From: Streptococcaceae bacterium
GTDB lineage: Bacteria; Bacillota; Bacilli; Lactobacillales; Streptococcaceae
DNA length: 47,617 nucleotides
Assembly (NCBI GenBank): GCA_031254115.1
Contig: JAIRUZ010000048.1
Coordinates: 1 to 47,617 of the forward strand
Reading direction: 5' to 3'
The notes under the pieces are model-generated. The model saw only the letters and a program-made list of their open reading frames with translations. It searched no databases and was not told the DNA's origin. A program made the position numbers and the translations under genes. Shown piece after piece: positions 1 to 47,617 of this stretch. The first letter of the stretch is position 1, and each line of letters opens with the position of its first letter.

Positions 1-607
1 TTATCAGCTGAACGCTCGTCGCTGTCGGCGCCCAGACTTTAAACGTTGTGCTGGTTGCTGAATACGTAAAGCCTAAATCATTGCCCGCATAGGCCCATTG
101 TTTGTCAAATGTCGCGAAATCATCAGTCGTACCTGCTTGATTTTCTTCTGCAAGAGCAAGTGTTGCGTTGTTTGCAGCCGCATTTGTCGCTGTCGGCGCC
201 GTGATTTCGTAGCCTTTTGTGCTGACAGCTGCGGTTTTCGCGGCACCATTTGTCATCACCAAAAACCCGTCGTTGCTGTTATAGGGCGTGCCCAGTATTT
301 TTTGCGCGGTTGCCCAGTCACCTGTCGTCGTCACAAAAAAATGGTAACTCGTATCACTTGCAGGCATCGAAAAGCTGTAAGTGCCCATTGCGCCTGCGGT
401 CAGCTGATGGAAGTCCGCTGAAATAGAATTTGTGTCGTCCCAAACATACACCCAATAATTCGCGCCGCTCGCTGGCTCTTGATAGAGGATTTGCTCGGTG
501 ACTGTGCCCGTTGTTGCGGCCGCTGTCGGCTTCGCGTGCAATGAGGACGAGAGCGTTAGCACAAACAAAAGCGCGGCAAAAACGGCGATTACTTTTTTAA
601 TTTTCAT
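1..607 (-). CDS. Secreted type I pullulanase-like protein, N-terminal part (truncated by window edge)
   Basis: Translating the minus strand from ATG at 607 gives MKIKKVIAVFAALLFVLTLSSSLHAKPTAA (signal peptide) ... AYAGNDLGFTYSATSTTFKVWAPTATSVQL, typical of the CBM48/N domain of pullulanases. Open to window edge; absent from ORF track because partial. Confidence 0.75.
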   Translation of the reverse strand, partial: MKIKKVIAVFAALLFVLTLSSSLHAKPTAAATTGTVTEQILYQEPASGANYWVYVWDDTNSISADFHQLTAGAMGTYSFSMPASDTSYHFFVTTTGDWATAQKILGTPYNSNDGFLVMTNGAAKTAAVSTKGYEITAPTATNAAANNATLALAEENQAGTTDDFATFDKQWAYAGNDLGFTYSATSTTFKVWAPTATSVQLI

Positions 608-669
608 TGGTGACTCCTTTATTTGTTACTTTATATTATATCGCAAAAAGAGACAAAGCGCCACAGAAA

Positions 670-683
670 AGTAAGCGTTTCCA
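670..683 (-). promoter_or_regulatory. cre-like (CcpA) site upstream of the pullulanase gene
   Basis: AGTAAGCGTTTCCA, one mismatch to TGTAAGCGTTTCCA; located between pgmB and pullulanase start. Confidence 0.5.
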
Positions 684-764
684 AACTCTTGTAACCGTGT
701 GTTTTCTTGGCTTCTTGCACACATTTTTCATGATTTTCATATCTTTTCATCCTCTAAATATCAA

Positions 765-788
765 AAAACCAACCGCAGGGTTGGTTTT
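765..788 (-). terminator. Rho-independent terminator after pgmB
   Basis: AAAACCAACC-CTGC-GGTTGGTTTT hairpin with T-tract on minus strand. Confidence 0.75.
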
Positions 789-807
789 CATTTATCATTC
801 AACACGA

Positions 808-1473
808 TTAACCGCGTCTAGCGGCCCACGTTTCCTTGAGATAGTCGAGCGTGAGCTTGCTTGTGTCAGGCACGAGCGCGATGTCGGTGCCGAGATCCTC
901 GGCGCGACCCACACCAACTGGCAGAGCACCTGAATCTTTGATAGCCGTGATGCCGGCAATCGAATCTTCAAGGCCGATACACTTGTCAGCGCTGACAGAA
1001 ACGCCGTCAGCTGCCGCAATAAAGATGTCAGGCGCAGGTTTTGAAGCCGCAACTTTTGCAGGATCCGCAATCGCGTCAAAATAATCTGTCAGCTGCATTT
1101 TGTCAAGCAAAGCGGGCCCATTTTTTGATGCAGAAGCAAGTGCTATTTTAATGCTAGCCGCGCGCAAATCTTTCAAAAGCTGCAAAATACCAGGATACAC
1201 ATCAGCTGGGCTGACAGACTCAATCATCGTGACATAATTGTCATTTTTTTGAGCCATCAGCTTCTGAAATTCGTCAGCGCTGACCGTTTTATTTCCGAGC
1301 GCCAAAATCTTCTTGAGCGAGTCGTCACGCGCCACGCCTTTGAGTTGCTCGTTAAATTCGCGGTCAACGCCGTCAATGCCAATCTCCTCAGCGAGCGCGC
1401 GCCACGCGCGGTAGTGATACTCAGCAGTGTCAGTAATAACACCATCCAAATCAAATAAGACTGCTTCAAACAT
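808..1473 (-). CDS. pgmB: Beta-phosphoglucomutase (HAD superfamily)
   Basis: [33 protein letters not shown], classic beta-PGM N-terminus; adjacent to GH65 maltose phosphorylase. Confidence 0.93.
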
Positions 1474-3725
1474 TAGTTCTCTCCTTTTATTTTTAATTCT
1501 TTTTCGACACCGAAAAGTGTGATTACAAGCGGTTCGCCAGCAAGCAATGTGATTTCTGTTTGCTCACCGACCGCGACGTAAATGAGCCTGCCGCGGTAAT
1601 TCACGTGGAAACTGTAACTCGTCCAGCCTTCAGGCGTAAACGGCGCAAAGCTTAAGCTGCCGTCCCATGTTTTCATCTGCGCAAAGCCCTGCACAATCGC
1701 AAGCCAGCTGCCCGTCATTGACGTGATATGAAGCCCGTCAGCCGTGTCATTGTTGTAATTGTCTAGGTCAAGGCGCGCCGTGCGCTCATACATCTCGACC
1801 GCTTTTTCTTCCAGACCAAGCTCGGCCGCGAGAATCGCGTGAATACTTGGCGAAAGCGAGCTTTCATGCACCGTCAGCGGCTCATAAAACTTGAAATTCC
1901 GGCGTTTTTCGTCCAAACTGTAACGATTTCCAAAGAAATAAATCCCCTGCAACACGTCAGCTTGCTTGATATAGGCGCTGCGCAAAATTTTGTCCCACGA
2001 CCAGTTTTGGTTCAGCGGCAAATTTTCAGGCGCAAGCTCAGAAACAGGCGTCAAATCCTTGTCCAAATAACCATCATGCTGCACGAAAATGCCAAGCGCC
2101 TCGTCTTTTGGAAAATAAAGATGATCAATAATATGCCGCCAGCGCGCGAGTTCGCCCGCATCCACGCCAAGCTCAGGCCGCGGAAATTTCACGAGCGCTT
2201 CGGTCGTGTACGCAAGCACCCACGCTGCAAGCGTATTCGTATACCAGTTGTTGTTGACATTATTTTCGTATTCGTTCGGACCTGTCACGCCATAAATCAT
2301 GTATTTTTGGCTGCGCTGCGAGAAGTGCACACGGTCAGCCCAGAAACGCGCGATTTCAACAAGAACCTCAAGCCCCTCGTGCGCGAGATAACTCTCATCG
2401 CCCGTATAATTTGTGTAATTATAGATGGCGTACGCCATGGCGCCATTTCGGTGGATTTCCTCGAACGTAATTTCCCATTCGTTGTGGCACTCAATACCGT
2501 TAAATGTCACCATCGGATAAAGCGCGCCCGCAAGGCCTTGTTGCTTGGCATTGTGCCTTGCACCGTCCAGTTGATTTCTACGATAATGCAACAGATTTTT
2601 TGTCACTTTTTGATCAGCAAGTGCGAGATAAAGCGGCACGGCGTAAGCTTCCGTATCCCAATACGTCGCGCCTCCATATTTTTCGCCCGTAAAGCCTTTA
2701 GGACCGATATTGAGCCGCTCGTCTTCCCCGTAATACGTCGAAAACAGCTGAAACAAATTAAACCGAATGCCTTGTTGCGCTTCGGGATTCCCCGTGATTT
2801 CGACATCGGCAAGCTCCCAGCGATCCGCCCATTTGGCGGTGTGCGCTTCGTAAAGTTCAAGAAAGGTCTGCGGCGCAATATCGTCTTGAAGCGCATCTGT
2901 CGCCGCTTTTAGCGCATCATAATCTGCATAATCACGGCTCGTTGTCACCAGCACGCGCTTTTCAAACGTTTTTGGCACGCCTGGCTTGATTGTCGTCGCG
3001 TAATGATTCCAGACAGATTTTGTAGTGAGTTCTGGTTCGAGTGCGGTAAAGTCGCCCGCGAAAAACTGCTTGATGTAGAGCGTGAAGCGCTCGATGCCAA
3101 AGTCATTTTTAATTGTTTGTGCAGCAAGTACACTTTCAGTTTGCCTGCGCTCACGCACCGCCACTTCCCAAAATTGCTCGTTGTAGTTCGCGTCTTCGTT
3201 GTAGACGTCCGCATCAATCGCCGAGGCAATGTGAACTTCGTGCGCGTTTCCGTCTGTGGACTCAAACATAAAGGCAAAGACCGCGAGCTCTTTTGTGGCA
3301 AGCGACATGAAGCGTTCGGCCGAAACCTTGACGCCAGCGACCTCGTAAACATAGCTGAGCACGCCGCGTTTCATGTCCAGCGAGACTTCAAACGCGTCGA
3401 GTTTTGCCGTGTAAAGATCAATCAGTGTGTCGTCAATGTAAAGCTCGATTTTCGCAAAATTAATGGCATTAATCGCCTTGCCAAAATACTCCGGATAACC
3501 ATTTTTCCACCAGCCAACGCGCGTTTTGTCGGGATACCAGACGCCCGCCACGTAAATGCCTCCGAGCGTGTCGCCGACATAAGTTTCCGCGAAATTTCCG
3601 CGCATTCCCATGTAACCATTTCCAATGGATGTAAGCGACTCTTGAAGCCTGCGGTTATCGCGTTCGAGCGTGTGTGACGTGATATGCCACGGCGAGACTT
3701 CCATTAATCGTTTGATGTGTACCAC
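1473..3725 (-). CDS. mapA: Maltose phosphorylase, GH65 family
   Basis: 750 aa; [31 protein letters not shown] and [14 protein letters not shown] are GH65 motifs. Confidence 0.92.
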
Positions 3726-3760
3726 TATTTTCTACCTTTCGTTAATTTCAATGGGTTTTC

Positions 3761-5365
3761 TTAGCTGTCAGCTCTTTGAAAGACGTGATAGCTCCACGCG
3801 TCGAGCGTCATATTTTCTGTCAGCTGACGGCGCGTGCTCCCTAAAACCTGTTTATATTTTACCATATTTGGCGGAAAACTTAGATGTGCTTTTTTCGTGC
3901 TCAGATTTGTGAGTATGAGGAAATCGTCACGCGTGTAAGCGAGAACCTGCGGATGCGTCGTGAAAAGAAAGTCGATGGCACCGTCAGAAATCGCTGGCTC
4001 GTCATGGCGCAGCGCAATAAGCGCGCGGTAGAGCTCTGTCAGTTCAAGCTTCGCCGTGAAATCCTGCAATTCGACCATCCAGGGTCTGTCAGCTGTCGTA
4101 AACGTGTCATCAGGCCATTTCATCGGCGTGCGCGAATGATCTCTGGAATTTTTCGTGACTTTATCAAGCGCTTCTTTTTCTGTCAGCCCTGACAGAATCA
4201 GCTTTTCATACGCCGCCTGATTTTCTGGCGCGGTTGTCTCCTCAATCGTCTGAAACGGAAAATTCGGCATACCAAGCTCTTGTCCTTGATAAATGAAAGG
4301 CGTGCCGCGCAGCAGCATGAAACTCACCGCAAGCGCTTTTGCAGACGCAACCGTGCCGTCGCCGTACAAATCAATGCTGCGTGGCCCGTCGTGATTTTCC
4401 AGATACAGCGCGTTCCAACCACCACCAGCCTGTAAATCCTGCTGCCAACGCATAATGACTTTTTTGTACCCAGAGATAGACGCGTGCCCGTTGGGTGCGA
4501 TGACGCGGTGCTCCAGCTCAAAAATTGCGTCCATGTAGCCGTCATCGTCTGTCCACGCGGACGCTTTGTCGCTCGTCACGCCCGACGCTTCGCCGACGGT
4601 AAATGCGCCATTTGCCTCAAAAATCGCGCGCAAATCCGACAAATAATGTTCAATTCCCGCAACATTCATGAACGGTTGCCACGGCCCATTTCCTTTGAGA
4701 GACGTGATTTTGAAATCCCACGGCGCCTTTTGAATGTGCGAAATCGCGTCCAAGCGAAAGCCGTCAATGCCAAGCGTCAGCCACCAGCGAATCATGGCGT
4801 AAATTTCTTCTCGCAAGGCTGGATTTTTCCAATTTAAATCTGGCTGCTGGCTTGCAAACACGTGAAAATAGGCTTGTTTTGTTGCCGCCTGATACGTCCA
4901 AGCAGGAATGCCAAAAAAGCTGCGCCAATTATTCGGCAAGGCGTCTTCTGTCGCGTCAGCCCACAAATAATAATCACGGTATTTATTATCGCGCGACTTT
5001 TGCGCTTCGATGAACCACGGGTGCTGATCACTCGTGTGATTGACGACCAAATCCATAATCAGCTTCATGCCGAGCGCATGCACTTTTTCGAGCAACTCTT
5101 TGAAATCGGCCATCGTGCCAAACATCGGATCAATCGCGCAAAAATCGCTGATGTCATAGCCGCCGTCCACTTGTGGGCTTGCATAGACTGGATTGAGCCA
5201 GAGCACATCGACACCGAGACTTTTTAGATAGGGCAATTTTTCAATCACACCGCGCAAATCGCCGATACCGTCGCCATTGCTGTCTTTAAACGACTTCGGG
5301 TAAATCTGATAGCCTACCCATTTATGAAATTCTGTTGTTTTCATTTTTTCTCTTTCTAACGTCAT
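3761..5365 (-). CDS. GH13 alpha-glucosidase / oligo-1,6-glucosidase-like
   Basis: WVGYQIYPKSFKDSNGDGIGDLRGVIEKLPYLKSLGVDVLWLNPVYASPQ; DLVVNHTS; GFRLDAI; ENHDGPR. Start may be ATG near 5344 (MKTTEFHKW). Confidence 0.9.
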   Translation of the reverse strand: MTLEREKMKTTEFHKWVGYQIYPKSFKDSNGDGIGDLRGVIEKLPYLKSLGVDVLWLNPVYASPQVDGGYDISDFCAIDPMFGTMADFKELLEKVHALGMKLIMDLVVNHTSDQHPWFIEAQKSRDNKYRDYYLWADATEDALPNNWRSFFGIPAWTYQAATKQAYFHVFASQQPDLNWKNPALREEIYAMIRWWLTLGIDGFRLDAISHIQKAPWDFKITSLKGNGPWQPFMNVAGIEHYLSDLRAIFEANGAFTVGEASGVTSDKASAWTDDDGYMDAIFELEHRVIAPNGHASISGYKKVIMRWQQDLQAGGGWNALYLENHDGPRSIDLYGDGTVASAKALAVSFMLLRGTPFIYQGQELGMPNFPFQTIEETTAPENQAAYEKLILSGLTEKEALDKVTKNSRDHSRTPMKWPDDTFTTADRPWMVELQDFTAKLELTELYRALIALRHDEPAISDGAIDFLFTTHPQVLAYTRDDFLILTNLSTKKAHLSFPPNMVKYKQVLGSTRRQLTENMTLDAWSYHVFQRADS

Positions 5366-6759
5366 GTTTCCACTAAATTATTAAGCCATGTTTTTTTGCG
5401 AAATTTCGCGAGACACCAGACGACGCGCACGATTTCCTCAAATGAAATCGCCGCAAATACCAGATAAATCGGCCAGTGCCAGACAAATGCCGTGAGATAG
5501 CCCAGCGGCACGGCGAGCGCCCACGAAATCAACGATTGCCACAAGATGAACCATGTTTCGCCGCCCGCCGCCAGCACGCCGCCTGTCACAATCATATTTG
5601 TTACCTTGATAGGAATGAAAATCGCCATCATGACAAATGTTGCCTGCGTGAGCGCGCTTGAAAAGTCTGTCAGCCGATATAAGCTGATATAGCGCGGACT
5701 TATGGCAATCATCAGCGCTGACAGAGCAAATGATGCGAAAAATCCAAGCCACAAAATTCGCCGCGCCGTCCCGTAAGCTTCGCTCAATTCGCTGCGCCCA
5801 AGATGGTGCCCAATCAAGACACTTGCCGCTGTCGAAAAGCCGCCAAAAAATGTGATAAGCAGCGTCTCAACAGGCCCCATGACTGTCACCGCGACCGTTT
5901 CAGCTGTGCCCATAAAGCCGTAAATCGCATTCACGACAGAAACCATCAAAGTAAAGCTGATATTTTCAATCAGCAATGGCGCCGTCAGCCGCCAAAACTT
6001 TTTGATGTCGTCGTCAGCTGATAGAAAACCTGTCAGCGCTGACAGCGGGTACGAGCCGATGAGCTTCTTCCCAAAAATAAAGCCAGCCAAAACGGCGAGC
6101 TCAATCCAGCACGAAATCGCTGTTGCAAGCCCTGAGCCCGCAACGCCGAGCCGCGGCGCACCAAGATTGCCAAAGACAAAAATCCAATTCAGCCCTGCGT
6201 CAATGAGAACTGCGAGAAACCCTGCGTACATCGGCAATTTCACGCGTTTCGCATTGCGCAGCACCGTCGAATAAACGGCTATCAGCGCAATTGGCAAATA
6301 ACTCCACGCAAACGTTTGGTGATACGTGACGCCAAGCCCGATGACCGCCTTGTCAGCCGTAAACAGCCGCATGCACCACTCGGGAAAGCCGACCGACAGC
6401 ACCATGAAAATGAGCGCGAGCAAAATTCCAACCGCAAGCGCCATGCCTTCAATCTTGGCAATTTTTTCTGGCATGCGATTTCCTAAAAATTGCGCCGCGA
6501 GAATCCCGAGGCCACCTGTCAGCCCCATCAGCGCAAAATTCAGCACACCAAAATTCCGTGACGCAAGAGAAACCGCGACTACCGCCGCGTCCCCCAATTG
6601 CCCGACCATCAGCTGATCCACAATTCCTAAAATCGAATACAGCATTCCTTGCAGCGCCACGGGCAATGCGAGCGCCAAAACTTCCTTGAAAAAGCCTACC
6701 TTTGCAACTTGAAAATCCAAACCACCGCCCCCGCATCTATCGCAACGCCCAAAATCCAC
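5362..6759 (-). CDS. MATE family efflux transporter
   Basis: About 450 aa, multi-TM; KEVLALALPVALQGMLYSILGIVDQLMVGQLGDAAVVAVSLASR is NorM/MATE-like. True start uncertain (probably ~6720 or lower). Confidence 0.88.
   Translation of the reverse strand: MDFGRCDRCGGGGLDFQVAKVGFFKEVLALALPVALQGMLYSILGIVDQLMVGQLGDAAVVAVSLASRNFGVLNFALMGLTGGLGILAAQFLGNRMPEKIAKIEGMALAVGILLALIFMVLSVGFPEWCMRLFTADKAVIGLGVTYHQTFAWSYLPIALIAVYSTVLRNAKRVKLPMYAGFLAVLIDAGLNWIFVFGNLGAPRLGVAGSGLATAISCWIELAVLAGFIFGKKLIGSYPLSALTGFLSADDDIKKFWRLTAPLLIENISFTLMVSVVNAIYGFMGTAETVAVTVMGPVETLLITFFGGFSTAASVLIGHHLGRSELSEAYGTARRILWLGFFASFALSALMIAISPRYISLYRLTDFSSALTQATFVMMAIFIPIKVTNMIVTGGVLAAGGETWFILWQSLISWALAVPLGYLTAFVWHWPIYLVFAAISFEEIVRVVWCLAKFRKKTWLNNLVET
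6030..6045. repeat. Perfect copy of iterated dyad CTGTCAGCGCTGACAG (inside MATE gene)
   Basis: Exact 16-bp palindrome. Confidence 0.95.
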
Positions 6760-6962
6760 GCCAGCCAGAAATAAGTTTTGCGCGTTTTATGATGGCAAAT
6801 TTCCCCTGCAAGCAGCGCGCCGACACCGCCCAAAAGCAAACTCTCAAGCAACAAGACGCGCTCAGGAATGCGCCACAAACCGCGCACCGCTTTGTATTTG
6901 TCAACCGCGTAAAAACCAAACACCACCATATTCCACGCCGCCAAAATCCCCAACCAAATCAT
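6696..6962 (-). CDS. DUF1294 family membrane protein
   Basis: 88 aa; NMVVFGFYAVDKYKAVRGLWRIPERVLLLESLLLGGVGALLAGEICHHKTRKTYF is DUF1294-like. Confidence 0.8.
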   Translation of the reverse strand: MIWLGILAAWNMVVFGFYAVDKYKAVRGLWRIPERVLLLESLLLGGVGALLAGEICHHKTRKTYFWLAWILGVAIDAGAVVWIFKLQR

Positions 6963-8734
6963 CTAAAAATCACAAAACCTTTCGGCGCGATCTTTCCGTC
7001 AGCTGTCAGCTGTGACAGCTGAACTTTGCCGCGTTTGTCATAGCTGACAGCTTTTTTGCCCGTATTAAACACACCCGAAAGCGCGCCACGACGCAGTTCT
7101 ATCAGCCCTGATTTTTCGTCAGCACGCAACCAGTCAAGCTCAGATTCTGCAAGCTCACGCGCCCACATTTTTCTAAACGCCACCAATTCCTTGAAAAAGG
7201 CAAACATCGCATGATCTTGCTTTTCAGCCGCCCACACCATGGGCTTGCGGCAGTCTGGATCCATGCCGCCCGTCATCGCAAATTCGTCGCCGTAATAAAT
7301 ACACGGCACGCCTGGCTGCAAATACGTAAAGGCTTCAACTTGTCGCATCAGATCCTTATCGCCTTTTGCGACCGTCAGCACGCGCGGCGTATCATGCGAA
7401 TCCAGAACGTTGAACATCACTTGACTCGTCTGCTTGCGGTACAGCATCAGCTGCTCATTCAGCGTCGCAATCATCTGCGAAAGCGTCAATTTATGCGTCA
7501 AAAAATAATCCTCAATCGCGCCCGTATACGTATAATTCATCACCGCAGAAAATTCATCACCCACAAGCCACGGCTGCGCCGAATGCCAAACTTCCCCCAA
7601 AATATAAAAGTCATCTTTTGCCGCATCGCATACCGCGCGAAATTTCTTCCAAAACGCATGATCAACCTCGTCAGCCACGTCAAGCCGCCACGCGTCAATA
7701 TCAAACTCGCGAATCCAATACGCCGCAATCTCGAGCAAATACGCCTGAACCTCCGCATTTGCCGTGTTTAACTTGGGCATGTGTGGCGTAAACGCAAACG
7801 TATCATACGACAAATTTTCCGACACCTCCGCATTGTCTACCGCTTCATCGCCGACAACCGGAAAGCTGTTAATATGAAACCAGTCTTTGTAGCGCGAGCG
7901 CTCCTGATTTTCAAGCACATCCTGCCACTGAGGCGACGTGTCGCCAATATGATTAAACACCGCGTCCAGCATCACTTTGATACCACGCGCGTGCGCCGCA
8001 TCAATCACTTTTTTGAACAGTTTTTTATCACCAAAATGCGGATCAATCGCCAGATAATCCTCCGTGTCATATTTATGATTCGTTGAAGCCTTAAAAACGG
8101 GGCAAAAATAAATGCCATTGACCCCAAGCGTACTCAAATGATCCAAATGATCAAGCACGCCCTGTAAATCTCCGCCATAAAAATCCTGCCGATCTGGCGC
8201 CGTATCCGTCCACGCTTTCACATTTTCAGGGTCGTTTGATGTATCACCATTTGCAAAGCGCTCAGGAAAAATCTGATACCACACGCGATCATGCGCCCAC
8301 TCGGGTGCCTGAAAACGGTCCACCTCGTGGAAATAAGGCAGCCGAAACGCCCCATATTTGCTTATCAAAAGCGCGCGCTTGTACGGCATCACGCCTTTAT
8401 CCGTCAAAATAATTTTCTCGCCGTCCGCGCCCTCAACCACAAAAACATAATCCAGACGCTTCGTCGGCACACTCACTTTCGCCTCAAAATAATCTGACGT
8501 TTCTGTTGTCGCTAATTTCTGCATCACTTTTTTATGTGATAACCAGACATTTTGTGTGTCCTGATTGTCCGCATTGCCGACGCCAGACGTGGACCAAGAA
8601 TACGGATCCCCGTAAATAAGCGTCACCTTCTTGATGTCCTCTTTTGCCGCACGCACGCGCACATGCACTTCATTTTGCGTATAAAGATAAGCAAATTCCG
8701 ACTCGGGCCTGTGATACAAAGCTGCTGTGTTCAT
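6959..8734 (-). CDS. Neopullulanase / cyclomaltodextrinase (GH13)
   Basis: MNTAALYHRPESEFAYL start at 8734 with SD aaggagg; DRVWYQIFPERFANGD, DAVFNHIG, WRLDVADEVD, GEVWH, LDSHDTPR motifs. Confidence 0.9.
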   Translation of the reverse strand: MNTAALYHRPESEFAYLYTQNEVHVRVRAAKEDIKKVTLIYGDPYSWSTSGVGNADNQDTQNVWLSHKKVMQKLATTETSDYFEAKVSVPTKRLDYVFVVEGADGEKIILTDKGVMPYKRALLISKYGAFRLPYFHEVDRFQAPEWAHDRVWYQIFPERFANGDTSNDPENVKAWTDTAPDRQDFYGGDLQGVLDHLDHLSTLGVNGIYFCPVFKASTNHKYDTEDYLAIDPHFGDKKLFKKVIDAAHARGIKVMLDAVFNHIGDTSPQWQDVLENQERSRYKDWFHINSFPVVGDEAVDNAEVSENLSYDTFAFTPHMPKLNTANAEVQAYLLEIAAYWIREFDIDAWRLDVADEVDHAFWKKFRAVCDAAKDDFYILGEVWHSAQPWLVGDEFSAVMNYTYTGAIEDYFLTHKLTLSQMIATLNEQLMLYRKQTSQVMFNVLDSHDTPRVLTVAKGDKDLMRQVEAFTYLQPGVPCIYYGDEFAMTGGMDPDCRKPMVWAAEKQDHAMFAFFKELVAFRKMWARELAESELDWLRADEKSGLIELRRGALSGVFNTGKKAVSYDKRGKVQLSQLTADGKIAPKGFVIFR

Positions 8735-8760
8735 GTAAACCTCCTTGTTGGGCAAAAAAA

Positions 8761-8798
8761 GACAACCCAACACTTCTAAAATAAAGTTTTTGGTTGTC
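8761..8798 (-). terminator. Hairpin plus T-tract in the neopullulanase 5' leader (terminator or attenuator)
   Basis: Minus strand GACAACC ... GGTTGTC (8792-8798 pairs with 8761-8767) followed by TTTTTTT. Confidence 0.6.
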
Positions 8799-8870
8799 CT
8801 TCTGTCATGTCCACCAGATCTGGTTTTACGGCAAACGCCGCATCTTCATTGGTCTTATTTTATCAAAATG

Positions 8871-8890
8871 AAAAGGCTTTCGCAAGCCTT
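8871..8890 (-). terminator. Terminator after msmK
   Basis: AAGGCTT-GCG-AAAGCCTTTT hairpin immediately after the msmK stop. Confidence 0.6.
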
Positions 8891-8898
8891 AACCTATT

Positions 8899-10035
8899 TT
8901 ATTTACCCAATCGTTTTCCGCTTTCCACGTCAAAGAAATGCGCTTTATTGAGGTTAAATGTCAACTGAACTTTCTCGCCTGGTTGTTTGAAGTCCGTCGC
9001 TGCCACACGCGCAACAAATTCTGTATCTGCCACTTTCGTGTAAAGCATGGTCTCACTTCCCAAAAGCTCTGATACCGTCACAACCGCCTCAACTTGTGAA
9101 TTTGGATACGCTTGCGCCGTCAGTCCGCCAAGCGAAAGATCTTCTGGACGAATGCCAAGCGTAACTGTCTTTCCATTGTAACCCGCGTCCGCAAGGAGCT
9201 TCGCCTGACCCGCTGGCAAATTCATTTCAAAACCAGCCGCATTTTTAATCACGTCACCATGAACAGCTACATCATAGAAATTCATGGCAGGAGAACCAAT
9301 GAAACCAGCGACAAATTTATTGACAGGCTCATTATAGAGTTCTTGCGGCGTTCCGATTTGCTCCACGCGTCCAACCGTGCCCGTACCATCAGCATTTGGC
9401 GTACTTGACATGATGACGATACGATCTGCGAGCGTCATTGCTTCCGTCTGATCGTGCGTCACGTAGATGGTTGTCGCACCAACTTGTTGGTGAATTTTGG
9501 CAATCGTTGCACGCATCGACACACGCAGTTTTGCGTCCAAGTTTGACAATGGCTCATCCATGAGGAAAACCTTTGCATCACGGACAATCGCGCGTCCCAT
9601 GGCGACACGCTGACGCTGACCACCTGACAAATCTGCCGGCTTACGATCCAAAAAGTCTGTCAGTCCAAGCATTTCAGCCGCTTCATCTACCTTGCGCTTG
9701 ATTTCATCTTTCGCAATATGACGCAATTTCAAACCAAATGCCATATTATCAAAAACAGTCATGTGTGGGTAAAGCGCATAGTTTTGGAAAACCATGGCAA
9801 TATCACGGTCTTTCGGAGCCACGTCATTCATGACTTTTTCATCAATTTTGAGCTCACCCTCCGAAATATCTTCAAGACCTGCGACCATACGTAACGTCGT
9901 TGATTTACCGCAGCCCGAAGGCCCTACAAAGACAATAAATTCTTTGTCCTTGATGTCAATGTTGAAGTCCTCCACCGCGTATTGCGTTGCATTGGGATAC
10001 TTCTTGTAGATTTTGTCCAAACTTAATGTAGTCAT
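8899..10035 (-). CDS. msmK: ABC transporter ATP-binding protein for maltodextrin/multiple sugars (MsmK/MalK-like)
   Basis: Walker A GPSGCGKSTT, LSGGQRQRVAMGRA signature, C-terminal TOBE domain. Confidence 0.93.
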   Translation of the reverse strand: MTTLSLDKIYKKYPNATQYAVEDFNIDIKDKEFIVFVGPSGCGKSTTLRMVAGLEDISEGELKIDEKVMNDVAPKDRDIAMVFQNYALYPHMTVFDNMAFGLKLRHIAKDEIKRKVDEAAEMLGLTDFLDRKPADLSGGQRQRVAMGRAIVRDAKVFLMDEPLSNLDAKLRVSMRATIAKIHQQVGATTIYVTHDQTEAMTLADRIVIMSSTPNADGTGTVGRVEQIGTPQELYNEPVNKFVAGFIGSPAMNFYDVAVHGDVIKNAAGFEMNLPAGQAKLLADAGYNGKTVTLGIRPEDLSLGGLTAQAYPNSQVEAVVTVSELLGSETMLYTKVADTEFVARVAATDFKQPGEKVQLTFNLNKAHFFDVESGKRLGK

Positions 10036-10138
10036 GTTTGTTCTCCTTTTCCTTGCCTGCCTCTCAGGCTGTTTATTTATGTGTTGTGTCGCTGACTACG
10101 AACATGCTACCGCGACAAATAGCATAGCTTTATTATAC

Positions 10139-10152
10139 TGTAACCGTTTCCA
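10139..10152 (-). promoter_or_regulatory. cre-like site inside the msmK promoter
   Basis: TGTAACCGTTTCCA (minus TGGAAACGGTTACA) in the spacer between TTGCTT and TATAAT (10132-10137). Confidence 0.6.
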
Positions 10153-10188
10153 AAAAGCAAGCATTTGTTATTTTTCTGATTGCATTAA

Positions 10189-10217
10189 AAATTCCGCTGA
10201 ACAAGTCAAGCGGAATT
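10189..10217 (-). terminator. Terminator after malG
   Basis: Minus strand AATTCCGCTTGACTTGTTCAGCGGAATTTTT. Confidence 0.7.
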
Positions 10218-10228
10218 CATAAGTTTGA

Positions 10229-11095
10229 TTAGCCTTTGTCAGCGCCCGCCGTAATTCCGTTCACATAGAAGCGTTGCATGATAATGAACAAAATCGTGAT
10301 TGGCACTGCAACAAGCACACAGCCGGCCACAAATGGCGCAAAGTAAACAACAGAATTACCCGTTTGAACTTGACTCACCATGTTAAAGAGGCCATAAGGA
10401 ACAGTCATATTCTGGTTTCCTTGTCCGCCGAGAATAATGGCAGAAAAGATATAATCTATCCATGGCGCGATAAACGCCATCAGTGCTGTGTAGACGATAA
10501 TAGGCCTTGAAAGCGGAATCGTGATTCGCGTAAAAATTTGCCATTTATTCGCACCATCAATCGTCGCCGCTTCGTCAATTGACATCGGAATCGTGTCGAA
10601 GAACCCTTTGGCAATGTAAAAGGCAAGCGCCGCGCCCGAGACATAAATCAATGTCAATCCAACAAAATTCGTCAAGCCCATTGCCTTCAAAAGGTAATAG
10701 AACGCGATCATCGTCATAAATCCTGGGAACATATTCAGGATTAAAAAGACTTGCAAGAAAGGTTTGCGCATTTTGAAACGCAGCCGCGACAAAGCGTAAG
10801 ACATAGCAATCGTAATAAACGTTGATAAAATCGCTGAAACGATCGAGACGAGCAACGTTTTAACAAACCAGGTGATAAATGGGAATTGTGCATTTGTCAA
10901 AATATAACTGTAATTGTCAAACGTAAAATAATTGGTCTTGTTGAACCACAAATAATTTGCAAAACCGACTTGATTGTTTGAAAAACTGACAACAACTATC
11001 CATACAATCGGCGCAATCCATAAAAGAGCGAGAGCTGTCAATAAAATATATCTCAAAGTTGTCGAAACGACACGTTGTGTATGATAAGATTTCAT
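10229..11095 (-). CDS. malG: Maltose/maltodextrin ABC permease MalG
   Basis: BPD transport permease; EAATIDGANKWQIFTRITIPLSRP EAA motif; operon context. Confidence 0.92.
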   Translation of the reverse strand: MKSYHTQRVVSTTLRYILLTALALLWIAPIVWIVVVSFSNNQVGFANYLWFNKTNYFTFDNYSYILTNAQFPFITWFVKTLLVSIVSAILSTFITIAMSYALSRLRFKMRKPFLQVFLILNMFPGFMTMIAFYYLLKAMGLTNFVGLTLIYVSGAALAFYIAKGFFDTIPMSIDEAATIDGANKWQIFTRITIPLSRPIIVYTALMAFIAPWIDYIFSAIILGGQGNQNMTVPYGLFNMVSQVQTGNSVVYFAPFVAGCVLVAVPITILFIIMQRFYVNGITAGADKG

Positions 11096-11097
11096 GA

Positions 11098-12456
11098 TTA
11101 ACCCTCCTTAAATGCGTTTGTACGTCGGTAAGCGACGAGCGAGAAGACAGCTGAGACAATAAATATCAAGATGCCGATGACAGCCGCCATATTATAGTTT
11201 TTCAGTTGTCCCATCGAAATGTTATACAACCACGTTACAAGCAAGTCCGTAGAGCCCGCTTGTTGTTGCCCGAGTATCGGATCCGTCGGGCCACCAGCTG
11301 TCAACAGATAAATCACGTTGAAGTTATTGATATTACCGATAAATTGTTGAATGAGGGCAGGTGTCATCACGAAGAAAATTTGCGGGAACGTAATCCGACG
11401 GAAAATCTGGAAAGCGCCAGCACCGTCAATACGCGCTGCTTCAATCTGATCTTGCGGCAGATTTTGGATAATCGCCGTTGAAACCAGCATCGAAACAGGA
11501 ATACCAATCCACATATTGACAATAATCAAAGTCACCCGCGCCCACGTTGCATCTGTCAAAAATGGCAAGGGGGAATTGACCAGATTCAACTGAATGAGCA
11601 AATTATTAAGCGCGCCTTGGCTAATCAAAAGCTGATGCACCATCAAAAGTGATACAAATTGTGGGACGGCAAAGACGGCTACAAAAATCGTGCGCCAAAC
11701 AGCTTTAAACTTGATGCCTCTTGATTCAATGAGCATCGCAAGCAACACGCCGAAAAAGAAAGTGGTTGCTGTCGCACAAACCGCCCAAACGAGCGTCCAC
11801 GCAAGAACAGGGAAGAAGACTTTCCCGTAAGGACCCGTCAAGACGTTTCCAAAATTGACAAGACCGACCCATGAGAAGCCATTTCCCGGCCATTGGTGTG
11901 AATTATCAAAGTTGGTAAAAGCCATCGAGACCATATAAACAATTGGCAAAACAGTAAAAGCCAGAACGCCAGCCAGTGGAAGAAACATCAGTGTCGTGTG
12001 GAAGCGTTCATTAAGCAAAGTCGCCAAATCTTCCATAGTCGTCGGAATATGCTGAGCGTCACGATTGAGCGCATACAGATGACGAACCGAGCGAAGATTG
12101 ATGATATAAAGCCAAGCCATTAAAAGGGTGAGAATGAAAGCTAAAATGCCAAACAGCAGAATCAACATTGAATTGTCAGCTGGTGCCAGCTGCATAACGC
12201 CGCCAATTTCAGCGTAGCCGCTCGTTTTCTTATGTCCCAAGCTGCCAAGTAAGACGATAGCGCTGACCCCATTGAAAACAAACCACACCAGAAACAGGAG
12301 CTCTAGGATAAGAAAGACGAGGCCTTTTAGCCATTGTCTGTTCTTGAGTTGAGCAATTCCCATGATGAAGAAGGAAAGTTTCGTTGCAATATCGCCCTTT
12401 GACCACGTTTCCTTGTAGGTCGCTTCGGGCGCTATTTTATTTTTCTTTTTAAACAT
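11098..12456 (-). CDS. malF: Maltose/maltodextrin ABC permease MalF
   Basis: 452 aa multi-TM; EAARIDGAGAFQIFRRITFPQIFFVMTP EAA loop; next to malE/malG. Confidence 0.92.
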   Translation of the reverse strand: MFKKKNKIAPEATYKETWSKGDIATKLSFFIMGIAQLKNRQWLKGLVFLILELLFLVWFVFNGVSAIVLLGSLGHKKTSGYAEIGGVMQLAPADNSMLILLFGILAFILTLLMAWLYIINLRSVRHLYALNRDAQHIPTTMEDLATLLNERFHTTLMFLPLAGVLAFTVLPIVYMVSMAFTNFDNSHQWPGNGFSWVGLVNFGNVLTGPYGKVFFPVLAWTLVWAVCATATTFFFGVLLAMLIESRGIKFKAVWRTIFVAVFAVPQFVSLLMVHQLLISQGALNNLLIQLNLVNSPLPFLTDATWARVTLIIVNMWIGIPVSMLVSTAIIQNLPQDQIEAARIDGAGAFQIFRRITFPQIFFVMTPALIQQFIGNINNFNVIYLLTAGGPTDPILGQQQAGSTDLLVTWLYNISMGQLKNYNMAAVIGILIFIVSAVFSLVAYRRTNAFKEG

Positions 12457-12476
12457 AGAATCTCCTTTTAAAAAAG

Positions 12477-12506
12477 AAAGAGGTTAAGCTAGAGCCCAAC
12501 CTCTTT
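12477..12506 (-). terminator. Intercistronic malE-malF hairpin (terminator/attenuator)
   Basis: Minus strand AAAGAGGTT ... AACCTCTTT followed by CTTTTTT. Confidence 0.65.
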
Positions 12507-12520
12507 GAAGAGAAGCAAAA

Positions 12521-13807
12521 TTATTTACTACTCGTGCTCTTTGCAATATTAGTATTAAACGTGCTCAATTGTGATGAAAATTGAGAAGACGTAATTTTAC
12601 CATTGTAAGCACCCACAATCAGTGGACCAGAGAGATTCCACATGTTTGCCATTTCAGGAAGTGCAGGCATTAATGTAGAGAAATTAACTTGTTTTGTTGT
12701 TGCATCAAGAACCAAAGCAGAGGTTGTTGCGTCGCCGATTGCGACTGAGGCAACTGTTTTCGCTGATGTTTGAGCATCTTTGCTAACAGGAATTTGACCT
12801 TGTTCTTTCCACCATGTGTTCAACTGTGTATCTTTGCTTGTGAGATAAGTAGCAAGTGCTGCTGAGGCAGCTTGTGATTTGCTGCTTGAATTGACAGCGA
12901 ATGCTTCAATACCGACAAAGGATTGCATTTGTTTTGTACCTGAGCCGTAATCAACGGTTGGGTATGTGGCAACGGCGAAGTTTGAGCCGAGCGCTTTACT
13001 GATAGAAGCGGAATCCCAAGGGCCATCAAAGTAAGCAGCTGCTTTGCCAGATTTAAGGTCGCCAATTGCAGCGGTTGACGCGTCAATGACATTTTTATTG
13101 CTCTTGAGGCCAGCAATCCAAGACATGACTTGTTCGCCTTCTTTGGTGTTGAATGTAGAGCCATTCAAGTCTTGACCGTCAGAGCCATAAAGTTTGACAC
13201 CATTTGAGATAAAGTTAGGCACCATCGTATATTGCCCACCATTTTGAGTGTCTGTAATTGTCAGCGCAAGTGGGCCTTTAGCTGTCAGCCCATTGAACGT
13301 TTTAATATCAGAAGCTGAAAGTACTGACTTGTTGTAGAACAAAATCTTGGCTTGCTCAGCAAATGGATAGCCATACATCTGGCTGCCTTGTGTAACACCT
13401 TTGACAGCGACATCCGTGCTGTTTGCTTTAACTGCCGATTGTTGTTCAGTTGTCAATGGATTGATGTATTTGGCTTGTGCCATCTGACCCAATTGATCGT
13501 TTGGCAATTCAAAGACGTCAGCAGCTTTTGTTGGGTCTTTTGAAACGTCTGTCTTCGCGTTGGAGCTACCGGTTGGGCTTTGAGTCACAGTTACCTTAAC
13601 ATTTGGGTACTCTTTTTCAAAAGCAGTTACAACTGGCTTCACATAAGTTACCTGAGTTGTATCCACCCAAAGTGTGATGTTTCCTGACACGTCCTTTGCG
13701 CTTGTGCTTGATGAACTCGATGTTGTGGAGCCACTAGAACAAGCGGCGAGTGTGACGGTTGCAAGTACAGCTGCACCTGCAAGTGCGAGTTTTTTATAGC
13801 TTTTCAT
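12521..13807 (-). CDS. malE: Maltose/maltodextrin-binding lipoprotein MalE
   Basis: MKSYKKLALAGAAVLATVTLAACSSG lipobox; extracellular sugar-binding protein family. Confidence 0.92.
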   Translation of the reverse strand: MKSYKKLALAGAAVLATVTLAACSSGSTTSSSSSTSAKDVSGNITLWVDTTQVTYVKPVVTAFEKEYPNVKVTVTQSPTGSSNAKTDVSKDPTKAADVFELPNDQLGQMAQAKYINPLTTEQQSAVKANSTDVAVKGVTQGSQMYGYPFAEQAKILFYNKSVLSASDIKTFNGLTAKGPLALTITDTQNGGQYTMVPNFISNGVKLYGSDGQDLNGSTFNTKEGEQVMSWIAGLKSNKNVIDASTAAIGDLKSGKAAAYFDGPWDSASISKALGSNFAVATYPTVDYGSGTKQMQSFVGIEAFAVNSSSKSQAASAALATYLTSKDTQLNTWWKEQGQIPVSKDAQTSAKTVASVAIGDATTSALVLDATTKQVNFSTLMPALPEMANMWNLSGPLIVGAYNGKITSSQFSSQLSTFNTNIAKSTSSK

Positions 13808-13852
13808 TGTTTTTTTCTCCTTGCTAATGAAAGCGGTTTTTTTGACACCTTT

Positions 13853-13881
13853 ATTTTATGAAAACACTTTCAATTTGTCAA
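13853..13881 (-). promoter_or_regulatory. malE promoter with cre-like site in the spacer
   Basis: Minus strand TTGACA-17 bp-TAAAAT; the spacer contains TGAAAGTGTTTTCA (13859-13872), and a second cre-like TGAAAGCGGTTTTT lies at 13828-13841. Confidence 0.65.
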
Positions 13882-13983
13882 GTAAAAAGAACGTTTTTAG
13901 GTCAAAAAATCAAAAAAACTAGAAAATTTTTCCAGTTTTTCTTTTAATTTAGCTTTATAAGCGCGTCTGAAGCAGCTGACAGA

Positions 13984-15591
13984 TTATTTCCCGACCGCGC
14001 CACCTTTAGTGGACACATAATAGGACGCGTTTGAGCTGTTGAGCGTCACCAAATTACCCGATGTATCAACCCCGTAAACTTGCGGTGTTTTGCCTTTTTC
14101 AGTGACCGTCGCTGACGGCATGAAATAGCTTGGCAGCGTATAGCCACTTGACGAATAGCCTTGACTTTCCATATAGGACTGATAGGTGATGACATTGCTT
14201 GAAAGGCTTGTCAGCGCTGACAGACCGATGGACTGACGCATGATGTTCTGCACGGCAAGGTCAACATCTCTTGGCATCAGCTGATAGCTTGCATAAACGC
14301 CGTCAGAGCCCGCTGCTGTTGCGCCGACGCCCTCATATTGAATCGAAACCATTTTATCAAATGCGGAGCGATACGCCAAAGTTGAGAACATGTTAGGAAT
14401 CGTTGCTTTGATATTTGTTTTGAAATCGCTTGATGTTGCGTCTAGCATTTGTTTATAATTCAGCACGGTGTGCATGGAAAGGAGCTTTTTGAATGTCGCG
14501 GCAATCACTTCGCGCTGATGAGCCGCGCGTCCATAATCACCATTTGGCAACGTATCGCGGTCACGCGAGAAAACAAGTGCTTGCTCGCCGTTGATATGCT
14601 GAGACTTCCCAGCGCCAATATATGGCACTGTCGCTGTGTATTGCGGCTCTGTATTCGCGATGGTAATCGTTGAGCCCGAGTCATTGACCACGTCAATGCC
14701 ACCCACGTAATTCACCAAATTGACGAGCCCGTCCATGTTCACGACCATAAAATTATTAATCGGAATCCCCGTTTGCTCGCCGAGCGTGTGCATCGCAGAG
14801 AGCGTGGCCGCTTTGATGCCGCCCGCATTGGCGTACGCATACGGATAGGCCGCGTTCATCTTAGCTTGGAAAATGACCTTGCCATTTTCATCCATAATAT
14901 TGCTCATCGTGTCGCGCTCCATCGAAATCATTGTCGTGGTGTGCGTTTTCGGGTTAATCGTCATGACAATTTGCGAGTCCGAATTACCATTCCACGAGCC
15001 CGCGCCGCCGCGCGTCGCATCTCCTGTATCAACGCCCAAGAGCGCGACCGTTAGCGGCTGTGACGCATCGAGCATGCCATTTCCCGTCTCGACATACGTC
15101 TTTGCGAGACCTTTCTCCGTGACAAGCGCAAAATAAGTCAGTGCGCCCGCAAAAAGAAGTAAGAGAACGCCTAGAATAAGCGCCAAACGTTTGAGCCAAC
15201 GCCCTTTTTTCTTTGGTTTATCGATTTTCTTTGCCTTTTTTTCACGCTGACGCGCGCGGTTGTTTACAGGAGTTGGCCTTTTTGGCGTATATTCCTCAAA
15301 TGGTTCAAGCGTTTCGAGCGGATTTTGAGCTTCAATTTGCGGCTGTACTTCTTCTGGCACGGCCTGCAAAACGCGCGGCTGCTCGACTAATTGACTGCGC
15401 TTTTGGAGTGCTTCTTTTGCACGATTGCGCTCGTGTAAAAAAAGCTCCTCCGCGCGCGCATTATCCTCTGCAAGCGCTTGATCCGTGCGATAGGCACGCT
15501 CCAAATCGTGTAATTCGCCACGTTCGCGTTCATTTAAATAATCACTATTTTTTCGCAAATAATTCAGGCGATTGAGCGTCTGTTTATCCAT
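13984..15591 (-). CDS. LytR-CpsA-Psr (LCP) family protein with long cytoplasmic N-terminus
   Basis: Single TM, then LTVALLGVDTGDATRGGAGSWNGNSDSQIVMTINPKTHTTTMISMERDT and VVNMDGLVNLVNYVGGIDVVND LCP motifs. Confidence 0.9.
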   Translation of the reverse strand: MDKQTLNRLNYLRKNSDYLNERERGELHDLERAYRTDQALAEDNARAEELFLHERNRAKEALQKRSQLVEQPRVLQAVPEEVQPQIEAQNPLETLEPFEEYTPKRPTPVNNRARQREKKAKKIDKPKKKGRWLKRLALILGVLLLLFAGALTYFALVTEKGLAKTYVETGNGMLDASQPLTVALLGVDTGDATRGGAGSWNGNSDSQIVMTINPKTHTTTMISMERDTMSNIMDENGKVIFQAKMNAAYPYAYANAGGIKAATLSAMHTLGEQTGIPINNFMVVNMDGLVNLVNYVGGIDVVNDSGSTITIANTEPQYTATVPYIGAGKSQHINGEQALVFSRDRDTLPNGDYGRAAHQREVIAATFKKLLSMHTVLNYKQMLDATSSDFKTNIKATIPNMFSTLAYRSAFDKMVSIQYEGVGATAAGSDGVYASYQLMPRDVDLAVQNIMRQSIGLSALTSLSSNVITYQSYMESQGYSSSGYTLPSYFMPSATVTEKGKTPQVYGVDTSGNLVTLNSSNASYYVSTKGGAVGK

Positions 15592-15622
15592 AACGCGTAT
15601 TATACCATAGTTTCCCCAAAAT

Positions 15623-15650
15623 AAAAAACCACTTAGCTGAGTGATTTTAT
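15623..15650 (-). terminator. Terminator after cmk
   Basis: Minus strand AAATCACT-CAGCT-AAGTGGTTTTTT. Confidence 0.6.
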
Positions 15651-16292
15651 CTTTTCTTCTATAAAGGCGACAACTTCGTCAATGGTTTTGCCTGTTGTAT
15701 CATATTCAATGGCATCGGGCGCTTTTTTGAGCGGCGCAATGGCGCGCGTCGAGTCATACAAATCACGCGCCGCAATAGTACGCTCGATTTCTGCCAGCGC
15801 TGACGGAATGCCTTTTTCGATATTTTCTTTGTGGCGACGCTCCGCGCGTTCGTGCACGTCAGCTGACAGAAAAATTTTCAGGTCAGCATCAGGCAATACA
15901 ACCGTCCCAATGTCACGTCCATCCATGATAATGCTGCTGTCAGCCGCAATACGCCGCTGTTCGGCCGTCATAAAATCGCGAATCTCGGGCAACGCTGAAA
16001 TTTCTGACACCGCAGCCGCAACTTCTGGCGTGCGAATGGCCGCGCTCACGTCATTTAGTCCAATAAAAACGCGCTGATCCGCCCGCGTATTTTGAAACGA
16101 AATTGGATTTTCCGTGAGAAAATTAATCAGCGCTGACGGCTCCTTCGTTCCTTTTTGCAGACTGACAAGTGTCGCGCACCGATACATCGCGCCCGTGTCA
16201 AGATAGGTCAGGTGCAGCTCATGCGCAATGCGCTTGGCAACCGTTGATTTTCCTGAGCCTGCCGGCCCGTCTATTGCTATCTGTAGTTTCAT
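15633..16292 (-). CDS. cmk: Cytidylate kinase
   Basis: MKLQIAIDGPAGSGKSTVAKRIAHELHLTYLDTGAMYRCATL; MDGRDIGTVVLPDADLKIFLSA. Confidence 0.95.
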   Translation of the reverse strand: MKLQIAIDGPAGSGKSTVAKRIAHELHLTYLDTGAMYRCATLVSLQKGTKEPSALINFLTENPISFQNTRADQRVFIGLNDVSAAIRTPEVAAAVSEISALPEIRDFMTAEQRRIAADSSIIMDGRDIGTVVLPDADLKIFLSADVHERAERRHKENIEKGIPSALAEIERTIAARDLYDSTRAIAPLKKAPDAIEYDTTGKTIDEVVAFIEEKIKSLS

Positions 16293-16840
16293 TTTGCGAT
16301 TGTCAAGGTTTGCCCTGCCTTGATCCAGTTTCCGTCCATATATTTGCCTGCATTGTTTGGATCAAGCGTGGTAGCAGGACTTCCCGTCTGATTCAGCTGC
16401 ACGATATCTGACCACGTCAATGTTTTGCCCAATTGTTGCGATACTTTTGTCGCAATCAAATCCGTATTGTCACCCGCCGCAATCGTATACGTTTTGCCAG
16501 AACTTGATGATGTAGACGTGCCGCTCGTGCTACTGCTGCTTGCATCCGTGCCATTTGCAATGACTTGTGAGCTCGCTTTCGGATAAAAATTCTGCGACAC
16601 GGACTCTGGATTCGAGTGCCGATTATTCCACAGAATAAAAACAACACCACAGCCGACAATAATAAAAGCGATAATCAAGAGAAAAGTCAGGAAAAAAGTC
16701 GATGCCGCGCCCGTGCGCGTATGCTTTTTCCCGTCATCTGTCGGTTTGCGATTATTTGCATTGGGCGTTTTTGTTTTTGGAGCGCTGGTGCGACCTGATG
16801 TTTCCGCGTTCCGACGATTTTTTGGAGGTTGTTGTGCCAT
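16289..16840 (-). CDS. LysM-domain membrane-anchored protein
   Basis: N-terminal cytoplasmic region, one TM, Ser-rich linker, then TYTIAAGDNTDLIATKVSQQLGKTLTWSDIVQLNQ ... KAGQTLTIAK (LysM-like). Confidence 0.8.
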   Translation of the reverse strand: MAQQPPKNRRNAETSGRTSAPKTKTPNANNRKPTDDGKKHTRTGAASTFFLTFLLIIAFIIVGCGVVFILWNNRHSNPESVSQNFYPKASSQVIANGTDASSSSTSGTSTSSSSGKTYTIAAGDNTDLIATKVSQQLGKTLTWSDIVQLNQTGSPATTLDPNNAGKYMDGNWIKAGQTLTIAK

Positions 16841-16875
16841 ATCTCTTCCTATAAAATAAATGTTATAATAACTCT

Positions 16876-17082
16876 ATGAAAATTCAGATTCTCCCAGAAG
16901 CGTGCATTGCTTGCGGACTTTGTCAGCTTGAAGCACCTGATATTTTTGACTATCATGACACTGGCATTGTCAAATTCAGTCATTCATCAGCGCTGACAGC
17001 TTCGTTTAACGCGCTTTCAACTGATGAGCTCCTGTCAGCCGTCAAAAAATGCCCAACAGGGGCACTCAAAAAGCTTCCCTAG
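16876..17082 (+). CDS. Ferredoxin
   Basis: MKIQILPEACIACGLCQLEAPDIFDYHDTGIV...CPTGAL. Confidence 0.88.
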   Translation: MKIQILPEACIACGLCQLEAPDIFDYHDTGIVKFSHSSALTASFNALSTDELLSAVKKCPTGALKKLP

Positions 17083-17159
17083 CTTATTTTACCATAACTT
17101 CCCCTATTCTGACAAAAAAAGTGAGCACAAACTTTCGCAATGTCCACAAACTTCAATTT

Positions 17160-17190
17160 TTGAAGCGCTTTCTTTTTGAAATTATGTTAT
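17160..17190 (+). promoter_or_regulatory. PTS operon promoter with cre-like site
   Basis: ttgaagcgctttct (17160-17173, core AAGCGCTTTC) just upstream of TGTTATAAT. Confidence 0.5.
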
Positions 17191-17242
17191 AATGATTTGT
17201 AATATTTTTCTATATTATAAATTTTTAAGGAGGTTACTCACA

Positions 17243-18229
17243 TTGAGTATCGGAATTGTACTTGCGAGTCACGGCGAATTTGCCGCAGGCATTAAGCAAT
17301 CAGCTTCCATGATCTTTGGCGAGCAGGAAAAAGTCCAAGTTGTGACATTCCTGAACGGCATGGGTCCTGATGACCTGCACAAAGCAATCGCTGACGCAAT
17401 CGCAACATTCGAGCCCAGTGACGAAGTCCTTATCCTCGCAGATTTGTGGGGCGGGTCTCCGTTCAATCAATCGTCAACGATCTTAAAAGAAAATCCAGAT
17501 CGTCACATTGCGATTATCACTGGTCTCAACCTGCCGATGGTCATCCAGGCTTACACGGAGCGCATGAATCCGGAAGCCAAATTGGATGCTGTCGTAGGAA
17601 ACATTATCAAAGAGGCGAAAGGCGGCGTTAAAGCGCAGCCAGAAAGCCTCAACCCAGCTGAAGAAACAGCGCAAGCCGCTGCTTCTGGCCCTACAAAGGC
17701 CATTCCTGAAGGCACTGTCATTGGCGACGGCAAGATTAAAATCAATCTTGTCCGTATCGACACACGTCTTTTGCACGGTCAAGTAGCTACTGCTTGGACA
17801 CCTGATTCAAAGGCGGATCGTATCATCGTTGTGTCTGACAACGTCGCAAAAGATACAATGCGTAAAACCTTGATTGAGCAAGCTGCTCCTCCGGGAGTAC
17901 GTGCCAACGTTGTGCCCATTAAGAAATTCGTTGAAGTCGCAAAAGATCCGCGTTTTGGTGGCACGCACGCTTTCTTGCTTTTTGAAACACCGCAAGATGC
18001 GCTTGCAATTGTTGAAGCCGTTCCTGGCCTCATCAAAAGCATCAATGTCGGCTCAATGGCTCATTCAACGGGCAAAACAATGCTGAACAACGTTTTGTCA
18101 GTCAACAAAGACGATGTCGCCACTTTTGACAAAATGCGCGATTTGGGCGTTCAATTTGACGTCCGCAAGGTCCCTAACGATAAGAAAGACGACATTTTCG
18201 CCCTTATCCAAAAAGCGGACGTAAAATAA
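17243..18229 (+). CDS. PTS mannose/fructose/sorbose family IIAB component
   Basis: [20 protein letters not shown] (IIA) ... [21 protein letters not shown] (IIB); SD AAGGAGG upstream of TTG start at 17243. Confidence 0.93.
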
Positions 18230-18247
18230 AAAGGAGAAATTACTAAA

Positions 18248-19069
18248 ATGAGTGCTATCTCAGTTATTTTGGTCGTTCTCGTCGCGTTCCTTGCGGGACT
18301 CGAGGGAATCCTTGACCAATGGCAATTCCACCAACCTATTCTTGCCTGCACGCTCGTCGGTCTCGTAACCGGCCACATGACAGAAGGAATTATTCTTGGA
18401 AGTGCCCTTCAAATGATTGCCCTGGGTTGGGCAAATATCGGTGCCGCTGTCGCTCCCGACGCTGCACTTGCTTCTGTTGCCTCGGCTATTCTCATGGTAA
18501 AAGGCGGCAACTACGATTTGACACACATCATGGGTGTTATCGTCCCTGCAGGTATCTTGCTTGCAACGGCTGGTCTCGTTTTGACAACGCTTGTTCGTTT
18601 CGTCAATGTGGGTACTATTCACTTGGCAGACGCTGCTGCCGAGCGCGGTTCTTATGCGGGCGTTCAAGCATGGCACCTCTTCGCGCTCCTTCTTCAAGGT
18701 CTGCGTATCGCCATTCCTGCAGCGCTTATCCTCTCTATCCCAGCTGAAACGGTTCAAGAAGCCCTGAAAAAAATCCCTGAGGTGGTTTCTGGCGGACTTG
18801 CTGTAGGTGGTGGTATGGTTGTTGTCGTTGGTTACGCCATGGTTATTAACCTCATGGCAACTGCTGAACTTTGGCCCTTCTTCTTCCTTGGCTTCGTTCT
18901 TGCACCACTCGATCCTACTAAAGGTGTCACTTCTATCTCCCTCATTGGTATGGGTATCTTAGGCGTCGTGATTGCCATGATTTACTTGAACCTGCAGCGC
19001 GGTGGCGGTTCAGGCTCGGGCAATGCTGGCGGTGGCGATCCCATCGGCGACATTCTGAACGACTATTAA
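18248..19069 (+). CDS. PTS mannose family IIC component
   Basis: MSAISVILVVLVAFLAGLEGILDQWQFHQPILACTLVGLVTG. Confidence 0.94.
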   Translation: MSAISVILVVLVAFLAGLEGILDQWQFHQPILACTLVGLVTGHMTEGIILGSALQMIALGWANIGAAVAPDAALASVASAILMVKGGNYDLTHIMGVIVPAGILLATAGLVLTTLVRFVNVGTIHLADAAAERGSYAGVQAWHLFALLLQGLRIAIPAALILSIPAETVQEALKKIPEVVSGGLAVGGGMVVVVGYAMVINLMATAELWPFFFLGFVLAPLDPTKGVTSISLIGMGILGVVIAMIYLNLQRGGGSGSGNAGGGDPIGDILNDY

Positions 19070-19087
19070 GAAAGGAGAACATTAAAA

Positions 19088-20164
19088 ATGGAAAATCAAA
19101 CAGATAAAAAGTTCCACCTTTCAACTGGTGAACGCTTTAGCGTCATGATCCGCTCTATGTTCCTCCAAGGTTCATGGAACTACGAACGTATGCAAAACCT
19201 CGGTTTCTTGTATGCTCTGATTCCAGCACTCAAGAAATTCTATCCTGCTGGCTCTGACGGTGCAAAAGAAGCCCTCAAACGCCACATGGAATTTTTCAAC
19301 ACGCACCCCTATCCTGCTGCTCCAATCATCGGTGTGACACTTGCCCTTGAAGAAGAAAAAGCCAATGGTGTTGACGTCGATGACGCAGCTATCCAAGGTG
19401 TCAAGGTTGGTATGATGGGTCCTCTCGCGGGTGTCGGTGACCCTGTCTTCTGGTTCACACTTCGTCCTATCTTTGGCGCTATCGCTGCTTCTCTTGGTGC
19501 TGGCGGCTCACTCATCGGCCCCTTGTTCTTCTTCCTTGCTTGGAACATCGTTCGTATCGCTTTCTTGTGGTACACGCAAGAATTTGGCTACAAACAAGGA
19601 ACGGCGATTACGTCTGACCTTGGCGGCGGCATGCTCCAAACATTGACTAAAGGCGCTTCAATTCTCGGTATGTTCATCTTGGGTGTTCTGATTGAGCGTT
19701 GGGTTAATATTAGCTTTACAGGTGCAAACGCAATGCTGCCTAAACAGCCACTTGCTGATGGTGCCTACAACGGACAATGGATTACAAATGCCCACAACAT
19801 TGGCACAACAGCCAGTCCTATTTGGGAAGCCACTGCCAATTCAAACATCGTGACAGTCGCAGCTGGTGCAAAAGCTCCTGCTGACGCGCATTTTGCAGCT
19901 ATTTCAAATTTGGGTGCTATCAAGAATGTTGATGGTAGCTTCTTGAAAAGTACATTATCTCAATCAACTCTCTCGTCTAATCCGTTCAAACAACAATCGT
20001 TGTCTGATGTCTTCAACAGCTTGATTCCTGGCTTTGTCGCATTGCTTTTGACATTCCTTGTCATCTTTATTCTCCGCAAATGGAAGAATCGCAATGCGCC
20101 GCTTGTTATCATCATTGGACTCTTTATTTTGGGTATTTTGCTCCACTGGGCAAAACTCGCATAA
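19088..20164 (+). CDS. PTS mannose family IID component
   Basis: MIRSMFLQGSWNYERMQNLGFLYALIPALKKFYP; GPLAGVGDPVFWFTLRPI. Confidence 0.94.
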   Translation: MENQTDKKFHLSTGERFSVMIRSMFLQGSWNYERMQNLGFLYALIPALKKFYPAGSDGAKEALKRHMEFFNTHPYPAAPIIGVTLALEEEKANGVDVDDAAIQGVKVGMMGPLAGVGDPVFWFTLRPIFGAIAASLGAGGSLIGPLFFFLAWNIVRIAFLWYTQEFGYKQGTAITSDLGGGMLQTLTKGASILGMFILGVLIERWVNISFTGANAMLPKQPLADGAYNGQWITNAHNIGTTASPIWEATANSNIVTVAAGAKAPADAHFAAISNLGAIKNVDGSFLKSTLSQSTLSSNPFKQQSLSDVFNSLIPGFVALLLTFLVIFILRKWKNRNAPLVIIIGLFILGILLHWAKLA

Positions 20165-20182
20165 GAGTTTCTACCTCTAAGA

Positions 20183-20209
20183 AAGTCAGCAATCGCTGGC
20201 TTTTTTTGT
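20183..20209 (+). terminator. Terminator after PTS operon
   Basis: aagtcagcaatcgctggcttttttt hairpin plus T-tract. Confidence 0.65.
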
Positions 20210-20221
20210 TATAATACAGCT

Positions 20222-20638
20222 ATGGCACAATCTCTAAATACCAAAGTGGAGCTGACGGGCGAGGCGATTGCCTATGCTGGTTTTCCGCAATATGGCAAAT
20301 TTATGATCGGCGATTATGCGTTTGAATTTTTTGATGATCGCAGCGTTGAAAAAAACATGCAATTTCCGTGGGAGTCGATTAAGCTCGTGCAAGGCAGCAT
20401 CACGGGCAATAGGAAAAAGCCTGCAATTGGGCGTACCTTTTATGTCGTGCTGAAAAATGGCAACAAAGTCCGTTTCAATTCGCAAGAAACTGGGAAAATT
20501 CTCAAAATTTTTCGTGAGCGGCTTGGCAATGACAAAGTCGTCAAAGCACCGACCTTCACGCATACTTGGCGGCAATTATTTAAATTGGAGTCGTGGAAAA
20601 ATACCTTTCGGCGCAAGAAAAAAGCAGGTCGCAACTGA
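20222..20638 (+). CDS. DUF956 family protein (ManO-like)
   Basis: LNTKVELTGEAIAYAGFPQYGKFMIGDYAFEFFDDRSVEKNMQFPWESIKLV; located downstream of man-type PTS as is typical. Confidence 0.8.
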   Translation: MAQSLNTKVELTGEAIAYAGFPQYGKFMIGDYAFEFFDDRSVEKNMQFPWESIKLVQGSITGNRKKPAIGRTFYVVLKNGNKVRFNSQETGKILKIFRERLGNDKVVKAPTFTHTWRQLFKLESWKNTFRRKKKAGRN

Positions 20639-20982
20639 TGGAAACAGTCGCAGGCGAAGCGCTGATTTTTATGGGCGCAATGGAGCGCGGCACGCTTTCT
20701 GTCAGGGCTGACAGAATTGAATTTGCGTTTAAAAATCCGCGCACGGGGACAAACCTCGTGTATCCATGGGAGCTGGTGAGTGGTCTTGAGATTCACGTCA
20801 CGAGCGGCAAAAAAATCAAATCGGATTTTTCGCTTCTTCTTGCGACACAAACAAAAATTCATTTTTCGTCTAAAAAAGCGCCTGATTTCATTCGCCAAAT
20901 CAGCGATAAAATTGGGCATGAAAATGTCATGCGCGAGCCAACACTTCTGTCAGGGCTGACAGAACCTTTTCGCAGAAAATAA
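20638..20982 (+). CDS. Second, divergent DUF956-like protein
   Basis: METVAGEALIFMGAMERGTLSVRADRIEFAFKNPRTGTNLVYPWELVSGLEIHVTSGKKI parallels the upstream gene (GEA...YPWE); stop/start overlap TGATG. Confidence 0.65.
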   Translation: METVAGEALIFMGAMERGTLSVRADRIEFAFKNPRTGTNLVYPWELVSGLEIHVTSGKKIKSDFSLLLATQTKIHFSSKKAPDFIRQISDKIGHENVMREPTLLSGLTEPFRRK

Positions 20983-20999
20983 TCGCAGCAATTTCTTGA

Positions 21000-21232
21000 C
21001 ATTCAAAATTTTTGTGGTACAATAAGGGCAATCAGATAAGTAAATCGCTTTCATTTTCAGAAAGTCTGCGGGCGCTGCGAGCAGATAATGCAAGAGATTG
21101 AAATTCTACTGAGGCAGAAATTGACAAGAAAATTTCTGAAAATAAAAGAACGTAATTAAGTGCACTACTTAGTGAAGCCGGATGGAACCGTGGCGAAAGT
21201 CACTCCGGACAAACGCGTGGGGCACTTTTCTT
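21000..21232 (+). ncRNA. T-box leader of serS
   Basis: Structured leader with GGATGGAACCGTGGC T-box-like core and a late AAGTGCACTACTT... GGGGCACTTTTCTTT terminator-type pairing before serS; contains TCTAC (possible Ser specifier). Confidence 0.75.
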
Positions 21233-21263
21233 TGTGTCTCAATCAAAAAATGAGGAGGCAGAA

Positions 21264-22535
21264 ATGCTGGATATGAAACGAATCCGTCAGGACGTTGACG
21301 GGGTGGCAAAACAATTGGAAGTGCGCGGCGTGGCAAAAGAAACGCTGTCAGAGCTGACAAGGCTTGACGAAGAGCGTCGCGAGCTGATTGTCAAAGTTGA
21401 AGAGCTTAAGGCGCTTCGCAATGAGGCATCAGAAAAAATTGCGCAAGCCAAGCGAAAGGGTGAAAACGCTGAGGAACAAATTGCTGAAATGGGCACGGTG
21501 GCCGCTGAAATCAAAGCTGACGACGAAAAACTTGCGCTACTTGACACGCAAATCAATGACATCGTCGTACTGATTCCAAACATCGCACACGCGTCAGTAC
21601 CAATTGGCGCTGACGAAGACGCTAATGTCGAGGTTCGCCGTCACGGCGAGGCTCCAAAATTTGACTTTGAGCCAAAGGCGCATTGGGATTTGGGCACGGA
21701 TCTCGACATTCTTGACTGGGAACGTGGCGCGAAAGTCACGGGCACGCGTTTCCTTTTCTACAAAGGGCTTGGCGCGAAGCTCGAGCGCGCGGTCTACAAT
21801 TTCATGCTTGACGAGCACGAAAAAGAAGGCTACACCGAGATGATTCCACCCTACATGGTCAATCAAGACTCCATGTTTGGCACGGGGCAATATCCAAAAT
21901 TCAAGGAAGACACGTTTGAGCTTAAAGACGAGCGCGGCTTCGTTCTTATCCCAACTGCTGAAGTTCCGCTCACAAATTATTACCGAGGCGAAATCATTGA
22001 CGGCGCCAAATTGCCGATTTATCTGACAGCGATGTCGCCAAGCTTTCGCTCAGAAGCTGGGTCTGCAGGACGTGATACGCGCGGCCTCATTCGCTTGCAC
22101 CAATTCCACAAAGTCGAGATGGTCAAATTCGCATCGCAAGAAACGTCTTACGATGAGCTTGAAAAAATGGTGGTCAACGCCGAAAATATTTTACAAAAAC
22201 TGGGGCTTGCTTATCGCGTGATTACACTCTCTACGGGCGACATGGGCTTCTCTGCGGCGAAAACATACGACCTTGAAGTTTGGATTCCTGCGCAAAATAC
22301 CTATCGCGAAATTTCAAGCTGCTCAAATTGCGAAGATTTTCAAGCACGACGTGCACAAATTCGCTATCGCGACGCAGACGGAAAAGTTAAACTTGCACAC
22401 ACGCTAAACGGCTCTGGACTCGCTGTTGGCCGTACGGTTGCCGCGATTCTTGAAAATTATCAAAATGCGGACGGCTCCGTCACAATTCCTGAAGTCCTAC
22501 GTCCTTATATGGGCGGCCGCGACATCATCAAATAA
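21264..22535 (+). CDS. serS: Seryl-tRNA synthetase
   Basis: [23 protein letters not shown] ... [30 protein letters not shown] before ATG 21264. Confidence 0.95.
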
Positions 22536-22540
22536 AATAA

Positions 22541-22566
22541 AAAATCGCTCAAATTGAGCGATTTTC
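22541..22566. terminator. Bidirectional terminator between serS and groEL
   Basis: AAAATCGCTCAAATTGAGCGATTTT. Confidence 0.75.
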
Positions 22567-22579
22567 GTTTGCTTTTTAG

Positions 22580-24214
<1,635 letters not shown>

Positions 24215-24229
24215 TCATTACCTTTCAAA

Positions 24230-24511
24230 TTAGAGAATCGCAAGCAAATCAGATTCGCGCGCAATCAAGAACTCTTCGCCTTCAAATTTGACTTTGTCGC
24301 CGCCATATTTGCTAAAAATAACGGTGTCACCAGGTTTTACCGCTAGGGCAATCAAAGTGCCGTCTTTTGTTGTTTTTCCTGGTCCCACAGCGACAACTTC
24401 CGCAGTTTGTGGCTTTTCTTGGGCACTTGTCGCAAGCAAAATGCCACCTGCAGACTGCTCCTCTTCTTCTTTGACGCGCAATATCACGCGGTCAGCTAAA
24501 GGTTTTAACAT
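24230..24511 (-). CDS. groES: Co-chaperonin GroES
   Basis: [46 protein letters not shown]. Confidence 0.97.
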
Positions 24512-24547
24512 GAAAATCCCTCCAAATTTTAATAATATTTTTTAGAA

Positions 24548-24574
24548 TTAGCACTCTATTTATCCGAGTGCTAA
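24548..24574 (-). promoter_or_regulatory. CIRCE element (HrcA operator) of groESL
   Basis: TTAGCACTC-N9-GAGTGCTAA, just downstream of TTGACT-17-TATAAT (TATAAT at 24586-24591, minus). Confidence 0.95.
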
Positions 24575-24624
24575 CTTATACTTTTATTATAACTCAAAGG
24601 TCAAAAATAGTCAAGAATTTGATT

Positions 24625-25029
24625 TTAAAACGGGAGTTCCTCCGCTTCTAAAATCATATCCGCGTCTTTCGTGCCTTGAACCGCAAGCGCCGCACGACGC
24701 GCGACCGTTGTCCGTGACTCCAACATCTGAAAATTAACGCCTAAGACTTCAGTGACATAATGCCGCTCTTTGTCCTTGCCGTCAAAACTGTACGCACGAA
24801 TTTCGCCTTCAACCGAAATGAGCATACCCTTTTTGGCATAAGACACAATCGTTTCGGCCGTTTTGCCCCAAAACATACAGCTGATAAAATCCGCTTCGCG
24901 ATCGCCGTCAGCGTTCTTGAAACGGCGATTGACCGCAAGTGTCACGCGGGTAAAGTTTTTGTCCGTTTTAGTCGTTGAAAGCTCAGGCGCGCTGACCAAG
25001 CGCCCGATAAGTTGCACGTTATTCATCAT
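24625..25029 (-). CDS. Single-stranded DNA-binding protein (short, SsbB-like)
   Basis: MMNNVQLIGRLVSAPELSTTKTDKNFTRVTLAVNRRFKNADGDREADFI...; short linker and acidic tip EELPF; SD GGAGG; adjacent to groESL as in streptococcal ssbB loci. Confidence 0.88.
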   Translation of the reverse strand: MMNNVQLIGRLVSAPELSTTKTDKNFTRVTLAVNRRFKNADGDREADFISCMFWGKTAETIVSYAKKGMLISVEGEIRAYSFDGKDKERHYVTEVLGVNFQMLESRTTVARRAALAVQGTKDADMILEAEELPF

Positions 25030-25070
25030 GAAAATTTCCTCCTTTTGCAAGGCTTTTGCCTCTACCTTAT

Positions 25071-25078
25071 TATGCGTA
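25071..25078 (-). promoter_or_regulatory. Candidate ComX (cin-box/com-box) promoter element upstream of ssb
   Basis: Minus strand TTTTTTTACGCATAATAAGG; TACGCATA is 7/8 to the streptococcal TACGAATA box, 41 nt upstream of the ssb start. Confidence 0.45.
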
Positions 25079-25109
25079 AAAAAAGTGGAAATGTAACAAA
25101 GAAATGGAA

Positions 25110-26012
25110 TTATTTGAGAAGTTTTTGTAAATCGTCTGGTAATGGGCATTCTAAAACGATTTTCTGATTTCGGATGAGATTTTTAAATTCTAGGTGATGG
25201 CAATGCAACGCCTGACGCGCAAGAAGGTCATGATTGCCGCCATAAAGCGTGTCGCCGATGAGCGGAAAACCGATGTGGCTCATGTGCACGCGAATTTGGT
25301 GCGTGCGCCCCGTGTGAAGCGTGAGATCAAGGAGCCTGAGGTCATTCTTTTCTAAAACGGTCGTGTAGCTCGTCGACGCATTTTTAGTTTCATAAAGCCC
25401 GCCAAATCCGTCAAACCTGACTTGACGCTTAATAATTGAATTTTCAGCACGGCCGATTGGCAAATTGATTCTGTCAGCGCTGACAAAATTTTCATTTGCT
25501 TTGATAAGCGCAAAATAGCGTTTTTGAAGGCTTTCGCGGCCGCGCCCAGCTGACAGAAGCGCATGCGCATAACGATGTTTGGCAAACAGCATCAAGCCCG
25601 ACGTGTCTTTGTCGAGCCGCGTGACAATGTGCACCGTTTGATTGGGGTAATTTTTCGCGCGAATATAGCCCGCGACAAAATTGCTCATTGAGCCAGTCGG
25701 TTTTTCGCGGCCTGTGATAGACGGGGAACCTGCGGGCTTATTGACGATGAGATAATCTGCGTCCTCGTAAATTACATCAAGAGCAGCGTTCTCAGCAACG
25801 AGTGTTTCAGACGCTTTTTCGTCAGGCACAAAAATCGTGAGCTTCTCGCCCAGCGCGACAGGCGTTGTTGCAAGCGCGGGTATGCCCGCCACAAAAATCT
25901 CCCCGCCGTCAAATTTGACACGTGCGAGGAGGTTTTTTGATACGCCGAAATGTTTCAGAACGCGCTTAACGAGCATGTCCGCGCGAATATCGTTGACAAA
26001 TGAAAATTCCAT
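25110..26012 (-). CDS. RluA/RluD family pseudouridine synthase
   Basis: VNKPAGSPSITG; VTRLDKDTSGLMLFAKH; TGRTHQIRVHMSHIGFPLIGDTLYGG. Confidence 0.93.
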   Translation of the reverse strand: MEFSFVNDIRADMLVKRVLKHFGVSKNLLARVKFDGGEIFVAGIPALATTPVALGEKLTIFVPDEKASETLVAENAALDVIYEDADYLIVNKPAGSPSITGREKPTGSMSNFVAGYIRAKNYPNQTVHIVTRLDKDTSGLMLFAKHRYAHALLSAGRGRESLQKRYFALIKANENFVSADRINLPIGRAENSIIKRQVRFDGFGGLYETKNASTSYTTVLEKNDLRLLDLTLHTGRTHQIRVHMSHIGFPLIGDTLYGGNHDLLARQALHCHHLEFKNLIRNQKIVLECPLPDDLQKLLK

Positions 26013-26817
26013 TAATTATTTCCTTCGATAAATGCGTGGCGCACACGTTTCCAAAAATGTGAGCGGTTGAGATTGGCAAAAGCGATGGTTTCGCCCGACA
26101 TCTCGTAGCGAATTTCCGCGATGTCCGAGAAATCAAGCGCAAACTGGTCAATCGTGAGGACGTAATCATTGCCTGACGCTGGGACAATCGTGAGCGTGTC
26201 TTTTTTCGCGATGATAATCGGCGCGCCAAGCGTGCGAAAGACAATATTGTTAAGACTCGCGACCTCGGCCATTTGCATGGCTGCAACGGCTGGGTGCATG
26301 ACGGCGCCGCCCACGGATTTATTGTAAGCTGTCGAGCCCGACGGCGTCGCAACTGACAGGCCGTCGCCGCGAAAACGCTCAAAAAATTCGCCCGAAATGC
26401 TCACGTCAGCCACGAGCGTTTTCACGCGCGTTCTGATAATCGACTCATTGAGCGCCAGATGCTCTGTCACACGGCCGTCATGGCAGGTCACAGTCACTTT
26501 GAGCAGCGGATAACGCGTCGCTTTCTCTGGGTTTTCATTTGGCAGCGCTGACAATAATTCGCTCAGCTGATCATTCGTAAAATCGGTGTAAAAGCCGAGG
26601 TGGCCCGTGTGTACGCCGACAAATCGAACCGCGTCAAGCTGCGTCTCATACAGGTGCATGCCTTTGAGCAGCGTGCCATCGCCGCCCACCGTAATCACAA
26701 GCTCTGGAGCTTGCTCTGTCAGCTGATAGCCCGCGACTGACAACATTTCTGAGAGTTGTTTGACAATTTTTTGTGACTCGCTTGTACTATTTCCGACAAC
26801 GGCAATCCGCTCACTCA
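26012..26817 (-). CDS. nadK: NAD kinase
   Basis: LVITVGGDGTLLKGMHLYE; FRGDGLSVATPSGSTAYNKSVGGAVMHP. Confidence 0.95.
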
Positions 26818-27464
26818 TCTTCATTCTCGCTCTCTCGCTCTTCAAAGCGCTCAAACAGGAGCTGCGCATCGCGTATTTCCTCACGAATCGCCGACATTTC
26901 ATTGTCAAGAGCAAAACCAACTTCCGCGGCACGCGTCAGACGCGCACGCACATTTTGCGGAATTGTGCCTTCGTATTTATATTCGAGCGAATGCTCAATC
27001 GTCGCCCAAAAATTCATCGCAAGCGTCCGAATCTGAATCTCGGCAAGCACCTGATGCGGCCCGTCAATCATATCAATCGTATAGCTCACAATCACATGAT
27101 ACGAGCGATAGCCCGAGTCTTTTTGATTGGCAATATAATCGCGCTCCTCAATCACTTGAAAATCCGTGCGACTTCTGAGCAACGCAAGCACGTCATAAAT
27201 ATCCTCAACAAACTGCACCATGACGCGAATGCCCGCAATATCTTCCATCTGCGCAAGCGACTCCGAACTTTGCACGTTGTAGCCGCGGTGTCTAGCTTTT
27301 GCGACAATTGAGTCGTAACGCTTCACGCGCCCCGTCACAAATTCAATCGGCGAATATTGATTTTTCTTCAAATATTGCTTTCTCACACCGCGCAATTTGA
27401 TTTTCAGCTCGCCAACCGTTTGAACATAAGGATCCAGAAACTCTTCCCATTGTTGTTTATTCAT
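26811..27464 (-). CDS. relQ: GTP pyrophosphokinase, small alarmone synthetase
   Basis: GRVKRYDSIVAKARHRGYNVQSSESLAQMEDIAGIRVMVQFVEDIYDVLALL; WATIEHSLEYKY. Confidence 0.92.
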   Translation of the reverse strand: MNKQQWEEFLDPYVQTVGELKIKLRGVRKQYLKKNQYSPIEFVTGRVKRYDSIVAKARHRGYNVQSSESLAQMEDIAGIRVMVQFVEDIYDVLALLRSRTDFQVIEERDYIANQKDSGYRSYHVIVSYTIDMIDGPHQVLAEIQIRTLAMNFWATIEHSLEYKYEGTIPQNVRARLTRAAEVGFALDNEMSAIREEIRDAQLLFERFEERESENEDE

Positions 27465-27513
27465 ATCGTTCGCCCCTTTTTAAACCTTTTGTGCTACAAT
27501 AATTATAACATTT

Positions 27514-28104
27514 ATGCCAACTAATTTAGAAATTGAGTACAAAACGCTGCTGTCAATGAGCGAATACGAAACCTTGCGCGCGCGTTTCTCGCATGTCAAG
27601 CCCGTGCGACAAGTCAATCATTATTTTGACACGACAGATTTTCAGCTTCGTGAAAAACGACTCGCTTTGCGGATTCGCACGTTCAAGCATTCGGCCGAAT
27701 TGACGCTCAAAGTGCCACTCGAAGTCGGCAACATGGAGCACAACATTACTTTGCCGCTTGGCGAGGCCGAGCAAATGATTGCTGACAAATCACTTTTGAG
27801 TGCTCTTTCTGACATTTCTGAAGTCTGTCAGCTGATAAAAGACGCTAACATCAAGCTGTCAGACGTCACGTGTATCGGCAGCCTCGCGACGACGCGCCAA
27901 GAATACCAGATGCCAATCGGCCTTGCAGCGCTTGACGCGAACAGTTATCTCGGCATGAGCGATTTTGAGTTTGAGCTCGAAGTCGACGACGCCGAGCGTG
28001 GCCAAGCCGATTTTAACGCCTTTTTAGCAGCCAATGCGATTGAATTTCGTTACGCCAGAAGCAAAGTCGTGCGCTTTCTTGACACCTTGCGACATCAAAA
28101 ATGA
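27514..28104 (+). CDS. CYTH domain protein (adenylate cyclase/thiamine triphosphatase superfamily)
   Basis: NLEIEYKTLLSMSEYETLRARF...QVNHYFDTTDFQLREKRLALRIRTF; ExExK motif. Confidence 0.9.
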   Translation: MPTNLEIEYKTLLSMSEYETLRARFSHVKPVRQVNHYFDTTDFQLREKRLALRIRTFKHSAELTLKVPLEVGNMEHNITLPLGEAEQMIADKSLLSALSDISEVCQLIKDANIKLSDVTCIGSLATTRQEYQMPIGLAALDANSYLGMSDFEFELEVDDAERGQADFNAFLAANAIEFRYARSKVVRFLDTLRHQK

Positions 28105-28132
28105 CTTACTCAAGTCCGGGTAAGTCATTTTT
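28098..28132. terminator. Bidirectional terminator between CYTH gene and ylbG
   Basis: AAAATGACTTACTCAAGTCCGGGTAAGTCATTTTTT. Confidence 0.75.
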
Positions 28133-28405
28133 TATGGCCTCATTTGTCTCGGAAAATGCAGCCGCGAAATCGTCTGATAACTCTGCCACACCGCCAATTT
28201 TCACGTCTGTCACATAATTTTGCGCCGCGAGCGTTTCCTGCAGCTTGCTGATTTCTACCGCGCGTGCGTAAAGACACACAAATTTATCCACTTTGCTCGT
28301 GTAGATCACGTCGCCAAATTTCGTCAAATTGCGCGCCTGGCGCATCGTTTTCAGATAAACATAAATAGGCCTGCGCCCAATCATCTCAAATTCTTCTGTG
28401 GGCAT
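28106..28405 (-). CDS. YlbG (DUF2129) family protein
   Basis: RRPIYVYLKTMRQARNLTKFGDVIYTSKVDKFVCLYA; neighbour of YlbF. Confidence 0.8.
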   Translation of the reverse strand: MPTEEFEMIGRRPIYVYLKTMRQARNLTKFGDVIYTSKVDKFVCLYARAVEISKLQETLAAQNYVTDVKIGGVAELSDDFAAAFSETNEAIKNDLPGLE

Positions 28406-28763
28406 GCTTTGTGCCTCCTTTTATGGGATTATACGTATTGACGGCAATCGTCGGGCTGATAGACGCTGCGATTTTTTCTGTCAGCGCTGACAAAAGCGCT
28501 TGTAGCTCATTTTCAGCAAGTTTGAGCTGATAGACTTTTTCATTGAGAGCGATTTCCTTTTGAAGCGCACGAATCTCAGGCCTGTAAGTCAAAAATGCGC
28601 GATTTTCGTCCAGACGTGCGACTTTCTCCTGCAAATCAGCATCTTCCTCAAACGCTTTTTTCGCGAGACGATACGACGACGCCTCAGAACTCGCCAAAAC
28701 CTCCTGCGTCAGCGCCTCTAAAACAGCGTCAATCTCAAACAATCTCTCGTCAATAGGTAACAT
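28386..28763 (-). CDS. YlbF/YmcA family regulator
   Basis: MLPIDERLFEIDAVLEALTQEVLASSEASSYRLAKKAFEEDADLQEKVARLDENRAFL; ATG at 28763 is preferred over the ORF-track start. Confidence 0.8.
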   Translation of the reverse strand: MLPIDERLFEIDAVLEALTQEVLASSEASSYRLAKKAFEEDADLQEKVARLDENRAFLTYRPEIRALQKEIALNEKVYQLKLAENELQALLSALTEKIAASISPTIAVNTYNPIKGGTKHAHRRI

Positions 28764-28847
28764 GTCTTTATTATAACATAAACAAGGGGACTTGCTTTTT
28801 TGTGAATTTTGTGTACAATAGTAACATATTTTAAAAAAGGAGATTTT

Positions 28848-30308
28848 ATGGTCAAAGACAAAACTTACATTCCACCGTATCACGAAACGCATCCGTCTGA
28901 AACTGAAGGGGAGAACCGCGGCCTGAAAAATCGTCACATTCAACTGATCGCAATCGCAGGCACCATCGGCACAGGGCTTTTCATGGGCGCCGGTAAGTCA
29001 ATCAGCTTGACGGGTCCTTCCATTCTTCTTGTTTACTTATTTATTGGCGGTCTCATGTTCGTCCTCCTGCGCGCCATCGGCTCCATGCTTTACATGGATC
29101 CAAGCCAACACTCATTTCTCAGCTTTGTGTTTCGCTACATCGGCCCGCGCACTGGCTATTTCATCCAATGGACCTATTGGCTCGTTGTCATTTTCATGGC
29201 AATGGCCGAATTAACCGCGATTGGCAGTTATTTGCAATACTGGCTGCCAAATGTGCCGCTCTGGGTCACCGAACCGCTGATTCTCGTTGTACTCTTTGGG
29301 CTCAACACGCTCAACGCCAAATTTTTTGGTGAAACCGAGTTTTGGTTTGGCATGATTAAAATCATCGCGATTGGCGCGATGATTCTGACTGCTATTATCC
29401 TGCTCGTCACGCATTTTGATTACAACAGCGTGCAGCATTATACCTCAACGTCAACGGGCAAGGCCGTTACCATGCACGCTGTGGGCTCTGCAAGCTTGAG
29501 CAATATTTTCAGCGGCTTTTCACTCTTTCCAAATGGCGGCATGAACTTTATCGCAAGCTTCCAGATGGTTATGTTTGCGTTCGTCGCTATGGAATTCATC
29601 GGAATGACGGCCGCCGAAACGGCCAATCCGCGCCCCACGCTCAAAAAAGCCATTCATCAGATTCCGTATCGAATCCTGATTTTCTATATTGGCGCACTTC
29701 TCGCCATCATGTCCATTATCACGTGGCATGATATTCCAGCGGACGCCTCGCCGTTTGTCATGGTTTTTCAGCTCATTGGCGTGACTTGGGCGGCAAGTCT
29801 TGTCAATTTTGTTGTCTTGACTTCCGCGTCATCTGCGCTTAATTCTGCGCTCTTCTCGACCTCGCGCAATTTGTACTCGCTCTCAGTCTCTAACGGCGAT
29901 AAAGCGCTCAAACCCTTTACAAAACTTTCAAAAAATGGTATTCCGCTCAATGCGCTGATTTTCACGGCTCTTCTCATCTTCTTAACACCCTTTATCACAC
30001 TGATTCCAGGCGTTGCCAATGCGTTTGTTGCCGTGACTGCCATTGCTACAAATCTTTTCCTTATCGTGTATGTCGTGACGCTCATAACCTATCTGCGCTA
30101 CCGCCGCTCGCCTGAGTTTGTCGGTGAAGTCTTCAAAACGCCGTGGATTTTGATTCCCGTGACCATCGTATTCTTCATCTTGATTTTTCTATCCCTCTTC
30201 TTCTTTAAGGACACGGCTGGCCCCGCAATTGGCGCTGTTATCTGGGTTATCGTCTTTGGCTTAGTTTCGTTCTTTAGAAAACCTGCACTGGAAACTGAAA
30301 AAGCATAA
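28848..30308 (+). CDS. Amino acid permease (APC superfamily)
   Basis: ENRGLKNRHIQLIAIAGTIGTGLFMGAGKSISLTGPSILLVYLFIGG; SD aaaggagat before ATG 28848. Confidence 0.92.
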   Translation: MVKDKTYIPPYHETHPSETEGENRGLKNRHIQLIAIAGTIGTGLFMGAGKSISLTGPSILLVYLFIGGLMFVLLRAIGSMLYMDPSQHSFLSFVFRYIGPRTGYFIQWTYWLVVIFMAMAELTAIGSYLQYWLPNVPLWVTEPLILVVLFGLNTLNAKFFGETEFWFGMIKIIAIGAMILTAIILLVTHFDYNSVQHYTSTSTGKAVTMHAVGSASLSNIFSGFSLFPNGGMNFIASFQMVMFAFVAMEFIGMTAAETANPRPTLKKAIHQIPYRILIFYIGALLAIMSIITWHDIPADASPFVMVFQLIGVTWAASLVNFVVLTSASSALNSALFSTSRNLYSLSVSNGDKALKPFTKLSKNGIPLNALIFTALLIFLTPFITLIPGVANAFVAVTAIATNLFLIVYVVTLITYLRYRRSPEFVGEVFKTPWILIPVTIVFFILIFLSLFFFKDTAGPAIGAVIWVIVFGLVSFFRKPALETEKA

Positions 30309-30321
30309 CGCAACATCAACT

Positions 30322-30357
30322 AAAAAATTCCGCTGACGCTGTCAACTGGAATTTTTT
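30322..30357. terminator. Bidirectional terminator between permease and clpP
   Basis: AAAAAATTCC ... GGAATTTTTT. Confidence 0.7.
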
Positions 30358-30363
30358 ATTTTT

Positions 30364-30960
30364 TTATTTCAACTCATTACGCGTCATGATTTCATCAATG
30401 AAACCGTAAGCAAGCGTCTCTTCTGCCGTCATCCAATTATCACGCTCAGCGTCCGTATGAATTTGCTCAACAGACTTGCCTGAATTGTCTGAGAGAATCT
30501 TCTCAAGACGCACACGCGTTTTCTTGAGCTGCTCAGCAATAATCGTCATGTCCGTCTCTTGCGTGCCACCTTGCGCGCCGCCCATCGGCTGATGAATCAG
30601 ATATTCGGCATTTGGCAACATGAAACGTTTGCCCTTCGTTCCGCTTGATGCGATGATGGTGCCCATTGACGCCGCCATTCCCATGACAATCGTCTGAACG
30701 TCTGATTTGATGAAATTCATCGTATCAACAATCGCAAGGCCTGCGCTGACAGAGCCGCCGGGCGTATTGATGTACATGTAAATATCTTTCGTCGAATCTT
30801 GACCTTCAAGGAACAAAAGCTGTGCAATAATGGCGTTAGCCATTGTGTCCTCAACTTGCCCTTGAACCATAATAATCCGATCTTTCAGCAGACGTGAATA
30901 GATGTCGTAAGCGCGCTCACCGCGTGAGCTTTGTTCAATGACCGTAGGAATCATTACCAT
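30364..30960 (-). CDS. clpP: ATP-dependent Clp protease proteolytic subunit
   Basis: [81 protein letters not shown]. Confidence 0.97.
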
Positions 30961-31082
30961 TTTGTTTCTCCAATCTTTATAGACAGTTTATCAGTCAAAG
31001 CTTAACATAAGCTGTTTTAGCTATCACTTTGATACACGTATGATACCATAAAGGTCAAAAAAGGTCAAACATTTAGATTCTC

Positions 31083-31111
31083 TTGTCAAATGGCGGATAA
31101 CTTGCTATAAT
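31083..31111 (+). promoter_or_regulatory. Near-consensus sigma-A promoter for the 31118 gene
   Basis: TTGTCA-17 bp-TATAAT with TGC extended -10. Confidence 0.85.
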
Positions 31112-31117
31112 AAAGCA

Positions 31118-31648
31118 ATGAATCTATCACTTTTTATCGCCGTACTTTTTGGCATGGTATTTGGCGTCTTGCTTTTTTCGCTCGCACTCTTTTTGTATAG
31201 TCGCTTTGACGAAAATCGTTTCAAAAAACATTTGGCGATTGAAAAATTGTACAAAGAAATCGATGTCAGACGGAATCTCAATACAACAGTCATCGAGATT
31301 TTAAATCGTCCTGTCGCTGAGTCAGATTACACGCTCGTTGACCCACGCGAAGATGTCAAGGTCGCCTTCGCCGATTATCAGTTTTTGAAAAATTTCACGA
31401 GCTTGCACACGCTCTATATCCCGAGCTATTTCATGGATCAGTTTTTCACCAATCTCGCCAATCATCTGGCTGTGTTTGAAGACGTGGACGATTTGGCAAA
31501 TGGCGGTTATATTTTCAAAGACAGTCGCCGCATTTTTGAGGACTTTTCCGTCACCATCACCGACGAAGTGGAAGAAAAGAAAAAGGAACTTGAAGTCGCG
31601 AAAAACGTCTATCCTGCGCTCATAAAACGCCAAGAATTTCATATTTAA
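31118..31648 (+). CDS. Hypothetical protein with one N-terminal TM helix
   Basis: MNLSLFIAVLFGMVFGVLLFSLALFLYSRFDENRFKKHLAIEKLYKEID; no family recognised. Confidence 0.75.
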   Translation: MNLSLFIAVLFGMVFGVLLFSLALFLYSRFDENRFKKHLAIEKLYKEIDVRRNLNTTVIEILNRPVAESDYTLVDPREDVKVAFADYQFLKNFTSLHTLYIPSYFMDQFFTNLANHLAVFEDVDDLANGGYIFKDSRRIFEDFSVTITDEVEEKKKELEVAKNVYPALIKRQEFHI

Positions 31649-31663
31649 TGGAGCTGCTTCAAT

Positions 31664-31696
31664 AAAAAACGCCCGAATTAAATCAGGCGTTTATTT
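31664..31696. terminator. Bidirectional terminator
   Basis: AAAAAACGCCCGAATTAAATCAGGCGTTTATTTTTT. Confidence 0.75.
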
Positions 31697-32938
31697 TTTA
31701 TAGTTGGGGCGGTTACGCTCGTGGCGGCGTTGGAGTTCATTGAGATTCTCGAGACGCTCATGACTTTCGACGTTCAAGACGAGCGCGACAGCCAGCGAGA
31801 GGACAAAGAGCGAGGAGCCGCCTTGTGAAAGAAACGGAAACGTAACGCCCGTTTCTGGAATGAGGCCGATGGCGCCGCCAACATTGACAAAGGTTTGCAT
31901 GAGGAGCATGGTACCAACGCCGATGGCAATCATCGCGTTAAACGGATAGCGCGCGCGAATGCCCACGAGGTAAATTCGCAAAATCAGGAAAAACAAGACA
32001 CACAGAATCAAAACAGCGCCGATAACGCCCAATTCTTCGACGACAACAGGAAAGACAAAATCGGTAGAAGCAAACGGCAAATAGCCATTTTTTTCAATGG
32101 AATTGCCAAGACCGCGGCCAAACCAGCCGCCGTTTGAAATCGCATAATAGCCGTTCGCGATTTGGTGGCCTGCGTCCGCGAGAATGGCGGGCGTGCGAAA
32201 CGGATTGACAAAAGCAAGAAGGCGTTTATTGATGTAGCTGCCAGGAATGAGATTGCCGCCCGTCATAAATAAAAGAGCAAAAAACGCAAGAATTAGAAAT
32301 ACGAAAAATTTACCATAGCCCGTTGCCCAGCGAAACGAAATTCCACTTGACGCAATCAAAACAAGAGCGATAAGACCCATAATAATCGTATTTCCGAGGT
32401 CGGGCATGATCAATTCAATGAGAAGCATCAGCAGAATCCAAGCGCGCCAGCCGCGATAAATATTTTGATACCATTTGGGTTGATCAAAAATGGCTGTGAT
32501 GTCATTTTCGCGGATTTCTTTTTGCTTCGTGGCGAAAACGGAGGACAAATACCAGATCATGAACAATTTCGCAAATTCCGCGGGCTGAATGGTTCCAACA
32601 CCTGGAATCGGAATCCAACCGTGCGCACCATTGGCATACGTTCCCGGCCCAAAACGCGAATAAATCAAAAGGAATACCAAAACAAGCATCACAATCGCAA
32701 TCAGACGCTGACTTTTTATCGCGCGCAGCTTGATCCGAAAGACAATAAACATGCCGATTAACGAAAGGACGAAAAAGATGGATTGAGAAATAATCGGGCG
32801 GTAGAGGTTCGCGCCTTTTTCAAGTTGTGTGGGAACCGTCGTTGAAAAAACCATGATAAGTCCAAAAACAGCGAGAATCAGATACGGAATCAAAATGGAG
32901 AAATCAAGAAAATTGGTTTTTCTTAACTCAGTTTGCAT
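31691..32938 (-). CDS. FtsW/RodA family SEDS glycosyltransferase
   Basis: SEDS membrane protein; GRGLGNSIEKNGYLPFASTDFVFPVVVEELG; GLIPETGVTFPFLSQGGSSL. Confidence 0.92.
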   Translation of the reverse strand: MQTELRKTNFLDFSILIPYLILAVFGLIMVFSTTVPTQLEKGANLYRPIISQSIFFVLSLIGMFIVFRIKLRAIKSQRLIAIVMLVLVFLLIYSRFGPGTYANGAHGWIPIPGVGTIQPAEFAKLFMIWYLSSVFATKQKEIRENDITAIFDQPKWYQNIYRGWRAWILLMLLIELIMPDLGNTIIMGLIALVLIASSGISFRWATGYGKFFVFLILAFFALLFMTGGNLIPGSYINKRLLAFVNPFRTPAILADAGHQIANGYYAISNGGWFGRGLGNSIEKNGYLPFASTDFVFPVVVEELGVIGAVLILCVLFFLILRIYLVGIRARYPFNAMIAIGVGTMLLMQTFVNVGGAIGLIPETGVTFPFLSQGGSSLFVLSLAVALVLNVESHERLENLNELQRRHERNRPNYKK

Positions 32939-32991
32939 ATTTCTATTTTATCACATTCTAAATCGTTTCTAGCCAAATAACTGATTGAGGT

Positions 32992-33585
32992 TTACCTCTG
33001 CTTCAAAAGCCGCGCCAGTTGTACTTTTATCGCTTCTATCAGCGCTTGTCGCGTGCGTGTATTTTCCAAAATCACGTCGGCACGCGCACATTTTTCTTCA
33101 ATCGAAAATTGCGCGTCAAGTCGCGCATTCGCGGCTGCTTCTGTCAGCTGATTGCGCGCCACAAGGCGCGAGAGTTGAACATTTCGCGGCGCATAAACAA
33201 GCCAAATTTCATCGACTTCATTTTCATAATGTTGCTCAAAAAGCAGCGGAATATCCATGAAAACTAGGCTGTCAGCCGCTGCATCGCGCTGACGTAAAAG
33301 TTCAGAGCGCACAATCTTTTCTGTCAGCGCTGACAGCTTTTTATTGGCCGCTATGTCTGAAAAAACGAGCGCACCAAGCTTTGCACGGTCAACCGCGCCA
33401 TCAGCTGACAAAAAGTCGCCGCCAAAAGTTTCCGCAATCGCGCCTGACAGCGGCGCACCGGGTGCCTGCAACGCATGCACAACCTCGTCCGCGTCAATCA
33501 CTGCGTGCCCTTGCGCACGCAAATAGGCCGTCACTTGCGACTTCCCCGTCGCGATACCGCCCGTAATCCCAATTACTTTTTTCAT
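32992..33585 (-). CDS. coaE: Dephospho-CoA kinase
   Basis: MKKVIGITGGIATGKSQVTAYLRAQGHAVIDADEVVH; start ATG 33585 preferred. Confidence 0.94.
   Translation of the reverse strand: MKKVIGITGGIATGKSQVTAYLRAQGHAVIDADEVVHALQAPGAPLSGAIAETFGGDFLSADGAVDRAKLGALVFSDIAANKKLSALTEKIVRSELLRQRDAAADSLVFMDIPLLFEQHYENEVDEIWLVYAPRNVQLSRLVARNQLTEAAANARLDAQFSIEEKCARADVILENTRTRQALIEAIKVQLARLLKQR
33321..33336. repeat. Perfect copy of iterated dyad CTGTCAGCGCTGACAG (inside coaE)
   Basis: Exact 16-bp palindrome, flanked as TTTTCTGTCAGCGCTGACAGCTTTT. Confidence 0.95.
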
Positions 33586-33768
33586 AATCAAAGTATAACA
33601 AAAAAAAAGAGATTGGACTTGTTTCATTGGGCACGCAAGTTTTCTCTCATTTTCGGACGAATGTAGGCTGCAAATTATTCTAAAAAACTCATATTGAAAT
33701 ACGTTATTTCCGTTATTTTTTGGTATACTAGTGAGGGGTTAATCGCTGGTTGCTTGGGCGGCAAAAAA

Positions 33769-33788
33769 ACTCTTGGCTAACCAAGAGT
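33769..33788 (-). terminator. Terminator after the XRE regulator gene
   Basis: ACTCTTGG-TTAG-CCAAGAGT followed by TTTTTTT on the minus strand. Confidence 0.75.
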
Positions 33789-33824
33789 TCGTACGCTACT
33801 GATAACTGGGCGGACAAAATAAAT

Positions 33825-34184
33825 TTATGACTTTAGCGTTTTGCCGTTTGCCTTCAAAAAATCCCGAATCAGCGTACCAAGCTGTGAGCGCGTCGCATCG
33901 TCCAACTTGTAGTCCTTATACGTGTCCGCTTGTTCAAGCATTTGGTTCAAATCAAGCGTTTTTGGTCTGTAAGTCGTATCCAATTCCGATTTTTCAATAC
34001 CAAAAAAATCCGCCATCTTTTGTATGACACCGTGTGACGGAATCGTGCGAAGTTTGATATAATCGGTCAGCGTTGACGGAGCAATGCCAATCTCCTTTGC
34101 AAAATCTTTCTGAGAAAGCTTGCGCTGATGGAGATGCACCAAAATGTTTTCAGCAATAATTGCGTTATGTTCTCTTTTATCCAC
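33825..34184 (-). CDS. XRE family HTH transcriptional regulator
   Basis: VDKREHNAIIAENILVHLHQRKLSQKDFAKEIGIAPSTLTDYIKLRTIPSHGVIQKMADFFGIEKSEL; GTG start at 34184 preferred. Confidence 0.85.
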   Translation of the reverse strand: MDKREHNAIIAENILVHLHQRKLSQKDFAKEIGIAPSTLTDYIKLRTIPSHGVIQKMADFFGIEKSELDTTYRPKTLDLNQMLEQADTYKDYKLDDATRSQLGTLIRDFLKANGKTLKS

Positions 34185-34244
34185 AAAACTATTATAGCAC
34201 AAATACCATAAAATGAACTAAATTTTCAAAGGAAATCGGCACTC

Positions 34245-35573
34245 ATGAAAAAATATTATACATTTCGGAAATTGCGCACGCAAAAACGACTGGATATTAC
34301 GTTTTTAGCGCGACAGTTTGGCGTATCGGAGACTGAGATACGCCAGATTGAAGCTGATTCAAGTGATATTTCTGATGAACTTTTAGAAAATTATCTTGAA
34401 TTTTTTGATATTGCTTATGATTCGCTTTATTTTGGTAAAGAGCCTCCAAATCTCGTATCTCCAGAGCCCAAAGAGACTGCAAAAATGGGAGCGGGGGGAA
34501 AAGCTTTAAACCTTCTTGATTCTGAATTACACTATAAAACTTCCAGCGTTTTTCTACAGTTCTTAGGAATTTTGACCGATAGACTGCTCTTTTGGATCAA
34601 TCTTGCACGTTTGCAGGTTTTCATTTTTTTCATCGTTCACCAGATTTATCAGCTTCTTTCTGCTTTCTTGTTGAAATCAAGCAAAAATAGGCCACGCTTT
34701 GCACTGGCCTACCTTTTCGTCATCTCTCGGAAGCTTGAGGCACATAAACTCCCCAAATTTATCTACTTATTTCTCATGATTTTCCCAACTTTTCTCGGAT
34801 TTTTTGCCTTTCATGAACTCCCTGTCAATCCTTACGGCTATTTTTACAGCTGGCCCGTTAATCTGGCTGGTGCGCTTATTGTCTTTTCTCTCTGGAAAAA
34901 AATAAAACAAAATTATCTGACCAACCAAAAAGTATATTTTGAGGTCGTAGAGAAGTTTTTCCCTTCTTTTCTCAAATTCTTCTCGCCTCTTCTTTTAAGT
35001 GTTCTTGTCATCCTTGCATTGAATTTTCCAAACTCCACGCCTTATCTTTTTACCAATTGGTTCATTATGATTCCTCTCTTGCTGAATACCGCTTTCACGG
35101 CATTACTTCTTTTCCTATTTTTTCTACCCATTGTCGACTTCAAATATCCAATCACACAATCTGTTGACAGTCTTTTACCACTTTCAGCCCTTCTCTCTTC
35201 CTCGTTTTATATATTACTTTCATTTTTCTTTGATTTTCTCTATGGAAAAGTGGAAAATTATGGGATTTTCTACCTCAATTCGCTTACCTTTTTGTGCTCA
35301 GTTTGGCTTTTTTGTGGACTCGTCACATTTCGTGTTCATCTATCAAAAAAAGTTGTTTCACAGGAAAAGAGCAAAACGGTACAATACGCAAGCATGATTT
35401 CCTTTAGTTTATTTAGCCTTTTAACACTTGAGTATCTTCACCAAGGAAAGATTCTTTTCAAGTCAGATCAAACCTATGCGCTATTCCCGCTCTTCTTTAT
35501 TATTTTATTCTTTGCTGGCTTATTTATGATTATCAAGTTACAGCAGCGGTTGGCCATTAAAATTAATGATTGA
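34245..35573 (+). CDS. HTH-domain protein with polytopic membrane C-terminus, unknown function
   Basis: N-terminal KLRTQKRLDITFLARQFGVSETEIRQIEAD (HTH-like) followed by many hydrophobic segments; SD aaaggaaat. Confidence 0.7.
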   Translation: MKKYYTFRKLRTQKRLDITFLARQFGVSETEIRQIEADSSDISDELLENYLEFFDIAYDSLYFGKEPPNLVSPEPKETAKMGAGGKALNLLDSELHYKTSSVFLQFLGILTDRLLFWINLARLQVFIFFIVHQIYQLLSAFLLKSSKNRPRFALAYLFVISRKLEAHKLPKFIYLFLMIFPTFLGFFAFHELPVNPYGYFYSWPVNLAGALIVFSLWKKIKQNYLTNQKVYFEVVEKFFPSFLKFFSPLLLSVLVILALNFPNSTPYLFTNWFIMIPLLLNTAFTALLLFLFFLPIVDFKYPITQSVDSLLPLSALLSSSFYILLSFFFDFLYGKVENYGIFYLNSLTFLCSVWLFCGLVTFRVHLSKKVVSQEKSKTVQYASMISFSLFSLLTLEYLHQGKILFKSDQTYALFPLFFIILFFAGLFMIIKLQQRLAIKIND

Positions 35574-35585
35574 TTAAAGTAAAAC

Positions 35586-35607
35586 AAAACTCCAATGATT
35601 GGAGTTT
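35586..35607. terminator. Bidirectional terminator between HTH-membrane gene and ileS
   Basis: AAACTCCAATGATTGGAGTTT with flanking A/T tracts. Confidence 0.7.
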
Positions 35608-35612
35608 CATTT

Positions 35613-38366
35613 TTATTTTTCAAAGGCTGTGAGTTCGGGAAATTCTGTGGCGACTGTATGCGCGCAATTTTCGCAGAGCTCAGGGAAGTTCGCATTTGCG
35701 CCAACGGTTGGATCAATGCGTCGGCAACGCTCGCAGACCGTGCCGTCAGCGGGAACCACGTCAAATGCAACGCCGTCCTCGCCAAATGGCAAGACTTCAA
35801 ATGAACTCACAATCAGGAGCTTTGCCACATTTTCGTCAAGTGCAACGAGCATCGCGCGCGTGGGCTCGTCCGCGTGCACCACGAGTTTTGCTTCCATTGA
35901 GCGGCCAATGACTTTGGCTTCGCGCGCGTCTTCAAGTGCTTTGAGTGCGTTGTCGCGAAATTCCATGAAAGCAGACCACGTGTCCATCAGCGCAGCCGTG
36001 TCGCTGATATTTTCAGGCTCTGGCATCTCTGACAGATACGCAAATGCCGCGTCTTCGTGCTGCAAATACGCCCAAACTTCTTCGGCAGTGTGCGGCAAAA
36101 TGGGCACCAAAAGCTTTGTCAGCGCTGACAGAATCTTGTACATGACCGTTTGCATGCCATGGCGCGCGCGGCTATCAGCTGCCTCAATATACACGACATC
36201 TTTCGCAAAATTCAGGTAGAACGCCGAAAGCTCGGACAAATAATTGACCACGAGCTTATACACGCTCATGAAGCTGTAGTTATCGTAAGCCGCGCGAATG
36301 TACCCGACGAGCGCGTCAAGCTTGACGTACTCAAATTTGTCAGAGCTCTGCAAATGCTCGAACGCCACGCTGTCAGCCGCTGGATCGAAATCTGACGTGT
36401 TGGCAATCAGGAAACGCAGCGTGTTGCGGATTTTTCGGTAAGCTTCAGACGTTTGCTGGAGAATATCCAGCGATACGCGAACGTCATTTTCGTAATCGAC
36501 AGACGCGACCCAAAGACGCAAAATGTCCGCGCCGTATTTGCTGGTGACATCTTTCGGGCCAATGGTGTTGCCAAGCGACTTCGACATTTTCTTGCCTTCG
36601 CCGTCAAGCACAAAACCTTGCGAGAGAACCGCCTTGTACGGCGCAATGCCATTAACTGCAACGCTCGTCGTGATGGACGAGTTAAACCAGCCGCGGTATT
36701 GATCCGAGCCTTCAAGATACAAGTCCGCCGGATAAGAAAGATCTTCGCGCGTGTTCAGCACGCCATTCCATGAAGACCCCGAGTCAAACCAGACGTCCAT
36801 GATGTCCGTTTCCTTCGTGAAGACGCCGTTTGGCGAGCTTGGATGTGTAAAGCCTTCGGGCAATAATTCCGCAGCCTCGTGCGTGAACCAATAACCCGAG
36901 CCGTGTTTCTCAAACAATTGCGCGACATGCTCCGTCGTTTCTGGCGTGATAATCGCTGAGCCGTCCTCACCGTAGAAAATAGGCAACGGCACGCCCCACG
37001 CGCGCTGACGGCTGATAACCCAGTCGCCGCGGTCGCGAATCATATTGTACAGGCGCGTTTTGCCCCATGGGACAATCCATTCCACATTTTCCGTTTCCTT
37101 GAGTAATTGCTCACGAAATGGATCAATTGACGCAAACCATTGCGGCGTCGCGCGGTAAACAACTGGCTTTTTCGTGCGCCAGTCGTGCGGATAGCTGTGC
37201 GTGAAACGCTCCATAAAGAGCAAACGATTGGTTGCATGGAGCTTTTCAAGCACTTTTTCTTCCACGTCATCATAAAAATCGCCTTCAAAACCTTCTGCCA
37301 CGCTTGTAAAACGCCCTTGCTCATCCAAATCTTCAATGACTGGCAGCTTGTATTTACGGCTATAAAAATAGTCGTCCTCACCGTGATTGGGCGACGTGTG
37401 CACGAGCCCCGTCCCACTGTCAAGCGTCACGTATTCGCCCGTCATCACAAGCGATTCACGGTCATAAAACGGATGCGTTGCCGTGAGATTTTCTAATTCC
37501 GCGCCCTTGTAAGTTGCAAGAATTTCTGGCTTTTGCCAGCCCAATTTTTCTGTCAGCTGCTCTAATAGCGCTTTTGCGACAATAAATTTTCTGTCAGCCA
37601 CCGCGGCCAACACATACTCATAGTCTGGATGCACAAAAATGCCGCGGTTACTTGGCAATGTCCACGCCGTCGTCGTCCAAATGACAAATTCAGCGTCAGC
37701 TGGCACCACACCTTTTGTATCACGCACTTTAAACGCGATATAAAGCGATGGCGACTCAACATCCTGATATTCAATCTCAGCCTCGGCAAGCGAACTCTCC
37801 GAGCTCCAACTCCAATAAATAGGCTTCGCACCGCGATAAATATAGCCTTTTTCAGCCATTTTGCCAAATACGCGAATTTCTTGCGCTTCAAATTCGGGTG
37901 CAAGCGTCATGTACGGATTTTCCCAATCGCCAAGAACGCCCAAACTCTTGAAATCCTTGCGCTGCATGTCAATCTGCTCGAGCGCATATTTGCGACAAAG
38001 CGCAAGATACGCGCCTCTATCCATCTCTTTGCGTTTCACGCCCGCTTTTGCAAGCTGCTGCTCAATCGGCAGCCCATGCGTGTCCCAGCCTGGCACATAC
38101 GGCGCACGAAAACCAGCCATCGACTTGTAACGCACGATAATATCTTTTGAAATTTTATTTAAGCTGTGTCCAATGTGAATATTGCCATTGGCATAAGGTG
38201 GGCCGTCGTGCAGCATATAGCTTGGCTTGCCAGCGTTGAGCTTCTGCCTGAGCACATAGAGATTTTCCGCCTCCCAGTGTGCTTGCCACTCAGGCTCTTT
38301 TTTCGGCAACCCTGCGCGCATGGGAAACTCGGTCTTCCCAAGATTGAGTGTATCTTTGATTTTCAT
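35613..38366 (-). CDS. ileS: Isoleucyl-tRNA synthetase
   Basis: [63 protein letters not shown]-terminal Zn motif CERC...CENC. Confidence 0.97.
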
Positions 38367-38394
38367 GTGTCTTCCTTTCCTGTCACAAAATAAT

Positions 38395-38606
38395 ATAAAA
38401 AAACGCGGCGGCGTCCCGTTAAAAGGACGCTGTCGCGCGGTACCACCTTTATTTGTCTGGCAACTGTCAGACCTCTGACGCGTAACGTGCGCAGGCGCTC
38501 TCGATTTCGCAAGAGGCTACATCAGATGATGTCCGAAAAGTGCGTCCGATCAGGCTCTCATCTTCCCTGACTCGCTGTAGCTGCTGCTTTTCATTCGCGT
38601 TCTGAA
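38395..38606 (-). ncRNA. T-box leader of ileS
   Basis: Minus strand AAAGGTGGTACCGCGCGACAGCGTCCTTTTAACGGGACGCCGCCGCGTTTTTTT (T-box core at 38436-38450 plus terminator); GAAATCGAG upstream offers an AUC (Ile) specifier. Confidence 0.92.
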
Positions 38607-38616
38607 TAATTTGTTT

Positions 38617-39396
38617 TTACAAAGCGCCGAAATCGACTTTATTGCCGAGATTTACAGAGCCGTTTGCATCGCTGGAATTCTCAGGTTGCAGCGTTACTGT
38701 GCCAGGCGCTTTAGAAATAATCTCGTCGTCCTTTTTCTCATCTGGGTGAAGCGCATTCTCAAAGCTCTCGAGCGTTTCAGGCGCCGTTCCTTCTCGATTT
38801 TCAATCGCTTCGCCTTTGTCGTCAATCGGTTGAAAAGCTTGATTGGTGTGCTCAATAATGTCGCGAAGTTTTTCCTCGGTGTCGCCCACATAAATCGGAT
38901 TTGGCTTGAGCGTTTCTTCCCATTCAGCTGATTTAATCTGGGCAAGCTGGCCCTCAATCAACATCGTAATCCGTTGATAATAGCTGCGCATGCCGCGTTT
39001 GAGCTCGTCGGATTCATTGACCAAACGACGCGCTTCATCGTAGCTATCTTGCAAGACTTGGCGCGCCTCACGCTGCGTTGCGCCCATGATTTGGTCATTT
39101 CTGGACTGCGCTTCTGAAATAATGCGCTGCGAATCAGACTCTGCTTTTGCTTTCAAGTTATCCGCGGCTTCTTGCGCCACAACGATCGACTTGTTCAGCG
39201 AATCTTTCATATTATCAAAATCTTGCAAGCGCTCTTGCATTGATTTAATCTCGCGGTCTTGATCTTTGATTTTTTGTTGCATTTCATTGTAATCATTGAC
39301 AACAATTTGCAAAAATTCATCAACTTCTTGTTTGTGATACCCACGAAACTGCAAGTTGAAGGTTTTGTTTTGAACATCTAAGCTGTTAAGTGCCAT
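38617..39396 (-). CDS. divIVA: Cell division protein DivIVA
   Basis: MALNSLDVQNKTFNLQFRGYHKQEVDEFLQIVVNDYNEMQ. Confidence 0.93.
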   Translation of the reverse strand: MALNSLDVQNKTFNLQFRGYHKQEVDEFLQIVVNDYNEMQQKIKDQDREIKSMQERLQDFDNMKDSLNKSIVVAQEAADNLKAKAESDSQRIISEAQSRNDQIMGATQREARQVLQDSYDEARRLVNESDELKRGMRSYYQRITMLIEGQLAQIKSAEWEETLKPNPIYVGDTEEKLRDIIEHTNQAFQPIDDKGEAIENREGTAPETLESFENALHPDEKKDDEIISKAPGTVTLQPENSSDANGSVNLGNKVDFGAL

Positions 39397-39399
39397 ATT

Positions 39400-40197
39400 T
39401 CACCTCTTTTTTTGATTCATCATCAACGAAATTTCAAGTTTGAATTTCTGCTTTTTGGTTTGACCCAAAACCGCACCAATTTTGATACGACCATAACCTC
39501 TGATAGAAATCAGATCTCCTGTTTTGAGGAGCGCATCGTTCTTGTCAGCCAGCGTATAATTGACTTTGACTTGCTCTGATTGTATCATATTTCCTGCAAA
39601 ATTGCGAGAAATAGTGAGCGCAGCAGCAATTATTTTGTCAAGACGAAGCGAGCTTGCGAGAATTATTTTTTGTGTGCTGTCAGCTCTGACAGAAAATGAG
39701 CCATTAGAAGCTGACAGAGCGCCATTTAGCGGGAGCTCCTGTAAGCTGACAGGTAAACGCGCAATGCGCGTAATTTGCTGCTCAAAAGCTGAAACGAGCC
39801 GGCGACTGACATAAATCTGCGCCGTTCCGCCTGACACAAGAATATCGCCGATTTCCTCGCGCCTGACGCCCGTTTCTCCCAAAAATGTGCCTAAAATCTG
39901 CACATGCGTCAGCTGCTTGAACTTGGCATTGTACGAAACTTCAAGCAACAAAAGCTCAAAATCAGCGTCATCCACGCGGTAAAAAGACGGCGATACAAGA
40001 ACGCGTTTGTATTCCTCGCCCGCACTTTCAAAAAATGTGAGCGACGCACGCGCTGCAAGCGCACGCAAAACATCGCGTTCGTGCGGGTTTAAAAAATACG
40101 TCAAAATGGGGCGATCCTGCGCTTGAAAAAGCCAATCCTCGCAACGACTGACAAATGCGCGTTCCTCGGGCCTAAATGAGTATGCCGCGTCCGCCAT
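39400..40197 (-). CDS. ylmH: YlmH-type S4-domain RNA-binding protein
   Basis: RKI/S4-like C-terminus (IIAAALTISRNFAGNMIQSEQVKVNYTLADKNDALLKTGDLISIRGYGRIKIG); division-cluster context. Confidence 0.88.
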   Translation of the reverse strand: MADAAYSFRPEERAFVSRCEDWLFQAQDRPILTYFLNPHERDVLRALAARASLTFFESAGEEYKRVLVSPSFYRVDDADFELLLLEVSYNAKFKQLTHVQILGTFLGETGVRREEIGDILVSGGTAQIYVSRRLVSAFEQQITRIARLPVSLQELPLNGALSASNGSFSVRADSTQKIILASSLRLDKIIAAALTISRNFAGNMIQSEQVKVNYTLADKNDALLKTGDLISIRGYGRIKIGAVLGQTKKQKFKLEISLMMNQKKR

Positions 40198-40454
40198 CAG
40201 AGAAGATAAAGAAGCAGCCGCTGCACAAACAAAATCAACAAATAGGCAATGAGCACGCGAAAATCAAAAATTCCGAAACGCGTCGGAATTCGGTCAAAAA
40301 GACGTAAATACGGCGAAACGAGTCGTCGCAAAACACGCTCGACCCATGAATTCGCAAGCTGCGGAAGCAGCATCGGCAACCAACTCATCAAAGCGTACGC
40401 AATCAATACCCACGAATAAAGCGTTAAAAGCCGATAAATTAAAATGACAATCAT
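40197..40454 (-). CDS. YggT family membrane protein
   Basis: 85 aa; YRLLTLYSWVLIAYALMSWLPML...LVSPYLRLFDRIPTRFGIFDFR. Confidence 0.9.
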   Translation of the reverse strand: MIVILIYRLLTLYSWVLIAYALMSWLPMLLPQLANSWVERVLRRLVSPYLRLFDRIPTRFGIFDFRVLIAYLLILFVQRLLLYLL

Positions 40455-40462
40455 GAAATTTC

Positions 40463-41068
40463 CTAATATTCCAAACTTTCAAAATTTCCGCTTGCAAGAA
40501 TAGACTCTTTTGCGCCCTCAACCGTGACACCTGTTGGCGTGACAAGGAAAATCTGCCCACCGATATTTTGAATATCACCGTCAATACAGTAGGCAATTCC
40601 TGTCAAAAAGTCAATTGATCGGCGCGCATTGAGCTCTTGCATATTTTTGAAATTCACAAGAACGGACTGGCCGCCTTTAACGAGCCCGCCAATTTCCATA
40701 ATTTCTGGATAGGCATGCGGATCCTTGATGTTAATAGACATGTTTGTGCTTGGCGTAAGCGTTTGGCGCGGTGTCACTGCTTGCGGCTGTGGCGCCTGCG
40801 AGCGATACGTTTGCTGCGCACTATTTGCTGTTCCCTCAACATTGCGTCGATAAGTCGGCTGCTCTGCCATTTGCGACGGGCGAACGCCACGCTGCGGTTG
40901 GACAGGCTGTTGCTGTGGTTGTTGCCGTGAGGAGATTTCTTCGCGCGCAACCGGCTGCGAAACAGGCGCTTCTTCGCGAAGTGGCGCCTCTTCATAGTCG
41001 TAATCTTCTTCCTCGTCGTCTTCGACGAAATAATTACGCAAGCGATTAAATTGATCTCTTAAAGCCAT
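40463..41068 (-). CDS. sepF: Cell division protein SepF
   Basis: INIKDPHAYPEIMEIGGLVKGGQSVLVNFKNMQELNARRSIDFLTGIAYCIDGDIQNIGGQIFLVTP. Confidence 0.93.
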   Translation of the reverse strand: MALRDQFNRLRNYFVEDDEEEDYDYEEAPLREEAPVSQPVAREEISSRQQPQQQPVQPQRGVRPSQMAEQPTYRRNVEGTANSAQQTYRSQAPQPQAVTPRQTLTPSTNMSINIKDPHAYPEIMEIGGLVKGGQSVLVNFKNMQELNARRSIDFLTGIAYCIDGDIQNIGGQIFLVTPTGVTVEGAKESILASGNFESLEY

Positions 41069-41077
41069 AGGTTCCTC

Positions 41078-41755
41078 TTATTTTAAAAATTCTCTGCCGA
41101 TGCGCACCATCGTAGCGCCCTGTGCGATTGCAACTTCAAAATCTTGTGACATTCCCATCGAGAGCTCTGTACATGGAATTTGGTGCATTTTTTTGCTGGC
41201 GATTCTTTGTTGCAACTCATGCGCACGTCCAAAAATTTCTGTCAGCTCATCGTTTTCTGCATCAATCGGTGCCATTGTCATCAACCCAATAATCCGCACG
41301 TTTGTCAACTGCTCCAAAGCTTCAAAAAGCGTGTCTGTCAGCTCATCTGGCATCAAACCATGCTTTGACGCTTCGCCAGAAATATTGACTTCAAGCAGAC
41401 AATCCACAACATGAGCCGCGCGCTTGTCAATCTCGCGCGCCAATTTCAGCGAGTCAAGAGCGTGAAAAACAGCGACGTGATTGATGATGTCTTTGACTTT
41501 GCGCGTCTGCAAATTGCCAATTAAATGCCAACGAATTTCTGTCAGCTCAGACAGCGCTGCTTGTTTTTCAAGCAACTTGTCCACACGATTTTCGGCCAAA
41601 TCAAGCACGCCATTTTCAGCGAATTCACGCGCAATTTCGGCTTCCGAATATTTCGTCACCGCAAGTATCCGCACGTCTTCAGGATTTCTCCCCGCTAATT
41701 GCGCTGCATTTTCCACACGCGCACGAACGGCCGAAATGTTCTTGGAAAGTGACAT
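41078..41755 (-). CDS. YggS family PLP-binding protein
   Basis: VRILAVTKYSEAEIAREFAENGVLDLAENRVDKLLEKQ; WHLIGNLQTRKVK; start MSLSKN at 41755. Confidence 0.92.
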   Translation of the reverse strand: MSLSKNISAVRARVENAAQLAGRNPEDVRILAVTKYSEAEIAREFAENGVLDLAENRVDKLLEKQAALSELTEIRWHLIGNLQTRKVKDIINHVAVFHALDSLKLAREIDKRAAHVVDCLLEVNISGEASKHGLMPDELTDTLFEALEQLTNVRIIGLMTMAPIDAENDELTEIFGRAHELQQRIASKKMHQIPCTELSMGMSQDFEVAIAQGATMVRIGREFLK

Positions 41756-41756
41756 C

Positions 41757-43001
41757 TTAACGATTACGCAAGAATGGCGGTGTATCCAAATCATCCTCAC
41801 CTTGCGCAGGATTTAACCCGCCAAAGCTCGAAATGTTTGAATTTCCTGGTGCATTGTTTTGCGAAACAGTCGGACGCGTCGTCGGCGCTGGCGTTTCGTG
41901 GCGCATATCCCAGTTGCCAAATGCGGATGGTTGATTGACTTCTTGCGGCAAAGCACCGTTATTAAAACGTGGCTGTTGTTGCGGCAATGGCGCATCATAC
42001 TGCGGATTGCGGCCATTTCCAAAACCAGACACACGATTGGCATCGTCGCGCGCAACGCCCGTTGCAACCACTGTCACGCGAATCTCATCTTTAAGCGTCT
42101 CATCAATTGACGTACCAAGCAAAATATTCACGTCATTATTTGCCGCTTGAATCACGATTTCAGCCGCGTCTTGCGCCTCATTTAAGCTCATATCCATACC
42201 GCCTGTGACGTTCAAAAGCACATTTTCTGCGCCTTCGATTGTCGTCTCAAGAAGCGGGCTGTAAATGGCACGGCGCGTTGCTTCAATCACGCGATCTTCG
42301 CCGCTCGCAACGCCAATTCCCATCAGCGCGTCGCCGCGTTTTTCCATAACTGTCTTCACGTCCGCAAAATCAAGATTAATCATGCCAGGATTCGTAATCA
42401 AATCCGAAATGCCTTGCACGCCTTGGCGCAACACATTGTCCGCCTCGCGAAGCGCTTCAGCAAGCGGCGTTTTCTTATCTACGATTTCAAGCAAGTTATT
42501 GTTTGAAATAATCAACAATGTGTCAACATTTTCACGCAAATCTTCGATGCCTTGCGTTGCAAGATACGAGCGTTTCGAGCCTTCGAATCCAAACGGACGC
42601 GTCACAACGCCGACCGTCAGCGCACCGAGCTCTTGAGCTGCTTTTGCAATAATCGGAGACGCGCCTGTGCCCGTTCCGCCGCCCATGCCGCACGTGATAA
42701 AGACCATATCTGCGCCTTTGAGCGCCTCTGTGATTTGCTCAATTGACTCTTCAGCCGCCTTGCGACCAACTTCAGGCTTTGCACCTGCGCCAAGTCCGCG
42801 CGTCAATTTTGGACCCAAGTGAATCATGTGGTCAGCCTTTGAAATTTTGAGCGCTTGCAAATCAGTATTAGCGGCAATAAATTCAACGCCAGAAACGCCT
42901 TCTTCAACCATTCGATTGATCGCATTTCCACCGCCACCGCCGACACCAATCACTTTAATAACAGCGCCTTGGTTAGTTTCTGTGTCAAATGAGAATTCCA
43001 T
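41757..43001 (-). CDS. ftsZ: Cell division protein FtsZ
   Basis: [51 protein letters not shown]. Confidence 0.98.
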
Positions 43002-43016
43002 ATTTTCTCTCCTTCA

Positions 43017-44381
43017 TTAATCAAACATATTCGTCAGCCAGCCACGCGCACGATCCACAATTCCTGGTCCTTTTTCCTCAGGTACTTCACTTGAAGCTTG
43101 GGAACGAACAGGTGCAATATCAGATACAGGTGCAACATACTCACTTGTAATAACGCTCGGGTGTGCCACCTGAGTCTGAAGCTGGGGAGCAACAGGCGCA
43201 TGATATGTCGGAACGTAATCGCCCAGCACTGCACGCGTCACGAGAATTTCAATGTCGCTGCGTTGACTGACATATTTCACCGTCGAGATAACTTGTGTAT
43301 AGGCGGGATTTCTGAGACCGAGTTCTGTTGGCACATGCAAACGCACGCTCGACTCAAAAATTTGCTGAGCAACCGTTGTAATGCCTGGCAAAGCCGCAGC
43401 GCCACCATAAAGCACCACGCCCCCCGGCAACGGATACTGACGATTTGTTTCCAAATCTTGCTTGATTTTCTCAAAAATCTGAGCAATGCGCGCACGGATA
43501 ATTTGCGTTAAATAATATTCCGTTACTTGTGCAGGTTCAGTTTGTCCCACCGTGCTCACAAGAAAGAATTCATCGGGCGATGCTTGCTCAATATCCGCTT
43601 CGCCATAGCTTTGCTTAATGGACTCAGCTTCTGTAATGGACGTATTGAGACCAAACGAAATGTCTTTTGTGACATAATCGCCACCTTCCATTCGCGTGTT
43701 GACATATTTAAGCTCATTGTCTTTCATGACAGCGACCGTCGTCTGCCCTGCGCCCATGTCAATCGCAATCGAACCAAATTCACGCTCTTGATCATTCAAA
43801 ATTTGTTGACCAGTAATGAGCGGTGTAATCACGGTTTCACCCGCTTTAAAGCCAGCTTGCTCGATCGCTGAAATAATGTTGTGAATCAGCGTTTTAGGCC
43901 CCGTATAGAGAATGCCCTTCATTTCAAGGCGCACGCCCAGCATGCCCCGTGGGTCAGAAATCTGTGGAAAACCATCCACGACAAATTCCTTGGTTTCGAC
44001 CGAAATCACTTCGCGCTCTGGCGGCAAGCCCTGCATCAGCGCATTGCTCACTACCTCGACCACATCGCTGTCAGTAATCTCTTTGTTAGCACCTGCAATT
44101 TGCACCAGACCTTGACACGGCGTGATACCGAGCTGATTAGCGGGAATACCAACATTCAGCGTGTCGATTTGCACACCCGCTTTTTCTTGTGCTGCATTGA
44201 CAGCTTTCAAAATAGATTCAGCTGTTTTATGAATATCAACAATAATACCGTTTTTTAAGCCATCAGATTCTGCATTTCCGTTTCCGATGATATTCATTTG
44301 GCCTTGGACATATTCAGCAACAATCACTTTGATGCTGTTGGTGCCGATGTCAATGCCGGCATAAAGCCCACTTTTTGCCAT
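43017..44381 (-). CDS. ftsA: Cell division protein FtsA
   Basis: MAKSGLYAGIDIGTNSIKVIVAEYVQGQMNIIG; IDMGAGQTTVAV; actin-like. Confidence 0.96.
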   Translation of the reverse strand: MAKSGLYAGIDIGTNSIKVIVAEYVQGQMNIIGNGNAESDGLKNGIIVDIHKTAESILKAVNAAQEKAGVQIDTLNVGIPANQLGITPCQGLVQIAGANKEITDSDVVEVVSNALMQGLPPEREVISVETKEFVVDGFPQISDPRGMLGVRLEMKGILYTGPKTLIHNIISAIEQAGFKAGETVITPLITGQQILNDQEREFGSIAIDMGAGQTTVAVMKDNELKYVNTRMEGGDYVTKDISFGLNTSITEAESIKQSYGEADIEQASPDEFFLVSTVGQTEPAQVTEYYLTQIIRARIAQIFEKIKQDLETNRQYPLPGGVVLYGGAAALPGITTVAQQIFESSVRLHVPTELGLRNPAYTQVISTVKYVSQRSDIEILVTRAVLGDYVPTYHAPVAPQLQTQVAHPSVITSEYVAPVSDIAPVRSQASSEVPEEKGPGIVDRARGWLTNMFD

Positions 44382-44529
44382 AAATGGCTCCTTTCAAATA
44401 CTCTTGCCGTCATTTTGCGACAATAAGCGGATATACTCATACACTATTTTAACAGAAAAAATACAAAAAGCAAGCTTTTGCGTCGGCTTTTTGCACCTGT
44501 GAAGAACTTTTTGTGGAAACTGTGAATAA

Positions 44530-45399
44530 TTAATGGCGTTCAGATTTCCCTAAAGTGAAAATTGCAATAGTGCCGGTCCCTGTATGGACACTAATCACGG
44601 GGCCAAGCGGGCGCACAACAATTCGCTCAAACGCTTTTTCTTCAGCCAAATCAGCCGCGATTTTGTCAGCTGCCGTAGAATCGCCCGAGTAAGCAATAAT
44701 AATCTTGGAATACGCCGCGTCATGCCCTTCTACGCTGTTTGCAACTAATTTATTGATTGCTTTTTTGGTGCCACGTGCGCGCTCAACCGTGCGCAAATGG
44801 CCGCCTTCGTCCACATCAAGAACAGGCTTGATAGACGCAAGCGTGCCGACCGCGGCTGCGGTTTTCGAGATTCGCCCACCACGCGCCAAATGTTTAAGGT
44901 CGTCAACTATAAACCAGCTACGTAAGCGCGGAATCATTTCTGTCAGCGCTGACAGAATCTCCGCAAGCGAACGGCCAGCCTCTTTGAGTGTCACTACTTC
45001 CTCAACGAGAAAACCTTCGCCAGAAGCGGCTGCCAGCGTGTCAACAAGCGTAATTTTCGCCTCAGGAAATTCTTCTAAAACCATGTCACGCGCAATATTG
45101 GCCGTTTGATAAGTGCCCGAAAGACCGCTTGAAAATGCCAGATAAAGCACGTCGACGCCTACTTTTGCATAGCGCGTAAAAACATCTTGAAAAACGCCCG
45201 TCGGAATTTGCGACGTTGAAGCTTGCGCACCTTTTCTCATTTTTTCAAGCAACGTGTCACTTGTCAGCGCGCCTGCGCCCGTCGTTTGGCGAATTTCGCC
45301 ATTTAAAATAACGGGCATACTGAGAATCTCAAGCGCATGTTCCTGCGCCCATTTTTCGTCCAAATCTGCCGTTGAATCTGTTATCAGTTGAAAGGTCAT
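44530..45399 (-). CDS. DegV family fatty-acid-binding protein
   Basis: MTFQLITDSTADLDEKWAQEHALEILSMPVILNGEI; ASTSQIPTGVFQDVF. Confidence 0.93.
   Translation of the reverse strand: MTFQLITDSTADLDEKWAQEHALEILSMPVILNGEIRQTTGAGALTSDTLLEKMRKGAQASTSQIPTGVFQDVFTRYAKVGVDVLYLAFSSGLSGTYQTANIARDMVLEEFPEAKITLVDTLAAASGEGFLVEEVVTLKEAGRSLAEILSALTEMIPRLRSWFIVDDLKHLARGGRISKTAAAVGTLASIKPVLDVDEGGHLRTVERARGTKKAINKLVANSVEGHDAAYSKIIIAYSGDSTAADKIAADLAEEKAFERIVVRPLGPVISVHTGTGTIAIFTLGKSERH
44940..44955. repeat. Perfect copy of iterated dyad CTGTCAGCGCTGACAG (inside degV gene)
   Basis: Exact 16-bp palindrome. Confidence 0.95.
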
Positions 45400-46133
45400 G
45401 CTTTTCCCCTCTTGTTTTCAAAAATTTTATACATCAAAACGCTGGCGGCGACGCTGGCGTTCAGACTTTGAACGTGACCAACCATCGGGAGCGTCACCAT
45501 CTCATCAACTTGTTTTTTGAGCGATTGGGCAATGCCGCGACCTTCGTTTCCAATGATGAGTGCCACTTTTCCCGTCGTATTCCAGTTTGTGTAATCTGTG
45601 CCGTTCATGTCCGTGCCAAAAATCCAGAAGCCATTCTTTTTGAGGCTCTCAAGCGTTTGCGACAGATTGGTCACGCGCACGACGGGAACGTGTTCAAGCG
45701 CACCCGTACTTGCTTTCACGGCAATTGGCGTGATGCCAACGGCGCGGTGTTTAGGAATAATCAGCGCATCAACGCCCGTCGCATCAGCCGTCCGCGCAAT
45801 CGAGCCCAGATTGTGCGGGTCCGTCAGCTCATCCAAAATGAGCAGCGTCGCAGTTTTTCTATCTGACAGCTGCTCTAAAATATCTGTCAGCTCTGCATAG
45901 GCAAACGCAGCCACGCGCGCCACAAAGCCTTGATGCACGCCATTTTCAGTGAGTTCTGTCAGTTTCGATTTGGGCAGCCAACTTGTCGAAACGCGCTTTT
46001 CAGCTGCCAAACGCTTGATTTCGTCCACATTTTTTCCGCGCAAATCTTGCTGAATGTAGAGTTTGTTGACATTTCCAGCTGACAATGCCTCAACCACCGC
46101 ATGCACGCCGTAAATAAGATCTGAATTTTCCAC
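45396..46133 (-). CDS. rlmB: 23S rRNA 2'-O-methyltransferase RlmB / SpoU family TrmH
   Basis: SDLIYGVHAVVEAL; LILDELTDPHNLGSIARTADATGVDALIIPKHRAVG; GNEGRGI. GTG start at 46133 preferred. Confidence 0.92.
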   Translation of the reverse strand: MENSDLIYGVHAVVEALSAGNVNKLYIQQDLRGKNVDEIKRLAAEKRVSTSWLPKSKLTELTENGVHQGFVARVAAFAYAELTDILEQLSDRKTATLLILDELTDPHNLGSIARTADATGVDALIIPKHRAVGITPIAVKASTGALEHVPVVRVTNLSQTLESLKKNGFWIFGTDMNGTDYTNWNTTGKVALIIGNEGRGIAQSLKKQVDEMVTLPMVGHVQSLNASVAASVLMYKIFENKRGKA

Positions 46134-46165
46134 GCTCTTATTATAACACATTGCTTCACAAGAAA

Positions 46166-46187
46166 ATTCTGTCAGCGCTGACAGAAT
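46166..46187. terminator. 22-bp perfect palindrome between fabZ and rlmB, probable terminator of fabZ
   Basis: ATTCTGTCAGCGCTGACAGAAT; on the minus strand it is followed by TTTCTTG. Confidence 0.5.
46169..46184. repeat. Perfect copy of iterated dyad CTGTCAGCGCTGACAG (intergenic fabZ/rlmB)
   Basis: Exact 16-bp palindrome extended to 22 bp. Confidence 0.95.
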
Positions 46188-46198
46188 AAACTTTGTTG

Positions 46199-46645
46199 TT
46201 ATTTTTGTGTGGCGGCTTCGTCCACGATAAATGTGAATTCGGCAGTCGTCACACGCTTGCCATCAACGCTCGCGGTCGCATTTGCTGTGCCGATTTTCCC
46301 TTTGAATTTCGTGATTTCAAACTCAAGTTTCAGTTGATCGCCCGGAATCACTTTTTGGCGAAATTTTGCCTTGTCAATGCCGCCAATATACGCCATTTTT
46401 CCTGCAAATTCAGGCTTTTTCAAAATTAAAATCGAGCCCGCTTGCGCAAGACTTTCTAAAATCAAAACGCCTGGGAACGTCGGATTGCCCGGAAAATGCC
46501 CGTTGAAAACTTGCTCATTGATGGTTACATTTTTCGTGGCAACGATTTTATTAGCCGTCATCTCGTCCACATAATCGATGAAAAGAATCGGGTAGCGGTT
46601 GGGAATAATTTGTGCGACTTCAGCCGCGTCGTAAACGTGTGTCAT
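46199..46645 (-). CDS. fabZ: 3-hydroxyacyl-ACP dehydratase FabZ
   Basis: IIPNRYPILFIDYVDEM; FNGHFPGNPTFPGVLILESLAQAGS. Confidence 0.95.
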   Translation of the reverse strand: MTHVYDAAEVAQIIPNRYPILFIDYVDEMTANKIVATKNVTINEQVFNGHFPGNPTFPGVLILESLAQAGSILILKKPEFAGKMAYIGGIDKAKFRQKVIPGDQLKLEFEITKFKGKIGTANATASVDGKRVTTAEFTFIVDEAATQK

Positions 46646-47427
46646 CAGTATCTCCTAAATCTTTCATAGCGTTGCGTTTGCAATTCCTCAGCTGTCAGCG
46701 CTGACAGCTCGCGAAGTGCGCTCGCAAGGGTTTCTGTCAGCGCTTGCAGAAGATCATTTTCTTCTGGCACGATGCCGTCGATGATGCCCATCTCTAGTAA
46801 TTTGTCTGACGTCATTTTCATCAGCTCAGCGGCCTCGTCGCGACGACTGCCGTCTTTCCAGAGAATCGTCGCAAAGCCTTCGGGCGAGAGTACCGAGTAG
46901 ACAGCATTTTCGAGCGCGTAAACTCGATTCGCAACTGCCAGTGCTAACGCGCCGCCCGACCCTCCTTCACCTGTGATAAAACTTATCACTGGAACTTTTA
47001 GGTCCGACATTTCGAGTAGATTTTTCGCGATGGCTTCACCTTGACCGCGTTCTTCTGCTTCTATCCCAGGGTAAGCACCAGCTGTGTTGACAAAGGTAAT
47101 GATAGGTCTGCCAAACTTCTCAGCCTGTTTCATCAAGCGGAGGGCCTTACGATAGCCATTTGGAGAAGATTGCCCAAAGTTTGTTGTAAGATTTTCTTCC
47201 AGATTGCGGCCCTTTTGAATTCCAATAATTGTCACTGCACGTCCATCAATGCTCGCGATTCCGCCTACAACTGCCTCATCATCTATGAATTGACGGTCTC
47301 CATGCAACTCAAAAAAGTCATCAAAGACCTGTTCAGCAATTTCTCTCATTGTGATCCGAGTAGCCGCCCTGGCCTTGCTGATAATTTCAGATATTTCTGC
47401 CATCTTTGCCTCCATTTTTGATGCCAT
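46645..47427 (-). CDS. accA: Acetyl-CoA carboxylase carboxyltransferase subunit alpha
   Basis: [70 protein letters not shown]. Confidence 0.96.
46692..46707. repeat. Perfect copy of iterated dyad CTGTCAGCGCTGACAG (inside accA)
   Basis: Exact 16-bp palindrome, extended to AGCTGTCAGCGCTGACAGCT. Confidence 0.95.
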
Positions 47428-47617
47428 GTAAACTTAAAATCAAAGAAATCTTCTCTTTCAGACAGTCTCGCGTAACAATCGCATCTACAAAGCCATGTTT
47501 GAGTAAAAACTCAGCCTTCTGAAAATCATCTGGCAAAGTCTGACGCACCGTTTCCTCAATCACCCGTCGTCCTGCAAAACCAATCAAGGCTTGAGGCTCC
47601 GCGAGAATCACGTCGCC
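47387..47617 (-). CDS. accD: Acetyl-CoA carboxylase carboxyltransferase subunit beta, C-terminal part (truncated by window edge)
   Basis: [45 protein letters not shown]. Confidence 0.93.

Follow-up and report, generated by a model that had tools for sequence, protein, structure and literature searches.

Of two neighbouring DUF956 genes in a Streptococcaceae genome, the second carries the same inverted repeat, CTGTCAGGGCTGACAG, twice and reads it in two different frames, which raises the question of whether the sequence is constrained as protein or as DNA. Both copies lie in the window, the stretch of 47,617 nucleotides that was analysed as a whole. As the initial annotation had reported, they stand within 264 bp of each other in this one gene and encode different peptides: the copy at 20699-20714 is read TCT GTC AGG GCT GAC AGA (S-V-R-A-D-R, codon offset 2) and the copy at 20947-20962 is read CTG TCA GGG CTG ACA GAA (L-S-G-L-T-E, codon offset 1). 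Their centres are 248 bp apart, or about 24 × 10.32 bp.

The gene itself (20638-20982, plus strand; PF06115, E 2.7e-13) likely starts at position 20638 with an ATG that overlaps the stop codon of its neighbour, the first DUF956 gene (20222-20638), and both are located downstream of a mannose-family PTS. Scores against PF06115 of 50 bits for the second gene and 125 bits for the first indicate that the second is far more diverged; two DUF956-like matches were seen in several relatives too. The leader at 21000-21230, ahead of the gene at 21234-22535, appears T-box-like by eye (GGATGGAACCGTGGCG...), and a search of the whole window with Rfam at gathering cut-offs, this leader included, returned no match.

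Reading frames of the dyads

Further dyads are spread along the window, where CTGTCAGNNCTGACAG occurs nine times, against none in 100 shuffles, and TGTCAGNNCTGACA 15 times, the spacer always being exactly 2 bp. Thirteen of the 15 lie inside called genes, nine at offset 1 (LSxLT), four at offset 2 (VSAD or VRAD) and none at offset 0. Apart from the two DUF956 copies, genic examples include TGTCAGCGCTGACA at 984-997 in the gene 808-1473 (VSVSADKC), at 14209-14222 in the gene 13984-15591 (GLSALTSL) and at 25472-25485 in the gene 25110-26012 (NFVSADRI); CTGTCAGCCCTGACAG at 4180-4195 in an alpha-amylase-family gene (3761-5365); CTGTCAGCGCTGACAG at 6030-6045 in a MATE gene (5362-6759); TGTCAGAGCTGACA at 21346-21359 in the gene 21234-22535 (TLSELTRL); and CTGTCAGCTCTGACAG at 39677-39692 in the gene 39400-40197, where it heads a cluster of half-sites (39678-39836). 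Others are found in coaE (33321-33336, KLSALTEK), ileS (36117-36130, ILSALTKL), the gene 44530-45399 (44940-44955, ILSALTEM) and accA (46692-46707, ELSALTAE). The two intergenic dyads are TTTTTCTGTCAGCGCTGACAAAAG at 28479-28492 and AAATTCTGTCAGCGCTGACAGAATAAACTT at 46169-46184. MATE, CoaE, AccA and DUF956, all previously named among the dyad-bearing genes, were confirmed by Pfam, and the gene named as IleS matched known isoleucyl-tRNA synthetase loci.

Copies were also mapped to their reading frame beyond the window, across 631 kb (44%) of the host assembly (G000, an incomplete draft of 1.42 Mb that is 76% complete), with genes called by a simple codon-score caller. Here 153 of 191 dyads are genic, and they use offsets 1, 2 and 0 in 110, 43 and 0 cases; the expectation that the third frame, which would place a TGA stop in the motif, is not used thus held for every genic dyad. 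Per kilobase, intergenic DNA has about two times as many dyads (37 in ~70 kb) as genic DNA (153 in ~561 kb).

Orthologue alignments at three sites, one in IleS and two in DUF956, bore out the proposal that peptides of the LSALT and VSAD type are lineage-specific replacements. The IleS peptide ILSALTKL of the host is aligned with ILKDLTKL, MLVDLVKL and similar sequences in 20 relatives, while in DUF956 SVRADRIEF occupies a variable stretch that is LGDxGxEF-like in relatives, and LLSGLTE stands in place of LLDPFRR-like ends. All three are lineage-specific substitutions without an indel, and no unrelated genus showed the same peptide at any of these positions. Since the L and the T/K of the IleS peptide pre-exist in relatives, sites grow by substitution onto near-matches, and they have done so in unrelated proteins and in two frames.

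The repeated unit and its abundance

The dyad described in the initial annotation is real, but it is not the basic element, because the half-site alone forms the unit and the element is therefore wider. This unit is the word RCTGACAGA (9-10 bp, [A/G]CTGACAG[A]), of which the dyad CTGTCAG-NN-CTGACAG is one arrangement; units also occur singly, in outward pairs and in loose arrays, and inward pairs are additionally spaced by N4 in Lactococcus allomyrinae (G061, identified by plasmids identical to NZ_CP032628/NZ_CP032629). In the host the half-site CTGACA is ~4-fold enriched regardless of whether 1, 2 or 3 of the 6 positions of the other half match, and in L. allomyrinae the half-site alone is enriched 2.6- to 4-fold. 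The geometries in the latter comprise 73 inward N2 pairs, 44 inward N4 pairs, 59 outward N6-N7 pairs, and direct repeats at 20-21 and 30-32 bp. The central dinucleotide of the dyad is free (CG, TA, TG, CA, AG and others).

Over the whole host assembly TGTCAGNNCTGACA was counted 447 times, against 0 for the reversed-pattern control. RCTGACAGA is present in 1430 copies in G070, 1335 in L. allomyrinae (0.49 per kb over ~2.7 Mb), 944 in G067, 896 in the host, 817 in G065, 747 in G062, 357 in G071 and 308 in G012, with controls of 8-23 across genomes (11 in the host, 8 in L. allomyrinae). G067 and G062 possess only 20 and 16 dyads, yet they are rich in units. Lactococci poor in the motif, including the L. 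termiticola genome, and two sampled genomes of genus g5 (presumably streptococci) have 20-50 copies, which is background. Chance or base composition as the source of this abundance is ruled out by the shuffles and reversed-pattern controls. Sequence entering the statistics amounted to 631 kb for the host assembly, ~460-575 kb for L. allomyrinae and smaller amounts for the other genomes.

Among 343 genomes of the family in which the dyad was counted, high numbers are confined to the host and to members of a single further genus: 705 copies in G065, 494 in G071, 447 in the host, 376 in G070 and 349 in L. allomyrinae, followed by 71 in G063 and 37 in G002. The host's sister G003 has only 19, and genomes of genus g5, presumably Streptococcus, have 0-3 each. 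By its IleS the host falls within Streptococcaceae beside Lactococcus, the best named matches being L. termiticola (70%) and L. reticulitermitis (69%); the IleS of G074 is identical to that of L. termiticola. In the IleS tree, rich genomes do not form one group; poor relatives divide them into three or more lineages. A phage origin of the motif was considered and rejected, as viral contigs gave only scattered single matches at no more than two positions per contig.

Conservation and distribution along the chromosome

L. allomyrinae and G070 are 93% identical over 176 kb. Within this alignment the dyad cores are 98-99% (98.1-98.7%) identical, compared with 92.4-93.3% for controls, the two central bases are only 80% identical, and 81-84% of single half-sites are retained, compared with 65% of permuted hexamers. 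The protected footprint is thus formed by the letters of CTGTCAG-NN-CTGACAG, and conservation of the core above background implies that the sites are maintained, either by selection or by a continuing drive.

The two strands carry RCTGACAGA in nearly equal numbers in every rich genome (450/446, 703/632, 732/698), and no link to GC skew, chromosomal position or an origin/terminus trend was detected in 33 stretches of L. allomyrinae. Plasmids of this species contain no dyad in 63 kb, and half-sites are sparse in its accessory-Sec/glycosyltransferase island (3 in 20 kb) and its sortase/polysaccharide cluster (6 in 20 kb), compared with a typical 10-17 per 10 kb. The stretch G061 C1:1580001-1600000 (L320), which is nearly motif-free, encodes Asp1, Asp2, a SecA2-like protein, glycosyltransferases and an ORF of 2203 aa; it was also considered as a prophage, and Pfam shows it to be an accessory-Sec adhesin/glycosylation island.

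Helical phasing of the units

Each half-site was assigned the centre of the dyad that it would form, and the distances between centres were analysed. These distances form a comb, at 20, 31, 41, 51, 62, 72, 82, 92, 103 and onward to ~250 bp. The fit gives a period of 10.3 bp, and units in either orientation follow it. The phasing power of nearest neighbours is 59 in the host (783 pairs) and 77 in L. allomyrinae (293 pairs), against maxima of 10 and 7, respectively, in 2000 jitters that kept codon phase. Among hexamers with enough pairs to be ranked, CTGACA is first of 286 in the host and first of 201 in L. allomyrinae, and words overlapping it rank next.

Beyond these two genomes, phasing was tested by whole-genome pattern counts, in which direct CTGACA pairs at 20-21 bp were compared with pairs at 25-26 bp. 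The ratios are 168:4 in G070, 149:5 in L. allomyrinae, 52:8 in the host, 44:3 in G067, 31:3 in G062, 26:3 in G065, 18:3 in G071 and 14:0 in G012, with 0-8 against 0-1 in the remaining, poorer genomes; the in-phase count of G062 is inflated by five CTGACA pairs spaced every 69 bp at C44:2767-3069, probably a repeat in one gene. A 60-bp tandem repeat unit containing a dyad is present in three copies in G065 (L104:6250-6383); repeats of 60 and 69 bp thus exist, near C1:86250 in G065 and in C44 of G062. Tandem duplication as the cause of the phasing was rejected, pairs with similar flanks numbering just 3 in the host and 2 in L. allomyrinae.

Phasing at the pitch of B-DNA is not predicted by models that invoke RNA, single strands or hairpins; it is predicted by a protein that contacts one face of the duplex at several points. 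The element is therefore very probably double-stranded DNA that is read by a protein in a face-specific manner, and a period of 10.3 rather than ~11 bp would suit relaxed DNA.

Together with the 110:43:0 distribution of frames and the lineage-specific substitutions, the phasing of pairs at distances not divisible by 3, a pattern foreseen by no explanation at the level of peptides, supports the earlier claim that the constraint acts on DNA, and more precisely on double-stranded DNA, rather than on protein. By far the least probable of the explanations, to the point of being negligible, is convergence of peptides or codon bias, or protein heptads (3.5 codons = 10.5 bp): multiples of 3 are indeed favoured among the distances of coding pairs, and one Ser/Asp-rich adhesin-like gene contributes such pairs, but coding pairs at distances not divisible by 3 are equally phased (power 43 in the host, 27 in L. 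allomyrinae), intergenic pairs are phased as well (power 56 in L. allomyrinae) and the peptides vary by frame and lineage, so that, with the orthologue alignments and codon-phase-keeping jitters, peptide convergence and coiled-coil heptads were rejected for the main signal. A long Ser/Asp-rich, adhesin-like repeat gene of the host (L008:8719-13158) yields CTGACA from its S-D codons and contributes a small amount of phasing that does not stem from the motif.

A candidate DNA-uptake sequence

What, then, reads the unit? Its anatomy, namely a non-palindromic 9-mer with strand symmetry that is spread within and between genes and is sparse on plasmids and islands, fits uptake sequences best, and by this analogy we consider the motif most likely to be a candidate DNA-uptake sequence for natural transformation, a reading to which we assign a probability of roughly 0.4. 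Like the DUS of Neisseria and the USS of Pasteurellaceae, it is a word of 9-12 bp at ~0.5 per kb, present on both strands, in and between genes, sparse in acquired DNA and conserved in position. Inverted pairs of uptake sequences occur in terminators, and the T-runs beside some intergenic dyads may be the counterpart here. The lactococcal motif differs from both in its Gram-positive host, in the dyads inside genes and in the helical phasing of several units; to our knowledge, uptake sequences have not been described as helically phased.

The phased arrays suggest how such a sequence might work. A protein assembly with several DNA-binding surfaces would contact one face of intact double-stranded DNA, and every further unit in phase would add avidity. 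Least certain is the identity of the reader, which may belong to the natural-transformation machinery, as a competence pilus tip or a membrane-anchored ComEA array; the phasing would be compatible with a surface array such as that of ComEA. Fragments rich in phased units would be preferentially taken up and recombined, and through this uptake drive genes would acquire the word at any place where their reading frame permits.

The distribution of competence genes was compared with that of the motif. The comGA-GG operon is complete in the host, and comEC is present in all rich genomes (split over two contig ends in G000). G001, the only com-negative genome, is without comEC and has no comGA match of normal length; it has 0 dyads, compared with 37 in its sister G002, a suggestive contrast. 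However, competence genes do not predict the motif, given that the L. termiticola genome and several species with 0-1 copies have intact comEC and comGA, as do most of the motif-free lactococci. The comG operon contains no extra receptor gene, its gene order being the same in rich and poor species. In G065, the genome with most dyads, phage genes (antirepressor, RecT) follow comGB where comGC would be expected (L346, C7:2000-11500); the operon seems to be interrupted by a prophage-like element, and the interruption may be recent.

Alternative readers and origins

The main rival to an uptake sequence, possible but rather unlikely, is a chromosome-organising protein: a sequence-specific dimer or oligomer would bind phased half-sites cooperatively and bridge or wrap the chromosome, in the manner of Noc, MatP or SlmA but at far more sites, with selection keeping the sites. 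Phasing over 24 turns and independence of orientation suit a cooperative or wrapping protein, the dyad with its free 2-bp centre resembles a dimer site, and the sites show conservation and are rare on plasmids and islands. However, most sites lie in coding DNA, sampled stretches of L. allomyrinae have no macrodomain or origin/terminus pattern, and zero copies in some close relatives would be odd for an essential organiser. Noc, MatP, SlmA and parS sites are 14-18 bp dyads of chromosomal proteins, from which the lactococcal motif differs by its hundreds to more than 1000 sites, sufficient half-sites and mostly intragenic location; we know of no sequence-specific nucleoid protein whose sites approach this density, which also counts against such a reader. 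Lrp/AsnC was rejected as the reader, since none of 23 genomes encodes a protein of this family.

An improbable third reading is a self-mark by which DNA with phased sites would escape a nuclease of defence or repair, following the logic of Chi with a different reader. A genome-wide, conserved motif that is sparse on plasmids and islands would be expected of such a mark, but the absence of strand bias and the symmetric dyad are unlike Chi. Chi and KOPS themselves, which are likewise over-represented genomic words, are excluded by the strand symmetry and the lack of replication-direction bias; the dyads that the motif forms are a further difference.

Still less probable is an element of regulation or termination that has multiplied, either an operator or the stem that terminators form in RNA. 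A T-run adjoins 14 of 38 intergenic dyads in the host and 8 of 18 in L. allomyrinae, as counted without a shuffle control, and a motif containing CTGACAG in an outward pair, m043 (CTGACAGWTCTRTCA), is reported to lie upstream of all members of the PyrR regulon of L. lactis MG1363 (PMC3547956). Open-licence papers were searched for the motif's sequence and for any iterated or uptake sequence described in Lactococcus, and nothing else of relevance emerged. However, m043 was described only as the upstream motif of one regulon (PMC3547956), whereas the lactococcal element is genome-wide and 153 of the 191 host dyads are genic; lone half-sites are enriched although they cannot form a hairpin, and phasing at B-DNA pitch indicates duplex DNA and not RNA.

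A HIP1-like site, written by a methyltransferase together with methylation-dependent mismatch repair, ranks marginally lower again. HIP1 of cyanobacteria is, like the motif, an iterated palindrome within genes that is patchy among relatives (PMC4390886). The lactococcal motif differs in having no fixed palindromic octamer and probably no internal methylase site: its free centre leaves no fixed 4-6 bp palindromic methylase site across it, its half-sites are active and are enriched without a partner, and its units are phased, which a HIP1-like origin does not predict.

Implications

Words iterated throughout a genome are known from few groups and only rarely from Gram-positives. Three classes of over-represented genomic words have been distinguished, namely Chi, uptake sequences and HIP1 (PMC4390886). 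DNA uptake by Gram-positive bacteria is held to be sequence-independent (PMC12040237), which speaks against the uptake reading. Taken as a whole, and more tentatively than the uptake function alone, the motif may constitute a Gram-positive self-recognition code for DNA uptake, the first of its kind, with units on the same face of the helix, a multi-subunit reader that senses their phase over ~250 bp of relaxed DNA, and hundreds of proteins rewritten as a consequence. If the motif is an uptake sequence, Gram-positive transformation can no longer be regarded as blind to sequence, and fragments that have or lack phased units would be directly testable in food-use lactococci; as a nucleoid code, it would be unusually dense for one that is sequence-specific. 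The phasing is a rare footprint of how a protein sits on DNA, legible from sequence alone, and in hundreds of genes of these bacteria a constraint at the level of DNA overrides the sequence of the protein.
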